Origin: Geodermatophilus bullaregiensis
Lineage (GTDB): Bacteria; Actinomycetota; Actinomycetes; Mycobacteriales; Geodermatophilaceae
Assembly (NCBI RefSeq): GCF_016907675.1
Contig: NZ_JAFBCJ010000001.1
Span: 2,604,001 to 2,668,000, forward strand
Direction: 5' to 3'
DNA: 64,000 nt
A program made the translations under genes and the position numbers. Each line of letters begins with the position of its first letter. Within the stretch, counting starts at the first letter, position 1. The notes under the pieces are model-generated. The model searched no databases and was not told the origin of the DNA. It saw nothing but the letters and a program-made list of their open reading frames with translations. Below, piece by piece: positions 1 through 64,000 of the stretch.

Positions 1-1505
1 GCACCGGCGAGGGCGTCGTCCTCACCACCCGCCGGACGCTGGCCGACCGGCTGCTGCGGCTCCCGGTGGCCGAGTACGACCGCCGCCGCACCGGCGACCT
101 GATGTCCCGCATCGGCGCCGACACCACGATGCTGCGGGCGACGGTGACCTCCGGCGTGGTCGAGGTGGCGGGCTCGGCGGTCGTCGGCGTCGGCGCGCTG
201 GTGGCCATGGCGCTGGTCGACGTCTGGCTGCTCCTGGTCACCGTCGCCTCCGTCGCGGTGGGGCTGACCGTGGTGGTCAGCACCAGCCGGCGGGTGCGCA
301 CGCTGTCCCGCGAGGCGCAGGAGGAGGTCGGCGCCATGACGGCGTCGGTGGAGCGGGCGCTGTCGGCGGTGCGCACCATCCGGGCCAGCGGGGCCACCGC
401 CCGCGAGGTGGCCGGCGTCGGCGAGAGCGCGGCACGGGCGTACCGGGCCGGCGTCTCGGTGGCCCGGGTCGAGGCCCTGGTGCAGCCGGCCGGGTCGATC
501 GCCGTCCAGGGCGCGTTCCTCGCCGTCCTGGGGCTGGGCGGCTACCGGGTGGCCACCGGCTCGATCGCCGTCGCCGACCTGGTCGCGTTCATCCTCTACC
601 TGTTCCTGCTGGTGATGCCCCTCGGCCAGGCGATCGGGGCGTGGACCCAGCTGCAGACCGGGCTGGGTGCCCTGGCCCGCGTGCAGGAGGTCCTGGCGCT
701 CGAGCCCGAGCGCGACGACGCCCCCGAGGTGGGCGGCGCGACGACGGCACCCCGCGTCCCCGCCCCCGGCTCACCCGCCCCGCTGCTCGAGCTCGACGAC
801 GTCTCGTTCGCCTATCCCGACGGCACGCAGGTGCTGCGCGGGGTCTCCCTGGCCGTGCCGCCGGGCAGCCGGGTGGCACTGGTGGGCCCCTCGGGCGCCG
901 GCAAGTCCACGGTGCTGGCGCTGGTCGAGGGCTTCTACCCGCTCTCGGGCGGCGTGATCCGGTGGGCCGGCACCGACGTCCGGGAGCTGCCGCGCGCGGC
1001 GCTGCGGGCCCGGATCGGCTACGTCGAGCAGGAGGCGCCGGTGCTGGCCGGGACGGTCCGGGAGAACCTGCTGCTGGCCGCCCCGGACGCCGGTGACGAC
1101 GAGCTGTGGGCGGTGCTGGCCGACGTCGGCCTCACCGGCGTGGTGCAGCGCTCGGCGCGCGGCCTGGACGTGCCGGTCGGCGACGAGGGGGTGCTGCTGT
1201 CCGGTGGGGAGCGGCAGCGGCTGGCGATCGCCCGGTCGCTGCTGTCCCGCCCGGCGCTGCTGCTGCTCGACGAGCCGACGGCCAGCCTCGACGCGCGCAA
1301 CGAGGGGCTGCTGCGCGACACGCTGGCCGCGGCGGCCGCCGACCGGGCGCTGCTGGTCGTCGCCCACCGGCTGTCCACCGTGCTCGACAGCGACCAGATC
1401 GTCGTCCTCGACGCCGGCCGCGTGGTCGCCCGTGGCACGCACGCCGAGCTGGTGGGGACCAGCCCGCTCTACCGGGAGCTGGCCACCGCTCAGCTGCTGG
1501 TCTGA
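1..1505 (+). CDS. ABC exporter, fused membrane and ATPase domains (5' end outside window)
   Basis: The reading frame is already open at base 3 and runs to the TGA at 1503-1505, so the start lies upstream of the window. The first half holds hydrophobic segments of an ABC exporter membrane domain, including the Y-D-R-R-R-T-G-D-L coupling-loop region near base 75. The second half is a full nucleotide-binding domain: Walker A GPSGAGKST near 886-912, signature LSGGERQRLAIAR near 1198, Walker B LLLLDEPTASLDA near 1258, and the H-loop in VVAHRLSTV. This is the layout of MsbA/MDR-type half-transporters that work as dimers in the membrane. The substrate cannot be told from sequence. A partner half-transporter may sit upstream. 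Confidence 0.93.
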   Translation, partial: TGEGVVLTTRRTLADRLLRLPVAEYDRRRTGDLMSRIGADTTMLRATVTSGVVEVAGSAVVGVGALVAMALVDVWLLLVTVASVAVGLTVVVSTSRRVRTLSREAQEEVGAMTASVERALSAVRTIRASGATAREVAGVGESAARAYRAGVSVARVEALVQPAGSIAVQGAFLAVLGLGGYRVATGSIAVADLVAFILYLFLLVMPLGQAIGAWTQLQTGLGALARVQEVLALEPERDDAPEVGGATTAPRVPAPGSPAPLLELDDVSFAYPDGTQVLRGVSLAVPPGSRVALVGPSGAGKSTVLALVEGFYPLSGGVIRWAGTDVRELPRAALRARIGYVEQEAPVLAGTVRENLLLAAPDAGDDELWAVLADVGLTGVVQRSARGLDVPVGDEGVLLSGGERQRLAIARSLLSRPALLLLDEPTASLDARNEGLLRDTLAAAAADRALLVVAHRLSTVLDSDQIVVLDAGRVVARGTHAELVGTSPLYRELATAQLLV

Positions 1506-1722
1506 CAGCGGTGTGCCGATCGGTTGGCGGCCGTGGCCTCCGGCGCCGGCGGTGACGTGCGCCGAGGGCTCGTCCTGGAGACCGGATGCGCCGTGGGCGC
1601 ACCTTGCTGCAGCTCACGCCCCCACCGTGGTCAGCCGACCGGCACCAGCTCCTGCCGGCGTGCGAGCCCGGGCCAGCACTCGGCAACCAACGCGCACACC
1701 GCTGTGGGTCGCGGCCCGGCCG

Positions 1723-1772
1723 GGTCCCGCCGCGAGCCTGCGAGTGGTGGGGGGTAGGGGGTCCTTCCACTG
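1723..1772 (+). repeat. Dispersed GC-rich palindromic repeat, single copy
   Basis: A 50-bp element that begins GGTCCCGCCGCGAGCCTGCG and ends GGGGGTCCTTCCACTG. It matches the repeats at 46310, 50392 (reverse strand), 55961-56257 and 59913. It can fold through CCCGCC pairing with a downstream G-rich arm. It lies in the 409-bp gap (1506-1914) between the ABC gene and the SDR gene; I see no coding sequence elsewhere in that gap. Confidence 0.75.
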
Positions 1773-1778
1773 ATCGTG

Positions 1779-1818
1779 GCGCGTCCTCCCCGACCGCCTC
1801 CCGTCAGGGAGGACGCGC
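1779..1818. terminator. Strong hairpin between convergent genes
   Basis: Perfect 12-bp arms GCGCGTCCTCCC (1779-1790) and GGGAGGACGCGC (1807-1818) enclose a 16-nt loop. The hairpin lies between the convergent ABC and SDR genes and could end transcription from both sides. It has no T-tract. A close relative with the same left arm and loop length is at 51323-51362, so it may instead be a small repeat family. Confidence 0.5.
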
Positions 1819-1914
1819 TGCGGTGTGGGAGGACGTGCCGCGTCCGCACGGCCGGGCGCAGGCGGGGGACGGCGCCCGCCGGCGGTGTGGGCCGGGGTGA
1901 CCAGGGCCGTGGGG

Positions 1915-3429
1915 TCAGGCGGCGCGGTCGTGCTCCTGCGGGGAACGGGCGGCCGACGCCTCGGCGGTCTTGGTGATGTTGCGGATCATGCTGCCGAAGA
2001 CGATCCCGTGGAACGGCGAGACGCTCCACCAGTAGAGCTGGCCGAGCAGGCCCAGCGGGTGGAAGGTCGCCTTCTGCCGCAGCCGGGTGCGCCCGGAGTC
2101 GGTCCGTTCCACGTGGAACTCGAGCCAGGCCAGGCCGGGCAGCCGCATCTCGGCGCGCAGCCGCAGCAGCCGGCCCTCGTCGAGCTCCTCGACCCGCCAC
2201 CAGTCCAGCGCGTCCCCGACGTGGAGGTCACGGGGGTCGCGCCGGCCGCGGCGCAGGCCGACGCCCCCCACGGCGCGGTCCAGCCAGCCGCGCACCTCCC
2301 AGGCCAGGGGGAAGCTGTACCAGCCGGTCTCCCCGCCGATGCCCTCGACGACCCGCCACAGCGCCTCGGGCGGGGCGTCGGTCTCCTTGGTCCGCTCGTC
2401 GAGGTAGAGGCTGCCGCCGGCCCAGTCGGGGTCGGAGGGCAACGGGTCCGACGGCGCCCCGGGCACCGACGCGCCGCTCCACCGGGTGTCGACGGCGTTG
2501 TTGCGGACCTTCAGCACGGCCAGCCGCACCGCCTCGTCGAAGCCGAGCAGTCCCTCGGGCGGGTCGGGCACGTACTGCGCGATGTCGTGCTCCTTGCAGA
2601 CGACGGTGTTGCGCAGGGACTCCACCAACGGCCGCGCGATGCCCGCCGGGACCGGCGTGATGACGCCGACCCAGTGGCTCGACAGCGACGGGGAGAAGAC
2701 CGGGACCGGCAGGATCCGCCGCCGCGGCAGGCCGGTCACCTCGGCGTAGCGCTGCATCATCGTGGCGTAGTCCATGACGTCGGGGCCGCCGATGTCGAAG
2801 CTGCGGTGCACGTCGGGCGGCAGGGTGGCGCAGCCGACCAGGTAGCGCAGGACGTCGCGGATGGCGATCGGCTGGATCCGGCTGTGCACCCAGCGGGGGG
2901 TGACCATCACCGGCAGCCGCTCGGTGAGGTAGCGCAGCATCTCGAACGACACCGACCCCGACCCGAGGACGACCGCCGCGCGCAGGACCACCGTCGGCAC
3001 CCCGGAGCCCAGCAGCACCCGCGCCACCTCCGCCCGGCTGCGCAGGTGCGGGGAGAGCTCCTCGTCCTCCGGCTCCAGCCCGCCGAGGAAGACCAGCCGG
3101 CCGACGCCGGCCTCCCGCACGGCGCGGGCCACCACCTCCGCCGTCCGCCGTTCCGTGGCCTCGAACTCCGGGCCGCTGCCGAGGGAGTGGACGAGGTAGT
3201 AGACGACGTCGACGTCGGCGCAGGCGCGGGCCACCGCCTCGGCGTCGGCGGCATCGGCCTCGGCGACCTCCACCTGCCCGATCCAGGGCCGGTCGCGCAG
3301 CTTCCGCGGCGCGCGGGTGAGCACCCTCACGCGGTGACCGGCGGCCAGGAGCTCGGGCACGAGTCGGCCGCCGACGTAGCCGGTGGCACCGGTGACCAGA
3401 CAGGTGAGTGCGCGCTGCGCGGGCTGCAT
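1915..3429 (-). CDS. SDR-family NAD(P)-binding protein with C-terminal DUF2867 domain
   Basis: The protein is 504 aa when started at the ATG at 3429 (MQPAQRALTCLVTGATGYVG); the open frame extends 102 codons further upstream, but that stretch overlaps the gyrB leader and has no domain character. An N-terminal Rossmann fold shows the TGATGYVGGRL nucleotide motif at about residues 13-23. The middle is that of an atypical NmrA/epimerase-like SDR. The last roughly 150 residues fit the DUF2867 (SRPBCC-like) domain, an arrangement known from actinobacterial fused proteins. Substrate and reaction are unknown. It is transcribed divergently from gyrB and contains a parS-like 14-mer at 2106-2119. Confidence 0.85.
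   Translation of the reverse strand: MQPAQRALTCLVTGATGYVGGRLVPELLAAGHRVRVLTRAPRKLRDRPWIGQVEVAEADAADAEAVARACADVDVVYYLVHSLGSGPEFEATERRTAEVVARAVREAGVGRLVFLGGLEPEDEELSPHLRSRAEVARVLLGSGVPTVVLRAAVVLGSGSVSFEMLRYLTERLPVMVTPRWVHSRIQPIAIRDVLRYLVGCATLPPDVHRSFDIGGPDVMDYATMMQRYAEVTGLPRRRILPVPVFSPSLSSHWVGVITPVPAGIARPLVESLRNTVVCKEHDIAQYVPDPPEGLLGFDEAVRLAVLKVRNNAVDTRWSGASVPGAPSDPLPSDPDWAGGSLYLDERTKETDAPPEALWRVVEGIGGETGWYSFPLAWEVRGWLDRAVGGVGLRRGRRDPRDLHVGDALDWWRVEELDEGRLLRLRAEMRLPGLAWLEFHVERTDSGRTRLRQKATFHPLGLLGQLYWWSVSPFHGIVFGSMIRNITKTAEASAARSPQEHDRAA
2106..2119. other. parS-like 14-bp palindrome
   Basis: Perfect palindrome GTTCCACGTGGAAC inside the SDR coding sequence. It differs from the usual parS core GTTTCACGTGAAAC only at a symmetric pair of positions. 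The same 14-mer recurs at 39861 and 60211. ParB binding is inferred, not shown. Confidence 0.55.
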
Positions 3430-3656
3430 GCCGACCAGTCTGGGAGCCCGGGACGGACGGTGCCGTCCGGTGGACCGGCCAGCGGCCCTGGGCGGGCGTG
3501 TCGACCCCCGGGCCAGCACCAGTGGTGCAGCCGGTGCCGCGAGTGGCGCAGACGCCACGTCAGGGCGTGGACGGCGACGTTCCTGTCGGTGGACCCGGTA
3601 ACATGGAGGACAGGAATCCCCAGCATCCGGCTCAGTGGCGCTGTGCGCCCTCGGGA

Positions 3657-3674
3657 CCCTCCCCGTCGGGAGGG
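3657..3674 (+). promoter_or_regulatory. Hairpin in the gyrB leader
   Basis: CCCTCCC (3657-3663) pairs with GGGAGGG (3668-3674) across a CGTC tetraloop, 35 nt before the chosen gyrB start. The 280-bp SDR-gyrB gap also has a TAACAT hexamer at about 3600 that could be a -10 box. The hairpin could affect gyrB expression, but no mechanism is visible. Confidence 0.35.
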
Positions 3675-3709
3675 GGGCCCGCGCCGGGAGCGTGACAGAA
3701 GGGCCCCAC

Positions 3710-5746
<2,037 letters not shown>

Positions 5747-5816
5747 GCGCGGGGGACGTCCCCGGACGTCCTCCGCCCGCCCGTTCCCCTCCTGCGCAAC
5801 CGTGGAGACCTGAACC

Positions 5817-8285
5817 GTGACCGAGACCCCTGCCCGCGACCGCGTCGAGCCGGTCGACCTCCAGCAGGAGATGCAGCGCAGCTACATCGACTACGCGATG
5901 AGCGTCATCGTGGGCCGCGCGCTGCCCGAGGTCCGCGACGGCCTCAAGCCCGTGCACCGCCGCGTGCTGTTCGCGATGTACGACCAGGGCTTCCGTCCCG
6001 ACCGCGGCTACGTCAAGTGCGCCCGCGTCGTCGGTGAGGTGATGGGTAACTACCACCCGCACGGCGACAGCTCGATCTACGACGCCCTCGTGCGGCTGGC
6101 CCAGCCGTGGTCGATGCGCTATCCGCTGGTCGACGGTCAGGGGAACTTCGGCTCCCCGGGCAACGACCCGGCCGCGGCCATGCGCTACACCGAGGCCCGG
6201 CTCACGCCGCTGGCCATGGAGATGCTGGCCAACATCGACGAGGAGACCGTCGACTTCCAGCCCAACTACGACGGCAAGAACCAGGAGCCGCTGGTCCTGC
6301 CGGGGCGCATCCCCAACCTGCTGATCAACGGCTCGGCCGGCATCGCCGTCGGCATGGCCACCAACATGCCGCCGCACAACCTGCGCGAGGTCGCCGCCGC
6401 GGTGTTCTGGGTGCTCGAGCACCCCGACGCCGAGCCGGAGGAGGCCCTCACCGCGTGCATGGAGCGGATCAAGGGCCCCGACTTCCCGACCCACGGCCTC
6501 ATCGTCGGCCGCGACGGCATCGAGGAGGCCTACCGCACCGGCCGCGGCTCGGTCCGCATGCGCGCGGTGGTCACCGTCGAGGAGGACGCCCGCGGCCGGG
6601 TGCAGCTCGTCGTCACCGAGCTGCCCTACCAGGTCAACCCGGACAACCTCGCCGAGGCCATCGCCGAGGGGGTCAAGGACGGCCGGCTGCAGGGCATCAG
6701 CGAGATCGCCGACGAGTCCAGCGACCGGGTCGGCCGACGACTGGTCATCACCCTGCGCCGCGACGCCGTGGCCAAGGTCGTCCTGAACAACCTCTACAAG
6801 CACACCCAGCTGCAGACCTCCTTCGGCTGCAACATGCTCTCGATCGTCGACGGCGTCCCGCGGACGCTGCGCCTCGACGAGCTCGTGCGCCTCTACGTCG
6901 ACCACCAGATCGAGGTCATCCAGCGGCGGACCCGCTACCGGCTGCGCAAGGCCGAGGAGCGCGCGCACATCCTGCGCGGCTACGCCAAGGCCCTCGACCA
7001 GCTCGACGCGGTCATCGCGCTCATCCGCCGCAGCGAGTCGGCCGAGGCGGCCCGCAGCGGCCTGATGGAGCTCCTCGACGTCGACGAGATCCAGGCCGTC
7101 GCGATCCTCGACCTGCAGCTGCGCCGGCTGGCCGCCCTCGAGCGCCAGCGGATCATGGACGAGCTGGCCGAGATCGAGGCCCGCATCGCCGAGCTGCAGG
7201 CGATCCTCGACTCCCCGCAGCGGCAGCGGGAGATCATCCGGGACGAGCTGGCCGAGATCGTCGAGAAGTACGGCGACGACCGGCGCACCAAGTTCGTCGC
7301 CAACGACGGCGACGTGACGATGGAGGACCTCATCGCGGAGGAGGAGGTCGTCGTCACCATCACCCGCACCGGCTACGCCAAGCGCACCAAGAGCGACCTC
7401 TACCGCTCCCAGCGCCGCGGCGGCAAGGGCGTGATGGGTGCGGCCCTCAAGCAGGACGACCTCGTCGACCACTTCTTCGTGGGCTCCACCCACGACTGGA
7501 TCCTGTTCTTCACGAACAAGGGCCGGGTGTACCGGGCGAAGGCCTACGAGCTGCCCGAGGCCAACCGCACCGCCCGCGGCGCGCACGTGGCCAACATCCT
7601 CGCCTTCCAGCCCGACGAGAAGATCGCCCAGGTCATGCAGATCAAGGACTACGGGGTCGCCCCGTACCTGGTCCTGGCCACGGCGAACGGGCAGGTGAAG
7701 AAGACGCGGCTGACCGACTTCGACTCCCCGCGCAGCGGCGGCGTCATCGCGATCAACCTGCGGGAGAGCGACGAGCTGGTCGGCGCGGCGCTCATCGACC
7801 AGGAGCAGGACCTGCTGCTGGTCACCCGCAAGGCGATGTCGATCCGGTTCAAGGCCGACGACGCCACGCTGCGGCCGATGGGGCGGGCCACCGAGGGCGT
7901 CCGGGGGATCTCCCTGGGCTCGGACGACTCGCTGCTGTCGATGATGGTCGTCGAGGAGGGCGTCGACGTGCTCGTCGCCACCGAGCGCGGCTTCGCCAAG
8001 CGGACCGGGATCGAGAACTACCCGAACCAGGGTCGCGGCGGCAAGGGCGTGCTCACCGCCGACCCCAAGGCGCGCAAGGGCAACCTGGTGGGGGCCCTGG
8101 CGGTGCGGCTCGGTGACGAGCTGTACGCGATCACCTCCGGCGGCGGTGTCATCCGGACCCCGGTCAACGGGGTGCGCCACAACAAGGACCGGGCCACCAT
8201 GGGTGTCAAGCTCATGAACTTGCCCGAGGACGTGACGATCGTGGCGATCGCCCGGACGACGGACAACGACGAGCCCGCCGCCTAG
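5817..8285 (+). CDS. gyrA: DNA gyrase subunit A
   Basis: Breakage-reunion subunit of DNA gyrase, 822 aa, starting at GTG 5817 with GGAGA upstream. The winged-helix part holds the active tyrosine in [11 protein letters not shown]. The quinolone-determining segment reads [16 protein letters not shown], so Ser85 stands where M. tuberculosis GyrA has Ala90. The C-terminal beta-pinwheel carries an intact GyrA box QRRGGKG near residue 533, needed for DNA wrapping. Length and order match the family. It lies just after gyrB and before a DUF3566 gene. Confidence 0.97.
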
Positions 8286-8365
8286 GGTGGGACCGGGAGC
8301 ACGGGGGACCGTGGCCGCGCGCCACGGCTCCCTCCGGCCTCCTCCTGACGGGAACGACCGGCGCC

Positions 8366-8397
8366 CGGGCGCCCTCGGCTGTGCGCCGGGGCGCCCG
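8366..8397 (+). terminator. Hairpin between gyrA and the DUF3566 gene
   Basis: CGGGCGCCC (8366-8374) pairs with GGGCGCCCG (8389-8397) over a 14-nt loop. It sits in the 156-bp gap after gyrA and could be a partial terminator or attenuator. There is no T-tract. Confidence 0.4.
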
Positions 8398-8441
8398 GTC
8401 GCGAGAACGCGGCGAGGGCCGCAGGCGAACGGGAGACTGGC

Positions 8442-9284
8442 ATGAGCGACCGGCCGCAGGCGGTGCGCACCGGGGTCCGCCCGGACGGCGCCGGAGCGGA
8501 CAGGGCGCCCGGGGCAGACCCGTCGCCGGCCGGCCCGGCGGGGACCCCTCCGGCCGGTGGTCCGTCCGCGGGCGGTGCGCCGGCCGGTGGCCCGCCCACC
8601 GGGGCGTCCGCCGCCGGTGCCTCCGCTGGCGGAGCCCCGGCCGCGGGTGCGCAGACCGGGGCCGCCCCGGCCGCGCAGCCGGCCACCGGCGGTGCGCCGT
8701 CGCTGTCCAAGCCGGACACCGGTCAGGTGCCCGCCCAGCCGGCCGGGCAGCAGCCGGCCGGTGCCGCCCCGCCGCCGGCCGGCGCGGGCCCGGGCTCGTC
8801 GGGCACCACCCAGACCATCACCCCGGTCGCTGCAGCCGCGGCTCCGCCGCCGGCCGCCGCCCGTGGCGGTCAGCCGGCCGCGGGCAAGGCCCCCAAGCGC
8901 GGTCCCCGCGGCCCGCGGCGGGCCCGCCTGCAGTTGCGGCACATCGACACCTGGTCGGCGCTGAAGATCTCGCTGGTCCTGTCGATCGCGCTGTTCTTCA
9001 TCTGGATGGTCGCGGTCGGCGTCCTCTACGGCGTCCTGTCCGGCCTGGGCGTCTTCGACACCCTCAACGACCTCTTCGGCCAGCTCGGCACCGCCTCCGG
9101 CGCCGAGGGCGGCGAAGGCGGCGGGAACGTGATCACCCCGGGCATCGTCTTCGGCGGCGCGGCGGTCATCGGTGCGATCAACATCGTGCTCATGACCGCG
9201 CTGTGCACCGTCGCGGCCTTCATCTACAACCTCTGTGCCGACCTCGTCGGCGGTCTCGAGGTCACGCTCGCCGAGCGCGAGTAG
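8442..9284 (+). CDS. DUF3566 membrane protein
   Basis: 280 aa from the ATG at 8442, with GGGAG a few nt upstream. The first 160 residues are a low-complexity Pro/Ala/Gly tail likely to lie in the cytoplasm. The last 120 form the DUF3566 domain: RHIDTWSALKISLVLSIALF opens a first membrane helix, then a soluble loop with FDTLNDLFGQL, then a second hydrophobic segment and NLCADLVGGLEVTLAERE. This gene sits directly after gyrA in most Actinobacteria (Rv0007 in M. tuberculosis), and its position here matches. The function is not established; links to the cell envelope or division are only suggested by the neighbourhood. Confidence 0.93.
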   Translation: MSDRPQAVRTGVRPDGAGADRAPGADPSPAGPAGTPPAGGPSAGGAPAGGPPTGASAAGASAGGAPAAGAQTGAAPAAQPATGGAPSLSKPDTGQVPAQPAGQQPAGAAPPPAGAGPGSSGTTQTITPVAAAAAPPPAAARGGQPAAGKAPKRGPRGPRRARLQLRHIDTWSALKISLVLSIALFFIWMVAVGVLYGVLSGLGVFDTLNDLFGQLGTASGAEGGEGGGNVITPGIVFGGAAVIGAINIVLMTALCTVAAFIYNLCADLVGGLEVTLAERE

Positions 9285-9339
9285 AGGGGGGCCAGGTGCC
9301 GGGCCGCGCGAGGGGCCGGGTACATTGGTCGAGGTCCAC

Positions 9340-9413
9340 GGGCCTGTAGCTCAGGCGGTTAGAGCGCATCCCTGATAAGGATGAGGCCGGAGGTTCAAGT
9401 CCTCCCAGGCCCA
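9340..9413 (+). tRNA. ileT: tRNA-Ile(GAT)
   Basis: Acceptor stem GGGCCTG pairs with CAGGCCC. The anticodon stem CATCC/GGATG encloses a loop with GAT at 9374-9376. The T arm is GGAGG-TTCAAGT-CCTCC. The 3' CCA is not encoded (ACCC follows). Position after the DUF3566 gene matches other Actinobacteria. Confidence 0.97.
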
Positions 9414-9502
9414 CCCGTGTACCGGTGCCCCGGCGCCGGACGGCCCCGTCGTCACGGCGCGGGGGCGCCGTCCGTGGCGCCGTCGACCGCAGGAGGTACC
9501 GC

Positions 9503-9655
9503 GTGTTGAAGAAGCTGGCTCTGGCCGCCGTCGCGGCAGCGGGTGTCGCCGCAGTGCGGCGCCGCGCCGGAGGAGGCGCAGGCAAGGCCGAGGCCGACCT
9601 GTGGCACGAGGCCACCAGCGGCCCACAGGCCGTCAGCCGCCCCACCACCCGCTGA
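9503..9655 (+). CDS. DLW-39 family small protein
   Basis: A 50-aa protein placed between tRNA-Ile and tRNA-Ala. The GTG at 9503 has a perfect AGGAGG at 9491-9496, 6 nt upstream, which decides the start against a longer frame from 9425. It begins VLKKLALAAVAAAGVAAVRRR, a short hydrophobic segment followed by arginines, and carries the diagnostic D-L-W at residues 32-34. The DLW-39 family is a small actinobacterial protein typically found near gyrA; its role is unknown. The hydrophobic start suggests membrane association. Confidence 0.88.
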   Translation: MLKKLALAAVAAAGVAAVRRRAGGGAGKAEADLWHEATSGPQAVSRPTTR

Positions 9656-9692
9656 CCCCGGTCCCCTCGCGGGGCCGGCCGGGGACAGCCCC

Positions 9693-9768
9693 GGGGACGT
9701 AGCTCAATTGGCAGAGCACCGCCTTTGCAAGGCGGGGGTTAGGGGTTCGATTCCCCTCGTCTCCACCA
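9693..9768 (+). tRNA. alaT: tRNA-Ala(TGC)
   Basis: Acceptor GGGGACG pairs with CGTCTCC (one G-T pair). The anticodon stem CCGCC/GGCGG encloses TTTGCAA, anticodon TGC at 9726-9728. The 3' CCA is encoded at 9766-9768, unlike the other two tRNAs here. The next 195 bp up to the SDR gene hold nothing I recognise. Confidence 0.97.
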
Positions 9769-9963
9769 CCCTGACCTGCGGATCCACCTCCGTCGGAGGC
9801 TCGGACGAACCCTCCGACAGGGTCTCGGTCCGCAACTCGTCCGCGGGATGCGGCCCGCAGGGTCGCCGACAGCCGGGTGGCTGCATCGGTCGGCTGCTCG
9901 GTTCCGGGTCCGGCCGGTCCTCGACGCGGACGTCACCGGGGGCGCCTCGCGGATCGGGTGGGG

Positions 9964-10731
9964 TCAGCGGGCGGTGTAGCCGCCGTCGACGGGCAGGGCG
10001 ACGCCGACGACGAAGCTGGCGCCGGGGCTGCACAGCCACAGCACGGCGGCGGCCATCTCCTCGGCGGTGCCGAGCCGACCGATGGGCTGGTTGGCGGCGG
10101 CCTCGTCGCGGTCGAGGTCACCGGAGTCGAACATCCGGGTGACCATCGGGGTCTCGATGGTGCCGGGGCAGATGGCGTTGACGCGGATGCCGCGAGGGGC
10201 GTACTCGAGCGCGGCGCTGCGGGTCAGCCCGATCACGCCGTGCTTGGAGGCGTGGTAGGCGGCGCGGCCGGGCAGGCCGACCAGCCCGCCGAGTGAGGAG
10301 CAGTTGACGATCGCACCGGAGCCCTGGGTGCGCATGTGGGCGAGCTCGTGCTTCATGCTGGCCCAGATCCCCCGCAGGTTGATCCCGTTGACCCGGTCGA
10401 ACACCTCGGCGGGCTCATCGGCGGCGTCGGTCGTGGGCGACTGGATGCCGGCGTTGTTGTAGGCGAAGTCCAGGCTGCCGAACGTGTCGACGGTCGCGGA
10501 GACGGCCGCGGCGACCTGGTCTTCGTCGGCGACGTCGCAGCGCACGGCGAGCACCCGGTGCCCGGCCTCGCGCAGCTCCGTCTCGGACGCGGCGAGCGCG
10601 TCGGCGTCGACGTCGGCCAGCGTGACGGCCGCGCCGGCCTCGGCGAAGGCCCGAGCGGTGGCCAGGCCCATCCCGGAGCTGGCGCCGGTGACGAACGCGA
10701 CGCGGCCGGTGAAGTCGTAGGTCGGGTTCAC
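9964..10731 (-). CDS. SDR-family oxidoreductase
   Basis: 255 aa, from a GTG at 10731 with a GAGAGGGG upstream. It is a classical short-chain dehydrogenase: cofactor motif TGASSGMG at residues 16-23, an Asp after beta-2 (LADVD) suggesting NAD preference, NNAGIQ, the catalytic Ser in NCSSLGG, and YHASKHG with the Tyr-Lys pair. The C-terminal G-V-A-L-P-V-D-G-G-Y ending is usual. The substrate cannot be deduced. It opens the accessory block that separates tRNA-Ala from ppiA. Confidence 0.93.
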   Translation of the reverse strand: MNPTYDFTGRVAFVTGASSGMGLATARAFAEAGAAVTLADVDADALAASETELREAGHRVLAVRCDVADEDQVAAAVSATVDTFGSLDFAYNNAGIQSPTTDAADEPAEVFDRVNGINLRGIWASMKHELAHMRTQGSGAIVNCSSLGGLVGLPGRAAYHASKHGVIGLTRSAALEYAPRGIRVNAICPGTIETPMVTRMFDSGDLDRDEAAANQPIGRLGTAEEMAAAVLWLCSPGASFVVGVALPVDGGYTAR

Positions 10732-10859
10732 AGGAGGGGTCCCCTCTCGCGGGGTGTGGATGTGGGTGTGTCAGCAGACCGGTGGCAGCTCGTCAGCCCG
10801 ACGTCGATCCGGGCCCGCCCGGCGGTTCGAGGAGTGACGCTGCAGAACGGTGGTGTGGC

Positions 10860-11372
10860 CTACTCGGCGGCGGTGATGCGCACGATCGCGTCATCCTCGG
10901 CGCTGCTGATCGCGTCCAGTCCGGACTCGATCTCGCCGACCATCACGGTGCCCGGCGACGGGATGCGAAAGCCGTCCTCGTGGTAGTAGACCGCCAGGTC
11001 GTGGCTCGGCGACCAGTAGCCGAGCTGGCCAGCGCGGTAGTCGCTCTGCCCCTCGTCGGCGGCCAGCGCGCGCGGCAGTGCACCGGCCTTCTCCCGCCCA
11101 CCCAGGTCGTGGAGCGTGAGCGTGACCGGCAGCAGCGACGCGAGGTCGCGGGCCGTGGCGGTGTCGTAGAGACGTGCGGTGGCGGTGGCGCTGGCGCCGT
11201 CGACGGTCAAGCGGATGCGCATGGTGGCTGCCTCCTGACGTGCGTGTGGGGTGGTCGAGGTCGCGCCGGTGCCCGCTGGGCCGCTGTTCCCGACGGCCCG
11301 GTCGCTGGCCGGGGACGATGGGCTGCACGCCGCCACGGCGATGGTGGCGACCACGGCGACAGCGGACCTCAT
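10860..11372 (-). CDS. Cyclophilin-like-fold lipoprotein
   Basis: 170 aa from the ATG at 11372, which has GAGGAG at good spacing; the longer frame to 11705 is not supported. Residues 1-16 form a lipoprotein signal (MRSAVAVVATIAVAAC) with lipobox V-A-A-C and Cys16. After a Ser/Thr/Pro linker, the domain from about residue 50 (MRIRLTVDGASATATARLYD through GYWSPSHDLAVYYHEDG) matches the cyclophilin-like fold family of small beta-barrel proteins. These resemble cyclophilins in shape, but isomerase activity is not established. Likely anchored outside the membrane. It is followed upstream by decayed mobile-element sequence. Confidence 0.82.
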   Translation of the reverse strand: MRSAVAVVATIAVAACSPSSPASDRAVGNSGPAGTGATSTTPHARQEAATMRIRLTVDGASATATARLYDTATARDLASLLPVTLTLHDLGGREKAGALPRALAADEGQSDYRAGQLGYWSPSHDLAVYYHEDGFRIPSPGTVMVGEIESGLDAISSAEDDAIVRITAAE

Positions 11373-11489
11373 GTGATCTCCTCGCGGCAGTTGTCCCGTT
11401 CGGCGACACCGATGCAACCGGCTCGCGGTCGGGCGTGGGAGGGCCGGCTTGTAGGGGGGAGGAGCTCGACCTCCCTCGACCGGCGGGGC

Positions 11490-11600
11490 GACGTGGCGTC
11501 GATCGGGTGGACAACCCTCCGACGTCCGCGACCGATGTCCTGGTGTCCGAGGTGCTCCTGCAGTCCACGCCGGACGGTGTGGCCGCCGCTCCACCTGCTG
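11490..11600 (-). pseudogene. Possible tyrosine-recombinase C-terminal remnant
   Basis: One minus-strand frame reads HTVRRGLQEHLGHQDIG followed shortly by VVHPIDATSP. This resembles the H-x-x-R and LQ-x-LGH-x-D/S-I block near the end of tyrosine recombinases. No catalytic Tyr is visible and the match is short. The wider gap 11373-12026 (654 bp) holds this, a transposase remnant at 11932, and otherwise nothing recognisable. Confidence 0.22.
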
Positions 11601-11931
11601 ATCGCGGCATGAGGCGTCGAGCTCCCTGCGCCACAGGGCTGCGGAGCCCGACGCCCTGCGGTCAGGGGGCCTCGCCACTGGTGGGAGCTGGGATCGCCTG
11701 GGCACGGCGTGCCGACCACCGCACGATCTCCGACCTGATCAGGCGCTGATGGAGGGGTTGTCAGCCGCTCGTCGGCGAAGCCCGAGCTCCGGCAGTCAGG
11801 TCGGAGTGGCGACGGGCCAGGAGTCGAGTCGGGTACCGCCGGGTCCCCCTCGGAGGCTGGGGAAGGGGTGGCCCGAGGCCCATCCCGCAGCGGGCGTCCG
11901 AGGCGCGTCTCCCTGTCGATGAGCGGGTCGG

Positions 11932-12014
11932 GATCGAGGCGAGCACGATCGCGCCGTGGAAGACGGTGCCGTGCTCGTCCTCGCGGGTGGTGGTGTCGCG
12001 CCGGGCCCTGAGCT
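11932..12014 (-). pseudogene. IS5-family transposase C-terminal remnant (left copy)
   Basis: The minus strand encodes LRARRDTTTREDEHGTVFHG followed by AIVLASI, a degraded version of the C-terminal block of IS5-type DDE transposases. The right copy at 13165-13310 preserves the same block better. By eye about 68 of the first 80 bases agree between the two copies. It ends 12 nt before the start of the methyltransferase gene. No upstream transposase domain remains. Confidence 0.65.
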
Positions 12015-12026
12015 CGGTGAGCGAGC

Positions 12027-13037
12027 ATGAGCCGCCTCGTCGCGACCGCGAAGCTCCTCCGCGGCGGCGGGGTGCCGTGGTTGCGCGCTGCCCGTGACGG
12101 TCTGGCCGCCGTCCGGCTCGCGGTGGCCGCGGCAGGCTCGTCCACCGGCGTGCTCGAGTGCCTGCGGGACGGGCCGGTCGGCACCGCTTCCGTGCGTGCG
12201 CAGCTCGGCCTCGACGACGGTGGCCTGCTCGAGCCGTGGCTGCGGGTGCTGCAGGCGCACGGGCTCGTCCGCGCCTCGGACGCCGGGTGGTCACTGTCCC
12301 GGCGCGGACGGCGGCTGCTGGACGACGAGGTGCTGCGCGCCGCGTACGAGGGGTTCGCCGGCTTCCACACCGGGCTCTATCGGGAGCTCCCTCGCCAGCT
12401 GCGCGGGGGGACGCCACGCCGCGACGTCGCGGAGCAGGGGGAGACGATCGCCCAGCTCACTCGGGCGATGGAGCCGGTCCTGCACGAGGCGCTGGTGGCC
12501 GCGGTGCGTGAGGTGCGTCCCGCGCGGGTGCTCGACGTCGGCTGCGGGGCGGGGCAGAACCTGGCCGCGATGCTGGCCGCCGCGCCGGTGGCGGAGGGCA
12601 CGGGGATCGAGGTCGACGACGCCGTCGCCGACCTCGCCGAGCGGCTGCTCGCGCGGCGAGGGCTGACCGGGCGGGCTCGCGTGTTGCGCGGCGACGTCGC
12701 GGCCCTGGCGGCCGGCGACCGGGCCGGCGGCCCCTACGACCTCGCGCTCCTCGCCAACGTCGTCTACTACCTGCCGCTGGCCGAGCGGGTCCCGCTGTTC
12801 CGGGCCGTGGCGGGCCTGCTGTCCGAGGGTGGCGCGCTGCTGGTCACGACGACCGCCGCCACGTCCGACCCGTTCAGTCGGCACTTCGACCTGCTGCTCC
12901 GCGCCCAGGGCAGAGGCATGGAGCTGCCCGAGGTGGAGCCGCTGCGCCAGCAGCTCGCCGATGCGGGGCTGCGGCCTGCACCGGCCCGGCGGCTCGCGCC
13001 GGGGCAGCCGCTGGTCGCGGTGGCGGCCCGGCGCTGA
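12027..13037 (+). CDS. SAM-dependent methyltransferase with N-terminal winged helix
   Basis: 336 aa from ATG 12027. The N-terminal third (about residues 30-100) looks like the winged-helix dimerisation domain of O-methyltransferase-like enzymes. The Rossmann part starts with VLDVGCGAGQNL near residue 168, the SAM-binding glycine loop, and continues with an acidic motif II (GIEVDD) and NVVYYLPLAER. Substrate unknown; small-molecule O- or C-methylation is most likely by family. It is sandwiched between two decayed transposase ends in the same orientation and uses some A/T-ending codons, so acquisition by transfer is plausible. No partner gene is adjacent. Confidence 0.85.
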   Translation: MSRLVATAKLLRGGGVPWLRAARDGLAAVRLAVAAAGSSTGVLECLRDGPVGTASVRAQLGLDDGGLLEPWLRVLQAHGLVRASDAGWSLSRRGRRLLDDEVLRAAYEGFAGFHTGLYRELPRQLRGGTPRRDVAEQGETIAQLTRAMEPVLHEALVAAVREVRPARVLDVGCGAGQNLAAMLAAAPVAEGTGIEVDDAVADLAERLLARRGLTGRARVLRGDVAALAAGDRAGGPYDLALLANVVYYLPLAERVPLFRAVAGLLSEGGALLVTTTAATSDPFSRHFDLLLRAQGRGMELPEVEPLRQQLADAGLRPAPARRLAPGQPLVAVAARR

Positions 13038-13104
13038 CCGGCCGAGCCCTCGACGGCCCGCCCGACCCCGGCCTGGGACGAGTCGTCCCTGCGAGCGCCA
13101 TCGA

Positions 13105-13128
13105 GACCGGATCGGAGGATCTCCGGTC
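13105..13128 (+). terminator. Weak hairpin after the methyltransferase
   Basis: GACCGGA (13105-13111) pairs with TCCGGTC (13122-13128) over a 10-nt loop, 68 nt after the methyltransferase stop. It has no T-run. Modest support. Confidence 0.35.
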
Positions 13129-13164
13129 CGAGTCGTGAGTGTCCGCGGACCGGGGCGCATCGCT

Positions 13165-13310
13165 CGGTCCCGTAGCCGGATCAGGATCCAGGCGAGGACG
13201 ACCGCCCCGTGGAAGACGGTGGCGTGCTCGTCGTGGCGGGTGGCGATGCCGCGCCAGGCCCTGAGCTGGTCGGAGGCCCGCTCGATGACGCTGAGAAGCC
13301 GGTAGGCCGT
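13165..13310 (-). pseudogene. IS5-family transposase C-terminal remnant (right copy)
   Basis: The minus strand reads YRLLSVIERASDQLRAWRGI, then ATRHDEHATVFHGAVVLAWI and LIRLRDR. The pattern W-R-G-I-A-T-R-x-D-x-x-A followed by an alanine-rich hydrophobic helix and R-L-R is the classic end of IS5/IS427-type transposases. The remnant is cut at about 13310 just before the stop of the GGDEF-EAL gene, and the frame runs on without a proper stop. No DDE residues remain. Confidence 0.75.
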
Positions 13311-13314
13311 CCGC

Positions 13315-15612
13315 TCAGGCCGGCACGGCCGCTGCGCGGGCGGCGCGGTCGCGCAGCCAGCCGAGCAGCTGCTCGGGCGGCAGCGGCCGGCTCAGGTGGT
13401 ACCCCTGCACCTGGTCGCAGCCGAGGTCGGCGAGCGCGTCCACGGTGGCCTGGTCCTCGGCGCCCTCGGCGACCAGCACCAGCCCCAGCGCGTGCGACAG
13501 CTGCAGCGTCGAGGTGACGATGGCCGAGTTCCGCGGGCTGTCGACCATGCTGCCGACGAACGCCCGGTCGAGCTTGAGCTCGGTGACCGGCAGCTCGGCG
13601 AGGTAGGCCAGGCTGGAGTAGCCGGTGCCGTAGTCGTCGATCGCGATGCCCACCCCGGCGTCCCGCAGCCGGCGCAGCACGCTGACGGCGCGTTCGCGGT
13701 CCTCCATCAGCAGGCTCTCGGTCACCTCGAGGACCAGCGCGGAGGCGGGCAGGCCGTGCACCCGCAGGCGCTGGGCGACCTCGTCGGGGAAGCGGTCGTC
13801 GACCAGGTTCGACGGGCTGACGTTGACCGCGACGCTGAGCCGGTGCCCGGTGTCGGCCCACGTCCGGACCTGCGCCAGGGCGAGGTCGAGGACGGCGACG
13901 GTCAGCTCGCCCATGAGCCCGGAGGACTCCGCCACCTCGATGAAGGTGTCGGGGAACAGCAGGCCGCGCTCGGGGTGCCGCCAGCGCGCCAGCGCCTCGA
14001 CGCCGACGACGTGGTCGCCGTCGAAGGCGAGCTTGGGCTGGTAGTGCAGCACGAGCTCCCCGCCGGCGATGCCCCGCCGCAGCTGGTCGGCCAGCTCGAG
14101 GCGGTGACGGCCCTGGCCGTCGCGCGCCTCGTCGAACACGGCCACACCGGTGCGGCGGCGCTTGGCGGCGTACATCGCCAGGTCGGCCATCTGCAGCAGC
14201 TCCTCGGCACAGCACGCCTGGACCGGGCCGACGGCGATGCCGACGCTCGCGTCCACGGTGAGGTCCATCGAGCCGGACCGGAACGGCTCCCGCAGGTGGG
14301 TGCGGATCCGCTCGCCCAGCGCGGTGGCGCCGTCGGCGTCCAGGTCCCGGGCGACGACGACGAACTCGTCGCCGCCCAGGCGGGCGAGCACGTCGGTCGC
14401 GCGCAGGTCCGCGGCGAGCCGCGGGCCCACCTGGCGCAGCAGCTCGTCACCGGCCGCGTGGCCCAGCGAGTCGTTGATCTCCTTGAACCGGTCGAGGTCG
14501 ACCAGCAGCACGGCCATCTCGGCGCCGGCGGCCAGCTCCTCGTCGAGGGTGGCCAGCAGCTCGTAGACGCCGCGCCGGTTGACCAGCCCGGTCAGCTCGT
14601 CGGTGCGGGCCTGGCGGCGGCTGTCGGCCAGGGCCTTGACGTCGTGGAAGCTGAGTGCGGTGCGGGCGAGGGCGGCCAGGACGGCGCCGAGGGCCAGCCA
14701 CCCCGCCAGCGGCTCGCTCTCGTCGCCCAGGTAGCCCCGCAGCAGCAGCGCGAGGGCGCCGAGGACACAGACGGCGGGCAGCACCAGCGCGTCGGCGCCC
14801 TCGCGGCGCCGGCCCGGCTCGCGGGCGGGGTGCCGGGCGGCGGCGGCGCCGAAGCAGGCGAAGGCCAGTCCCCAGCCGAGGTCGACCGGACCGCCGTCGA
14901 CGTAGCTGCCGTGGGCGAGCTGGAAGGCGTAGACGGTGTCGACGACGGCGAACAGGCCCAGGCCGCCCGAGATCCACCACCACGAGGCGCCTGCACCACG
15001 GCCCATGACGGCGATGGCGCCGGCCACCAGCGTGAGGAGGACGAGGTCGGCCACCGGGTAGGCGAGGCCGACCAGGACGACGTCCAGGTTGCCCTCGGCG
15101 GCGCGCAGCGCCGCACCCAGCGCGAAGGCGGCGCCGGCCGCGGCGACGGTCAGGCCGACGACCAGGCCGTCGAGCCACACCCTGGCGCTCAGCCGCGGGA
15201 CGCGGGTGCGCAGCATCCCCAGGAGCGCGACGTACACGAACGGGTAGAAGAGCACCCAGCCCAGGTCCGACCACGCCGGGTACGGGACGACCGCGAGGTC
15301 CTGGTAGCGCGCGTAGTAGACGAGGGTGCCCGCCAGGAAGCTGGCCAGGCCCACGCCGAAGGCGGCCCACGCGCGGCGGTCCTGGTCCGAGGCGACGGCC
15401 CGGCAGGACACCAGACCGATGACGGCGGCGACGAAGACCGTCTGGCACCACCCGTCGAGCACCAGCGAGAAGCCGGCCTCCGGCCGGACGCCGGGCAGCA
15501 GGGAGACCAGGTACGGGACGCCGGAGCCGGCCGCGACCGCCTGCAGGACGCGGCGGAGGACCCGCGAGCGGTCGGCGACCGGCCGGGGAGCGGGAGGCGG
15601 GGAGTGGAGCAC
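13315..15612 (-). CDS. Membrane-bound GGDEF-EAL protein (cyclic di-GMP turnover)
   Basis: About 765 aa if begun at GTG 15612; GTG 15666 is an alternative and neither has a good ribosome site, so the start is uncertain. The first 300 residues contain roughly eight to ten membrane helices. A GGDEF domain follows, with the intact active loop GGDEF at residues 413-417 in RLGGDEFVVVARD. The C-terminal EAL domain keeps E-A-L near residue 539 (VVGVEALARWRHP), ESLLMED and DDYGTGYSSL. Both active sites look intact, so it could make and break cyclic di-GMP. The membrane part may sense a signal. It ends directly against a transposase remnant. Confidence 0.9.
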   Translation of the reverse strand: MLHSPPPAPRPVADRSRVLRRVLQAVAAGSGVPYLVSLLPGVRPEAGFSLVLDGWCQTVFVAAVIGLVSCRAVASDQDRRAWAAFGVGLASFLAGTLVYYARYQDLAVVPYPAWSDLGWVLFYPFVYVALLGMLRTRVPRLSARVWLDGLVVGLTVAAAGAAFALGAALRAAEGNLDVVLVGLAYPVADLVLLTLVAGAIAVMGRGAGASWWWISGGLGLFAVVDTVYAFQLAHGSYVDGGPVDLGWGLAFACFGAAAARHPAREPGRRREGADALVLPAVCVLGALALLLRGYLGDESEPLAGWLALGAVLAALARTALSFHDVKALADSRRQARTDELTGLVNRRGVYELLATLDEELAAGAEMAVLLVDLDRFKEINDSLGHAAGDELLRQVGPRLAADLRATDVLARLGGDEFVVVARDLDADGATALGERIRTHLREPFRSGSMDLTVDASVGIAVGPVQACCAEELLQMADLAMYAAKRRRTGVAVFDEARDGQGRHRLELADQLRRGIAGGELVLHYQPKLAFDGDHVVGVEALARWRHPERGLLFPDTFIEVAESSGLMGELTVAVLDLALAQVRTWADTGHRLSVAVNVSPSNLVDDRFPDEVAQRLRVHGLPASALVLEVTESLLMEDRERAVSVLRRLRDAGVGIAIDDYGTGYSSLAYLAELPVTELKLDRAFVGSMVDSPRNSAIVTSTLQLSHALGLVLVAEGAEDQATVDALADLGCDQVQGYHLSRPLPPEQLLGWLRDRAARAAAVPA

Positions 15613-15710
15613 GGACAGGCCATCGACGGCGGCGCGCCCTTCCTTGACGGCATCGTCCGGGAACACCCCCGCTGGGGGGATCCCTGACGCCGCCCCGGGA
15701 GGCGCGCCGG

Positions 15711-16634
15711 TCAGCCGGTCGGCCGCTCCCGGGGCTCCGCGGCGTCGGCGCGCTGGGCGAGGACGACGGCGCCCAGCGCGAGCACCGTGCCGGCCAGCTG
15801 CGGGGCGGTGAGTCCCTCGCCGAGCAGCAGCCACCCCACGACCGTGGCGACGACGGGGGAGAGCAGGCCGAGGAAGCTGACCCGGTCGGCGGGCAGCCCG
15901 CCGATGCCGCGCAGCCACAGCACGTAGGCCAGCGCCGTGTTCACCGTCGCCAGGTAGAGCAGGCCGGCCGCGTGCGTGCCGGTCAGCGCGGGCGGCATCC
16001 CCTCCACGGCGAGCGCCAGCGGCAGCAGCACCGCGCCTCCCGCCGTCAGCTGCCAGCCGGTGAACGCCAGGACGGGCACCGGCCGCCCCCAGCGCTTGGT
16101 GAGCAGGACGCCGGTGCCCATGCTCGCCGTGCCGGCCAGCCCGGCCGCGATGCCGAGCGGGTCGAGGCGCACCGGACCGCTGAGCACGATCAGCGCGACG
16201 CCCCCGACCCCGAGGACACCGAGCAGCAGGCTCCGCGGCCGCAGCCGCTGACCGAGCAGGGGGACGGCCAGCACGGCCACCAGGAGGGGCTGCGCGGCGC
16301 CCAGGACGGCGGCGACCCCGCCCGGCAGCCGGTAGGCGGCGACGAACAGCAGCGCGAAGAACGCACCGATGTTGAGGACGCCGAGCACGGCGGCCTTGAG
16401 CCACCAGGTGCCGCGCGGCAGGACCCGGCCCACGGCCAGCAGCAGCAGCCCGGCGGGCAGCGCCCGCACCGTGGCGGCCAGCAGCGGCCGGTCCGGCGGC
16501 AGCCACTCGGTGGTGACGACGTAGGTGGTCCCCCAGGTCACCGGGGCGACCGCGGTGGCGAGGGTGAGCGACCACCCGTGCCCGAGGCGGGCCGGGGCCG
16601 GAGCGACCGGTGCGGACGTCGTCGTCGCGACCAT
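15711..16634 (-). CDS. EamA-family (DMT) transporter
   Basis: 307 aa with about ten hydrophobic helices in two repeats, the EamA duplication. It opens with the helix LATAVAPVTWGTTYVVTTEW, where the W-G-T motif is typical of the family. ATG 16634 has GAGAGGA upstream. Such proteins export amino acids or other metabolites; the substrate is unknown. It is divergent from a MarR gene with 86 bp between, holding a strong palindrome, so control by that regulator is likely. Confidence 0.92.
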   Translation of the reverse strand: MVATTTSAPVAPAPARLGHGWSLTLATAVAPVTWGTTYVVTTEWLPPDRPLLAATVRALPAGLLLLAVGRVLPRGTWWLKAAVLGVLNIGAFFALLFVAAYRLPGGVAAVLGAAQPLLVAVLAVPLLGQRLRPRSLLLGVLGVGGVALIVLSGPVRLDPLGIAAGLAGTASMGTGVLLTKRWGRPVPVLAFTGWQLTAGGAVLLPLALAVEGMPPALTGTHAAGLLYLATVNTALAYVLWLRGIGGLPADRVSFLGLLSPVVATVVGWLLLGEGLTAPQLAGTVLALGAVVLAQRADAAEPRERPTG

Positions 16635-16654
16635 GACGGTCCTCTCGTCGTCGT

Positions 16655-16686
16655 GTATCTCGATGTCAAGATACTCGGCGTCGAGT
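16655..16686. promoter_or_regulatory. Probable MarR operator, two adjacent palindromes
   Basis: First site GTATCTCGAT-GTCAAGATAC (16655-16674) is symmetric at 8 of 10 paired positions. Second site ACTCG-GCGT-CGAGT (16673-16686) is a perfect 5-bp inverted repeat. Their centres are 15 bp apart. Both lie between the divergent EamA and MarR genes, where MarR proteins usually bind to control both. Confidence 0.72.
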
Positions 16687-16720
16687 CACTGTCAACCGAG
16701 GGACGTGGCAGGCTGGGGAC

Positions 16721-17230
16721 GTGGCGGGACGGGACGGGGTCGACGCGATCGTCGAGCAGTGGGCGGTCGAGCGTCCCGACCTCGACACCGCGGCCATGGC
16801 GGTGTTCGGCCGCGTCTACCGGGTCGCGCGCCTGGTCGGCGACGCGCAGGAGCGGTGCTACGCCCGGTTCGGGCTGACCCGCGCCGACTTCGACGTCCTG
16901 GCCACGCTGCGCCGCGCCGGCACGCCCGACGGGCTCTCACCGGGCCGGCTGACCGCCGCGCTCATGCTCAGCAGCGGGGGGATGACGAGCCGGCTCGACC
17001 GGCTGGAGCGGGCCGGCCACCTGGTCCGCACGCCCGACCCGACCGACCGGCGGGCCCTCCTCGTCCGGCTCACCGACAGCGGGCGGGCGCTGGTCGACGA
17101 GGCCGTCGGCGCCGGGCTGGCCGAGCAGCAGCGGATGCTCGGCGACCTCGACCCGGACCGGGTGCGCCGGCTCGACGGCGACCTGCGCGACCTGCTCGCC
17201 TCCGTCGAGCGGCACGTCGCGCCGGAGTAG
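16721..17230 (+). CDS. MarR-family transcriptional regulator
   Basis: 169 aa from GTG 16721. The winged helix-turn-helix is clear: LSPGRLTAALMLSSGGMTSR is the recognition region, followed by LDRLERAGHLVRTPDPTDRR, whose D-x-R wing is diagnostic of MarR. N- and C-terminal helices would form the dimer interface. It is divergent from the EamA transporter and preceded by paired palindromes. The likely job is to repress its own gene and the transporter until a ligand binds. Ligand unknown. Confidence 0.93.
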   Translation: MAGRDGVDAIVEQWAVERPDLDTAAMAVFGRVYRVARLVGDAQERCYARFGLTRADFDVLATLRRAGTPDGLSPGRLTAALMLSSGGMTSRLDRLERAGHLVRTPDPTDRRALLVRLTDSGRALVDEAVGAGLAEQQRMLGDLDPDRVRRLDGDLRDLLASVERHVAPE

Positions 17231-17296
17231 CTGCAGCGGAGCGGCCGCTCCTCGTCCCGCGGGACCACCCGGCGACGGGGTGGGAGAGTGGACGCC

Positions 17297-17830
17297 GTGA
17301 CCGAAGCGACTCCCGCACGCCGTGCCGTGCTCCACACCAACCACGGCGACATCACCGTCGACCTGTTCCCCGACCACGCGCCGAAGACGGTCGCGAACTT
17401 CGCGGACCTGGCCGAGGGGCGCCGCGAGTGGACCCACCCGCGCACCCGCGCGAAGACCACCGACCGCCTCTACGACGGCACCGTCTTCCACCGGATCATC
17501 GACGGCTTCATGATCCAGGGCGGTGACCCGCTGGGTCAGGGCATCGGCGGCCCCGGCTACCAGTTCGGCGACGAGATCCACCCCGACCTGGCCTTCACCC
17601 GGCCCTACCTGCTGGCCATGGCCAACGCCGGGCCCGGCACCAACGGCTCGCAGTTCTTCATCACCGTGGCCGCCACCCCGTGGCTGACCGGCAAGCACAC
17701 GATCTTCGGCGAGGTGGCCGACCAGGCCAGCCGCGAGGTCGTCGACCGGATCGGCAAGGTCGCCACCGCGCGCGGTGACCGGCCGGTGGAGGACGTCGTC
17801 CTGCAGTCGGTCGAGGTGCAGCGCAGCTGA
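17297..17830 (+). CDS. ppiA: Peptidyl-prolyl cis-trans isomerase, cyclophilin type
   Basis: 177 aa from GTG 17297, with GGGAGAG about 9 nt upstream; GTG 17288 in the same frame lies too close to that site. The cyclophilin core is complete: FHRIIDGFMIQGGDP with the catalytic Arg and Gln, the F-x-D-E motif, LAMANAGPGTNGSQFFIT, and a W-L-x-G-K-H cyclosporin-site Trp. There is no signal peptide, so it acts in the cytoplasm on protein folding. It returns to the conserved order seen around ppiA (Rv0009) after the accessory block. Confidence 0.95.
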   Translation: MTEATPARRAVLHTNHGDITVDLFPDHAPKTVANFADLAEGRREWTHPRTRAKTTDRLYDGTVFHRIIDGFMIQGGDPLGQGIGGPGYQFGDEIHPDLAFTRPYLLAMANAGPGTNGSQFFITVAATPWLTGKHTIFGEVADQASREVVDRIGKVATARGDRPVEDVVLQSVEVQRS

Positions 17831-17874
17831 CCGGCTCCCCGTCCGACGGGGGTGCCGGCGACGTCCCGCCGCCG

Positions 17875-18747
17875 GTGCCCCCGCCGACCACCTGTTACCG
17901 GCACCCCGACCGGCCGACCGGGGTCCGCTGCACCCGGTGCGACCGGCCGATCTGCCCCGAGTGCATGACGCCGGCCTCGGTCGGCTTCCAGTGCCCCGAC
18001 GACGTCCGGGCGGGCAACGCCGGCGTGCGCCGCGCCCGGCCCGTCCCGCGCTGGACCGCCGCCCGCCGCCGCTTCGGGCCGGTGACCGCCACGCTCGTCG
18101 CGGTCAACGTCGTCGTCTTCGTCGTCACGGCCGTCTCGGCGGTGACGGTCGGTGAGCGGCCGCTGGAGAACTGGCGCTCGCCGGTGTTCCAGGAGTTCTC
18201 CCAGGTCCCCGTCCTCGTCGACGTCTTCGGCCAGGACTGGCGGCTGATCACCGGCGCCTTCCTGCACATCGGGATCACCCACCTGCTGCTCAACATGCTC
18301 AGCCTGCTGGTCTTCGGCCCCGAGCTGGAGGCCCGGCTGGGCTGGTGGCGCTACCTGGGCGTCTACCTCGTCTCCGCCCTCGGCGGCTCCGTGGCGATCC
18401 AGCTGTTCGGGGAGCCCGGCCGCCCCGTCGCCGGGGCGTCGGCGGCCCTCTACGGCCTGCTGGGCGCCCTGGGCGTGCTCATGCTCGCCGCCCGGCAGGA
18501 CCTGCGCGGACTGCTCACCCTGCTGGCGATCAACGTCGTGATCAGCTTCCTGCCCGGTGTCTCGCTGCTCGGCCACCTCGGCGGCCTGGTCGCCGGCGTC
18601 CTCGCCACCGCGCTGCTGGTGCTCACCCGGCGGGCGCTGCAGCGGCGCCGCGCCGTGGTCCAGGGCGCCGGGCTGCTGCTGCTCGCCGCCGTGCTCGTGA
18701 CCGTCGCGCTGGCCGTGCCCGTGCCCGTGGTGGTCCTCGGCCTCTGA
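17875..18747 (+). CDS. Rhomboid-family intramembrane serine protease with N-terminal zinc-binding motif
   Basis: 290 aa from GTG 17875, 44 nt after ppiA. The N-terminus has a Cys/His cluster, C-Y-R-H-P-x(9)-C-x-x-C-x(5)-C-x-x-C with a later Cys, like a B-box zinc site common in actinobacterial rhomboids. Six hydrophobic helices follow. The catalytic Ser189 is in GASAALYG and His234 in LGHLGGLVAG, so the Ser-His dyad is intact. It would cut membrane-anchored proteins within the bilayer. Substrates are unknown. It ends before a strong bidirectional terminator. Confidence 0.93.
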   Translation: MPPPTTCYRHPDRPTGVRCTRCDRPICPECMTPASVGFQCPDDVRAGNAGVRRARPVPRWTAARRRFGPVTATLVAVNVVVFVVTAVSAVTVGERPLENWRSPVFQEFSQVPVLVDVFGQDWRLITGAFLHIGITHLLLNMLSLLVFGPELEARLGWWRYLGVYLVSALGGSVAIQLFGEPGRPVAGASAALYGLLGALGVLMLAARQDLRGLLTLLAINVVISFLPGVSLLGHLGGLVAGVLATALLVLTRRALQRRRAVVQGAGLLLLAAVLVTVALAVPVPVVVLGL

Positions 18748-18754
18748 AGGAGGA

Positions 18755-18808
18755 CCCTCCTGCAGGGGCCCACGCCTCGCAGGCTCGACGTGGGCCCCTG
18801 CAGGAGGG
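18755..18808. terminator. Bidirectional terminator, 20-bp perfect stem
   Basis: Arms CCCTCCTGCAGGGGCCCACG (18755-18774) and their exact complement (18789-18808) enclose a 14-nt loop. It separates the convergent rhomboid and PH-domain genes, ending 13 nt before the latter's stop. Confidence 0.8.
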
Positions 18809-18821
18809 CCGTTCCATCAGC

Positions 18822-19229
18822 TCACCGTGGCCGCAGGGCCTCCAGGGCCCGTGCGACGTCGGCCGGGTCGGTGCCCAGGTCACGGCGGCCCAGGACCACC
18901 AGCGTCCCGCCGTCGTCGGGGCCGCACGCGGTGTCGAGCTCGAGCAGGCGGGAGCGCACCCCGAGCCGGCTCGTCGTCCGCAGCCGCACCCGCAGGGCGG
19001 CCCAGGGCAGCCGCGTCCGGCCGGCGAGCGTGCGGACCTCCACGCCGTCGGCGCCCGCGGACAGCCGGGGCCGCAGCACGACGTCGCGGACGGCCAGGGC
19101 CAGCAGGAGCACCCCCGCCGTGCCCACCAGCACCCGGCCGACGGCGTCGAGCCCCAGGGCGGCCAGTCCGAGCAGCAGTCCCCCGAGTGCGAGGGCCACC
19201 GCCTCCGCCGTCCGCGCCGACCACTGCAC
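18822..19229 (-). CDS. PH-domain membrane protein (Rv0010c-like position)
   Basis: 135 aa from GTG 19229, with GGGAGG about 7 nt upstream; the open frame continues far upstream but has no support there. Two membrane helices (residues about 8-48) are followed by a bacterial PH-like domain: GVEVRTLAGRTRLPWAALRV through LLELDTACGPDDGGTLVVLG. Size, topology and location between ppiA/rhomboid and crgA fit the small PH-domain protein found at this point in other Actinobacteria. Function unknown. Confidence 0.85.
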   Translation of the reverse strand: MQWSARTAEAVALALGGLLLGLAALGLDAVGRVLVGTAGVLLLALAVRDVVLRPRLSAGADGVEVRTLAGRTRLPWAALRVRLRTTSRLGVRSRLLELDTACGPDDGGTLVVLGRRDLGTDPADVARALEALRPR

Positions 19230-19400
19230 GTCCCCAGCCTCCCAGGCGGCCGCCGTCCCCGCGGACCCTCCGTCCACAGGCCCCCGGACCTGGGGACGAC
19301 CGCCCGTCACCGGGGATGTGCCCTGTTCAGCCGCGTGTCGACTGCTCGACAGTGCAGACCTGCTCGCACAGCGTGACCGCCCTCGTACACGGCCCACGTC

Positions 19401-19438
19401 GCTTTGTCCCCAGCTGGGTACACAGCTGGGGACAAAGC
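19401..19438. repeat. 16-bp perfect inverted repeat in a 512-bp non-coding region
   Basis: GCTTTGTCCCCAGCTG (19401-19416) and its exact complement (19423-19438) flank GGTACA. The gap 19230-19741 carries no gene. It also holds TGTCGA-CTGC-TCGACA at 19336-19351 and several 9-mers close to the DnaA box TTGTCCACA (TTCTCCACA at 19529; complement of TTGTCCACG at 19541). It is the upstream region of the PH-domain gene. Confidence 0.6.
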
Positions 19439-19709
19439 ACAGACCTGTAGTTACTCGGCCGCCTTTCTCGTCACACGCGCCACACCAGACGTGAAGCCCG
19501 AGGTCAGCGCGGTGCAGTCGAACACCCGTTCTCCACACGTCGTGGACAACCCTGGGGGTGGAGCGCCTTGTCGACCTGTGGATCCCACGACGGCCTGTGC
19601 ACAGTGACCGTCCACCCCCCGGGACGACGTCCGGGCGGCTGGTGTAGACGTCCCCGGTACGCGAGAGGCCCCCGTCCCCAGGGGACGAGGGCCTCGCGAG
19701 CGGTGGTCC

Positions 19710-19736
19710 GGCCCTCCTGCGGCGGGCAGGAGGGCC
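19710..19736 (-). terminator. Terminator of crgA
   Basis: GGCCCTCCTGC (19710-19720) pairs perfectly with GCAGGAGGGCC (19726-19736) over a 5-nt loop, just after the crgA stop on the minus strand. A second imperfect hairpin with CCCCCGTCC/GGACGAGGG arms lies at about 19661-19698. Confidence 0.75.
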
Positions 19737-19741
19737 CGTCC

Positions 19742-20014
19742 TCAGCGCCAGCGCATCGACATGACCAGGCCGAGCACCATGGCGCCGAAGCCGATGGCGA
19801 AGTTCCAGGCCGACAGCGACGCCATGAACGGGATCTGGTCGCCGGCCACGTAGTAGACGACGATCCACAGCAGCCCGAGCACCATGAGCGTGACCATCAG
19901 CGGCGCCCACCAGCGTGGGCTCGGCTGCACGGCGCGCGCCTGGGACGTCCGGGACTGCAGCACACCCTCGGGCGGCGTGTAGACCGACTTCTTGCGCACC
20001 TTCGACTTGGGCAC
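19742..20014 (-). CDS. crgA: Cell division protein CrgA
   Basis: 90 aa from GTG 20014; AGGAG lies 9 nt upstream. It begins PKSKVRKKSVYTPP, the basic N-terminus typical of CrgA, and has two membrane helices, WWAPLMVTLMVLGLLWIVVY and a second ending in the conserved M-R-W-R. CrgA is an actinobacterial inner-membrane protein that links FtsZ-ring proteins with wall synthesis at the septum. Its neighbours here (DUF881 gene, trpG, pknB operon) match the standard order (Rv0011c). Confidence 0.95.
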   Translation of the reverse strand: MPKSKVRKKSVYTPPEGVLQSRTSQARAVQPSPRWWAPLMVTLMVLGLLWIVVYYVAGDQIPFMASLSAWNFAIGFGAMVLGLVMSMRWR

Positions 20015-20146
20015 TCCGACCGACTCCTGTTCCCGGGGCACCGGTCCGTCGCGACCGGCACGTACTCGTCCCAGCCTAGGCTGAGAGGGGTGCAGGTCGG
20101 CTCTCCCGAGGGCCGTCGCTCCCCCCACGTGTCCCTGGAGCCGCCC

Positions 20147-20911
20147 GTGACCCCGCCTCCGACACCCGGGCCCCCGCCCCGCGGGCGCGCGGCGTGGGGC
20201 GCCCTGGTGCCCGTGGTGGCGCTGGCGGCGGGCCTGCTGTTCGCCACCTCCGGCCAGACCGCCCAGGGCTCGGACCTGCGCGCCGGCGACGTGACCGAGC
20301 TGTCCACGCTGATCGCCCAGCGCAACGAGGTCATCCTCGAGCAGGAGGCGCAGCTGGAGGCGCTGCAGCGCCGGGCCGAGGCGCTCACCGACCAGGCCGC
20401 CTCCCGCGACGGCGCGGTCGCGGCCGCCCGGGCGGCCGGCGAGGACGGCGCCCTGTCGGCCGGGCTGGTGGCGATGAGCGGGCGGGGCGTGGAGATCACC
20501 CTGGACGACGCACCGCGCCGTCCCGACGGCGGCCTGCCGACCGGCGCCCGGCCCGACGACGTCGTCATCCACCAGTCCGACGTCCAGGCGGTGGTGAACG
20601 CCGTGTGGGCCGCCGGTGCCGACGGCGTCGCGATCATGGACCAGCGGCTCGTGGCCACCAGCGCCGTCCGCTGCGTCGGCAACGTGCTGCTGCTGCAGGG
20701 GCGCACGTACTCGCCACCGTTCGTGGTCACCGCCATCGGGGACCCGGCGGCCGTCCGCACCCAGCTCGACGCCTCGCCGCAGGTGCAGGTCTTCCTGCAG
20801 GCGGTCGAGGACTACGGGCTGGGCTTCGCCTTCCGCGAGCGGCCCGACCTCACGCTGCCGGGCCACGACGCCCCGCCGGTCATGGAGTACGCCACAGCGG
20901 CCGACGGGTGA
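20147..20911 (+). CDS. DUF881 family protein
   Basis: 254 aa from GTG 20147, chosen because GGAG lies 6 nt upstream; in-frame GTG codons at 20090 and 20129 are alternatives. A short Pro-rich stretch is followed by one membrane helix (GALVPVVALAAGLLFATSG), a coiled-coil-like region (residues about 45-85) and the DUF881 domain with VVIHQSDVQAVVNAVWAAGA, then AIMDQRL and FVVTAIGD. The layout suggests an anchored extracytoplasmic protein. It is divergent from crgA and leads into trpG, as at Rv0012. Family function is not established; links to division are by context. Confidence 0.9.
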   Translation: MTPPPTPGPPPRGRAAWGALVPVVALAAGLLFATSGQTAQGSDLRAGDVTELSTLIAQRNEVILEQEAQLEALQRRAEALTDQAASRDGAVAAARAAGEDGALSAGLVAMSGRGVEITLDDAPRRPDGGLPTGARPDDVVIHQSDVQAVVNAVWAAGADGVAIMDQRLVATSAVRCVGNVLLLQGRTYSPPFVVTAIGDPAAVRTQLDASPQVQVFLQAVEDYGLGFAFRERPDLTLPGHDAPPVMEYATAADG

Positions 20912-20947
20912 GCCCGGCCGCGGTGGGGAGCGGTGTAGACAGGAGGC

Positions 20948-21598
20948 GTGAGCCGTCCCGTCCTCGTCGTCGACAACTTCGACAGCTTCGTCTACAACCT
21001 GGTCCAGTACCTCGGGCAGCTGGGCGTGGAGTGCGTCGTGCGGCGCAACGACGCCGTCACCGTCGACGAGCTGGCCGACCTCGACGTCGCCGGGGTGCTG
21101 CTCTCCCCCGGTCCCGGGACGCCCGCCGGCGCGGGGGTGACCGTGCCGATGGTGCGCGCGGCCGCCGAGGCCGGCACGCCGGTGCTGGGTGTGTGCCTGG
21201 GCCACCAGGCCGTCGCCGAGGCGTTCGGCGCCGAGGTGGTGCGGGCGCCGGAGCTGTTGCACGGCAAGACCAGCGAGGTGGTGCACGACGGTGTCGGCGT
21301 GCTGGCCGGGCTGCCCTCGCCGTTCACCGCCACCCGCTACCACTCGCTGGCCGTCGACCGGACCACCGTGCCCGCCGAGCTCGAGGTCACCGGGACGACG
21401 CCCTCGGGCATCGTGATGGCGCTGCGCCACCGCGAGCTGCCCGTCGAGGGCGTGCAGTTCCACCCCGAGTCGGTGCTCACCCAGGGCGGGCACCGGATGC
21501 TGGCCACCTGGCTGGCGGCCTGCGGCCTGGCGCCCGACCCCGACGTGGTCGAGGCCGCCGCGGCCGGCGCCCGCCGGCTGTCGGCCACGCCTGCCTGA
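20948..21598 (+). CDS. trpG: Glutamine amidotransferase, anthranilate/aminodeoxychorismate synthase component II
   Basis: 216 aa. GTG 20948 is the only usable start because an in-frame TAG lies at 20936; its AGGAGG is unusually close (1 nt). The class I amidotransferase has catalytic Cys83 in GVCLGHQA and the His-Glu pair in VQFHPESV, with the oxyanion loop SPGPGTP. It releases ammonia from glutamine for chorismate-using synthases. It may serve folate (PabA), tryptophan (TrpG) or both; no component I gene is nearby. The gene sits after the DUF881 gene, as at Rv0013. Confidence 0.94.
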   Translation: MSRPVLVVDNFDSFVYNLVQYLGQLGVECVVRRNDAVTVDELADLDVAGVLLSPGPGTPAGAGVTVPMVRAAAEAGTPVLGVCLGHQAVAEAFGAEVVRAPELLHGKTSEVVHDGVGVLAGLPSPFTATRYHSLAVDRTTVPAELEVTGTTPSGIVMALRHRELPVEGVQFHPESVLTQGGHRMLATWLAACGLAPDPDVVEAAAAGARRLSATPA

Positions 21599-21616
21599 GC
21601 CGCGTCGGACCTCCGT

Positions 21617-21660
21617 ACGACACGAGGGCCCCTCCCGTCCGGGAGGGGCCCTCGTGTCGT
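21617..21660. terminator. Bidirectional terminator, 20-bp perfect stem
   Basis: Arms ACGACACGAGGGCCCCTCCC (21617-21636) and exact complement (21641-21660) around loop GTCC, between the convergent trpG and pknB genes. Confidence 0.88.
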
Positions 21661-21672
21661 GTGCGGCAGGCG

Positions 21673-23607
21673 TCAGCCGGTCGGTGTCGCCGTGCTCGGG
21701 GTGGAGCTGCCCGTGGCGGGAACCTGCTGGACGACGAGCAGCGTGATCTGGCCGTCGGGCTCGACGGTCTGACCCGGCTCGGGGTCGCTGCCGGCCACGG
21801 TGCCCGGCGTCTGGCCGCCCTCGCCCTCGGTGGGCAGCACGGTGATCGTGCCGGTGAAGCCCGCCTGGGCCAGCGCCTGGCGCGCCTGCGCCTCGGTGGC
21901 GCCGACGATCGAGGTCGGCACGGTGACCTCCGCGGCGCCGCCGGACACCTGCAGGGTGATGTCGGTGTCGGCCGTGGCCTGGGTGCCGGCGGCCGGGTCG
22001 CTGGCGACGACCGTGCCGGCCGGCTGGTCGGAGTCGACCTCCTCGACCGTCACCCGGCCGAAGCCCGCCGTGCCGAGGGTGTCGCGGGCGGTGGCCTCGT
22101 CCTGGCGGACGACGTCCGGGATCTCGACGGTGCCGTCGGAGACCTCGAGGGTGAACGCGGTGTCCGGGGCGGCCTGCGAGCCCTGCGCCGGGTCGGCGGC
22201 GACGACGGTGTTCTCGTCCTCGAGCGAGTCGACCTGGTCGGTGTTGATGTTCCCCGTGAAACCGGCGTTGCGCAGCGCCGTCTCGGCGTCGTCGGCGTCG
22301 AGGTTGACGATCGGCGGCACGGTCAGCGTGCCGGGTCCGGCGCCCACCACGAGGGCCACCGTGCTCTCGCGCTCGACCTGGGCGCCGCTGGCCGGGTCGG
22401 TGCTGAGCACCAGGCCCTCCTGCTCGGCGCTGCTGGCCTGCGGGGTCACCGGGCCGACGGTCAGGCCGGCCTCGCGCAGGGCCGCCTCCGCCTCCGCCTG
22501 CGGGTCCCCGACCACGTCGGGCACCGCCACCCGGGCGACCTCGGCCGCGGGCGGCTCCTCGTCGCCGGAGTTCAGCAGCAGCGCCACCCCGACGACCGCG
22601 CCGACCAGCACGAGGGCGCCCACGACGAGTGCGACCAGCCGGTTGCGCCTGCGCCGGCGGGCGGCCTCGTCGTCGTCCCAACCGTCCTCGTCGCCGGGGA
22701 AGCCGGGGGTCGCGCCGAGGATGGTGGTCTTCTCCTCGTCACCCATCACCGGCGTCGCCTCGACCCGCTGCCCGGCCAGTGACCGGAGCAGGTCGTTGCG
22801 CATGTCCGCGGCCGACTGGTAGCGGTTGGCCGGGTTCTTGCTGAGCGCCTTGAGCAGGATCGCGTCGAGGTCCGGCGGGATCGCCGGGTTGATCGACGAC
22901 GGCAGCCGCGGGTCCTCCCGGACGTGCTGGTAGGCCACCGAGACGGGGGAGTCGCCGGTGAACGGCGGCGCGCCGGTCACCAGCTCGTAGAGCAGGCAGC
23001 CCACCGAGTAGACGTCGGACCGGGCGTCGACGGCCTCGCCGCGCGCCTGCTCGGGGGAGAGGTACTGCGCGGTGCCGATGACCGCCGCGGTCGACGTCAT
23101 CGTCGCGGCGGAGTCGGAGACCGCGCGGGCGATGCCGAAGTCCATCACCTTGACGGTGCCCTGGGGCGTGATCATCACGTTCCCGGGCTTCACGTCGCGG
23201 TGCACGATGCCGTTGCGGTGGCTGAAGTCCAGCGCCGCGCAGGTGTCGGCGGCCAGGCTCATCGCCCGCTCGGGCGGGAGCACGCCCTCCCGGCGGAGGA
23301 CGTCGCGCAGCGTCTCGCCCTCGACGTACTCCATGACGATGTAGGGCGTCGCGCCCGACGGCGTCCGGTCCTCGCCGGTGTCGTAGACCGCGACGATCGC
23401 CGGGTGGTTCAGCGACGCGGCCGCCTGGGCCTCCCGGCGGAACCGCACCTGGAAGGAGGGGTCGCGGGCGAGGTCGCTGCGCAGCACCTTGACCGCCACC
23501 TCGCGGCCCAGGCGCAGGTCGCGACCGCGGTGCACCTCCGCCATGCCGCCGCGGCCGAGCACCCCGCCGATCTCGTAGCGCTCGCCGAGCACCTGGGGGG
23601 TGGTCAT
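21673..23607 (-). CDS. pknB: Serine/threonine protein kinase with four PASTA domains
   Basis: 644 aa from ATG 23607, GAGAGGA upstream. The cytoplasmic kinase has the Gly-rich loop LGRGGMAEV, Lys40 (VAVK), HRDVKPGN, DFGIAR and a T-rich activation loop MTSTAAVIGTAQYLSPEQAR. A basic stretch RRRRRNRL leads into one membrane helix, followed by four extracellular PASTA repeats that in this family bind muropeptides or lipid II. PknB phosphorylates wall-synthesis and division proteins. It is the last gene of the fhaA-to-pknB operon; the start lies 136 nt after the pknA stop. Confidence 0.96.
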   Translation of the reverse strand: MTTPQVLGERYEIGGVLGRGGMAEVHRGRDLRLGREVAVKVLRSDLARDPSFQVRFRREAQAAASLNHPAIVAVYDTGEDRTPSGATPYIVMEYVEGETLRDVLRREGVLPPERAMSLAADTCAALDFSHRNGIVHRDVKPGNVMITPQGTVKVMDFGIARAVSDSAATMTSTAAVIGTAQYLSPEQARGEAVDARSDVYSVGCLLYELVTGAPPFTGDSPVSVAYQHVREDPRLPSSINPAIPPDLDAILLKALSKNPANRYQSAADMRNDLLRSLAGQRVEATPVMGDEEKTTILGATPGFPGDEDGWDDDEAARRRRRNRLVALVVGALVLVGAVVGVALLLNSGDEEPPAAEVARVAVPDVVGDPQAEAEAALREAGLTVGPVTPQASSAEQEGLVLSTDPASGAQVERESTVALVVGAGPGTLTVPPIVNLDADDAETALRNAGFTGNINTDQVDSLEDENTVVAADPAQGSQAAPDTAFTLEVSDGTVEIPDVVRQDEATARDTLGTAGFGRVTVEEVDSDQPAGTVVASDPAAGTQATADTDITLQVSGGAAEVTVPTSIVGATEAQARQALAQAGFTGTITVLPTEGEGGQTPGTVAGSDPEPGQTVEPDGQITLLVVQQVPATGSSTPSTATPTG

Positions 23608-23743
23608 CGGTGGTCCTCTCGGGCGGTGCGCCGGCGCGTCGTGGGCGGGGCCGGGCACGGTCGAGCGCCGGGCAGGGACCCCCTCCCGGCGGGCAGCGTA
23701 ACGGCCGAGGTGCCCGATGCCGGGACGGCGCGGGTGAGCGGCG

Positions 23744-25681
23744 TCACGCCTGCGGACCCTCGGCCACGGCCGCCCCACCGCCGGACTGCTGCCCGTTCGG
23801 GGGCACGTTCTGCTGCACCGGCGCGGTCGGTGTCGTCGTCGTCACCGCCGACGACGGGGCCGGTGCGGAGCTGCCGGGCTGGGTGTCCCCGCCCTCGTCC
23901 TCGCCCCCGCCCCCGCCCGGAGCGGGCTCCTCCTCGGGCTCCTCCTCGGCGGGCGGCGTGGTGGTCGGCGTCGGCGTCGGAGTGGGCGCCTGGGTGGTCG
24001 GGGTCGGGTTCCCGCCGTTCCCGCTGTTGCCGTTCCCGCTGTTGCCGTTCCCGTTGCCGCTGTTCCCGTTGCCGCTGTCGCCCTGCCCGTCGTCGCCGGA
24101 GCCCTGGTCCTCCTCGGGCTCCTCCTGCACGGGGCTGTAGCCGTCCTCGGCGACGGTGAGGGTCACGGTGCTGCCCGCGGCGACCTGCACGCCCGACGGG
24201 TCGACGCCGGCGACGTCGTTCGCGTCGAGCTCGAGGCCGAGGGCGGCGAGCTGGTCGGCGGTGGCGGCCGTCCGGGACACGACCAGGCCCAGCTCCTCCA
24301 GGTCGGCCTGCACGACGTCGGCGTCCTCGCCGAGGTACTCCGACGCCGCGCCGATGGTCACCTGCTGCGGCGCCGCGGTCGGCGCGCCCGTGGTGGGGGC
24401 ACTGGTGGTGGTCTCCTCGGCGGTGGTGCCGCCGCTGTCGCCGTCCCCGCCCCCGAGGAGGAGGAAGGCGCCGGTCAGCAACCCGGCCAGGACCACCAGG
24501 CCGGCCACCAGCCACGCCCAGCGGCGGTTGCCCTGGCGGCGTTCGCTCTGCCGCCGCTCGCTGCGCCGCGGCTGCGGCGCCGGCCGTCCGTACTCCTGCT
24601 CGTCGTCGTCGACCGGCGGGCCCTGCAGCGGTGGCATGGTCCGCGCGTCGGCGGCGTGCCGTCCGCCCGTGCGCGGGCCCCCGGCCGCCGCTGCGGCGGC
24701 CCCGGCGGCGGCCGCTCCTGCGGCGGCGCCGGTCACCGGCCCGCCGAAGACGCGGGTGCCGTCGCCGCCCACCTCGGGGATGACCTCGGTCGCGGCCCCG
24801 GCCGCGGCGGCGGTGCCGGTGGCCGTGGTCGCCGGTGCCGGGCTCCCGCCGGCGGCGACCGCCCGGATCGCGGCGGCGAAGTCCGCGCCGTCGCTGAACC
24901 GGTCGTGGGGGTCCTTGGCCAGCGCCCGGTCCACGAGCCGGCGCACCGGGGCCGGGATGTCCGCCGGCAGCGGCGGGGGCTGCCGGTTGATGTGCGCCAG
25001 CGCGATGGCGACCTGGGAGGTGCCGTCGAACGGCCGCCCACCGGTGAGGCACTCGTAGCCGACGACGCCGAGGGAGTACACGTCGGAGGCCGCGGTGGTC
25101 TCCAGGCCCTGTGCCTGCTCGGGCGAGAGGTACTGCGCGGTGCCGACCACCATCCCGGTGCGGGTCAGCGGCGTCGCGTCGCGGGTCCGGGCGATGCCGA
25201 AGTCGGTCAGCTTCACCACGCCGTCGGGCCGCACGATGAGGTTGCCCGGCTTGATGTCGCGGTGGACGACGCCGGCGGCGTGCGCGGCCGACAGCCCGTC
25301 GGCGGCCTGGCCGAGCACGTGCAGCGTCCAGTCGACCGGCAGCCGCCCCTCCTCGTGCAGGATCTGCACGAGCGGCTTGCCCTCGACCAGCTCCATGACG
25401 AGGAAGGCCAGCTGCCCGGGGCCGCCGTCGGCGCTGGTCTCGCCGTAGTCGTAGACCGAGGCGATGTTCGGGTGCGACAGGGCCGCGGTGTGCCGGGCCT
25501 CGTTGCGGAACCGGGCCACGAAGCTCGGGTCGCCGGTGTACTCGCTGCGCAGGACCTTGGCGGCCACGATGCGGTCGAGCACGCGGTCGCGGGCGCGCCA
25601 GACCTCGCCCATGCCGCCGGTGGCGATCGGCTCGGTGATCTCGTAGCGGCCGGCCAGGACGGTGCCGGTGGACAGGGCCAT
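23744..25681 (-). CDS. pknA: Serine/threonine protein kinase PknA, with PASTA-like domain and low-complexity tail
   Basis: 645 aa; ATG 25681 overlaps the pbpA stop by one base (TGATG). The kinase domain has IATGGMGEV, Lys42 in VAAK, HRDIKPGN, DFGIAR and the activation segment TPLTRTGMVVGTAQYLSPEQ. After an Ala-rich linker and a basic stretch comes one membrane helix (WAWLVAGLVVLAGLLTGAFL), then one PASTA-like domain and an external tail of Ser-Gly-Asn repeats, Thr/Pro and Glu. M. tuberculosis PknA lacks a PASTA domain, so this version is longer than that reference. With PknB it would control growth and division. Confidence 0.93.
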   Translation of the reverse strand: MALSTGTVLAGRYEITEPIATGGMGEVWRARDRVLDRIVAAKVLRSEYTGDPSFVARFRNEARHTAALSHPNIASVYDYGETSADGGPGQLAFLVMELVEGKPLVQILHEEGRLPVDWTLHVLGQAADGLSAAHAAGVVHRDIKPGNLIVRPDGVVKLTDFGIARTRDATPLTRTGMVVGTAQYLSPEQAQGLETTAASDVYSLGVVGYECLTGGRPFDGTSQVAIALAHINRQPPPLPADIPAPVRRLVDRALAKDPHDRFSDGADFAAAIRAVAAGGSPAPATTATGTAAAAGAATEVIPEVGGDGTRVFGGPVTGAAAGAAAAGAAAAAAGGPRTGGRHAADARTMPPLQGPPVDDDEQEYGRPAPQPRRSERRQSERRQGNRRWAWLVAGLVVLAGLLTGAFLLLGGGDGDSGGTTAEETTTSAPTTGAPTAAPQQVTIGAASEYLGEDADVVQADLEELGLVVSRTAATADQLAALGLELDANDVAGVDPSGVQVAAGSTVTLTVAEDGYSPVQEEPEEDQGSGDDGQGDSGNGNSGNGNGNSGNGNSGNGGNPTPTTQAPTPTPTPTTTPPAEEEPEEEPAPGGGGGEDEGGDTQPGSSAPAPSSAVTTTTPTAPVQQNVPPNGQQSGGGAAVAEGPQA

Positions 25682-27129
25682 CAGCCCCCCTGACCCTCGA
25701 GGTGCGCCTCGATCACCTCGCGGGCGATCGGTGCGGACGTGTCGCCGCCGGTACCCCCGCCGTTGGCCACGAACACCGCGACGGCGATCTGCGGGTCCTC
25801 GGCGGGGGCGAAGCCGATGAACCAGTTGTGGTCGGGGACGTCCTCGGCCACCTGGGCGGTGCCGGTCTTGCCGGTCACCGTGACGCCGGGGACGCGCGCG
25901 GCCCGGCCGCTGCCGTTGGCCACCACGCTCTCCATCATCTCCGTCAGCTGGCCGGCCACCTCGGCGCTGACCGGCTCGGAGAGCTCCTCCGGGTCGGCCC
26001 GGTCGATGACCGTGAGGTCGGGGGCGCGCACCTGGTCGACCAGGTAGGGCGTCATCAGTGTCCCGTCGTTGGCCACGGCCGCGGCCACCATCGCCGCCTG
26101 CAGCGGGGTCATCCGGACGTCGCGCTGGCCGATCGAGCTCTGCCCCAGCGCGGCCTCGCTCTCGATGTCGCCGACGCTGCTGCCGGCGGTCTCCATCGGG
26201 ATCTCCAGGCCCTCGCCGGTCATGCCGAAGGCCTCGGCCATCTCCCGCACCCGGTCCTCGCCGAGGTCGATCCCCAGCTGGGCGAAGGCGGTGTTGCAGG
26301 AGATGGTCAGCGCGTCGATGAGCGACTGCTCCTGGCTGCTGCTGCACGAGGAGTTGCCGAAGTTGCGCAGCTGGGTCGAGGTGCCCGGCAGGGTGAGCGT
26401 GTCCGGCGCCGGGACGACGGTGTCGGGGGTGTACTCGCCCGACGCCAGGGCCGCGGCCGAGACGATGACCTTGAACACCGAGCCCGGCGGGTAGTTGTCC
26501 TGGATTGCCCGGTTCAGCCGCGGGTCGGCGTCCATCGCCTCGAGCTCGGCAGCGTAGGCGCGGATGGCGTCGGGGTCGTGGCTGGACAGCCGGCCGGGGT
26601 CGTAGGTCGGGGTGCTGGCCATGCCGAGCACCGCGCCGGTGGACGGGTCGAGCGCCACGACGGCGCCGGTGACGCCCTCGAGCCCGGCCATCGCGGCCTC
26701 CTGGACGGCGGGGTCGAGGGTGAGGACGACGTCGCCGCCGGCCGGGTCGCGGCCGGTGAACAGGTCGGCCAGCCGCTGGGTGAACAGCCGGGCGTCGGAG
26801 CCGGCGAGCACGTCGTTGGCCGCCTGCTCCATCTGCCAGCTGTTGTAGATCAGCGAGTAGTAGCCGGTGACCGGCGCGTACGTCGTCCCCTGCGGGTACT
26901 GGCGCAGGTAGGTCAGCGTGTCCTGGGTGGGCACCGACAGCGCCACCTCGGTGCCGTCGACGACGATCGAGCCGCGCTCGCGGGAGTACTCCTCGGTGAG
27001 CACGCGGGTGTTGCCCGAGTCCTCGCGCAGCTCGTCGGAGCGCACGACCTGGATGTAGTTGACGTTGACGATCAGCAGCGTGAACAGGACGAGCACGCTG
27101 ATCGCGACGCGGCGCAGGGGTGCGTTCAC
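25681..27129 (-). CDS. pbpA: Penicillin-binding protein A (class B transpeptidase)
   Basis: 482 aa; GTG 27129 overlaps the rodA stop by 4 nt. One membrane anchor (VAISVLVLFTLLIVNVNYIQ) is followed by a short non-catalytic domain and a transpeptidase with all three motifs: S-V-F-K in PPGSVFKV, S-C-N in TISCNTAF and K-T-G in TGKTGTAQ. It would cross-link peptidoglycan outside the membrane as partner of the SEDS protein encoded just upstream. Translational coupling to rodA and pknA supports a joint complex. Confidence 0.95.
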   Translation of the reverse strand: MNAPLRRVAISVLVLFTLLIVNVNYIQVVRSDELREDSGNTRVLTEEYSRERGSIVVDGTEVALSVPTQDTLTYLRQYPQGTTYAPVTGYYSLIYNSWQMEQAANDVLAGSDARLFTQRLADLFTGRDPAGGDVVLTLDPAVQEAAMAGLEGVTGAVVALDPSTGAVLGMASTPTYDPGRLSSHDPDAIRAYAAELEAMDADPRLNRAIQDNYPPGSVFKVIVSAAALASGEYTPDTVVPAPDTLTLPGTSTQLRNFGNSSCSSSQEQSLIDALTISCNTAFAQLGIDLGEDRVREMAEAFGMTGEGLEIPMETAGSSVGDIESEAALGQSSIGQRDVRMTPLQAAMVAAAVANDGTLMTPYLVDQVRAPDLTVIDRADPEELSEPVSAEVAGQLTEMMESVVANGSGRAARVPGVTVTGKTGTAQVAEDVPDHNWFIGFAPAEDPQIAVAVFVANGGGTGGDTSAPIAREVIEAHLEGQGG

Positions 27130-28544
27130 GGCGTCACCACCTCGGTGGGCGCCTCGCCGATCGCCTGCTTGGGCGGTGCCGGCGGGGTGGCCGGACGGCG
27201 TGCGGCGTCGCTGATCCGCACCAGGATCGCCACCAGGCCGAAGTTGGCCACCAGCGACGAGCCGCCGTAGGCGACGAACGGGGTGGTCAGGCCGGTCAGC
27301 GGCAGCAGGCCGGTGACGCCGCCGAGGACGACGAACAGCTGCCAGGCGACGGCGAAGGCCAGCCCACCGGCCAGCAGCTTGCCGAAGGCGTCGCGCACGA
27401 CCAGCGAGGTGCGCAGACCGCGCTCGACCAGGATCAGGTAGACGACGATCACCGCGACCAGGCCGAACAGGCCCAGCTCCTCGCCCAGCGCGGCGGCGAT
27501 GAAGTCGCTCTTGGCCACCGGCACCTGGTCGGGGCGCCCGCCGCCGAGCCCGGCACCGAACAGGCCGCCGGTGCCCAGCCCGAACAGCGACTGGACCAGC
27601 TGGTAGCCGCCCTCGTCGCGGTAGGCGAAGGGGTCGAGCCAGGTGTCCACCCGGACCTGCACGTGACCGAACACCTGGTAGGCGAAGAACGCCCCGCCGG
27701 CGAAGAGCCCGAGACCGATGAGCAGCCAGCTGGCCCGCTCGGTGGCGATGTAGAGCATCACCACGAAGATGCCGAACAGCAGCAGCGAGCTGCCCAGGTC
27801 CCGCTCGAAGACCAGCACGAGGATCGACAGCGCCCAGGCGACCAGCACCGGGCCGAGGTCGCGGCCGCGGGGCAGCTCCAGCCCCGCGACCCGGCGGCTG
27901 GCCAGCGCGAGCACGTCGCGCTTGTCGACCAGGTAGGACGCGAAGAAGACGATCAGGCAGATCTTGGCGAACTCGCCGGGCTGGATGCTGAAGCCGGCGA
28001 CGCGGATCCAGATCTTGGCGCCGTAGACCTCCGAGATCGAGGCGGGCAGCACGGCGGGGATCGCCAGCAGCACCAGCCCGACCAGCGCGAGGGTGTAGGC
28101 GAAGCGGGACAGCAGCCGGTGGTCGCGCAGGACGACCAGGACGGCGATGAACAGCCCGGAGCCGACGGTGGCCCACAGCAGCTGGACCGGCGCGTCCTCC
28201 GAGCCCGCGGCGGCGCCGACCTGCTCCCCGGCGAGGTCGAGCCGGTGGATCATGGTCAGCCCCAGGCCGGACAGCAGCGCGACCGCGGGCAGCAGCAACG
28301 GGTCGGCGTAGGGCGCGAACCGGCGGACGACGAGGTGCAGCACCGCCCACAGCGCGGCGAACCAGCCGCCGAACGTGGCCAGCTCCGGGCGCAGCGACCC
28401 GGTGACGGTGACGTCCACGATGGACTGCGCCGCGAGCGTGATGAGGACGGCGAAGCCCAGCAGCGCCAGCTCGGTGTTGCGCCGGGTGGGGATCGCCGTG
28501 CCCGGCGCCGCCGAGCGCGGGTCGGTCGAGGGGCCGCCGATCAC
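27126..28544 (-). CDS. rodA: SEDS-family peptidoglycan glycosyltransferase (RodA/FtsW type)
   Basis: 472 aa with about ten to twelve membrane helices; GTG 28544 overlaps the pstP stop by 4 nt. Family signatures include FSIQPGEFAKICLIVFFASY, FERDLGSSLLLF, the long external loop with WLDPFAYRDEGGYQLVQSLF and GLLPLTGLTTPFVAYGGSS near the end. SEDS proteins polymerise lipid II with a cognate class B PBP, here PbpA. The pstP-rodA-pbpA-pknA-pknB order matches Rv0014c-Rv0018c. Confidence 0.95.
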   Translation of the reverse strand: MIGGPSTDPRSAAPGTAIPTRRNTELALLGFAVLITLAAQSIVDVTVTGSLRPELATFGGWFAALWAVLHLVVRRFAPYADPLLLPAVALLSGLGLTMIHRLDLAGEQVGAAAGSEDAPVQLLWATVGSGLFIAVLVVLRDHRLLSRFAYTLALVGLVLLAIPAVLPASISEVYGAKIWIRVAGFSIQPGEFAKICLIVFFASYLVDKRDVLALASRRVAGLELPRGRDLGPVLVAWALSILVLVFERDLGSSLLLFGIFVVMLYIATERASWLLIGLGLFAGGAFFAYQVFGHVQVRVDTWLDPFAYRDEGGYQLVQSLFGLGTGGLFGAGLGGGRPDQVPVAKSDFIAAALGEELGLFGLVAVIVVYLILVERGLRTSLVVRDAFGKLLAGGLAFAVAWQLFVVLGGVTGLLPLTGLTTPFVAYGGSSLVANFGLVAILVRISDAARRPATPPAPPKQAIGEAPTEVVTP

Positions 28545-29959
28545 TCGGCCTCCCGGCAGTCCACTCCGGGCTCGGGCGCCTCCGTCGGCGTCGACGACGT
28601 CGTGGTCGTCGTGGGTGCCGGCGCCGCCTGGGTCTCGGGCGCGGGCGCGCCGCCGTCGGGGACGGGGAGTGCGGGCTCGGCGGGCGGTTCGGTGGACGGC
28701 GCGGCCGGGGCGGAGGTGGCCGGGGTCGCGGAGGCCGCCTCGGAGGGGCACACGGGCAAGGCGGCGACGTGCAGGTCGGCGACGATGCGCTGGGCGTCGT
28801 CGGCGTCGTCGGCGTCGATGCCCTGCCGGACGTTGTTCTGGTCGTAGGAGCTCAGGTCGTCGAGCGCGATGTCGGTGACGTCGTCGAGCCGGTAGAGGTC
28901 CAGGCCGAGCAGGTCGGTGTTGAAGCCGCGGAAGACGGCCACGCGGTCGGCGCCGTCGGCGGCCGCGACCCCGACGAACCAGTGGGTGAGCACCCACAGC
29001 CAGGTCGCGATCCCGCCGGCGACCAGGACGAGAACCGTCCCCACAGCGAGGAACAGCCGCCGCCGAGGGCGGCGGCGGTCGGGGGGTGCGGCGGCCGTGG
29101 GTGCTGTCGGCGGGGGTGGTGGAGCCGGTGGCGGGTCGGCCAGCGCGGCCCGGCCGGCCGCCGACCGCGGGTCCACCTCGCGCTGTCCGCGGTTGTCCCC
29201 GGCGGCGCCGTCGACGACCGGCTCGATGAGGGTGCCCGAGCCGTTGTCCTCGACGACGTCGGCCACGATCACGGTGATGTTGTCCGGGCCGCCGCTGCGC
29301 AGCGCCAGCTCGATGAGCCGGTCGGCGGTCGACTGCGGGTCGGGGTCCCTGAGCGCCTCGGCGAGGGTCTCCTCGCTCACCACGCCGGACAGGCCGTCGG
29401 AGCACAGCAGGTAGCGGTCGCCGGCGCGCGCCTCGCGCATGGACAGGTCGGGGTCGACGTCCTGGCCGTTGAGCGCCCGCAGCAGCAGCGAGCGCTGCGG
29501 GTGGTGGTTGGCCTCCTCGGGCGTGATCCGCCCGTCGTCGATGAGGGTCTGCACGAACGTGTCGTCGTGGGTGATCTGGGTGAGCACGCCGTCGCGCAGC
29601 AGGTAGGCGCGGGAGTCGCCCACGTGGCACAGCGCCAGCCGGCCGCCGGCGAACAGGACGGCGGTGAGCGTGGTGCCCATGCCCTCCAGCTGCGGCGACT
29701 CGCGGATGACCTCGCGCAGGTGCTCGCTGCCGTCGAACACCGCCGAGCGCAGCGCCTGCAGCATGTCGCCGGAGGGCGCGTCGTCGTCGAGGTGCTCCAG
29801 GGCGGCGATGACGACCTTGCTGGCGACGTCGCCGGCCGCGTGACCGCCCATGCCGTCGGCCACGGCCAGCAGCCGGGGCCCGGCGTAGACCGAGTCCTGG
29901 TTGTTGCCGCGGACTAGACCGCGGTCGGAGCGGGCGGCGTAGCGCAGCGCGAGACTCAT
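28541..29959 (-). CDS. pstP: PP2C-family serine/threonine phosphatase
   Basis: 472 aa from ATG 29959. The catalytic domain (about residues 5-235) has all metal-binding motifs: DRGLVRGNNQDS, ADGMGGHAAG, HVGDSRAY, CSDGLSG and GGPDNITV. A Pro-rich linker and RRRPRRRL lead to one membrane helix near residue 300. The external part of about 150 aa ends in a Pro/Thr/Ser-rich tail. It reverses PknA and PknB phosphorylation in the cytoplasm. The gene overlaps rodA by 4 nt and follows fhaB by 43 nt. Confidence 0.95.
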   Translation of the reverse strand: MSLALRYAARSDRGLVRGNNQDSVYAGPRLLAVADGMGGHAAGDVASKVVIAALEHLDDDAPSGDMLQALRSAVFDGSEHLREVIRESPQLEGMGTTLTAVLFAGGRLALCHVGDSRAYLLRDGVLTQITHDDTFVQTLIDDGRITPEEANHHPQRSLLLRALNGQDVDPDLSMREARAGDRYLLCSDGLSGVVSEETLAEALRDPDPQSTADRLIELALRSGGPDNITVIVADVVEDNGSGTLIEPVVDGAAGDNRGQREVDPRSAAGRAALADPPPAPPPPPTAPTAAAPPDRRRPRRRLFLAVGTVLVLVAGGIATWLWVLTHWFVGVAAADGADRVAVFRGFNTDLLGLDLYRLDDVTDIALDDLSSYDQNNVRQGIDADDADDAQRIVADLHVAALPVCPSEAASATPATSAPAAPSTEPPAEPALPVPDGGAPAPETQAAPAPTTTTTSSTPTEAPEPGVDCREAE

Positions 29960-30002
29960 CGGACCCTGCTCACGTCTGGACTGCCGCTCCCCCTGGTCGT
30001 CG

Positions 30003-30461
30003 TCAACGCAGCTCCAGGGCGGTCTGGCCGATGCGGATCGGCTGGCCCGGGGCCACGAGCAACGGGCCCTGCACCCGCTGCTGGTCGAGGTAGGTGCCGT
30101 TGGTGGAACCCAGGTCCTCGACGTACCACTGTCCACCACGGTTGGTCAGTCGCGCGTGCCGGGAGCTGGCGAAGTCGTCGGTGAGGACGAGCGTGGAGTC
30201 GTCGGCGCGGCCGATGAGGATCGGCTGCTCACCGAGGGTGATCTTGGTGCCGGTCAGCGGGCCGGCGGTCACCACGAGCGTGCGCGGCCCGCGCCCGCGC
30301 TTGCGGCCGGGGGCCGCCGCCCGCGGCGGCACCGAGGCCACCCGCCCGGCGCGGCCGCCGAACAGGTCGGCGCGCACCACGCGGAACGCGGCGAAGATGA
30401 ACAGCCACAGCAGCAGCAGGAACCCGAAGCGGAAGACCTGGAGGACGATCTCGGCGGTCAC
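30003..30461 (-). CDS. fhaB: FHA-domain protein FhaB (FipA)
   Basis: 152 aa from GTG 30461. An N-terminal membrane helix (FRFGFLLLLWLFIFAAFRVV) is followed by a basic linker and one FHA domain with ILIGRADDSTLVLTDDFASS, RHARL and DLGSTNGTYLD, the phosphothreonine-binding loops. In M. tuberculosis the equivalent protein binds PknA/PknB-phosphorylated partners, including division proteins. It lies between fhaA and pstP. Confidence 0.95.
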   Translation of the reverse strand: MTAEIVLQVFRFGFLLLLWLFIFAAFRVVRADLFGGRAGRVASVPPRAAAPGRKRGRGPRTLVVTAGPLTGTKITLGEQPILIGRADDSTLVLTDDFASSRHARLTNRGGQWYVEDLGSTNGTYLDQQRVQGPLLVAPGQPIRIGQTALELR

Positions 30462-30507
30462 GACCGGCTCCCGGTGCTCTGCTCCCCGCGGGAGCCCGCG
30501 AGCTCGC

Positions 30508-31335
30508 TCACGTGCCGTCCTGCCGGTACACCAGGACCGAGTGGCCGATGCGGATCACGTCGCCGTCCGCGAGCGCCTGCCGGGTGATCTTGCGACCGTT
30601 GACCAGCGTGCCGTTGGTCGAGCCGAGGTCCTCGGCGAAGGCGGTGCCGTTGTCGAGGACGACGTCGACGTGCTTGCGGCTGACACCGGTGTCGGGCAGC
30701 CGGATGTCGGCGTCGGTGCCGCGGCCGATGACGTTGCGGCCGGTGGTCAGCTCGTGGCGGGTGCCGGGCCCGTCGACGACGAGCACGTGCGTGACGCCCG
30801 GGCGGGAGCCGGCCCGGCCGACCATCGACGGGTGCTGCTTGCCGGTGTCGGTGGCCACCCGGCCGCGCAGCGGCGGCAGCGGGGGGACGACGCCCGAGCC
30901 GGTCATCGGCGGCGGCGCCGGCGGGGGCACCGCTGCGACGTCGGCCCGGGAGGCCGGCCGCGCGGGGTCGGCGACGTGCGAGCTCACCTCGAACACGCCG
31001 GTGGGCAGGTCCTCGTCGCGCTCGAGGCGGACCTGGACCTCGCTGAAGACCTGCCAGCCCTCGGCCTCGATGTGCTCGGCGACCATGTCGGCGAGCTCGG
31101 CGGCCAGCTGGCCGGACCACTCGGCGAGGTTCTCGTAGTCGGTCGGGCCGAGCTTGACGTCGTAGACGTTGGGCGCGAGCACCCGCCCCTCACCGAGCAC
31201 CGAGCGCTGCTCGTCGGCCTCCCGCTGCAGCGCCTTGGCGATCTCGGCAGGGTGGACCTTGCCCTTGAAGAGGCGGGCGAAGGCGAAGCCGACCATGCCC
31301 TCGAGTCGTCGCTCGAAGCGCTGCAGCACACCCAC
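30508..31335 (-). CDS. fhaA: FHA-domain protein FhaA
   Basis: 275 aa from GTG 31335, with GGAGGAG 5 nt upstream; the longer open frame to 31485 is rejected because GVLQRFERRLEGMVGFAFAR is the family's usual start. The N-terminal 120 residues are the DUF3662 domain (FKGKVHPAEIAKALQREAD). A Pro-rich linker leads to a C-terminal FHA domain with VIGRGTDADIRLPDTGVSRK and DLGSTNGTLVNG. In mycobacteria FhaA recruits the phosphorylated pseudokinase domain of MviN to control lipid II export. It is the first gene of the operon. Confidence 0.95.
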   Translation of the reverse strand: MGVLQRFERRLEGMVGFAFARLFKGKVHPAEIAKALQREADEQRSVLGEGRVLAPNVYDVKLGPTDYENLAEWSGQLAAELADMVAEHIEAEGWQVFSEVQVRLERDEDLPTGVFEVSSHVADPARPASRADVAAVPPPAPPPMTGSGVVPPLPPLRGRVATDTGKQHPSMVGRAGSRPGVTHVLVVDGPGTRHELTTGRNVIGRGTDADIRLPDTGVSRKHVDVVLDNGTAFAEDLGSTNGTLVNGRKITRQALADGDVIRIGHSVLVYRQDGT

Positions 31336-31549
31336 AGTCGCTCCTCCACGCTCGCTCGGACAGGTTGGCACTCCCCGGGTGATCGTAGCCGGGTGACGGG
31401 GCGGCGACCGGCCAGCAACGCCTGGGGGTGCGAGCGGGGCTGCGTGGGGCCGGTCGTCCCGGGGCGGGTCGACCCCCGGCGGCACGGGCGGCGGCGACCT
31501 CCCCCTCCGCGGTGCCGCGCCCGGTGGCTGCTAGTCTCTCTCCTCGCCA

Positions 31550-31632
31550 GGGCAAGTGGCGGAATGGCAGACGCGCACGGTTCAGGTCCGTGTGTCCGAG
31601 AGGACGTGGGGGTTCAACTCCCCCCTTGCCCA
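31550..31632 (+). tRNA. leuT: tRNA-Leu(CAG)
   Basis: Acceptor GGGCAAG pairs with CTTGCCC. The anticodon stem CACGG/CCGTG holds CAG at 31583-31585. A long variable arm (TGTCCGAGAGGACG) marks a class II tRNA. CCA is not encoded. Confidence 0.97.
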
Positions 31633-31643
31633 CACCGACGACG

Positions 31644-31671
31644 ACGGCCCCCGGGACCTCCCGGGGGCCGT
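31644..31671. terminator. Terminator after tRNA-Leu
   Basis: ACGGCCCCCGGGA (31644-31656) and its exact complement (31659-31671) form a tight hairpin followed by TT, between tRNA-Leu and the convergent SnoaL-like gene. Confidence 0.8.
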
Positions 31672-31697
31672 TCCGCGTCTCCGGGCCGGGCGGGCCC

Positions 31698-32093
31698 CTA
31701 CGCGGTGCCGGCGGTCTCCTGCAGGAAGGCGGCCGAGTCGTAGTACGTCCGGACGCCGGTCAGCTTGCCGTCGTGGGAGCCGTCGCCCTCGATGACGGTG
31801 ACGCCGCGGTAGGTGAACGGCTTCCCGCTGCTCAGCGTGCCGCGCGACTCCCACTCGAGTGCGGCGGTCTTCTCGCCGACGGTGCTGGAGGTGAACGTCG
31901 TCTCCAGGTCGCCGAAGACGTTGCGGTAGTCCTCCCAGAACCGGCGGGCACCCTCGGGGCCGTGGGCCTCGTGGGTCTGGTTGAGCTTGATCAGGTCGGC
32001 GTCCTCGCCGGTGAGGTCGACCATCGGCTGCGGGTCGCGCTCGGCGTCGAGGTGGTGCAGGGCGTCGGTGAAGCGCTCGGTGAGCGTGTGCAC
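31698..32093 (-). CDS. NTF2-like / SnoaL-like domain protein
   Basis: 131 aa from GTG 32093, GGAGG upstream. The sequence has the NTF2-like pattern: an N-terminal helix pair (LTERFTDALHHLDAERDPQP), then HEAHGPEGARRFWEDYRNVF and a beta-sheet half ending TYRGVTVIEGDGSHDGKLTG followed by VRTYYD. Such proteins are small cone-shaped enzymes or ligand-binding proteins; nothing indicates which. It stands alone, 69 nt from the DUF1707 gene, in the same direction. Confidence 0.88.
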   Translation of the reverse strand: MHTLTERFTDALHHLDAERDPQPMVDLTGEDADLIKLNQTHEAHGPEGARRFWEDYRNVFGDLETTFTSSTVGEKTAALEWESRGTLSSGKPFTYRGVTVIEGDGSHDGKLTGVRTYYDSAAFLQETAGTA

Positions 32094-32162
32094 GGGGGTC
32101 CTCCGGGGCTCTCGTCGGTCGGGGAGGCCCTACCCGGGCGGCCGGGCGCGCACCCGCCCGGT

Positions 32163-32627
32163 TCAGGCCGTCAGCTGCTGCCGGTCGCCGTCCCCGCCGC
32201 GGCGCTCCCCGAGGGTGCGCGCCAGCAGGACGACGCCCCACGGCCCGATCACCCAGACCGGCCACGGGTACTGCAGGTCGCCGGTGGCCAGCATCGACAC
32301 CAGCCAGACGCCGACCACGATGACGGCGGTGGTCAGCCAGCCGGTCCAGGCGGCCCGCAGGTCGCCGCCCCAGGCGCCGTGCCAGGTCCCGCCGTACAGG
32401 GCGCGGGTGACGTCGTGCCGCTGGGGTGCCGGGCGGGTCGGGCGGGCGGGGCGGGGCAGGTCGGCGGTGAGCTCGGTCAGCTCGCCGTAGGTGCGGGCGG
32501 CGTGCGCGCGGGTGGCCCGGTCCTCGTACTCGGCCAGGTCCAGCCGGCCGTCGGCGAGCGACCGGTCCAGGGTGGTCACGACGGCGGCGCGGTCGGTGTC
32601 GCTGGCGCGCAGGTGCGGCTCGGGCAT
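32163..32627 (-). CDS. DUF1707 domain membrane protein
   Basis: 154 aa from ATG 32627 with GAGGAG 7 nt before. The first 55 residues are a DUF1707 domain: LRASDTDRAAVVTTLDRSLA, DGRLDLAEYEDRATRAHAAR, TYGELTELTADLP. Two membrane helices follow (LTTAVIVVGVWLVSMLA and WPVWVIGPWGVVLLA). DUF1707 is short, common in Actinobacteria and often paired with membrane segments; its function is not known. The next gene in the same direction could share the transcript. Confidence 0.9.
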   Translation of the reverse strand: MPEPHLRASDTDRAAVVTTLDRSLADGRLDLAEYEDRATRAHAARTYGELTELTADLPRPARPTRPAPQRHDVTRALYGGTWHGAWGGDLRAAWTGWLTTAVIVVGVWLVSMLATGDLQYPWPVWVIGPWGVVLLARTLGERRGGDGDRQQLTA

Positions 32628-32740
32628 CTCGGGCTCCTCGTCAGGCGGTGTGCTCCGAGTCTTTCCCCCCGCCGTGCCCGTCACCATTGACAGACGTCAC
32701 GGATCGGCCGTGCGTCCTGCACGGTCGGCCGTTCGCCGGC

Positions 32741-33904
32741 TCAGCCGTTGGCCGGTGCCGCCTCCTTGGCGAGGTGCTTGCCGATGACCATCCGCTGGAT
32801 CTGGTTGGTGCCCTCGAAGATCTGCATGACCTTGGCCTCCCGCATGTACCGCTCGGCCGGGTGGTCGCGGGTGTAGCCGGCGCCGCCGAGGACCTGGACG
32901 GCGTCGGTGGTCACCTTCATCGCCGCGTCGGTGGCGACGAGCTTGGCGATGCTGGCCTGCCGCGAGTACGGCTGGCCGGCGTCCTTGCGGCGGGCGGCGA
33001 CGAGGTAGGTGGCGCGGGCGGACTCGACCGCGGCGGCCATGTCGGCCAGCAGGAACGCGACGCCCTGGTGGTCGACGATGCGCCGGCCGAAGGCCTCCCG
33101 CTCCAGGGCGTAGGCGACGGCGACGTCGAGGGCGGACTGGGCCAGCCCGACGGCGACCGCGCTGACCCCGAGCCGGCCGGAGTCGAGCGCGCTCAGCGCG
33201 ATGGCCAGGCCGCGGCCGGGCTCGCCGACCATGCGGCCGGCGGGCACCGCGACGTCGTCGAGGCGCATCGCCGCCGTCGTCGAGCCGGTCAGGCCCATCT
33301 TCTGCTCGGGCGGCGCGGCGGTGAACCCGGGCAGGTCGGGGGTGAGGTGGAAGCAGGAGATCGCCCGCTCGCCGTCGTCGGGGGTGCGCAGGAAGGTCGA
33401 GTAGAAGTCGGCGTGCCCGCCGTGGGTGACCCACGCCTTCTCCCCGGAGGCCACCCAGCCCTCGCCGTCGCGGACGGCGCGGGCGCGCATGGCGGCGGGG
33501 TCGGAGCCGGCGTGCGCCTCGGACAGGCAGTAGGCGCCCAGCAGCCGGCCGCCGACCATCTCGGGCAGCAGGTCGCGGCGCTGCTCCTCGGTGCCGAAGC
33601 GGTCCACCGGCCCGCAGGCGAGGGTGTGCACGCTGACGCCGAGCGCGACGCTGGCCCAGCGCATCGCCAGCTCCTCGACCACCTGCAGGTAGACGGCGTA
33701 GGGCTGCCCGCCCCCGCCGACGTCCTCGCCGAAGGGCAGCCCGAGCAGGCCGACCTCGCCCAGCTTCGCGAACACCTCCCGGGGGAAGCGCTCCTCGCGC
33801 TCGTACTCCGCGGCCCGCGGCGCCAGCTCGGCGTCGGCCAGCTCGCGGGTGAGCGCGATCAGGTCGGCGGCCTCCTGGGTGGGCAGCTCTCGGTCGACGG
33901 CCAC
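32741..33904 (-). CDS. Acyl-CoA dehydrogenase
   Basis: 387 aa from GTG 33904, GAGGGGG upstream. All parts of a flavin-dependent acyl-CoA dehydrogenase are present: YCLSEAHAGSDPAAMRARAV, WVTHGGHADFYSTFLRT, the FAD region TTAAMRLDDVAVPAGRMVGE, and the C-terminal QVLGGAGYTRDHPAERYMRE plus AKVMQIFEGTNQIQ. The position usually holding the catalytic Glu of short/medium-chain types falls in IFEGTNQIQ. It introduces a double bond into an acyl-CoA; the acyl group is unknown. It is divergent from a TetR gene with a shared palindrome. Confidence 0.94.
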   Translation of the reverse strand: MAVDRELPTQEAADLIALTRELADAELAPRAAEYEREERFPREVFAKLGEVGLLGLPFGEDVGGGGQPYAVYLQVVEELAMRWASVALGVSVHTLACGPVDRFGTEEQRRDLLPEMVGGRLLGAYCLSEAHAGSDPAAMRARAVRDGEGWVASGEKAWVTHGGHADFYSTFLRTPDDGERAISCFHLTPDLPGFTAAPPEQKMGLTGSTTAAMRLDDVAVPAGRMVGEPGRGLAIALSALDSGRLGVSAVAVGLAQSALDVAVAYALEREAFGRRIVDHQGVAFLLADMAAAVESARATYLVAARRKDAGQPYSRQASIAKLVATDAAMKVTTDAVQVLGGAGYTRDHPAERYMREAKVMQIFEGTNQIQRMVIGKHLAKEAAPANG

Positions 33905-33930
33905 GGGGTCCCCCTCGTCGCGGATCAGTG

Positions 33931-33954
33931 GTACTGCGAACGGTACCGCAGTAC
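33931..33954. promoter_or_regulatory. Probable TetR operator
   Basis: GTACTGCG (33931-33938) and its exact complement CGCAGTAC (33947-33954) flank AACGGTAC. It lies in the 92-bp gap between the divergent acyl-CoA dehydrogenase and TetR genes. Confidence 0.75.
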
Positions 33955-33996
33955 TGTCCGGCGTCCAGGCGGATGCTGACCGGCCGGGGAGGTGTG

Positions 33997-34584
33997 GTGA
34001 CCACGACGGAGCGCGGCGAGCGGCGGCTGACCGCCCGCCAGGCCCAGCTGCTCGACCAGCTGGAGGAGCTCTTCCTGGCCGAGGGCTTCGCCGGGTTCAC
34101 GCTGGAGGACCTCGCCGTCCGGCTGCACTGCTCGAAGACGACGCTCTACGCGCTGGCCGGCAGCAAGGAACAGCTCGCCGTCCGGGTGGTGCGGCACTTC
34201 TTCCGCCGCGCGACCGCCGCCGTCGAGGCCCGCACGGCCACCGAGGACGACCCCGCGCGGCGGGTGACCGCCTACCTGGAGGCCGTGGCCCGGGCCCTGA
34301 CCCCGGCGTCGCGGGCCTTCCACCGCGACCTGGAGACCTTCCCGCCGGGGCGCGCGGTGTACGAGCACAACACCGCCGTCGCCGCGCAGCGGGTGAGCGC
34401 GCTGATCGCCGACGGCGTCGCGGCCGGCCGGTTCCGCGAGGTGCACCCGGGCCTGGTGGCCGACACGGTGACCACGCTGATGCTGCGCATCGGCCGCGGG
34501 GACACCGCCCGCGCCACCGGCCTGGACGACGCCGCGGCCTACCGGGAGCTGGCCGCGCTGCTGCTGCACGGGATCAGCCGGTGA
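33997..34584 (+). CDS. TetR-family transcriptional regulator
   Basis: 195 aa from GTG 33997, with GGGGAGG 4 nt before; ATG 33973 is an alternative. The N-terminal helix-turn-helix reads FTLEDLAVRLHCSKTTLYAL followed by AGSKEQLAVRVVRHFF. The C-terminal half is an all-helical ligand/dimer domain. It probably represses itself and the divergent acyl-CoA dehydrogenase; acyl-CoA-type ligands are common for such pairs (inference). Confidence 0.92.
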   Translation: MTTTERGERRLTARQAQLLDQLEELFLAEGFAGFTLEDLAVRLHCSKTTLYALAGSKEQLAVRVVRHFFRRATAAVEARTATEDDPARRVTAYLEAVARALTPASRAFHRDLETFPPGRAVYEHNTAVAAQRVSALIADGVAAGRFREVHPGLVADTVTTLMLRIGRGDTARATGLDDAAAYRELAALLLHGISR

Positions 34585-34715
34585 GCCACGGGACCGCCGC
34601 GTGTCCCGCCGCGCAGGCCGTGAGCCCGCGGGACGGCCGGCGCCCGTGACGGGCGGGCGCCCGGGGCGCCGCTGTAACGCTGCGCCCGAGCCGGACATGG
34701 AGGGGTGTGATCGCG

Positions 34716-35291
34716 ATGCACGGGCCACCGCCGCCCTCGACCGACGACCCGCCCGTGTCCGTGCAGCAGCGGTTCGAGGAGGCCTACCGCGCGTCCGGCA
34801 CGGCCGTGCTGGGCTACGCGCTGCGCCGGTCGGCCTCGCGGGAGGACGCCCTCGACGTCGTCGCCGAGACCTTCGTGACCGCCTGGCGGCGGCTGGCCGA
34901 CATGCCGCCGGCGGACGACGAGGTCCGGCCGTGGCTGTTCGGCATCGCGCGGCTGTGCCTGGCCAACGCGGCCCGCGGCAGCCGCAGGGCGGTGCGGCTG
35001 GGGGAGCGGCTGGCCGACGCGCTGACCGACGTCGTCGTCCCCGACCCGGCGGCGCTGCACGAGGACGGCGCGCGGCGCCGGCTGGTGCGGGCGGCCCTCG
35101 ACCGGCTGTCCCCGGAGGACCGCGAGCTCGTGACGCTGGTCGCGTGGGAGGGCCTCACGCCCGCGCAGGCGGCCACCGCCCTGGGCGTCCCGGCCGGCAC
35201 CGCGCGGGTGCGGCTGCACCGGGCGCGCACCCGGCTGCGTGCCGCCCTGTCCGGCCCCGCCGACGCCCAGGAGGACGACCGTGATCAGTGA
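34716..35291 (+). CDS. ECF-type RNA polymerase sigma factor
   Basis: 191 aa from ATG 34716, which has GGAGGGG about 10 nt upstream; GTG 34707 is too close to that site. Region 2 is FEEAYRASGTAVLGYALRRS followed by AEDALDVVAETFVTAWRRL-type sequence and the short loop RPWLFGIARLCLANAARGSR. Region 4 (LDRLSPEDRELVTLVAWEGL, TPAQAATALGVPAGTARVRL, HRARTRLR) is complete. It overlaps the next gene, for a membrane protein, by 11 nt, the usual layout for an ECF sigma factor with its regulator. No extra domains. Confidence 0.93.
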   Translation: MHGPPPPSTDDPPVSVQQRFEEAYRASGTAVLGYALRRSASREDALDVVAETFVTAWRRLADMPPADDEVRPWLFGIARLCLANAARGSRRAVRLGERLADALTDVVVPDPAALHEDGARRRLVRAALDRLSPEDRELVTLVAWEGLTPAQAATALGVPAGTARVRLHRARTRLRAALSGPADAQEDDRDQ

Positions 35292-36426
35292 CCGTGAACT
35301 GGACGACCTGCTCGTCGCTGCGGCGGGCGTCCGCGACGCCGACCTGCCGAACCTGCCCGACGACCTCCTGGACCTCGTCACGGCCGACGCCGGCCCGTCG
35401 CTCGTCGCGGCCGCCGACGTCGGACGAGAGCCGGCGTCGGTGGTCGCCGCCCGCCAGCTCGTCGCCGACGCGCACGAGGCGCGCACCGCGCCGCGGCCGC
35501 GTCGCCCCCGCCGCAGGACGCTCGTCCGCGTCGCCACGGCGGTGGTCGCCATCGCGGCCGCCTGGACGACGGCCGTCGTGGTCGCCCCGCGGGAGTCCCC
35601 CGACCCGCGTCGCACCACGCCGTCGACGGGCGCTCCGGTGTCGCCGGGCGAGATCGCGCTCGTCGCCGGCGAGCCGGTCGTCTTCCCGCTGTCGCTCGAC
35701 CCCGCACCCGAGGGCCTGACACCGACGTTCAGTCGACGTGGGGGCGTCGCCGCCCACGGGAGCACGCCACCGTTCTCCGTCGCCGACTACTCGTCCGCCG
35801 ACGGGGACCGGGTCCTGGTCAGCCTCTTCCCCGAGGACCCGCGCTCGAACGAGGACTACGGGTTCCGGCCGGAGGGCGACCCGACCGGGACCGCGACCGT
35901 CGACGGGGTCCAGGCGGGGGTCTGGCCCGAGGCGGGGGGCGTCAGCCTGCTCTGGCAGCGACCGGGTGGGCAGTGGGTCTGGCTGCTGGGCGAGGGGGAC
36001 CTCGCGGGGACCGGGGCGCTGGTCGCGGTGGGGGAGTCGCTGGTGGACCGGCCCCAGCCGGTGGGGCTCCACTTCGGACTGGCCCCGGCCGGCTGGTCGG
36101 TGGGCGGGTACGAGGAGAGCCGGAGCCTCGACCTGGTCAGCGACACCGACCCGGAGCAGCTCCTGCGCGTCAGTCTGGTCGGGCGCGAGTACCCCGGGAC
36201 GCTGGACGAGCTGCTCGAGGGGATCTCGTTCGCCGAGCCACCGGAGCCGGTGACCGTGCAGGGGCAGCCGGCCCGGCTGGCACTCGCCAGTGGGGACGGC
36301 GGCTCGCCCTACCGGTACCTCGTGGGACAGCTCGACGGCGGGCCGTTCTTCGTCCTCCTGGCTCCCGAGGCACTGACCCAGGAGCAGGTGCTGCAGATCG
36401 CCGAGCAGGTCACCTACACGCCCTGA
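35281..36426 (+). CDS. Single-pass membrane protein, probable regulator of the sigma factor
   Basis: 381 aa from GTG 35281, GGAGG upstream; it overlaps the sigma gene by 11 nt. The cytoplasmic N-terminus (about 80 aa) is acidic then basic, one helix at residues 81-102 crosses the membrane, and about 280 residues lie outside. The external part has no motif I can name; it contains repeated Tyr/Trp/Pro-rich beta-like segments such as WQRPGGQWVWLLGEGD. Position and topology suggest an anti-sigma-like role, but the N-terminus lacks a clear zinc anti-sigma (HxxxCxxC) motif. Confidence 0.8.
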   Translation: MISDRELDDLLVAAAGVRDADLPNLPDDLLDLVTADAGPSLVAAADVGREPASVVAARQLVADAHEARTAPRPRRPRRRTLVRVATAVVAIAAAWTTAVVVAPRESPDPRRTTPSTGAPVSPGEIALVAGEPVVFPLSLDPAPEGLTPTFSRRGGVAAHGSTPPFSVADYSSADGDRVLVSLFPEDPRSNEDYGFRPEGDPTGTATVDGVQAGVWPEAGGVSLLWQRPGGQWVWLLGEGDLAGTGALVAVGESLVDRPQPVGLHFGLAPAGWSVGGYEESRSLDLVSDTDPEQLLRVSLVGREYPGTLDELLEGISFAEPPEPVTVQGQPARLALASGDGGSPYRYLVGQLDGGPFFVLLAPEALTQEQVLQIAEQVTYTP

Positions 36427-36437
36427 GCATGGCACGG

Positions 36438-36484
36438 CGCGCCGCACGACCGTCCGCTGGACCAGCGGGCGGTCGTGCGGCGCG
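36438..36484. terminator. Bidirectional terminator, nested palindrome
   Basis: CGCGCCGCACGACCG (36438-36452) pairs exactly with CGGTCGTGCGGCGCG (36470-36484); inside, CCGCTG pairs with CAGCGG. It sits between the convergent sigma-partner and DUF222-HNH genes. Confidence 0.85.
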
Positions 36485-36507
36485 TGTGGGTGGCGCGGTG
36501 CGGGTCG

Positions 36508-37746
36508 TCAGGCTGCGGGTCGGAGGCCGGCGCCGACGAGGATCTCGGTGCCGTCGGGCCGCCAGGTGCGCCATCGGCCATCGGGTTGTCGTTCGACGCG
36601 GAAGCCGTGGTGGACCTTGGTGTGGTGCCGCTCGCACAGCAGCGCCGAGTTGGCCAGGCTGGTCTCGCCGCCGTCGAGCCAGTGGACCAGGTGGTGCACG
36701 TCGCACCACCAGGTCGGCGCTCCGCAGCCGGCGAACACGCACCCGCCGTCGCGCAGGTCCACCGCGCGACGCAGGTAGCGGCCGGCGAGGCGCTGCTCGC
36801 GGCCCAGGTCCAGTGGCGCCCCGTCGGGGCCCATCACCACGCGGGAGACGGTGGCGTCGCAGGCGATCCAGCGGGCGCGGGCGGCGGAGATCACCGCACC
36901 GAAGCCGAGCTGGGCGGTCGCCGGACCGGTGGCCGGGTCGGTGAGGTCGTCGAGGTCGATGCGCACGGCCACGTGTGGCTTGACGGTCCGCAGGACGGGC
37001 AGGGAGCCGCCGGCCAGCGCGTTGTCGGCCAGCTGGACGAAGGCGTCACCGAGCTGCTGGGTGCGGCTGCGGTCGTCACCGGCGCACCGGCCGGCCTGCA
37101 GGATCGCCTCCAGCGCGGCCTGCACCTTCTCCCCACCCACGGCGTCGAGGTCGAAGCGGCCGCTGATCGACCCGTCGGCGTGCTTGGCGATGACCAGCCG
37201 CCGCCCCTCGGTGGGGTCGGGTTCAGGACCGTCGGGATCCAGCCGCGCCAGGTAGCCCTGCACGACCTCGGCCAGCTCCTTATGTGCCTTGGCAGCGGCC
37301 ACCACCGCCAGTGCGGCGTCCACCTCGCCGAGGTCCACGTCCTGCGCGGCCGCCTTCGCCACGTTGTCCGGCTCACCGATCTGGGCGATGACGGCGGCCT
37401 GCCCGGCGGTGATCGAGCCGGCGGCGAACGCCGCCTCGACTGCCGGGAGCTGCTCCAGCGCCCGACCGGTCCTGACCAGCCGGGAGGCATCGGTGTCGGA
37501 CAGGTGCCCGTGCCCGCGCAGCCACGAGGCCATGGACTTCAGGCCGTCGTGCTCCGGGGCCTGCGCCAGCTCACCCTGCCGCACCACACGGGCCAGGTGC
37601 GCGGCGAGCTTGTTGCTGGCGGTCAGCAGCCCGCGCAGCCGCTCGTTGAGCTGTGGACCCAGCATCGCGTGTAGGTCGTCGTCGGCCAGATCGTCGATCG
37701 CGGCCAGCAGCGCACCCACCGCGTCTCCCGGTCGACTCGAACGCAT
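36508..37746 (-). CDS. DUF222-HNH endonuclease family protein (intact copy)
   Basis: 412 aa. The N-terminal 300 residues are the DUF222 (13E12 repeat) domain with SMASWLRGHGHLSDTDASRL, GSITAGQAAVIAQIGEPDNV and GRFDLDAVGGEKVQAALEAI. The C-terminal HNH nuclease has CVFAGCGAPTWWCDVHHLVH, then GGETSLANSALLCERHHTKV, with all Cys and His residues. The family is abundant and multicopy in Actinobacteria and often tied to mobile DNA; its biological role is unknown. A close, broken paralogue lies at 58969-60176. The 233-bp upstream gap holds no feature I recognise. Confidence 0.93.
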   Translation of the reverse strand: MRSSRPGDAVGALLAAIDDLADDDLHAMLGPQLNERLRGLLTASNKLAAHLARVVRQGELAQAPEHDGLKSMASWLRGHGHLSDTDASRLVRTGRALEQLPAVEAAFAAGSITAGQAAVIAQIGEPDNVAKAAAQDVDLGEVDAALAVVAAAKAHKELAEVVQGYLARLDPDGPEPDPTEGRRLVIAKHADGSISGRFDLDAVGGEKVQAALEAILQAGRCAGDDRSRTQQLGDAFVQLADNALAGGSLPVLRTVKPHVAVRIDLDDLTDPATGPATAQLGFGAVISAARARWIACDATVSRVVMGPDGAPLDLGREQRLAGRYLRRAVDLRDGGCVFAGCGAPTWWCDVHHLVHWLDGGETSLANSALLCERHHTKVHHGFRVERQPDGRWRTWRPDGTEILVGAGLRPAA

Positions 37747-37979
37747 GTACGAACTCTAGCGTCTCCGCGTGCTGTGCGCGACCTGAATGCCCAGGTCAGG
37801 GCTTCGCCCACAACTCCGCGGAACGACGTGACAGACCACAGACGCGGCCGGGCGAACGGACCGAGCACTGCCGTGGCGCTGCGGCCCCCGCGTCGGGTCG
37901 GGATCACGGCAGGGCCCGCGACGCCGACCCGCCGGCGGCCCCGCCTGACGGGCGCGGCGGACTGTGGTGGGCTGCCCCC

Positions 37980-38909
37980 ATGAGCAACGTCCCGCCCATG
38001 ACGGCCTGGCCCGCCACCGAGCCGGTCGACGTCGAGCTGGTCAGCGGCGACGCCCGGCTCGCCGTCGACCTGCGCGGCGGCGGCCTGCGCGCGCTCTCCG
38101 TCGGCGGCTGGGACGTCCTCGACGGCTACCCGGCCGGCACGGTGCCCACCGGGCGGCGCGGCGGCGTCCTGCTGCCCTGGCCCAACCGGCTGCGGGACGG
38201 GCAGTGGACGTGGGAGGGCCGGCAGTTGCAGCTCGACGTCGCCGCCCCCGGCAAGCCCGCGGCGCACGGGCTGGTCACCTGGCAGACGTGGACGGTGCTC
38301 GCCCGCCACTCCGACGCGCTCACCGTGGGCACCGTCGTCGAGGCGCGGCCGGGCTACCCCTTCCGCCTGGCCGCCGCCGTCGACACGCTCCTGGCGCCCG
38401 ACCGGCTCACCGTCACCGTCCGCGTGCGCAACGCGGGCGACCGGCCCGCGCCCTTCGGCGCCGGCATGCACCCCTACCTCTCCGTCGGCGCGACGGAGGA
38501 CGGTGGCATCGGCGACGCCGAGGTCACCGTCCCCGCCCGCACCGCGCTGGACCTCGACGGCGGCCTGCCCACGGGCACCCGCCGTCCCTTCGACGGCGCG
38601 GTCGGCCGGATCGGGGACCGCGCGCTCGACGACGCCGTCACCGACCTCGACCGTGACGGCGACGGCTGGGCGCGCGTCCGGCTGCGGGGCAGCGCCGGCG
38701 AGCTCGAGCTGGCCGTGGACGGGGCCTGGCCGTGGCTGCAGGTCTACAGCGGCGAGACGCTGCCCGAGGGCCAGCGCCGGCGCAGCCTCGCCGTCGAGCC
38801 CATGACCTGCCCGCCCAACGCGCTGGCCGACGGCGTCGACCTCGTCGTCCTCGACCCGGGGGAGACCTGGTCGGGCACCTGGACCCTGCGCTGGACCCCC
38901 GGAGGCTGA
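37980..38909 (+). CDS. Aldose 1-epimerase family protein
   Basis: 309 aa from ATG 37980. The beta-sandwich galactose-mutarotase fold is visible: LRGGGLRALSVGGWDVLDGY, GGVLLPWPNRLRDGQWTWEG, AAHGLVTWQTW with the conserved His, GAGMHPYLSVG with the second catalytic His, and a late Glu near SLAVEPMTCPPNA. It would interconvert alpha and beta anomers of a hexose or act on a phosphorylated sugar. It is followed one base later by the MOSC gene, so the two are probably co-transcribed. Confidence 0.92.
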   Translation: MSNVPPMTAWPATEPVDVELVSGDARLAVDLRGGGLRALSVGGWDVLDGYPAGTVPTGRRGGVLLPWPNRLRDGQWTWEGRQLQLDVAAPGKPAAHGLVTWQTWTVLARHSDALTVGTVVEARPGYPFRLAAAVDTLLAPDRLTVTVRVRNAGDRPAPFGAGMHPYLSVGATEDGGIGDAEVTVPARTALDLDGGLPTGTRRPFDGAVGRIGDRALDDAVTDLDRDGDGWARVRLRGSAGELELAVDGAWPWLQVYSGETLPEGQRRRSLAVEPMTCPPNALADGVDLVVLDPGETWSGTWTLRWTPGG

Positions 38910-38910
38910 C

Positions 38911-39627
38911 GTGCACGTGCAGGAGCTGTGGCGCTACCCGGTCAAGTCGCTGCAGGGCGAGCGGCTCGACGCCGCCGACGTCGGGCCCGAGGGCCTGGCC
39001 GGCGACCGGCAGTGGGCGCTGTTCGACCGGTCCACCGGCTACGGCCTGACCGCCCGCCGCGTGCCCGACCTGCTGTTCGCGGCGGCCCGGCTGCGCGCCG
39101 ACGGCGACGTGGAGGTCGTCCTGCCCGACGGCACGGTCACCGCCGCCGACGACGTCCTCTCCGCCTGGCTCGGCCGGCAGGTGACCCTGCGCCGGGCCGA
39201 GACCGAGCGCGGTCCGCGGCAGTACGAGAACCCGGGCGTGGTGGCGGCGGACGGCGAGTACGAGTGGGACGCCTTCGAGGGGGCGAGCGGCGCCTTCCAC
39301 GACAGCTCCCGCATCCGCGTCTCGCTGGTCTCCACCGGCACCCTGGGCACCTGGGACCGGCGGCGGTTCCGGTCGAACGTGCTGCTGGCCGGGGAGGGGG
39401 AGGACGAGCTGGTCGGCGGGAGGGTCCGGCTCGGGGCGGCGGTGCTCGACGTGGGCACGCCGGTGAGCCGCTGCGTGATGGTGACCCGACCGCAGCCCGG
39501 CGGCATCGGCCGCGACACCTCGGTCCTCAAGACCGTCCACCGGGAACGCGGCGGCGCCCTCGCCGTCGGGGCCCTCGTGCCCGTCCCCGGCCGGGTGGCG
39601 GTCGGCGACGAGCTGCTCCCGGCCTGA
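38911..39627 (+). CDS. MOSC domain protein
   Basis: 238 aa from GTG 38911, with GGAGG inside the end of the preceding gene. The MOSC N-terminal barrel is VQELWRYPVKSLQGERLDAA followed by DRQWALFDRSTGYGLTARR. The MOSC domain includes RFRSNVLLAGEGEDELVGGR, the conserved Cys in TPVSRCVMVTRPQ and a late D-T-S-V-L-K-T. These are the features of molybdenum-cofactor sulfurase C-terminal-type proteins such as YcbX/mARC that bind Moco or transfer sulfur. The partner is unknown. Confidence 0.93.
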   Translation: MHVQELWRYPVKSLQGERLDAADVGPEGLAGDRQWALFDRSTGYGLTARRVPDLLFAAARLRADGDVEVVLPDGTVTAADDVLSAWLGRQVTLRRAETERGPRQYENPGVVAADGEYEWDAFEGASGAFHDSSRIRVSLVSTGTLGTWDRRRFRSNVLLAGEGEDELVGGRVRLGAAVLDVGTPVSRCVMVTRPQPGGIGRDTSVLKTVHRERGGALAVGALVPVPGRVAVGDELLPA

Positions 39628-39644
39628 GCGGAGAGACTGGGTCC

Positions 39645-39860
39645 GTGCGCACGGTCGAGCTCCGTCCCGGCGAGGAGTCCATCCGCCTCGGTCAGCTGCT
39701 CAAGCTGGTCGACGCCGTCCCCACCGGCGCCCAGGTCAAGGACGTGCTGGTCACCGGTGCGGTCCGGGTCAACGGCGAGGCCGAGGACCGCCGCGGCCGG
39801 CAGGTCCGCCGCGGCGACGTCGTCTCGATCGAGGGCGTCGAGGACGTGCGCGTCGCGTGA
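39645..39860 (+). CDS. S4 RNA-binding domain protein
   Basis: 71 aa from GTG 39645, GGAGAG upstream. It is almost wholly an S4 domain: IRLGQLLKLVDAVPTGAQVK, DVLVTGAVRVNGEAEDRRGR, QVRRGDVVSIEG. This small stand-alone type (YbcJ/YaaA-like) binds RNA. Its TGA overlaps the GTG of the following RNase gene by 4 nt, so the two are translationally coupled, hinting at a joint role on RNA. Confidence 0.93.
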   Translation: MRTVELRPGEESIRLGQLLKLVDAVPTGAQVKDVLVTGAVRVNGEAEDRRGRQVRRGDVVSIEGVEDVRVA

Positions 39861-41353
39861 GTTCCACGTGGAACCCGGGCACCGGGCCCGCACCCGGGGA
39901 CGGCGACACGGGCGACGACGGCGTCCCGCTGCCGCTGGCGGTGCCGCGCTGGCCCGACGACGCGCCGCCCGGCCCCGACTTCGCCGCCGTCCGCGCGGAG
40001 TTCGACGTCCCCGAGGACTTCCCGCCCGACGTGCTGGCCGAGGCCGAGCGGGCCGCCGCCGCCCCCGACCTGCCGGAGTTCGACGCCACCGGGCTGCCGC
40101 TGGTCACCGTCGACCCGGTGGGCAGCCAGGACCTCGACCAGGCCGTGCACCTGCAGCGCTGGGACGGCGGCTACCTCGTCTCCTACGCGATCGCCGACGT
40201 CGGCGCGGTGGTCCGGCCCGGCAGCGCGCTCGACGCCGAGGCCCGGCGCCGCGGCCAGACGCTGTACAGCCCCGACCGCCGCGTCCCCCTGCACCCGACG
40301 GTGCTCAGCGAGGGCGCGGCCAGCCTGCTGCCGGACCAGGTGCGCGCCGCCGCGCTGTGGACGATCCGGCTCGACGCCGACGGCGAGGTCCGCGCGGTCG
40401 ACCTGCGCCGCGCCCGTGTCCGCAGCCGGGCGCAGCTCGCCTACCCCGACGTCCAGGCGCGGGCCGACGCCGGCACGCTGCCCGAGCCGATCGCCCTGCT
40501 GCCCGAGCTGGGGACGCTGCTCGAGCGCGCCGCGGCCGCCCGTGGCGCGATCGAGCTGGGCACCCCCGAGCAGCAGGTCGTGCGGACGGAGGGCGGCGGC
40601 TGGACGCTGGTCGCCCGCAGCGACCTGCCGGTGGAGGGCTGGAACGCCCAGGTCTCGCTGCTCACCGGCCGCGTCGCCGCCCGGCTCATGCTCGACGGCG
40701 GGGTCGGCCTGCTGCGCACCCTGCCGCCGGCCCGGCCAGGGGACGTCGCCCGGCTGCGCCGCCTGGCGCCCGCGCTCGGCGTCGACTGGCCCGACGGTGC
40801 CGGCCCCGGCCAGGTGCTCGCCGGCCTCGACGTCGCCGACGCCCGCCACGCGGCCTTCCTCGAGGAGGCGGCGGCCCTGCTGCGCGGCGCGGGCTACACC
40901 CCCCTCGACGGCGCCGTGCCGGAGCACACCGGGCACGCCGGGGTCGGTGCGCCCTACGCCCACGTGACCGCGCCGCTGCGCCGGCTGGCCGACCGCTTCG
41001 CCACGGAGGTCTGCCTCGCGCTGGCCGCCGGCACCGAGCCCGACCCCGCGCTGCGGGCCGCCCTGCCGGAGCTGCCGGCGCTCATGGCCGCCTCCGACCG
41101 GCGCACCCGTGCGGTGGAGCGCGCGGTCGTCGACGCCACCGAGGCCTGGCTGCTGGCCGGCCGCGAGGGCGCGGCGTTCGACGCGGTGGTGGTGGACGCC
41201 GACGGCGACCGCGGCACCGTCGTCCTGCAGGAGCCGGCCATCCGTGCCCGCTGCACCGGTGCCGGGCTCAGGGCCGGCTCGCGGGTGCGGGTCCGTCTGG
41301 AGGAGGCCGACGTCGACCGGCGGACGGTGCGGTTCAGGGTGGAGGAGGAGTGA
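39857..41353 (+). CDS. RNB-domain ribonuclease (RNase II/R family)
   Basis: 498 aa from GTG 39857, overlapping the S4 gene by 4 nt. The RNB catalytic core has VTVDPVGSQDLDQAVHL with the cluster of metal-binding Asp residues (about residues 85-96), AIADVGAVVRPGSALDAEAR, TLYSPDRRVPLHPTVLSEGA and APYAHVTAPLRRLADRF. It lacks clear N-terminal cold-shock domains, so it is a short form compared with RNase R. It would degrade RNA 3' to 5'. A parS-like 14-mer covers its first codons. Confidence 0.93.
   Translation: MSSTWNPGTGPAPGDGDTGDDGVPLPLAVPRWPDDAPPGPDFAAVRAEFDVPEDFPPDVLAEAERAAAAPDLPEFDATGLPLVTVDPVGSQDLDQAVHLQRWDGGYLVSYAIADVGAVVRPGSALDAEARRRGQTLYSPDRRVPLHPTVLSEGAASLLPDQVRAAALWTIRLDADGEVRAVDLRRARVRSRAQLAYPDVQARADAGTLPEPIALLPELGTLLERAAAARGAIELGTPEQQVVRTEGGGWTLVARSDLPVEGWNAQVSLLTGRVAARLMLDGGVGLLRTLPPARPGDVARLRRLAPALGVDWPDGAGPGQVLAGLDVADARHAAFLEEAAALLRGAGYTPLDGAVPEHTGHAGVGAPYAHVTAPLRRLADRFATEVCLALAAGTEPDPALRAALPELPALMAASDRRTRAVERAVVDATEAWLLAGREGAAFDAVVVDADGDRGTVVLQEPAIRARCTGAGLRAGSRVRVRLEEADVDRRTVRFRVEEE
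39861..39874. other. parS-like 14-bp palindrome
   Basis: Perfect GTTCCACGTGGAAC at the start of the RNB gene, directly after the S4 stop. Identical to the sites at 2106 and 60211. Confidence 0.6.
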
Positions 41354-42546
41354 TGGCCGAGCCGTACCTGGCCGAGCGGCTGCAGGGCTTCGGGACGACG
41401 GTCTTCGCCGAGATGAGCGCGCTGGCGGTGGCCACCGGCTCGATCAACCTGGGGCAGGGCTTCCCCGACACCCCCGGCCCGGCCGCGGTGCTCGACGTCG
41501 CCCGCGCCGCGATCGGCACCCCCGCCGACCAGTACCCGCCCGGCCCCGGCACCCCCGAGCTGCGCGCCGCCGTCGCCGCGCACGTCGAGCGCTTCCGCGG
41601 CCTGGCCCACGACCCCGACACCGAGGTGCTGGTCACCGCCGGCGCCACCGAGGCGCTCACCGCGGCGCTGCTCGCGCTGGTCGAGCCCGGCGACGAGGTG
41701 GTCCTCCTCGAGCCGATGTACGACAGCTACGCCGCCGCGGTCGCGATGGCCGGGGGCGTCGTCCGCCCGGTGCCGCTCACCCCGCCGCCCGCGGACGCCG
41801 ACGGTGGTGTGTGGACCTTCGACCCGGCCGACCTCCGGGCCGCCGTCACCCCGCGCGCCCGGCTGCTGCTGCTCAACACCCCGCACAACCCCACCGGCAA
41901 GGTGCTCGACCGCGCCGAGCTGGCCCTGGTCGCCGAGGTGGCGCTCGAGGCCGGGCTCCTCGTGCTGACCGACGAGGTCTACGAGCACCTGGTGTTCTCC
42001 GGCGCCGAGCACGTCTCGCTCGCCACGCTGCCGGGGATGCGCGAGCGGACGCTGGTGGTCGGCAGCGGCGGCAAGACGTTCAACACCACCGGCTGGAAGG
42101 TCGGCTGGATCTGCGGCCCGGCGCCGCTGGTGGCCGCCGTCCGCACCGCCAAGCAGTTCCTGACCTACGTCAACGCCGGCCCCTTCCAGCCGGCCATCGC
42201 CGCCGGGCTCGGGCTGCCCGACGCCTACTTCACCGGCATCGCGGCCGACCTGGAGCGGCGGCGCGACGTGCTGGTCGCCGGGCTGCGCGAGGCGGGCCTG
42301 CCGACGGTGAGCCCGCAGGCGACCTACTTCGCCACCGTCGACGTCCGCGGGGTGCAGCCCGACGGCGACGGCCTGGCGTTCTGCCGGGAGCTGCCGGCGC
42401 GGGCCGGGGTGGTCGCCGTCCCGTCGGTCGTCTTCTACACGCGCGGGCACGCCGACCTGGGCCGCCCGCTGGTGCGCTTCGCCTTCTGCAAGCGCGACGA
42501 GGTGCTGGACGAGGCGGTCGCCCGGCTGGGCAGGATGTCGCCATGA
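41353..42546 (+). CDS. Class I/II PLP-dependent aminotransferase
   Basis: 397 aa; ATG 41353 shares one base with the RNB stop (TGATG). It is a fold-type I aminotransferase: VTAGATEALTAALLALVEPG, NTPHNPTGKVL, TDEVYEHLVF, and Lys241 in VGSGGKTFNTTGWKVGW as the Schiff-base lysine. It most resembles the kynurenine/glutamine or methionine aminotransferase subgroup (YbdL/KAT-like). It overlaps the next gene, an omega-amidase-like hydrolase, by 4 nt. That pairing fits glutamine-dependent transamination in which the amidase removes 2-oxoglutaramate (inference). Confidence 0.93.
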   Translation: MAEPYLAERLQGFGTTVFAEMSALAVATGSINLGQGFPDTPGPAAVLDVARAAIGTPADQYPPGPGTPELRAAVAAHVERFRGLAHDPDTEVLVTAGATEALTAALLALVEPGDEVVLLEPMYDSYAAAVAMAGGVVRPVPLTPPPADADGGVWTFDPADLRAAVTPRARLLLLNTPHNPTGKVLDRAELALVAEVALEAGLLVLTDEVYEHLVFSGAEHVSLATLPGMRERTLVVGSGGKTFNTTGWKVGWICGPAPLVAAVRTAKQFLTYVNAGPFQPAIAAGLGLPDAYFTGIAADLERRRDVLVAGLREAGLPTVSPQATYFATVDVRGVQPDGDGLAFCRELPARAGVVAVPSVVFYTRGHADLGRPLVRFAFCKRDEVLDEAVARLGRMSP

Positions 42547-43304
42547 GGTTCGGGATCGTCCAGCACGACATCGTCTGGGAGGACCGGGACGCCAACTACG
42601 CCCGGCTGGCGCCGCAGGTGGCCCGCGCGGCCGCGGCCGGGGCGGAGCTCGTGCTGCTCAGCGAGACCTTCTCGACCGGCTTCTCGATGACCCCGGGCAT
42701 CGGTGAGCCCGAGGACGGCCCGTCGGCGGACTTCCTCCGGACGCAGGCCGCCGAGCACGGCGTCTGGGTGGCCGGCAGCTGCCCGGAGATCGCCCCGGGG
42801 GCCGAGCTGCCGTACAACTCGCTGGTCCTGGCCGGCCCCGACGGCACGGTGCACCGCTACCGCAAGCTGCACCCGTTCACCCACGGCGGCGAGGCCGAGC
42901 GCTACCTCGGCGGTGACGCACCGGTGGGTGTCGAGGTCGGCGGCTTGCGGATCACGCCGTTCATCTGCTACGACCTGCGCTTCGCCGACGTCTTCTGGAC
43001 CGCGGCGGAGACGACCGACGTCTACCTGGTGACGGCGAACTGGCCGGCCACCCGCCGCCACCACTGGACGACGCTGCTGCGGGCGCGCGCCATCGAGAAC
43101 CAGGCCTACGTCGTCGCCTGCAACCGGGTGGGCACCGGCGGCGACGGCATCGAGCACGCCGGCGACAGCCGGGTCGTCAGCCCGATGGGCGAGCTGCTGG
43201 CCACCGCCGCGGGCGGGGAGACGCTCGTGCTCGCCGACGTCGACGCCGCCGAGGTCGCCGCCACCCGCGAGCGGTTCCGGTTCCTCGCCGACCGGCGGGG
43301 CTGA
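42543..43304 (+). CDS. Carbon-nitrogen hydrolase, omega-amidase-like
   Basis: 253 aa from ATG 42543 (ATGA overlap with the aminotransferase). The nitrilase catalytic triad is complete: Glu41 in VLLSETF, Lys108 in HRYRKLHPF and Cys142 in PFICYDLRF. The length matches YafV/Nit2-type omega-amidases, which hydrolyse 2-oxoglutaramate or 2-oxosuccinamate. Coupling with a transaminase supports that role, or methionine salvage of 4-methylthio-2-oxobutyrate; other amides are possible. Confidence 0.93.
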   Translation: MRFGIVQHDIVWEDRDANYARLAPQVARAAAAGAELVLLSETFSTGFSMTPGIGEPEDGPSADFLRTQAAEHGVWVAGSCPEIAPGAELPYNSLVLAGPDGTVHRYRKLHPFTHGGEAERYLGGDAPVGVEVGGLRITPFICYDLRFADVFWTAAETTDVYLVTANWPATRRHHWTTLLRARAIENQAYVVACNRVGTGGDGIEHAGDSRVVSPMGELLATAAGGETLVLADVDAAEVAATRERFRFLADRRG

Positions 43305-43319
43305 CCGCCGGACCCGAGC

Positions 43320-44429
43320 TCAGAGGCGCTGCTGCGGAGCCTGCGTCGCCGGGGTCTGGTCGACGACGATCTGCTCGCGCTGGACCTGCTCGCTGACCTG
43401 CTCCTGGCCCTGCACCAGATCGGTGCGCAGGCGGACGCGCTCCACCGGCACGACCTCGACGCCGACCACCGGCCGCTCGGCGTGCAGCACGATCTCGTCG
43501 GGCAGTCCGGTGCCGAGGCCGGTCCCCGTCCCGGCCGCGGTGCCGGGTGCGGCCACGCCACCGGCGGGGGTGAGGGACTCGCCGGGACCGGGGTCGGGGG
43601 CGTCGAGGGGCACGTGCTCGATCCGGATCTCCTCGCGGCGCAGCGGCACGGTCACCTGCACCTCCTCGGTGACCACGTACTTGACCACCCGGACCCGGGT
43701 GGCGGCGACCTGCTCGGTGCCCACCCGCAGCTGCTCCTCGCTGCGGATCATGGTGCCGTCGGAGGAGTGGCGGGGCGCCGCGCCGGCCGCGGCCGCCGGA
43801 GCCGGCGGAGCCGCCGCCGCGGCGGGCGCGCCGACCGGGGTGACCGGCGCGGTCGGGGCCGCGTCGCCGACCGGGGCCACCGGGGCGGTCGGGGCCGCCG
43901 TCCCTGCGGTCGCGCCGCTGTCCCGGGTGGCGAAGGTGTCCTCGGCCAGCGGCTCGTTGCTCACCGGCGTGACCGGGTTGTCGACGCCGGAGGCGCTGGT
44001 GGCCGGCACGTCGGTGGCCTGTCCGGCGCCCGGAGGGGTCAGCCCGGTCCCGCTCGGCGCCCACGTGCCGGTGCCGGGGGCGGCGACCGGGCCACCGGCG
44101 CCGGTCTCGGGGCCGGCGCCCTGGCCCAGGCCGTAGTGCTGGCGCAGCTGCGCCTCCTCGTCCGGCCCCAGGTGGTCGCCACCGACCGCGGGCGCGTGGC
44201 GGACGGCGTCCTTGCTGACCGGCACCCGCAGCACGCCGTCGGCGAAGGTGGCCTGGGTGGCGGGGACGATCGAGTGCCGGGTGCCGAACAGGCCGGTGCT
44301 GACGGCGACCCAGGTGGGTGCGCCGGTGCGGTCGTCGACGAAGAAGCTCTCGACGGTGCCGATCTTCTCGCCGTCCGGTCCCTGCGCCGTGCTGCCGATC
44401 GCCGCGGACAGGTCTCGTTCGCTCAACAC
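43320..44429 (-). CDS. PRC-barrel and DUF2382 domain protein
   Basis: 369 aa from GTG 44429. Residues 1-85 form a PRC-barrel: QGPDGEKIGTVESFFVDDRT, GAPTWVAVSTGLFGTRHSIV. A long Ala/Pro/Thr linker separates it from a C-terminal DUF2382 domain with RSEEQLRVGTEQVAATRVRV, VKYVVTEEVQVTVPLRREE and ERVRLRTDLVQGQEQVSEQV. DUF2382 proteins are found in stress-tolerant bacteria, often with PRC-barrels; function unknown. It converges with the amidase gene across 15 nt. Confidence 0.92.
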   Translation of the reverse strand: MLSERDLSAAIGSTAQGPDGEKIGTVESFFVDDRTGAPTWVAVSTGLFGTRHSIVPATQATFADGVLRVPVSKDAVRHAPAVGGDHLGPDEEAQLRQHYGLGQGAGPETGAGGPVAAPGTGTWAPSGTGLTPPGAGQATDVPATSASGVDNPVTPVSNEPLAEDTFATRDSGATAGTAAPTAPVAPVGDAAPTAPVTPVGAPAAAAAPPAPAAAAGAAPRHSSDGTMIRSEEQLRVGTEQVAATRVRVVKYVVTEEVQVTVPLRREEIRIEHVPLDAPDPGPGESLTPAGGVAAPGTAAGTGTGLGTGLPDEIVLHAERPVVGVEVVPVERVRLRTDLVQGQEQVSEQVQREQIVVDQTPATQAPQQRL

Positions 44430-44558
44430 GCTGTTCGCCTCCTCGGCAACGCCCGCTCTGGCGTCGCTCCGAGCGGGGAGTGCCCGGTCTGACGTGCCCC
44501 GACACCCCCGTCACGCCTACGGTCGATCAGGGAGGACCACCGGCTCGAGGAGGACGAC

Positions 44559-46250
44559 GTGGGCAGCGGACAGCTCGAGGTCGAGCGCAAGTTCGAGGCG
44601 GGACCGGACGTCGTCCTGCCCGACCTGACGGCCGTCGACGGCGTCGCCACCGTGGGCGAGGTCGTCCCGCACGAGCTGGACGCCACCTACTACGACACCC
44701 CTGACCTGCGGCTGGCCCGCGCGCGGATCACGCTGCGCCGCCGCACCGGCGGCACCGACGCCGGCTGGCACCTCAAGCTGCCCACCGCGGTCGCGAGTTC
44801 GCGCCGGGAGGTGCACGCCCCGATCGGCCCGCGCCGCACCGTGGTCCCGCGGGCGGTGACCGAGCCGGTGACCGGCGTCCTGCGCGGCGCCCGCCCCGGG
44901 CCGGTGGCCGTCCTGCAGACCACCCGGCTGGTGACGCCGCTGTTCGGCGACGACGGCCGGGTGCTGGCCGAGGTCGCCAGCGACACCGTCACCGGCACCG
45001 CGCTGGCCGCCGGGGCCGACGCCCCGTCGACGGTCACCACGTGGCGCGAGATCGAGGTCGAGCTGGTCGACGGTGACGAGGCCCTGCTCGACGCCGTCAC
45101 CGAGGCGCTGACCGCGGCGGGCATCGAGCCCTCCGACCAGCCCTCCAAGCTCAGCCGCGTGCTGGCCGACCGGCTCGCCGCGCTCGCGCCCCCGCCGCTG
45201 CGGCTGCCGGCGGCGACCGGCGACGGCACCGACCCCGGCCCCGGCTCCGGCAAGGGCTCGGGCTCCGGCAAGAAGGGGAAGAAGGGCAAGAAGCGGAAGG
45301 ACGAGCACGAGGAGGCGCGACGCGACGCGCCGACGGCGGCCGAGGTGGTGCTCGCCGCCGTCCGCACGCAGGTCCGGGCGCTGCAGACCGCGGACATCGG
45401 CGTCCGCACCGGCGACCCGGAGGGCGTGCACGACCTGCGGGTGGCGTGCCGGCGGCTGCGCAGCATCCTGGCCGCCTTCCGGCCGGTGCTCGACCGCACC
45501 GCCACCGACCCCCTGCGCGACGAGCTGCAGGTCACCGGCGCACGGCTGTCGGCGGCCCGGGACGGCGAGGTGGCGCTGGAGCACCTGCGCGCGGTGGTGG
45601 ACGCCCAGCCCGTGGAGCTCGTCCGCGGCCCGGTGGTGGCCCGGCTGCAGTCCGCCACGGTCGCCGACCACGAGAAGGGCCGCAGGGCCGCCGTCCGGGC
45701 ACTGTCCGACGAGCGGCACCTGCAGCTGCTCGACGCCCTCGACGCGCTGCTGGCCGACCCGCCCCTGGCCGAGGCCGCAGCCGGGCCCGCCCCGGCCGTG
45801 CTGGCCGACGCGGTCCGGCGCACCGGCAAGCGGCTGCGGCACCGCGTCGCGGAGGCGCGCGACGCGGCCGCCCAGGACGAGGGGGTCCAGGCGGGGACCG
45901 GGGCCGCCGGGCACGAGCAGGAGGAGCACGCGCTGCACGAGGTGCGCAAGGCCGCCAAGCGGGTGCGCTACACCGCCGAGGTCGCCGCCCCCGTGCTCGG
46001 CGCCCCGGCCGAGGCGCTGGTCACCTGCACGAAGCAGGTGCAGGACCTGCTCGGCCAGGCCCAGGACACGGTGGTCACCCGCGCGGCGTGCACCCGGCTG
46101 GCGGCGGCGGCCACCGGCGCGGGGGAGGACACCTTCACCTACGGGCGGCTGCACGCGCTCGAGGAGTGGCGCGCCGAGCGGGCCGACCAGGCGTTCTGGT
46201 CACTGGAGCCGTCGCTCAGGTCCGCCGTCCGCGCCGCCGCCGAGGCCTGA
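44559..46250 (+). CDS. CYTH and CHAD domain protein
   Basis: 563 aa from GTG 44559. The CYTH domain begins with the E-x-E-x-K-type motif VERKFEAGPD and holds YYDTPDLRLARARITLRRRT, WHLKLPT and REIEVELVDG. A Gly-Ser-Lys-rich linker (about residues 220-255) leads to a CHAD domain with VHDLRVACRRLRSILAAFRP and LHEVRKAAKRVRYTAE. CYTH enzymes act on triphosphate compounds and CHAD domains bind polyphosphate, so a role in polyphosphate metabolism is likely. It stands alone. Confidence 0.95.
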   Translation: MGSGQLEVERKFEAGPDVVLPDLTAVDGVATVGEVVPHELDATYYDTPDLRLARARITLRRRTGGTDAGWHLKLPTAVASSRREVHAPIGPRRTVVPRAVTEPVTGVLRGARPGPVAVLQTTRLVTPLFGDDGRVLAEVASDTVTGTALAAGADAPSTVTTWREIEVELVDGDEALLDAVTEALTAAGIEPSDQPSKLSRVLADRLAALAPPPLRLPAATGDGTDPGPGSGKGSGSGKKGKKGKKRKDEHEEARRDAPTAAEVVLAAVRTQVRALQTADIGVRTGDPEGVHDLRVACRRLRSILAAFRPVLDRTATDPLRDELQVTGARLSAARDGEVALEHLRAVVDAQPVELVRGPVVARLQSATVADHEKGRRAAVRALSDERHLQLLDALDALLADPPLAEAAAGPAPAVLADAVRRTGKRLRHRVAEARDAAAQDEGVQAGTGAAGHEQEEHALHEVRKAAKRVRYTAEVAAPVLGAPAEALVTCTKQVQDLLGQAQDTVVTRAACTRLAAAATGAGEDTFTYGRLHALEEWRAERADQAFWSLEPSLRSAVRAAAEA

Positions 46251-46309
46251 CCCGCCGGGCGTAACCTGTCCACCGTCCGAGCGGCCTCCTCCGGGCGGCC
46301 TGCTCGCAG

Positions 46310-46360
46310 GGTCCCGCCGCGGGCCTGCGAGTGGTGAGGGGCGAGGAGGTCCTGCAACTG
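46310..46360 (+). repeat. Dispersed palindromic repeat overlapping a gene start
   Basis: A 51-bp copy starting GGTCCCGCCGCGGGCCTGCG and ending GGTCCTGCAACTG. It aligns with the copy at 1723 over its whole length with few differences. It lies 60-110 nt after the CYTH-CHAD stop and covers the first codons of the metallophosphoesterase frame, whose only GAGGAGG (46343-46349) belongs to the repeat. Confidence 0.7.
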
Positions 46361-47611
46361 TCCCTCATCGGTCTGCTCGGGTTCGCCACGGTGGTCCTGC
46401 TCGCCCTGCTGCTCCTCCACGGCTTCCTGTGGTGGCGGCTGGTCCGCAGCACCACCCCGCCCGGCCGCACCCGCCGCCTGCTCACGCTGCTCACCGTCGT
46501 CATCGCCCTGCTGCCGATGGGCGCGGTCCTCGCCCGTCGCGAGGACTCCGCCGCCAGCACGGCGCTGCAGTGGGTCGGCTTCAGCTGGCTGGGTGTGGCC
46601 TTCTACCTGTTCCTGACCCTGCTGGCCCTCGAGCCGGTGCGGCTCCTGCTGCGCCGCTGGACCCGGCGGCGCCCGGAGGTGGGGCAGGACGCCGTGCCCG
46701 CCGCGGCTCCGGGCGGCGGGGGGACGGCACCGGTGGCCGAGGTCGTCCGGCAGGACGACGGCGTCGCCGACCCGTCGCGGCGGCTGCTGCTGGCCCGCGG
46801 CCTGGCGGTCACCGCCGGCGCGGTGGCGCTCGGCACCGCGGGCACCGGCGCCTACCTCGCCAACTCCGCGCCCGTCGTCCGCCGGGTGCCGGTCACCCTC
46901 CCGCGGCTGGACCCGGCCCTCGACGGGCTGCGCATCGTCACGTTCTCCGACGGCCACCTGTCGGCCACGTACGGCGGACGGCGCTTCGAGCGGCTGGTCG
47001 AGACGGTCAACGCGCAGCGCCCCGACGTCGTGGCCATCGTGGGCGACCTGGTCGACGGCGACGTCGAGGAGCTGCGCGAGGACGCCGCCCCGCTGGCCGA
47101 CCTGGTCAGCGAGCAGGGCGTCTACTTCGTCACCGGCAACCACGAGTACTTCGTCGACACCACCGCCTGGCTGCGCCACCTGCCCACGCTCGGCGTCGAG
47201 GTGCTGCGCAACGAGCGGGTGCCGATCGTGCGCGGCGGTGCCTCCTTCGACCTGGCCGGCATCGACGACCGGACGGCGGCCGGCTCGGGACTGCCCGGCC
47301 ACGGTGCCGACCTCGGCGCCGCCCTCGACGGCCGCGACGACGCCGTCCCCGTGGTGCTGCTGGCCCACCAGCCGTTCATGGTCGACCAGGCCCGCGCGGC
47401 CGGGGTGGACCTGCAGCTGTCCGGGCACACGCACGGCGGCCAGCTCTGGCCCTTCGACCACGCCATCCGGCTCGACCAGCCCGCGGTCGAGGGGCTGTCC
47501 CGGCACGGCGACACGCAGCTCTACGTCACCGCGGGCGCCGGCTACTGGGGGCCGCCGATGCGGATCGGCGCACGTCCCGAGGTGACCGTCGTCGAGCTGC
47601 GGTCCCCGTGA
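46331..47611 (+). CDS. Membrane-anchored metallophosphoesterase
   Basis: 426 aa if begun at GTG 46331. Three or four N-terminal membrane helices are followed by a twin-arginine-like R-R-L-L-L-A-R-G region and a calcineurin-type domain: FSDGHLSATYGG, IVGDLVDG, TGNHEYFVD, LLAHQPF and SGHTHGGQLWP, with all metal ligands except the usual first D-x-H being S-D-G-H. The start is doubtful, since the 5' codons lie inside a dispersed repeat; translation might begin slightly later. It probably acts on an external phosphoester; substrate unknown. Confidence 0.9.
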   Translation: MVRGEEVLQLSLIGLLGFATVVLLALLLLHGFLWWRLVRSTTPPGRTRRLLTLLTVVIALLPMGAVLARREDSAASTALQWVGFSWLGVAFYLFLTLLALEPVRLLLRRWTRRRPEVGQDAVPAAAPGGGGTAPVAEVVRQDDGVADPSRRLLLARGLAVTAGAVALGTAGTGAYLANSAPVVRRVPVTLPRLDPALDGLRIVTFSDGHLSATYGGRRFERLVETVNAQRPDVVAIVGDLVDGDVEELREDAAPLADLVSEQGVYFVTGNHEYFVDTTAWLRHLPTLGVEVLRNERVPIVRGGASFDLAGIDDRTAAGSGLPGHGADLGAALDGRDDAVPVVLLAHQPFMVDQARAAGVDLQLSGHTHGGQLWPFDHAIRLDQPAVEGLSRHGDTQLYVTAGAGYWGPPMRIGARPEVTVVELRSP

Positions 47612-47616
47612 CGCGA

Positions 47617-47652
47617 CAGACGTCTCATACGACATGACGTCCGCAGACGTCT
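47617..47652 (+). promoter_or_regulatory. Probable GntR operator, repeated AGACGTCT
   Basis: Two perfect AGACGTCT palindromes (47618-47625 and 47645-47652), 27 bp apart, with a further GACGTC between them. They lie 23-58 nt before the GntR start, suggesting autoregulation. Confidence 0.65.
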
Positions 47653-47674
47653 ACCGTCGCCTACCCTGGCGGCC

Positions 47675-48415
47675 GTGACGGCGGCGACGGCGGGACCGAA
47701 GTACCTCTCGGTCCGCGAGCACCTGCGGCGCCGGGTCGGTGCCATGCCCGAGGGTGCGCTCCTGCCGCCGGAGCCGGTGCTGTGCGCCGAGTACGGCGTC
47801 AGCCGGATCACCCTGCGCCGCGCCGTCGACGGCCTGGTCGCCGACGGCCACCTGGTGCGCGAGCAGGGCCGCGGCACCTACGTCACCCGGCCGGCCATCC
47901 GGCACGAGTACCGCGAGAGCTTCGTGCACCGCATCGCCGGGTGGAGCTCGGTGATGGCCGAGCAGGGCGCGCAGGTCGGGACGACGGTGCTGCAGCAGCG
48001 GGTCGTCCCGGCGACGGCGGCCGTGGCCGCGGAGCTCTCCCTCGAGGTCGCCACCGACGTCGTCGAGCTCGAGCGGCTGCGCAGCGTCGACGGCGCCCCC
48101 AACCACGTCGCGCACAGCTTCCTGCCCGCCGCGCTCTATACGCGGGCCGCCGAGGAGGACTTCAGCGCGGGCTCGCTCTACGACTTCCTGCGCCGCGAGT
48201 ACGGTGCCGACCTCGCCCACGCCCGGATCGTCGTCGACGTCGGCACCGCGGCCGCCGACGAGGCCGACCTGCTCCGGATCGCCGCCGGCTCGCCGCTGCT
48301 CGTCGTCCGCACCACCGTGCGCGACAGCGCCGGCCACCCGCTGGTGCACAGCTTCTCCCGGCTGCGTCCCGACGTCAGCCAGGTCGAGTTCGAGGTCTCG
48401 GTCACCGGCCGCTGA
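47675..48415 (+). CDS. GntR/HutC-family transcriptional regulator
   Basis: 246 aa from GTG 47675. The winged helix at residues 8-72 has YLSVREHLRRRVGAMPEGAL, LPPEPVLCAEYGVSRITLRR and DGLVADGHLVREQGRGTYVT. The C-terminal UTRA ligand domain contains HSFLPAALYTRAAEEDFS and HPLVHSFSRLRPD. UTRA regulators sense sugars, amino acids or phosphonates; the ligand is unknown. No transport or catabolic operon is adjacent; repeated palindromes upstream suggest it controls itself. Confidence 0.93.
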   Translation: MTAATAGPKYLSVREHLRRRVGAMPEGALLPPEPVLCAEYGVSRITLRRAVDGLVADGHLVREQGRGTYVTRPAIRHEYRESFVHRIAGWSSVMAEQGAQVGTTVLQQRVVPATAAVAAELSLEVATDVVELERLRSVDGAPNHVAHSFLPAALYTRAAEEDFSAGSLYDFLRREYGADLAHARIVVDVGTAAADEADLLRIAAGSPLLVVRTTVRDSAGHPLVHSFSRLRPDVSQVEFEVSVTGR

Positions 48416-48476
48416 GCGCGGCCACCCGCCGCCCGCCGCCCCTGGGTCGGTCACACCGACGGCTACCGTCGGGGGC

Positions 48477-48941
48477 GTGACCACCACCGCGAGCGGCAGT
48501 CGGGAGGTGGCCGCACCGCGCAGCCGCGTGTGGCGGGCGCTGGCCGTGCTCGAGCCCTACTGCGCGGTCTGCGACGTCTCCTACGTCGTCGACGGCGAGG
48601 GAGCCGGGCCCAGTGCCACCTTCGTCTGCGTGCCCGGCCGGCTCGCCGAGGGGGAGGCCCCGCGCGCCGGTGCCCCGCGCGGCGAGATCGTCGAGTGGGA
48701 ACCCGAGCGGGTGGTCACCACCCGCCTGGAGCTGACACCCGAGACCTGGACGACGCGCATCGAGCTCGCCGACGCCGACGCCGGCAGCACGCGGGTCACC
48801 GTCACGCTCACGCACCGGCCGCGCCGCGTGCGGCTGGCCGACCGGCTCGCCCGCCCGGCGCTGCAGCGGATGGTCCAGCGCACCGTCGACGACGAGCTGG
48901 CCAAGCTCCCGGCGCACGTCGAGCAGGTCACCGCCGACTGA
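48477..48941 (+). CDS. SRPBCC-family protein
   Basis: 154 aa from GTG 48477, 61 nt after the GntR gene. It reads as a START/Bet-v1-like fold: an initial strand (TTTASGSREVAAPRSRVWRA), a central strand pair GEIVEWEPERVVTTRLELTP, and a C-terminal helix QRMVQRTVDDELAKLPAHVE. Such proteins bind hydrophobic ligands or act as cyclases. No residue gives specificity. Co-transcription with the regulator is possible. Confidence 0.85.
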   Translation: MTTTASGSREVAAPRSRVWRALAVLEPYCAVCDVSYVVDGEGAGPSATFVCVPGRLAEGEAPRAGAPRGEIVEWEPERVVTTRLELTPETWTTRIELADADAGSTRVTVTLTHRPRRVRLADRLARPALQRMVQRTVDDELAKLPAHVEQVTAD

Positions 48942-49054
48942 GGGTGGTCCTCCACACGGGCGACGGAGGCGTCGGCAGGGGCTCGGCGGGTACGTGCAGG
49001 CCAGGAGCGCCCGGCGACCGGCCGGGCGCCGCGCCCCTCACCGGAGGACACGTC

Positions 49055-49321
49055 GTGATCGGTTTCCTCGTCGCAGGACTCGTCATCGGAGCCCTGGCCC
49101 GCCTCATCGTCCCGGGCAAGCAGCACCTCGGGATCTTCGCCACCCTCGCCCTCGGCGTGGTCGGCTCGCTCATCGGCGGGCTCATCGCCCAGTTCTTCGG
49201 CACCGGCAGCATCTGGGAGCTCAACGTCCTGGGCTTCGTGCTCGCGGTGGTGGCCGCCGTCCTGCTCATCGGCGTCGCCGAGGGCATCACGGGCCGCAAC
49301 GACCGCGCCGTCCGGCGCTGA
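49055..49321 (+). CDS. GlsB/YeaQ/YmgE-type small membrane protein
   Basis: 88 aa from GTG 49055 with GGAGGA about 8 nt before. Three hydrophobic helices with glycine-rich turns: VIGFLVAGLVIGALARLIVP, GIFATLALGVVGSLIGGLIA, NVLGFVLAVVAAVLLIGVAE. This is the transglycosylase-associated-protein family, often stress-induced, with no proven activity. It converges on the MBL gene. Confidence 0.93.
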   Translation: MIGFLVAGLVIGALARLIVPGKQHLGIFATLALGVVGSLIGGLIAQFFGTGSIWELNVLGFVLAVVAAVLLIGVAEGITGRNDRAVRR

Positions 49322-49345
49322 CGCCCGCGGGGGAGCCGGCCGGCC

Positions 49346-49984
49346 TCAGAGGTCGACCGACTCCCCCGGGGCCAGCCGGCTGAAGGGGGTGGGCGTGCCG
49401 GGGCCGCGCTCACCGAGCAGCCCGCCCACCACGCCGAGCCCCACGTCGTTGAGCAACCCGTCGTGCACGGCGTAGGCCTGGTCGGCGTCGACCGCCCGCA
49501 CGTAGTCGATGAGCTCGGCCACCTTGGACCACGGCGCGTGCAGCGGCAGCAGCAGCGTCGCCACCGGGGTCCCGGGCACGGTGAACGCGTCGCCCGGGTG
49601 GAACACCTGGCCCTCGACCAGGAAGCCCACGTTGCGCACCCGCGGCAGGTCCGGGTGGATCACCGCGTGCCACTCACCGTGCACCTGCACCTCGAACCCC
49701 GCGGCGGTCACGGCGTCCCCGTCGCCGACCGCGTGCACCCGCGAGCCCAGCCCCTCGAACTGCGCTGCGACGGACGGGTTCGTCCACACCTCCAGCGCCG
49801 GGTCGGCCTCCAGCGCCGCGCGCAGCCGGTCGGGGACGACGTGGTCGGCGTGCTCGTGGGTCACCAGGACGGCGCTCGCGCCCTCGAGGACCGCCGGGTC
49901 GGTGAACCCCCCGGGGTCGAGGACCAGCCGCCGGTCGCCGTCGCTGACCACCACGCAGGCGTGCCCGTGCTTCGTGAGCTCCAT
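49346..49984 (-). CDS. MBL-fold metallo-hydrolase
   Basis: 212 aa from ATG 49984; GGGAGG is 9 nt upstream, whereas the ATG at 49993 abuts it. The metal site THEHADH is at residues 42-48, with further ligands in HGEWHAVIHPD, FHPGDAF and HAPWSK. The pattern fits the UlaG-like group of metallo-beta-lactamase-fold hydrolases. Substrate unknown. Confidence 0.93.
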   Translation of the reverse strand: MELTKHGHACVVVSDGDRRLVLDPGGFTDPAVLEGASAVLVTHEHADHVVPDRLRAALEADPALEVWTNPSVAAQFEGLGSRVHAVGDGDAVTAAGFEVQVHGEWHAVIHPDLPRVRNVGFLVEGQVFHPGDAFTVPGTPVATLLLPLHAPWSKVAELIDYVRAVDADQAYAVHDGLLNDVGLGVVGGLLGERGPGTPTPFSRLAPGESVDL

Positions 49985-50090
49985 GGAGCGCATCCTCCCG
50001 CCGCGGACGGGGGACCGCCGCCTCACCCGGGCGGGTGACTCCGGGCCGCCGCCCCTCCCGCGACCCGACCGCGGTGCCGACCCTCCCTGC

Positions 50091-50357
50091 ATGGTCCCCA
50101 GCCCCGCTGCCCCGTCCGGCGCCGCCCCGACCGCCGCCGCCCCGACCGTCTTCGCCGTGGCCCGCAGCCGCGCCCACGGCCCGACGGCCGCCCTCTGGCA
50201 CGCCGTCGAGCTGCACCGCCCGACCGCCGAGGTCGACGGCGCCTGCGAGCTCACCCTCTGCGGCACCCTGGCCCGCGTCGCCGTCGGCGAGCAGTGGCCG
50301 ACGGCGGCCCGCGACGTCTGCGTCCCGTGCACCGTCCTGGCCGCCGGCCGCCGCTGA
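50091..50357 (+). CDS. Hypothetical protein with a cysteine cluster
   Basis: 88 aa from ATG 50091, without a clear ribosome site. I do not recognise the family. An Ala/Pro-rich start precedes ALWHAVELHRPTAEVDGACE, then LTLCGTLARV and DVCVPCTVL, giving four cysteines in C-x4-C and C-x2-C spacing that could bind metal. Codon use is as GC-rich as in neighbouring genes. It is divergent from the MBL gene. Confidence 0.55.
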   Translation: MVPSPAAPSGAAPTAAAPTVFAVARSRAHGPTAALWHAVELHRPTAEVDGACELTLCGTLARVAVGEQWPTAARDVCVPCTVLAAGRR

Positions 50358-50391
50358 ACCACCGGCGCCCGCTCCACTACCGGCCCTGCTG

Positions 50392-50438
50392 CCGCGGGAG
50401 GACCCCGTCCTCCCCACCCTTCGCGAGCTCAGGGCGGG
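50392..50438 (-). repeat. Dispersed palindromic repeat, reverse orientation
   Basis: Read on the minus strand, GGTCCCGCCCTGAGCTCGCG then GGGTGGGGAGGACGGGGTCC. It shares the GGTCCCGCC start, the GAGC-x-x-GCGA core and the GGGGTCC end with the other copies. It lies between the hypothetical gene and the end of the enoyl-CoA hydratase gene. Confidence 0.55.
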
Positions 50439-50454
50439 ACCCGGGACGGGGCCG

Positions 50455-51231
50455 TCAGCGGCCGGTGAACCGCGGCGGCCGCTTGCCCAGGAACGCCTCG
50501 ACCGCCTCGCTGTGGTCGGCGGTCCGCCCGAGCTGCGTCTGCAGCCGTGCCTCGAGGGCGAGCGTGTCCTCCAGGGTGTCGGTGGGCGCGGTCGCCAGCA
50601 CCGTCTTCACCGCGCGGTAGGCCGCGGTCGGCCCGCCGGCCAGCCGCTCGGCCAGCGCCCGCGCCTCTGTCCCCACCTCCGCCGGGTCCACGACCCGGTG
50701 CACCAGGCCCCACTGCAGCGCGCTCTCCGCCGGGAACGGGTCCGGCAGCAGGAGCAGCTCGGTGGCCCGCCCGACGCCCACGCTGTGCACCAGGCGGGCG
50801 GCCAGCGCGGAGTCGCTGGACAGCCCGATGCCGGTGAACGCGGTCGTGAACTTCGCTCCCGCGGCGGCCACCCGCAGGTCGGCGGCCATCGCCAGCCCGA
50901 GCCCGGCGCCGGCGCAGGCGCCGTTGATCCCGGCGACCACCGGCACCGGCAGCCCCGCCAGGGCCAGGACCAGCGGGTTGTACTCGTGCTCGACCACCGA
51001 CAGCGAGGTGGCGGCGTCCCCGCGCAGGGACTCGACGTGCTCGCCGAGGTCCTGCCCCACGCAGAAGGCCCGCCCGGTGCCGGTCAGCAGCACCGCGCGC
51101 ACCGACTCGTCGTCGGCCAGCCCCCGCACGACGTCGAGCAGCTCCCGCCGCACCGCCCGCGTGAGCCCCGGCTGCTGCAGCGTGACGGTCGCGACGCCGC
51201 CGGCGTCCTCCCGGGTCACGGTCTCGGGCAT
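50455..51231 (-). CDS. Enoyl-CoA hydratase/isomerase family protein
   Basis: 258 aa from ATG 51231. The crotonase fold has the oxyanion-hole segments GTGRAFCVGQDL and INGACAGAGLGLAMAADLRV, and FTGIGLSSDSALAARLVHSV. At the two positions where hydratases carry Glu, the segment after GIGL reads S-S-D, as in isomerase-type members such as PaaG. So double-bond isomerisation or hydration are both possible. It stands alone. Confidence 0.92.
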   Translation of the reverse strand: MPETVTREDAGGVATVTLQQPGLTRAVRRELLDVVRGLADDESVRAVLLTGTGRAFCVGQDLGEHVESLRGDAATSLSVVEHEYNPLVLALAGLPVPVVAGINGACAGAGLGLAMAADLRVAAAGAKFTTAFTGIGLSSDSALAARLVHSVGVGRATELLLLPDPFPAESALQWGLVHRVVDPAEVGTEARALAERLAGGPTAAYRAVKTVLATAPTDTLEDTLALEARLQTQLGRTADHSEAVEAFLGKRPPRFTGR

Positions 51232-51322
51232 CGTGTCCCACCTCGTCGCTCGTCGTGGTCGCTGATCCGGTCTCTCGTCGGCGGCCGCCGTCCGGTCGCC
51301 CCCGCCGTCCTACCGCACCGCA

Positions 51323-51362
51323 GCGCGTCCTCCCTCACCGCCCACGGTCGGGGAGGACACGC
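51323..51362. promoter_or_regulatory. Hairpin related to the one at 1779
   Basis: GCGCGTCCTCCC (51323-51334) pairs with GGGAGGACACGC (51351-51362) with one mismatch over a 16-nt loop; 10 of 16 loop bases match the hairpin at 1779-1818. It lies in the 505-bp gap 51232-51736 between the divergent hydratase and kinase genes; otherwise that gap shows no gene. Confidence 0.45.
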
Positions 51363-51736
51363 GACGACCAGGTCACCTGATCACGGCGCGCCCACCCGCG
51401 CCAGGACGGGGAGCGCTGCGCCCCCGGCGACAGGTGGGGTCGGCCACGGGTCCGGCGCCCCGACCGGTCCGTGCAGGTGCAGCCCGACCTGCGCCGCGAC
51501 GCGGTGAACGAGTGCGTCCGGACGTGTGACGTCTGCCGCTCCCCGCCGTGTCACCCGCCGTCCTCCGGCGTGTCGGCGTGTCGATGCCGAGCCGTGACTC
51601 GTGAGGCGTACCTGAACGGGTGGGACGGCTGGGATGATGTGTGGTCTGGGACGGCGGGGGCACCCCTGGCAGGGAGTTGCGGCGCCGCCGGTGCGGACGG
51701 CGCCGGTCGACGACCGGCCGGAAATGGAGAGCTCCC

Positions 51737-53455
51737 GTGGTGGAACCGGGTCGCCGGATGCTCGGTGACCGCTACGAGCTCTCCGAGCTCATCGCCTCGG
51801 GGGGCATGGGCCAGGTCTGGCGCGCCACCGACCTGCTGCTGCACCGCCCGGTCGCGGTCAAGGTGCTGCGCAGCGAGTACACCGGCGACCCCACCTTCCT
51901 CGCCCGCTTCCGCGCCGAGGCCCAGCACGCCGCCGCGCTGAGCCACCCCAACATCGCCGCCGTCTTCGACTACGGCGAGACCGAGGCCGCCGACACCGGC
52001 GAGCAGCTCGCCTACCTGGTCATGGAGCTGGTCGAGGGACAGCCGCTGTCGGCGCTGCTGCGCGCCGAGGGGCGGCTGGACACCTCCACCACGCTCTCCG
52101 TGCTCGGCCAGACCGCCGCCGCCCTCGCCGAGGCCCACCGCGCCGGGCTGGTGCACCGCGACGTCAAGCCCGGCAACATCCTGGTCCGGCCCGACGGCAG
52201 CGTGAAGATCACCGACTTCGGCATCGCCTGGTCGGCCGGCAGCGTGCCGCTCACCCGCACCGGCCAGGTCATCGGCACGCCGCAGTACATCTCCCCGGAG
52301 CAGGCCGAGGGGCACCTGGCCACGCCGGCCAGCGACGTCTACGCGCTCGGCCTGGTCGGGTACGAGTGCCTCTCCGGTCACCCGGCCTTCGACGGCGACA
52401 ACGCGGTCACCATCGCCCTCAAGCAGCTGCGCTCGGACCCCGAGCCGCTGTCCGACGACCTGCCCGGCGGCGTCCGCACGCTCATCCGCCGCGCGCTGTC
52501 CAAGGACCCGGCCGCCCGCATGCCCGACGGCGCGGCGTTCGTCGCCGCCGTCGAGGACGCCCGCGCCGGCCGGCTGCCCGTCGACCCGTGGCCCGCCGTG
52601 CCCGCGGCCGCGGCGGTGCCGGTGGCCGACCCCGGCCCGGCCACCCAGGCCGCCCCGCTCCCGGACGGCGTCCCCGGGTCGCCCGCCGCCGGGCCGCCGC
52701 ACCGCCGGATCGGCCCGCCGCCGCCTCGGCGGTCCTCGGCGGTCCTCGTGCCGCTGGTGGCGCTGCTGCTCGGCGCCGGGCTGGCCGGCGCCGTCTTCAC
52801 CGCCGTCTCCGACCCCCCGGAGGCGCCCACCGTCGTCGCCGCCCAGACCCAGGACGGCGAGGACGAGACGATCGACCTCGTCAGCGGCGACTACGTCGGG
52901 CGGCCGGTCGACGACGTCGCCACGCAGCTGTCCGCGCTCGGCCTGACGGTGGAGCGCCGCGAGCAGGTCACCGGCGACTCCGCCCCCGACCTGGTGCTGG
53001 AGGTCTCGCCCACCGGGCGCCTCCAGCCGGGCGACGACGTCGTCGTCACCTTCGCCGTCGCCCCGCCCGCCCGCGGCTCCGGCGGCTGGGACGGCGACGA
53101 CCGGCCCGGCGGGGGCGCCGTCTCCCCGGTCACCGGCGACGCGGTGCCCGAGCAGGTCGCCGAGCCTCCCTCCCCGGCACCGGACACCGCCGCGGCCACC
53201 CCGGTCCCGGCGGCGCCCACCACGACGCCGGTCCCGACCGACAGCCCGGCGCCGCCGGCGGACCCGACGACTCCCGCGCCGTCGACGCCCGGCTCGACGA
53301 CGCCCGGCTCGACGACGCCCGGCTCGTCGCCGTCCCCGTCGTCCCCGGCGTCGTCCGGGAGCCCGACCCCGACGAGCCCCACGAGCTCGACGGCCCCGGT
53401 GCCCCTGCCGTCCGCCGGCGCCTCGTCGACCGCGAGCGGGTCCGCGGTCAGCTGA
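51737..53455 (+). CDS. Serine/threonine protein kinase with one PASTA domain
   Basis: 572 aa from GTG 51737, GGAGAG 5 nt before. The kinase domain is intact: IASGGMGQVWRAT, Lys42, HRDVKPGN, DFGIAW and the loop VPLTRTGQVIGTPQYISPEQ. A Pro-rich linker, a membrane helix (VLVPLVALLLGAGLAGAVFT), one PASTA domain (YVGRPVDDVATQLSALGLTV) and a 130-residue Pro/Thr/Ser tail follow. DFGIAW instead of DFGIAR and the KVLRSEYTGD motif link it with the next kinase and with PknA. Targets unknown. Confidence 0.93.
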   Translation: MVEPGRRMLGDRYELSELIASGGMGQVWRATDLLLHRPVAVKVLRSEYTGDPTFLARFRAEAQHAAALSHPNIAAVFDYGETEAADTGEQLAYLVMELVEGQPLSALLRAEGRLDTSTTLSVLGQTAAALAEAHRAGLVHRDVKPGNILVRPDGSVKITDFGIAWSAGSVPLTRTGQVIGTPQYISPEQAEGHLATPASDVYALGLVGYECLSGHPAFDGDNAVTIALKQLRSDPEPLSDDLPGGVRTLIRRALSKDPAARMPDGAAFVAAVEDARAGRLPVDPWPAVPAAAAVPVADPGPATQAAPLPDGVPGSPAAGPPHRRIGPPPPRRSSAVLVPLVALLLGAGLAGAVFTAVSDPPEAPTVVAAQTQDGEDETIDLVSGDYVGRPVDDVATQLSALGLTVERREQVTGDSAPDLVLEVSPTGRLQPGDDVVVTFAVAPPARGSGGWDGDDRPGGGAVSPVTGDAVPEQVAEPPSPAPDTAAATPVPAAPTTTPVPTDSPAPPADPTTPAPSTPGSTTPGSTTPGSSPSPSSPASSGSPTPTSPTSSTAPVPLPSAGASSTASGSAVS

Positions 53456-53548
53456 TCCGGTACCCGCGCGGCATCCGCGCGGGTGTCCGGCCCACGGGGA
53501 CGCTCTCGTGGTGGCAGGCTGGGGAGCCGCTGTTCACGGGAGGTGCGG

Positions 53549-55033
53549 ATGGCAGCGAGTCCGGTTCGCCGCGTCCTGGCCGGCCGCTACGAGCTGACCG
53601 GCCTGATCGCCACCGGCGGGATGGGCCAGGTCTGGCGCGGCCGCGACGCGTTGCTCGACCGCCCGGTCGCGGTCAAGGTGCTGCGCAGCGAGTACACGGG
53701 CGACCAGACCTTCCGCACCCGCTTCCGGACCGAGGCCCAGCTCACCGGCCGGCTGCTGCACCGCAACATCGCCGCGCTCCACGACTACGGCGAGGTGGTC
53801 AGCGAGGACGGCGAGCCGTGCGCCTACCTGGTGATGGAGCTCGTCGACGGCGAGCCGCTGTCGGCACTGCTCGACCGCGAGGGGCGGCTGCCGCCGGAGC
53901 GGGTGCTCGACGTCGTGGGGCAGACCGCCGCGGCGCTGGCCGTCGCGCACGCGGCCGGGGTGGTGCACCGCGACGTCAAGCCGGGCAACGTCCTGGTCGG
54001 CCGCGACGGCGTCGTCAAGATCACCGACTTCGGCATCGCCTGGTCGGCGGCGAGCGCGCCGCTGACCCGCACCGGGCAGGTGGTGGGCACCGCCAGCTAC
54101 CTCTCGCCCGAGCAGGCCGGCGGCGACAAGGCCGGGCCCGCCAGCGACGTCTACTCGCTCGGGATGGTCGCGTGGGAGTGCCTCGCCGGCCGGCGCGCCT
54201 TCGACGGCGAGCACCCGGTGCAGGTCGCGCTGCGGCAGCTGCGCGAGGAGCCCGACCCGCTGCCGGCCGACGTGCCGGAGCCGGTGCGCGACCTGGTGGC
54301 GCGGGCGCTGGTCAAGGACCCCGCCGGCCGCTTCCCCGACGGGGCCGCGCTGCACGCCGCGGTCGAGGACGTGCGGGCCGGCCGGTCGCTGCCCGCCCTG
54401 CCCGCGCCGGCGACCACACCGCTGCCGCTGCCGGGCCCCGGCGCGCTCCCGGCCGTACCCGTCCCGGCCGCCGGCGGGTCGACCGCCGTCCCGCCGCGGC
54501 GCCGCGGGACCCGGGTCCTCGCCGGGATCGCGACGCTGGCGGCCGGGGCCGCGATCGGCGTGGGCGCGCTCCAGTTCGCCGGCACGGACGCCGGCGGTGT
54601 GCCGACCTCCGTCGCCGAGCCCTCGGCCGCCGCCGACGTGCGCTGGTCCGCCCTGGTGGGCCGCCCCGCCGACGAGGTCGAGGAGGAGCTGGTCGAGGCC
54701 GGACTGCGGGTGGCCCGGACGGCGGAGGAGACCGCCGGCGTCGCGGCCGGCCTGGTGACCGCCGTCGGCCCGACCGGGCGGCTCGACCCGGGCGACGTGG
54801 TCACCCTGACCGTCGCCGTCGCGCCGGTCACACCGCCGTCGGCGCCCTCGACCGCGGCCCCGCCGGTGTCGAGCACCGCGCCGCCGACCTCGGAGGCACC
54901 GTCGGGCGTCCCCCCCGCGCCGCAGGAGCCGACGCCCCAGACCACCTGGGACGGCAACGGGAACGGCAACGGGAACGGCAACGCCGGGGGGAACGGCAAC
55001 GGGAACGGGAACGGCCGGGGGCGCAACGGCTGA
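53549..55033 (+). CDS. Serine/threonine protein kinase with one PASTA domain (tandem paralogue)
   Basis: 494 aa from ATG 53549, GGGAGG 5 nt before. The kinase features are IATGGMGQVWRGRD, Lys43, HRDVKPGN, DFGIAW and APLTRTGQVVGTASYLSPEQ. A membrane helix (LAGIATLAAGAAIGVGAL) precedes one PASTA domain (LVGRPADEVEEELVEAGLRV) and an Asn-Gly repeat tail. It lies 93 nt after a very similar kinase, so the pair probably arose by tandem duplication. It is not part of the pknB operon. Confidence 0.93.
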   Translation: MAASPVRRVLAGRYELTGLIATGGMGQVWRGRDALLDRPVAVKVLRSEYTGDQTFRTRFRTEAQLTGRLLHRNIAALHDYGEVVSEDGEPCAYLVMELVDGEPLSALLDREGRLPPERVLDVVGQTAAALAVAHAAGVVHRDVKPGNVLVGRDGVVKITDFGIAWSAASAPLTRTGQVVGTASYLSPEQAGGDKAGPASDVYSLGMVAWECLAGRRAFDGEHPVQVALRQLREEPDPLPADVPEPVRDLVARALVKDPAGRFPDGAALHAAVEDVRAGRSLPALPAPATTPLPLPGPGALPAVPVPAAGGSTAVPPRRRGTRVLAGIATLAAGAAIGVGALQFAGTDAGGVPTSVAEPSAAADVRWSALVGRPADEVEEELVEAGLRVARTAEETAGVAAGLVTAVGPTGRLDPGDVVTLTVAVAPVTPPSAPSTAAPPVSSTAPPTSEAPSGVPPAPQEPTPQTTWDGNGNGNGNGNAGGNGNGNGNGRGRNG

Positions 55034-55073
55034 CCGCCGTCGCACCGTCCCCCGGGTGTCCCGCCCGACCGGT

Positions 55074-55114
55074 CGCCGCCGGGCCGCCGGACGGCCGTCC
55101 GGAGCCCGGCGGCG
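55074..55114. terminator. Hairpin terminator between convergent genes
   Basis: CGCCGCCGGGC (55074-55084) pairs with GCCCGGCGGCG (55104-55114); inside lies the palindrome CCGGACGGCCGTCCGG. It separates the kinase gene from the membrane protein at 55119. Confidence 0.7.
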
Positions 55115-55118
55115 GGGG

Positions 55119-55811
55119 TCAGCGCCGGCGGCCCGGCGCCAGCCAGAGCGCGACGCCCAGGGCCGCGACGGCGGCGGTGAGCAGGAAACCGCGGTCGGTG
55201 TCCGCCCGGGGCAGGACGACGAGCACCCAGAACACCGCCAGGCCGGCCAGGCCGCCCAGCGCGATCCGCTCGGCGCCGGCCGCTCCGCCCGGCACGTGCA
55301 GACGCGGCACGAAGGGCAGGGCCCCGACGAGGACGGCGAGCGTGGCGAACGCCGACCACAGCGGCACGCCGGACCACAGCGGGTCACCGCCGAAGCGCAG
55401 CGCCAGCCCGAGCTCGAGCAGCACCAGGCTCAGCCCCACGAGGCCGGCACCCGCCAGCAGCGCCCGGTCCCGGGGACTGCGCGGTGCGCGCCTCGTCGCG
55501 CCGTCGGGCCGGGGCCCGGGGTGCTGGGCGGGGGTCGCCTGCGGCGCGGGGTGGGCAGCGGCGGGCGGCGCGGGGGGAGCGCCGAACCAGGAGTCCAGCG
55601 GGCCGGTGGGCTGCGGGCCGGCCGCCTGCACGGGCGCCGGGTCCTCGACGCGCGGCTGGACCGCGGTGGTGGCGGTGCCGGGGGCCGGCGACGACGGCGG
55701 TCCGGGCCGGGGGGCGGGGTGCTGCTCGGCCGCGCCGGCCGCCGTCGCCCCGGTGGGGGCGAGGGGGATCTCCTGCGTGCGCGGGCCGGCCGGCGGGGGT
55801 GAGGCGGTCAC
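55119..55811 (-). CDS. Membrane protein with Pro-rich N-terminus, unknown function
   Basis: 230 aa from GTG 55811. The first 110 residues are Pro/Ala-rich and hydrophilic, ending in basic RRAPRSPRDR. About four membrane helices follow, including LLAGAGLVGLSLVLLELGLA and GGLAGLAVFWVLVVLPRAD. I do not recognise the family. Its place next to PASTA kinases is suggestive only. Confidence 0.75.
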   Translation of the reverse strand: MTASPPPAGPRTQEIPLAPTGATAAGAAEQHPAPRPGPPSSPAPGTATTAVQPRVEDPAPVQAAGPQPTGPLDSWFGAPPAPPAAAHPAPQATPAQHPGPRPDGATRRAPRSPRDRALLAGAGLVGLSLVLLELGLALRFGGDPLWSGVPLWSAFATLAVLVGALPFVPRLHVPGGAAGAERIALGGLAGLAVFWVLVVLPRADTDRGFLLTAAVAALGVALWLAPGRRR

Positions 55812-55960
55812 GGGTCGTTCCTCCGAGTCGGACGGGGTGGGGCCCTCGGGGAGCCGGTCCAGCCCTGCACGCTAACCGGGCTCCCCGTCCGGACCGCGGA
55901 GGTCGGCGGCGGGTCCACCCGGCCTGCCCGGTGCCCGTGGTCCCGTCCCGGCTCCTCTCG

Positions 55961-56257
55961 GGTCCCGCCGTGAGCGTGCGAGGGGCGGGGGGCAGGGCGG
56001 CCCCCCGCAGGGTCCCGCCGTGAGCGTGCGAGGGGCGGGGGGCAGGGCGGCCCCCCGCAGGGTCCCGCCGTGAGCGTGCGAGGGGCGGGGGGCAGGGCGG
56101 CCCCCCGCAGGGTCCCGCCGTGAGCGTGCGAGGGGCGGGGGGCAGGGCGGCCCCCCGCAGGGTCCCGCCGTGAGCGTGCGAGGGGCGGGGGGCAGGGCGG
56201 CCCCCTGCAGGGTCCCGCCGTGAGCGTGCGAGGGGCGGGGGGCAGGGGGTCCTTCTA
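55961..56257 (+). repeat. Head-to-tail array of a 50-bp palindromic repeat
   Basis: Five complete 50-bp units (starts at 55961, 56011, 56061, 56111, 56161) and a terminal copy (56211-56257). Each begins GGTCCCGCCGTGAGCGTGCG and continues with GGGGCGGGGGGCAGGGCGG and CCCCCCGCAG. By eye the units are identical except for one C-to-T in the fifth. The last copy ends in GGGGGTCCTTCT like the dispersed single copies. There are no spacers. The array fills the space upstream of cinA, whose GTG is 12 nt further on. Confidence 0.93.
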
Positions 56258-56268
56258 GGGTCGACCGG

Positions 56269-57552
56269 GTGGGCACGCGCGCGGGCATCGTCGTCACCGG
56301 CACCGAGGTCCTGACCGGCCGGGTCGCCGACCGCAACGGCCCCTGGCTCGCCGAGGAGCTGCGGCGGGCCGGCGTCGACGTCGGCACCGTCCTGGTGGTC
56401 GGCGACCGGCCCGAGGACGTGCGGGGGGCGCTGGAGTACCTCGCCGGCAGCGGGGTGGCGCTCGTGATCACCTCCGGCGGGCTGGGTCCCACCGCCGACG
56501 ACCTCACCGCCGCGGTGGTGGGCGAGGTGCAGGGCCGCCCCCTCGACGTCGACCCGGGGCTGGAGCAGCGGGTCGCCGCCGTCGTCGAGCGGCTGATGTC
56601 GCGCCGCGGCTGGCGGGCCGACCCGGAGGCCACCGCGGCCGGCGTCCGCAAGCAGGCGATGGTCCCCGCCGGTGCCACGGTGCTCGAGCCGGTCGGGACC
56701 GCGCCGGGCCTCGTCGTCCCGCCCGCCGAGGGGCGCACCGGACCGGTGGTCGTGGTGCTCCCCGGGCCGCCGTCGGAGCTGCAGGGCATGTGGCCGGCCG
56801 CGCTGGCCGCCGAGGCGGTGCGCGGGGTGCTGGCGGGGGCCACCGAGCTGCGCCAGGAGACGATCCGGCTCTGGGGCACGCTGGAGGCCCAGCTGGCGGC
56901 CACCCTGCGCGCGCACGAGGACGGGCTGGACGGCCTGGAGGTCACGACCTGCCTGCGCGAGGGGGAGCTGGAGATCGTCACGCGCTTCGCGCCGGACGCC
57001 CAGCCCGCCTATGACCGGCTGGCCGCCGTCCTCGCCGAGGAGTTCGCCGCCACGCTGTTCTCCACCGGGCCAACGCTCGACGACCTGGTCGCCGGGGCGC
57101 TGGAGGACCGGGGGCTGACCATCGCCACCGCCGAGTCCTGCACCGGCGGGCTGCTCGTCGCCCGGCTGATCGAGCGGCCCGGTTCCTCCGCGTGGGTCCT
57201 CGGCGGGATCACCTCCTACGCCAACTCGGCCAAGGAGCAGCTCGTCGGCGTGCCGGGGGAGGTGCTGGCCGAGTTCGGTGCGGTGAGCCCCCAGGTGGCG
57301 CTGGCGCTGGCCGAGGGCGCGCGGGCGCGGTTCGGGACCGACGTCGGGGTCGGCATCACCGGCATCGCCGGTCCGGGCGGCGGGACGCCGGACAAGCCCG
57401 TGGGCACCGTGCACCTGTGCGTCGTCGGCCCGGACGGCCGGCAGGCCCGGTCGGTGCGGTTGCACGGCTCGCGGACGGCGGTGCGCGAGCGTTCCGTCGT
57501 CCTGGCGATGCACCTGCTGCGACAGCTGCTGCTCGGCGGCCCGCCGGCGTGA
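56269..57552 (+). CDS. cinA: CinA family nicotinamide-nucleotide amidohydrolase/competence-damage protein
   Basis: 427 aa from GTG 56269, 12 nt after the repeat array. The N-terminal molybdopterin-binding-like domain has GIVVTGTEVLTGRVADRNGP, TSGGLGPTADDLTAAVVGEV and LPGPPSELQGMW. The C-terminal PncC-type amidase has the catalytic Ser290 in TAESCTGGLLVARL and GITGIAGPGGGTPDKPVGTV. It likely recycles NMN from damaged NAD by deamidation and may act on ADP-ribose. It overlaps the next gene by 4 nt (GTGA). There is no clear ribosome site; the repeat array occupies that region. Confidence 0.94.
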   Translation: MGTRAGIVVTGTEVLTGRVADRNGPWLAEELRRAGVDVGTVLVVGDRPEDVRGALEYLAGSGVALVITSGGLGPTADDLTAAVVGEVQGRPLDVDPGLEQRVAAVVERLMSRRGWRADPEATAAGVRKQAMVPAGATVLEPVGTAPGLVVPPAEGRTGPVVVVLPGPPSELQGMWPAALAAEAVRGVLAGATELRQETIRLWGTLEAQLAATLRAHEDGLDGLEVTTCLREGELEIVTRFAPDAQPAYDRLAAVLAEEFAATLFSTGPTLDDLVAGALEDRGLTIATAESCTGGLLVARLIERPGSSAWVLGGITSYANSAKEQLVGVPGEVLAEFGAVSPQVALALAEGARARFGTDVGVGITGIAGPGGGTPDKPVGTVHLCVVGPDGRQARSVRLHGSRTAVRERSVVLAMHLLRQLLLGGPPA

Positions 57553-57901
57553 GGGTCCTGACCGTGCCGGCCCGGGAGCTGACGCCGTACGGCAGCACCG
57601 GCGCCTCGCTGGTGCGCGCAGCGCTGGTCGAGCAGCCGCAGGACGGCTTCGCCGTCGACGTCGTCCGCCTGGCGCCGGGCGGCACGCTCGGCCGGCACCC
57701 CACCCGGCTCTGGCAGCTGTTCCTCGCCGTGGAGGGCAGCGGCTGGGTGGCGGGGTCCGACGGCGCCGGCGTCGGCTCGGCACGGGGCAGGCGGCGCTGT
57801 GGGAGCCGGGGGAGGAGCACGCCTCCGGCACGGACGACGGGCTGCTCGCCGTGGTGCTGCAGTGCCGGGCCCCGCTGACCGCTGCCGAGGAGGCGCCGTG
57901 A
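57549..57901 (+). pseudogene. Cupin-like protein, frameshifted
   Basis: GTG 57549 overlaps cinA by 4 nt. The reading frame is coherent through DVVRLAPGGTLGRHPTRLWQ and LFLAVEGSGWVAGSDG, then turns into Arg/Cys/Pro-rich nonsense and stops at 57878. A shift of one base near 57770-57785 restores TGQAALWEPGEEHASGTDDG, LLAVVLQCRAPL and a TGA at 57899-57901 that overlaps the next gene's GTG by 4 nt. So a frame change is likely, either real or a sequencing error. The product would be a small cupin of about 115 aa; function unknown. Confidence 0.75.
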
Positions 57902-58293
57902 CCGTCCTGACCCTGCACGCCACCGGACCGGAGGCGCCGGGCGAGGTGTGGGAGCGCTACGCCCGGCCGGCGCGGTGGCCGACGTGGGCGCCGCAGATCC
58001 TCGGGGTGCAGGTGCCCGAGCCCCGGCTGACCGCCGGGCTGCAGGGGCGGGTGCGCGGGCCGGTGGGGCTGACGCTGCCGTTCGTCGTCGAGTCGGTGGA
58101 CGAGGCGGCGCGGCGGTGGTCGTGGACGGTGTCGGCCGGACCGGTGCGTCTGCACCTCCTGCACTGGGTGACCGAGGGGCCGGACGGCGGCAGCACCACG
58201 GGGCTGCGGATCACCGGGCCGCTGCCCGTCGTGGTCGGTTACGCCCCGCTGGCCCAGCTCGCGATCGGCCGGCTGGTCCGCCCGCTGGACTAG
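57898..58293 (+). CDS. SRPBCC-family protein
   Basis: 131 aa from GTG 57898, overlapping the (frame-corrected) cupin by 4 nt. It has the SRPBCC pattern: an N-terminal strand and helix GEVWERYARPARWPTWAPQI, central strands SVDEAARRWSWTVSAGPVRL and a C-terminal helix YAPLAQLAIGRLVRPLD. A ligand-binding role is likely by fold. It ends an apparent cinA-cupin-SRPBCC operon and overlaps the tail of the GNAT remnant on the other strand by 4 nt. Confidence 0.88.
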   Translation: MTVLTLHATGPEAPGEVWERYARPARWPTWAPQILGVQVPEPRLTAGLQGRVRGPVGLTLPFVVESVDEAARRWSWTVSAGPVRLHLLHWVTEGPDGGSTTGLRITGPLPVVVGYAPLAQLAIGRLVRPLD

Positions 58294-58799
58294 CGGTCCC
58301 GCGGCAGCAGCCGCTCGTGCACGAGCACCCGGACGCCCCGCGGGGTGACGTCCTCGCGGTGGACGCGGAACCCGAGCCGGGCGGCGAGCCTCCTGCTGGG
58401 CGCGTTGCCGGGGTGGACGACCGCGGTGAGACGGTCGAGTCCGAGCCGGCCGGACGCGACGTCGAGCCAGGCCGTGGCGGCCTCGGCCGCGAGGCCCCGG
58501 CCCTGCGCGTGCCGGGCGAGGACGTAGCCGAGCTCGACCTCGTCCCACTGCGGCCACGGGTGCAGGCCGACGCGGCCGAGCAGCGCGCCCGAGGCCCGCT
58601 CCAGGACGGCGCTCTGACCCCACCCGTGCTCCTGCTAGACCGCCTCAAACCGGGCGACCTGGGCGGCGGTGCCCTCGGCGTCCAGGGCCGCCCCGCCGGT
58701 GTACCGGGCGACGTCGGGGTCCGCGTGGATGCGTGCCAGGGCCGTGGTGTGCCGCTGGACGAGGGGCTCGAGGACCAGCCGCTCGGTCTCCAGGCGCAC
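58290..58799 (-). pseudogene. GNAT acetyltransferase interrupted by an amber codon
   Basis: From GTG 58799 the frame reads VRLETERLVLEPLVQRHTTA, then VARYTGGAALDAEGTAAQVA and RFEAV, then TAG at 58635-58637, codon 55. It continues in the same frame with QEHGWGQSAVLERASGALLG, VELGYVLARHAQGRGLAAEA and NAPSRRLAARLGFRVHRE to a stop at 58290, which together form a complete GNAT acetyltransferase of about 169 aa. The stop probably replaces a Trp codon. Real inactivation or a sequencing error are the options. Confidence 0.82.
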
Positions 58800-58968
58800 G
58801 CGGGCACGGTAGTGCGGCGCCCGTGCGCTGGTCGGGGCCGGTCGTCCGGCTCCCTCCGCGACAGCCGCCGGAGATCTGTGGACACCGCTCTGAGCTGGGG
58901 ATCCACCCCGCACGGGTCCTGCGGGTCCGATAGGCTTCGAACACTTGATCGAACCGGTGGGAGGTGAC

Positions 58969-60176
58969 GTGGACGAGCTGGCCGCCGCGCTGGACGCGCT
59001 CGCCTCCGACGACCTGCCGGCGGTGTTCGGCCCGCAGCTTCTCGAGCGGCCGCGGGTCCTGCTGGCTGCGCAGAACCGGCTGGCGGCCGAGGTGGCCCGC
59101 ACGGTGCGGCAGGCCGAGCTCGCCCAGGCCGCCGAGGTGGACGGGCTCCGGAGCGTGGCCTCGTGGCTGCGCGGGCACGGGCACCTGTCCGCGGGTGAGG
59201 CGGCGCGGGTGGTGGCCGTCGGGCGGGCGCTGGAGCAGCTGCCCGCCGTGGCGGCCGCGTGCGCCGCCGGGGCGGTGACCGCCGGGCAGGTCACCGAGAT
59301 CGCGCGGATCGTGCAGCCGGATCATGCCGCCCGCGCCGCCGACCAGGGCGTCGACGTGGCCGAGGTCGACGCCGCGCTGGCGGTCGCGGCGAGCCTGCAG
59401 ACCCATCAGGAGCTGGCCGGCACGGTGCGCGGCTATCTGGACCGGCTCGATCCCGACGGGCCCGAGCCCGACCCCACCGCGGGCCGCCGGCTGGTCATCG
59501 CCGAGTACGCCGACGGGTCGATCAGCGGCCGTTTCGACCTCGACGCCGCCGGTGCGGAGAAGTTCCAGGCCGCGATCGAGCCGTTCGTGCAGGCCGACCG
59601 CCCCGCCGGCGATGACCGCACCCGCATCCAGCGGCAGGGCGACGCGCTGGTGCAGCTGGCCGACAACGCTCTCGCGTCGGGGAGCCTGCCCACCCTGCGG
59701 GCACAAGCCGCAGATCGCCGTGGTCATCGACCTGGCGGACCTGGTCGACCCCGGCACCGGACCCGGCGCCGCCCGGATGGGCTTCGGCGCCACGATCTCC
59801 GCCGCCCGGGCGCGCTGGCTGGCCTGCGACGCCACCGTCTCCCGCGTCGTGATGGGCCCCGAGGGCGTCCCGCTGGACCTGGGCCGCGAGCAGCGCCTCG
59901 CCGACCGGCCGGCCCCTCCGCAGGGGCCCGCCGCGAGCTCGCGAGTGGCGGGGGGCGGAGGGGTCCTTTCACTGGTGGTGCGACGTGCACCACCTCGTCC
60001 ACTGGCTCGACGGCGGCGAGACCAACCTGCAGAACTCCGCGCTGCTGTGCGAGCGGCACTACAGCAAGGTCCACCACGGCTTCCGCGTCGAACGACGACC
60101 CGACGGGCGATGGCGCACCTGGCGACCCGACGGCACCCAGATCCTCGTCGGCGCCGGCCTGCAACCGGCCGCTTGA
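58969..60176 (+). pseudogene. DUF222-HNH endonuclease family, broken by frameshift and repeat insertion
   Basis: GTG 58969 has GGGAGG 4 nt upstream. The first 735 bases encode a normal DUF222 domain closely related to the gene at 36508. Near 59700 the frame shifts by two missing bases relative to that paralogue (SLPTLR then HKPQIAVVIDLADLV in another frame). At about 59912-59973 the stretch that should encode the first Cys pair of the HNH motif is replaced by a dispersed palindromic repeat. The coding then resumes in a third frame with WWCDVHHLVHWLDGGETNLQ to the stop at 60176. Confidence 0.88.
59913..59973 (+). repeat. Dispersed palindromic repeat inside the DUF222 gene
   Basis: Outer arms CCCCTCCGC (59913-59921) and GCGGAGGGG (59955-59963) pair perfectly. 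Inside, CCCGCC (59927-59932) pairs with GGCGGG (59947-59952) around CGCGAGCTCGCG. The copy ends GGGGTCCTTTCACTG as at 1723. Against the intact paralogue, about 75 bp of coding sequence is replaced by about 60 bp of repeat. Confidence 0.85.
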
Positions 60177-60204
60177 TCAGCCCACCGTCCTCACAGCCGA
60201 CACT

Positions 60205-60230
60205 CGTGCCGTTCCACGTGGAACGGCACG
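60205..60230. other. 26-bp palindrome with parS-like core
   Basis: The core GTTCCACGTGGAAC (60211-60224) is flanked by CGTGCC and GGCACG, making a perfect 26-bp palindrome in the 136-bp gap between the DUF222 remnant and aidB. Identical cores are at 2106 and 39861. It is the only one of the three outside coding sequence. Confidence 0.65.
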
Positions 60231-60312
60231 GGGGCAGAGCTGCGCGCGGACGGGCACGAGGCCGGCAGCGGGTCCGGGCCAGTGGACACGGCGCCGTCGT
60301 ACGGTGCGCGGC

Positions 60313-61941
60313 GTGGGTGCGACGCACGAGGTCACCAACCAGGTCCCGCCGCTGACCGGCTACGACCCGATCGCGGGGGACACCGCCCTGGCGGAGGCGT
60401 GCGTGCGGCACGCGAACGAGGCCACGCTCGCCTCGCTGGCCGGCCTCGGGGCGCTGGCCGGTAGCGAGCAGGCGCGGGAGTGGGGCCGGCTGGCCGACGA
60501 GAACCGCCCGGTGCTGCGCACGCACGACCGCTACGGCCACCGGGTCGACGAGGTCGAGTTCCACCCCGCCTGGCACGAGCTGATGACCGCCGCCTTCACG
60601 CACGGCCTGGCCGGCGCACCTTGGGCGGCCGCGGACGCCGGTGACCCGCACGCCCACGTCCGCCGTGCCGTCGGCTACCTCGGCTGGACGCAGGTCGAGG
60701 CCGGTCACGGCTGCCCGGTGACCATGACCTACGCCGCCGTCCCGGCCCTGCGGGCCGCTCCGGAACTGGCCGCCCGCTACGAGCCCGGGCTCACCGCGAC
60801 CGCCTACGCGTCCGGCCTCACCGACCCGGCCGCCAAGCCCGGCCTCGTCGCCGGCATGGGCATGACTGAGAAGCAGGGCGGCTCCGACGTCCGCACCAAC
60901 ACCACCCGCGCCGTCGCACGCGCCGACGGCACCCACGCGCTCACCGGCCACAAGTGGTTCACCAGCGCCCCCATGAGCGACCTGTTCCTCGTCCTGGCGC
61001 AGCTCGACGAGGGCCTGTCCTGCTTCCTCGTCCCGAGGGTCCTGCCCGACGGCACCCGCAACGTCTTCCGGCTGCAGCGCCTCAAGGACAAGCTCGGCGA
61101 CCGCGCCAACGCCTCCGGCGAGGTCGAGTTCGACGGCACCACCGGCTGGCTCGTCGGCGAGCCCGGCCGCGGCGTGCCGACGATCATCGAGATGGTCAAC
61201 GCCACCCGGCTCGACTGCGTCGTCGGCTCGGCGGCCACCGTCCGCGCCGCGCTCACCCAGGCGATCCACCACGCCCGCCACCGCCGGGCCTTCGGCGCCC
61301 CGCTCGCCGACCAGCCCCTCATGCAGAACGTCCTCGCCGACCTCGCCGTCGAGAGCGAGGCGGCCACCGCGCTGGCCGTCCGGCTGGCCGCCGCGGTCGA
61401 CGCCGGCGAGACGGCGTTCCTCCGGCCGGCCGGTGCCGCGGCCAAGTTCCTCGTCTGCAAGCGGACGCCGGCCGTCGTCGGCGAGGCCATGGAGGTGCTC
61501 GGCGGCAACGGCTACGTCGAGGAGTCCGGCCTGCCCCGTCTCTACCGGCAGGCGCCGCTCAACAGCATCTGGGAGGGCTCCGGCAACGTCATCGCCCTCG
61601 ACGTCCTGCGGGCCCTCGGCCGCTCGAGCGAGTCCTTGGCCGCCGTCACGGCCGAGATCGAGCTGGCTCGTGGCGCGGACGCCCGTCTCGACGAGGCCGT
61701 GAAGCGCCTCGCCGCCGAGCTCGGCGACCCCGACGCGCTGCCGGTGCGCGCCCGCCGCGTGGCCGGCCTGCTCGCCCTGTGCCTGCAGGGCTCCCTCCTG
61801 GTGCGTCACGGTCCGCCCGAGGTGGCCGACGCCTTCTGCGCCACCCGTCTCGGCGGCGACTGGGGCACGGTCCTGGGCACCCTCCCGGCCGGCGTCCCCG
61901 CCGCCCGCATCGTCGGGCGCTCCACCGTCTCGGCTGACTGA
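60313..61941 (+). CDS. aidB: AidB-family acyl-CoA dehydrogenase
   Basis: 542 aa from GTG 60313 (GTG 60304 is also in frame). It follows E. coli AidB closely along its length: an opening NQVPPLTGYDPIAGDTAL, then EVEFHPAWHELM, QVEAGHGCPVTMTYAA, GMGMTEKQGGSDVRTNTTRA, LVLAQLDEGLSCFLVPR, LKDKLGDRANASGEVEF and EAMEVLGGNGYVEESGLPRL. AidB binds FAD and DNA and belongs to the adaptive response to alkylation damage; its enzyme activity is weak and the natural substrate uncertain. No ada gene is adjacent here. Confidence 0.95.
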   Translation: MGATHEVTNQVPPLTGYDPIAGDTALAEACVRHANEATLASLAGLGALAGSEQAREWGRLADENRPVLRTHDRYGHRVDEVEFHPAWHELMTAAFTHGLAGAPWAAADAGDPHAHVRRAVGYLGWTQVEAGHGCPVTMTYAAVPALRAAPELAARYEPGLTATAYASGLTDPAAKPGLVAGMGMTEKQGGSDVRTNTTRAVARADGTHALTGHKWFTSAPMSDLFLVLAQLDEGLSCFLVPRVLPDGTRNVFRLQRLKDKLGDRANASGEVEFDGTTGWLVGEPGRGVPTIIEMVNATRLDCVVGSAATVRAALTQAIHHARHRRAFGAPLADQPLMQNVLADLAVESEAATALAVRLAAAVDAGETAFLRPAGAAAKFLVCKRTPAVVGEAMEVLGGNGYVEESGLPRLYRQAPLNSIWEGSGNVIALDVLRALGRSSESLAAVTAEIELARGADARLDEAVKRLAAELGDPDALPVRARRVAGLLALCLQGSLLVRHGPPEVADAFCATRLGGDWGTVLGTLPAGVPAARIVGRSTVSAD

Positions 61942-62066
61942 CCCCGGAAGGCTCCACTACTCTCGGGTAGGCGTCGCACACGGACCGACTTCCCACCCGT
62001 CCCGGTCCGGATGCCGGGGGCCGGCTGGACGGATCCCGGCTCGCGGCGACAGGGGGAGAGAGACGC

Positions 62067-64000
62067 GTGCACCGATCCGACCAGGCCGCCCTGCCGGCGC
62101 CGCCGGACCTGCTGACCGGGGTCCCCGACGCGGTCTGCCGCCTCGACGCCGACTGGCGCTTCACCTGGGTGAACACCGCTCTCGCCATGCTCCTCCAGCG
62201 GCCACCGGAGCGTCTGGTCGGCCGCCCGGTGCGCGACTGCTTCCCCGACGTCCTCGGCTCCGCACTGCAGAGACACGTGCACGCCGTCCTCGCCGACGGC
62301 CGGCCGCGCGCGTTCGAGTACCTCTACGAGCCGCACGACCGGTGGTTCGAGGTCCGCGCCTCCGCCGACGCGCACGGCGGCGTGGTGGTCTTCCTCCGCG
62401 ACGTCGACTCCCGGCACCGCGCGCAGGCCGCGCAGGCGCGGGAGCTCAGGCAGACCGCCGCCGTCCTGGACGCCCTGCCCTCACCGACCGTGCTGCTCGA
62501 CGAGGACGGGCGCATCCGCACCGCCAACCGCGTGTGGTCGGGCAACGCCGACCTCGTGCGGCGGAGCGGCTGGGAACCGGCGCAGGTGGGCGACGACTAC
62601 CTGGCACGCGTCGCGCAGGGGCTGGCCCGCGACGACGCCGTGCGGATCGCCGACGGCCTGCACCAGCTGCGCACCGAGCCCTCCGGTGGGCCGCCGCGCA
62701 CCTTCGCCCACGACTACGCCCACGACCTCGCCGGACAGACCACGTGGTGGCGGCTGCAGGCCGCGCGCGTGGAGGACACCGGGCAGCTCGTCGTCATCCA
62801 CACCGACATCACCGAACGGGCCCTCGTCGAGCAGCGGCTGGCGTGGCAGGCCACCCACGACGACCTCACCGGCCTGCCCAACCGGGTGCGCCTGCTGGAA
62901 CTCATCGGCGAGGCGCTGGCCGACGAGGACACCCGGACCGCGCTGCTCTTCCTCGACCTCGACGGCTTCAAGACCGTCAACGACTCGCTCGGGCACGCCG
63001 TCGGCGACGAGCTGCTGCGCCAGGTGGGCGCCCGCCTGACCACCCAGATCCGGCCCGGGGACGCCGTCGGCCGGCTCGGCGGTGACCAGTTCGTCGTCCT
63101 CGCCCGGTCCTGCGACACCCCGGAGGCGGCGTCGCTGGCCTTCCGGCTGCAGCGCTCCTTCGGCCGGCCGTTCACCGCCGGCGGCCTGTCGGTGCCGGTC
63201 TCGGCGAGCGTCGGCGTCGCCGTCGCCCAGCCGGGCCTGCGGCACGCCCACCAGCTGCTCAGCGACGCCGACGCCGCCGGGTACGCGGCCAAGGCGGCCG
63301 GCCGCGACCGGGTGCACCTCTTCTCGCCCGGCCTGCGCGACGCCGCGCGCTGGCGGATGGACGTCGCCACGCGCCTGCGGGACGGAGCCCTGGACCAGTT
63401 CGTCGTCCACTACCAGCCGGTGGTGCGGCTGGACACCGGCGCGATCGAGGGCGTGGAGGCCCTGCTGCGCTGGCAGCACCCCGAGCGGGGCCTGCTCGCG
63501 CCCGACGCGTTCCTCTCCGTGGCCGAGGAGACCGGCCAGCTCATCCCGATCACCCGCTGGCTGCTGCGCGAGACCACCCGCCAGGCCGCGGAGTGGGCCA
63601 CGAAGGGACTGTCCCTGCGGATGGCGGTCAACATCAGCGCCCGCCACTTCTCCGCCGAGACGCTGGTGCGCGACGTCCGCACGGCGCTGCGCGAGTCGGG
63701 CCTGGCCCCGGAGCAGCTCATGCTCGAGCTCACCGAGACCACCGTGGCCGAGGACCCGACCCGCGCGGAGGACCAGCTCGCCGTGCTCCAGGGGTTCGGC
63801 GTCCGGGTGGCCATCGACGACTTCGGCACCGGGTGGTCCTCGCTGGCCCAGCTCATGGCGCTGCCGATCGGGACGCTGAAGATCGACCGCTCGCTGATCA
63901 CCGCGGCCGAGCGGCTGGCCACCTCGGGCACCGGCGCGGTGCTCGGTGCCATCGTCGAGCTCGCGCACAGCCTGGGCATCCGGTCGGTCGCCGAGGGCGT
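62067..64000 (+). CDS. PAS-GGDEF-EAL protein (3' end outside window)
   Basis: The frame opens at GTG 62067, with GGGGGAGAG 6 nt before, and runs to the window end without a stop. Two PAS-like domains (about residues 15-120 and 130-265) precede a GGDEF domain whose active loop reads G-G-D-Q-F at residues 338-342, with Gln in place of Glu. The EAL domain keeps E-A-L at 464-466 (GVEALLRWQHP), ELTETTVAED and DDFGTGWSSL. It is thus probably a cyclic di-GMP phosphodiesterase with a degenerate cyclase domain that may bind GTP. There is no membrane segment in the visible part. Confidence 0.93.
   Translation, partial: MHRSDQAALPAPPDLLTGVPDAVCRLDADWRFTWVNTALAMLLQRPPERLVGRPVRDCFPDVLGSALQRHVHAVLADGRPRAFEYLYEPHDRWFEVRASADAHGGVVVFLRDVDSRHRAQAAQARELRQTAAVLDALPSPTVLLDEDGRIRTANRVWSGNADLVRRSGWEPAQVGDDYLARVAQGLARDDAVRIADGLHQLRTEPSGGPPRTFAHDYAHDLAGQTTWWRLQAARVEDTGQLVVIHTDITERALVEQRLAWQATHDDLTGLPNRVRLLELIGEALADEDTRTALLFLDLDGFKTVNDSLGHAVGDELLRQVGARLTTQIRPGDAVGRLGGDQFVVLARSCDTPEAASLAFRLQRSFGRPFTAGGLSVPVSASVGVAVAQPGLRHAHQLLSDADAAGYAAKAAGRDRVHLFSPGLRDAARWRMDVATRLRDGALDQFVVHYQPVVRLDTGAIEGVEALLRWQHPERGLLAPDAFLSVAEETGQLIPITRWLLRETTRQAAEWATKGLSLRMAVNISARHFSAETLVRDVRTALRESGLAPEQLMLELTETTVAEDPTRAEDQLAVLQGFGVRVAIDDFGTGWSSLAQLMALPIGTLKIDRSLITAAERLATSGTGAVLGAIVELAHSLGIRSVAEG

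Follow-up and report, generated by a model that had tools for sequence, protein, structure and literature searches.

The window, by which we mean the whole stretch of 64,000 nucleotides of Geodermatophilus bullaregiensis analyzed here, contains a broken gene (hnhA), with a DUF222 part and a C-terminal HNH part in different frames, and an intact paralogue (hnhB) that we used as the empty-site reference (Table 1). The alignment of hnhA (58945-60176) with hnhB showed 78% identity and collinearity save at two places. One is a 2-nt deficit of hnhA near 59702. At the other, 66 nt between the GACCG and the CTGGTGG of hnhB are swapped for 64 nt (hand count of aligned letters), of which 58 (59911-59968) are a repeat and the remainder junction bases. 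With this segment the first two paired Cys of the HNH region were lost; the part that follows (59972-60176) shares 91% identity with the paralogue along 205 nt. The initial annotation had proposed a replacement of about 75 by about 60 bp at this place; the replacement is real, the lengths are those given here. It mentioned neither the deficit near 59702, nor the two further paralogues that bear the element, nor the position of the repeat relative to stop codons.

Table 1. Coordinates of the genes and repeat copies of the window, with the basis of each assignment.
Feature	Position	Strand	Basis
Element copy	1700..1766	-	covariance-model match, 47.8 bits
Mini-hairpin, outer stem only	19710..19737	-	gene end where the congener G011 has a full copy
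hnhB, intact DUF222+HNH paralogue, empty-site reference	36508..37746	-	Pfam DUF222, E 1e-31; HNH, E 3.7e-5
Element copy	46284..46354	-	covariance-model match, 66.8 bits
Diverged copy, opposite orientation	50396..50444	+	inverted-repeat match to the copy at 1720-1768, 80%; 3 core mismatches
Tandem array, six copies, period 50	55953..56254	-	sequence matches
DUF222 part of hnhA	58945..59910	+	Pfam DUF222 on 58945-59700, E 1.4e-20; alignment
Palindromic element in hnhA	59911..59968	-	sequence; alignment to hnhB; covariance-model match 59898-59968, minus, 75 bits (not independent, this copy being part of the model alignment)
C-terminal HNH part of hnhA, different frame	59972..60176	+	Pfam HNH on 59970-60173, E 1e-4

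Since its reading frame is broken both at the element and near 59702, hnhA looks like a pseudogene. A programmed frameshift through the element was also considered and rejected: two bearers with an open DUF222 part would need different shifts, and a further frameshift is present in hnhA. Read on the minus strand, the element runs from AAGGACC to GGCC and is adjoined by a TGA of the same strand at 59969-59971. Its outer arms (59911-59921 with 59955-59966) make an 11-bp inverted repeat with one bulged T, and not the 9-bp terminal repeat described at first, while the inner stem pairs 59927-59934 with 59945-59952. No target-site duplication was visible at the HNH junctions in the alignment, as the initial annotation had stated for hnhA. 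When this copy was folded as DNA, z was -1.3 for the plus strand and -2.05 for the minus strand, not clearly better than shuffles. Rfam gave no match up to E 1 in 55900-60200, and at gathering scores the window held three tRNAs only.

The repeat is dispersed over the genome. Its consensus on the minus strand has AAGGACC followed by a variable arm, then CCCCCC-RCC-N-CTCGCNNGCTCG-CGGCGGG-NCCCTGC, and last the arm's complement with GGCC. The likeness of the hnhA element to sequences at 1723, 46310 and 55961, pointed out before, was borne out: a 29-base core matched nine times in the window when 3 mismatches were allowed (none in 100 shuffles). Over the 5.2-Mb genome a 22-base core had 126 matches with at most one mismatch and 181 with at most two, and its reversed control had none. 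The covariance model matched the 150 candidates that were scored, so that its number of matches is at least 150. These numbers uphold the description of the element as a dispersed REP-like palindrome with further copies outside hnhA. Actually, in this genome the repeat is what REP sequences in general are, a short palindrome with more than 100 copies that are mainly extragenic. At one mismatch, the core was present in all 26 genomes of the genus searched and in 33 of the 37 of Geodermatophilaceae (G028, G029, G032 and G034 being those without a match), and in none of the 24 other genomes of the order. With the pattern reversed as a control, two matches appeared in one genome outside the family (G053) and none in the others. 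Copy numbers within the genus went from 9 (G021) to 286 (G003) at the same threshold, with several congeners below 100. Among the loci listed by a scan of named genomes, at least 80, all were from Geodermatophilus, Blastococcus, Modestobacter, Trujillonella, Goekera, unclassified Geodermatophilaceae or a Frankiales MAG.

For the comparison of copies we took 267 kb of the genome without overlap, window included, around the listed matches, a sample in which weaker copies are under-represented. It provided 89 copies; after dropping 13 internal copies of arrays, 76 leading copies were kept. Within the window, the copy at 46284-46354 has orthologous copies in three of seven congeners (G002, G004 and G007) and other sequence in the remaining four, and the array at 55953-56254 corresponds to a single diverged copy in one congener and to a partial copy in another. 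The outer end of this array abuts a CTAG that would be part of the promoter -10 box (TAGGGT) of a plus-strand gene. Further tandem pairs and triplets, with a spacing of 49-53, are found elsewhere in the genome. Such arrays may be what CRISPRFinder reports as questionable CRISPRs in Geodermatophilaceae, of which one study gives 0-7 per genome (PMC9686282). The mini-hairpin of Table 1 is possibly a deletion derivative of the element or a precursor of it. Besides, six of the 76 copies (L003, L004, L015, L024, L109 and L113) carry an extra tail like GTTCCAGCACGTCACC directly after the GGCC end, and a tail of the GTTCCAGCACGTCACC type is sometimes followed by a second half-element.

The repeat is a two-storey hairpin, with a conserved inner stem and loop and an outer stem that varies and keeps its self-complementarity. 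Specifically, the 76 leading copies had 44 different left arms, and in 32 of the 76 the left arm paired perfectly with the right arm over 9 bases; random re-pairing of arms gave a mean of 3.2 perfect 9-bp stems and 9 as the largest number in 500 trials. The outer stem covaries. Changes on both sides amounted to 84 cells in the alignment A1 (67 of the 76 copies; left out were the two HNH copies besides that of hnhA, the one at 1733 in the window and six more) and to 17.7 in shuffles, none of 500 reaching 84, a comparison in which related sequences can exceed shuffles without any structure. When the partners were moved by 1-3 columns, 10-20 both-side changes were left. This slide control, together with the changes of arms between species, supports a real outer stem. 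The conservation was at least 90% in 31 of the 73 alignment columns, loop among them. The wobbles of the inner stem were, on the sense strand, 65 A.C (G.U on the opposite strand) and 4 G.T, mainly in two columns, and the RNA folding energy averaged -38.0 kcal/mol for the opposite strand and -33.0 for the sense strand, the opposite one being better in 58 of the 62 copies kept for this test (14 of the 76 with fewer than 6 arm matches in the fixed register were dropped). Outer arms had no strand preference once pair 1 was set aside (8 vs 6), and both strands of the window copy folded alike as DNA (-21.0 and -20.8). Since two columns dominate and the DNA energies of the window copy are equal, the strand asymmetry of the hairpin is only a hint.

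The position directly after stop codons is the most regular feature of the repeat. An in-frame stop lay directly before the element in 57 of the 76 leading copies, which are thus predominantly downstream of coding regions as REP sequences in general are, and at 35 of 4000 random positions drawn from the same, mostly coding DNA and not from intergenic DNA alone. A stop was counted when its first base fell no more than 12 nt ahead of the start of AAGGACC and no more than 2 nt past it; the frame used was the one with the strongest coding signal. A TGA ended two bases ahead of AAGGACC in 33 of the 57. With a stricter rule for gene ends (52 ends), 43 of the 47 TGA stops beside the element were part of CTGA, vs 86 of 130 elsewhere (p 5e-4), which suggests a moderate enrichment of this tetranucleotide. 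The other 19 copies include the three HNH copies, and 12 of the 19 have TAG or TGA within seven bases; beside some of those at gene starts this motif could be a promoter -10 box. The copies at 1733, 46320 and 59934 and the HNH copies of the congener G002 (L147-L149) have no stop before them and show CAG three bases ahead of AAGG or its variant, in the contexts TCAG, ACAG and CCAG. As CAG is the reverse complement of CTG(A), these contexts may represent a second target orientation. The stop-codon position itself could result from purifying selection with a small target preference.

A location directly behind stop codons, with downstream flanks of which 38 were co-directional and 19 convergent, and a strong hairpin with covariation are also what would be found if the repeats were ordinary intrinsic terminators, alike by shared constraint, and the HNH copy a chance capture. 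We consider this unlikely. The conservation described above, loop included, is beyond what a terminator needs, the T-run on the sense side is absent and the inner-stem wobbles suit the strand opposite to the transcript of the gene. Besides, a separate hairpin of at least 10 bp followed within 110 nt after 13 of 52 copies, vs 12 of 857 random stretches (the other 24 of the 76 copies were skipped because both CTCGC and GCTCG occurred in their stretch, which we took for a further element).

We have compared two gene ends among congeners, and in both the copy is present or absent with the stop codon in place. The first belongs to a response-regulator-like gene that is 86-93% identical in 25 congeners and has its stop codon at the identical place in 26 of 26 genomes. 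A copy with up to 3 core mismatches follows it in five of the 26, namely the own genome, G007, G020, G004 and G013; G001 has a degenerate hairpin, G022 an inverted copy and the rest other sequence. The inverted element of G022 (L342) is diverged, and its tag end lies beside a TCAG that a convergent gene would use as stop codon. At the second gene end, four of the seven genomes with a clear orthologue have a copy (the own genome, G002, G006 and, shortened, G010) and three have none. Six of the seven also have a distinct terminator-like hairpin further downstream here, element present or not, which speaks again against the repeat being the terminator; in G005 none was found in the 150 nt examined. 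Eight of the nine copies at these two ends had exactly complementary arms of 7-9 bases, that of G010 had none, and the arms were of four distinct kinds at the response-regulator end (G007 and G020 sharing one) and of three at the second.

The length difference between filled and empty sites was readable at two gene ends only. In coordinates of the joined stretches, the filled site was longer by 50-80 bp at position 10822 of G004 (vs four congeners) and by 55 bp at position 12151 of G011 (vs two congeners). Both resemble plain insertions, so that replacement, the mode proposed for hnhA and confirmed there, is not the sole pattern. No target-site duplication was seen at the orthologous gene ends compared. 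The species are about 7-27% apart over aligned orthologous blocks, and there was no strain-level empty site among them.

Within the own genome, a protein search found four uninterrupted relatives of hnhB (hnhB included) and three interrupted ones, plus three more distant matches. The three interrupted paralogues all break after residue 323 and resume at 331-341, and all bear the element at identical junctions. In two of them, the closest pair of bearers, the element is identical over 58 of 58 bases and the 60-base windows there hold 1 and 0 differences, although the DUF222 parts are 14% different. The third bearer is 86% identical to an intact paralogue, vs 76% and 79% to the other bearers. 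Same-site copies thus occur in paralogues that are not sisters. G002 had 15 DNA matches to the HNH query, of which nine HNH loci were taken for comparison. Four of the nine bear the element, in a slightly different version, at nearly the same place, and they are mixed among intact paralogues as in the own genome. The right junction lies there 22 nt further along, at the next CTGGTG (counted from the alignment); a deletion between repeats at CTGGTG would explain this shift. The outer arm common to the HNH copies of both genomes is not unique to them, and with the shifted right junction this makes two separate entries conceivable. In bearers and intact HNH copies alike, third codon positions change most. 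This query, which spans the HNH gene and runs into the beginning of the following one, had 14-19 DNA matches per genome in the 26 genomes of the genus, and a search for the junction pattern was positive in at least two of these 26 (the pattern missed the fourth G002 copy). The similarity among the HNH genes compared is patchy, which suggests frequent gene conversion.

The element was absent from the hnhA site in 17 HNH loci of 16 congeners with a readable junction, and for this reason the intact state is most likely ancestral and the element derived, as the initial annotation had supposed. One of these loci is the G004 orthologue, which carries a separate copy at a different site and in the opposite orientation, with 67 nt replaced by 56 (counted). 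We infer one or two entries of the element into the HNH genes and a later spread by gene conversion, because the bearers are interleaved with intact copies. Plain duplication as the origin of same-site copies is unsupported for the same interleaving. The presence of the element inside hnhA had been read as evidence that it moves or is copied. By itself this copy shows no fresh transposition, since the three paralogues share identical junctions and gene conversion is the simpler account.

Three paralogues of the own genome and four of nine in G002 with the element at one place, and another copy elsewhere in the same gene family in G004, might instead suggest that a site-specific element with the HNH genes as its target was inserted independently each time. 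This seems improbable to us: the identical junctions and the 58 identical bases in spite of the 14% difference in DUF222 point to conversion, site and orientation in G004 are different, and the 17 loci mentioned above have nothing at the site. Another possibility is that the replacement was filler DNA, from end joining or microhomology-primed copying at a double-strand break, and that the element has no mobility function. The two separate HNH events, with 66-67 bp lost and 56-64 bp gained, are consistent with it, as are the breakpoints at CTGGTG that differ between the two species, the lack of target duplications and the Ku gene present in the own genome. Nevertheless, the insert was both times a whole or nearly whole element and not a random fragment, elements elsewhere sit behind stop codons that are also present in the empty orthologues, and the dispersal of the family would be left unexplained. 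We see filler DNA as a somewhat unlikely account.

As to the machinery, the RAYT/TnpA_REP transposase suggested as the source was not found. A search of the own genome and 60 relatives for the Y1/RAYT domain (PF01797) gave no match in the own genome or in the 36 other family genomes (E 0.001), while 3 other genomes of the order and 5 of 14 control genomes were positive. Neither did we find a larger parent element: the flanks of the 76 own loci, about 3 kb each, shared in an all-against-all comparison only HNH paralogues, paralogues of other genes and other copies of the element. DNA uptake sequences sit at gene ends as inverted pairs, and a signal for uptake or segregation that transformation and recombination had disseminated would go with the high copy number, the family-wide presence, the conserved core and the position at gene ends. 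The 9-286 copies per genome seem low for this function and variable outer arms are unexpected in it, so we think it very improbable.

The reading that we consider probable is that of a REP-like stop-codon hairpin with a rare entry into HNH genes, followed by gene conversion. Copies would come and go immediately 3' of stop codons that were already there (CTGA in most cases), and would be kept in this place because they are harmless or because they serve as 3'-end structures in RNA or DNA. Most likely the element would move as a structured single strand with an enzyme, or by template switching at gene ends. The hnhA copy would be one of the rare gene-internal ones; its entry, probably once and in a history common to G002, would have cost the DUF222-HNH gene 66 bp of coding sequence by an accident of repair or copying. 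From there, gene conversion would have carried it to sister HNH genes, and a separate replacement would have hit the orthologous gene in G004. A bolder version, which we hold as doubtful, is that of a third, RAYT-independent REP-like superfamily, the machinery of which would recognize CTGA beside a strand-specific hairpin, with the outer stem rewritten at or after arrival and complementary all the same. If true, the hairpin would be mobile and would itself template its second arm anew.

The host gene shares its DUF222 and HNH domains (assigned by Pfam) with what we take to be the REP13E12 / DUF222-HNH multigene family. This family is the target and not the source of the repeat, as its intact copies lack it at the hnhA site. 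MITEs are short, non-coding and dispersed, with terminal inverted repeats, and the element resembles them in all of this. It differs in having no target-site duplication, no conserved outer-arm sequence and no parent transposon with matching ends near the 76 copies.

Proteobacteria are the group from which REP elements are best known, and many of these are credited with mobility through RAYT transposases. In Actinomycetota, a REP-like population that is family-wide, has no Y1 detected, lies a few bases after stop codons and maintains a covarying stem is a clean system for questions about repeat movement and for asking whether such repeats act on mRNA 3' ends; the orthologous gene ends with and without a copy are ready natural pairs for a 3'-end test. 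No published description of the repeat was recognized in the literature searched, subscription papers being outside its scope. The available parts of the Geodermatophilaceae literature contained no palindromic repeat other than CRISPR, and the main text of a 2025 REP survey does not mention Geodermatophil- or Blastococcus (PMC12306157).

The GTAG and CGTC superfamilies, in the available part of their description, are short high-copy imperfect palindromes near gene 3' ends, between co-directional or convergent genes (PMC3733652, Di Nocera et al. 2013). The terminal TAG of GTAG REPs can supply the stop codon, copies of both superfamilies are occasionally inside genes, repair genes included, and CGTC REPs apparently have no dedicated transposase either (PMC3733652). 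As far as this description goes, the repeat studied here is similar in being a palindrome of high copy number at gene 3' ends, in its contact with stop codons and in its occasional gene-internal copies. By contrast, it measures 58 bp vs their 20-40 bp, next to it stands CTGA or some other stop codon and no GTAG or CGTC consensus, and it forms a two-storey hairpin with a varying and covarying outer stem, in Actinomycetota and with no Y1/RAYT in 37 genomes. An unpaired GTAG or CGTC tag was not found: what precedes AAGGACC is CTGA-like, with GTAG in 4 of 52 gene ends, and the other end has no consensus past GGCCG, although 6 of the 76 copies have a GTTCCA... tail, in which CGTC is sometimes present. 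Since this tag and the RAYT are both missing, we use only the label REP-like and file the repeat in neither superfamily.

The 2025 survey gives, for Escherichia coli, 446 of 4072 REPs within 15 nt of a stop codon, with a possible effect on the translation of the upstream gene (PMC12306157). The hairpin a few nt behind the stop codon is the same in both cases, but here 57 of 76 copies have a stop that starts no further than 12 nt from AAGGACC. The best reading of the repeat is a new family of REP-like elements that comes without the usual transposase.
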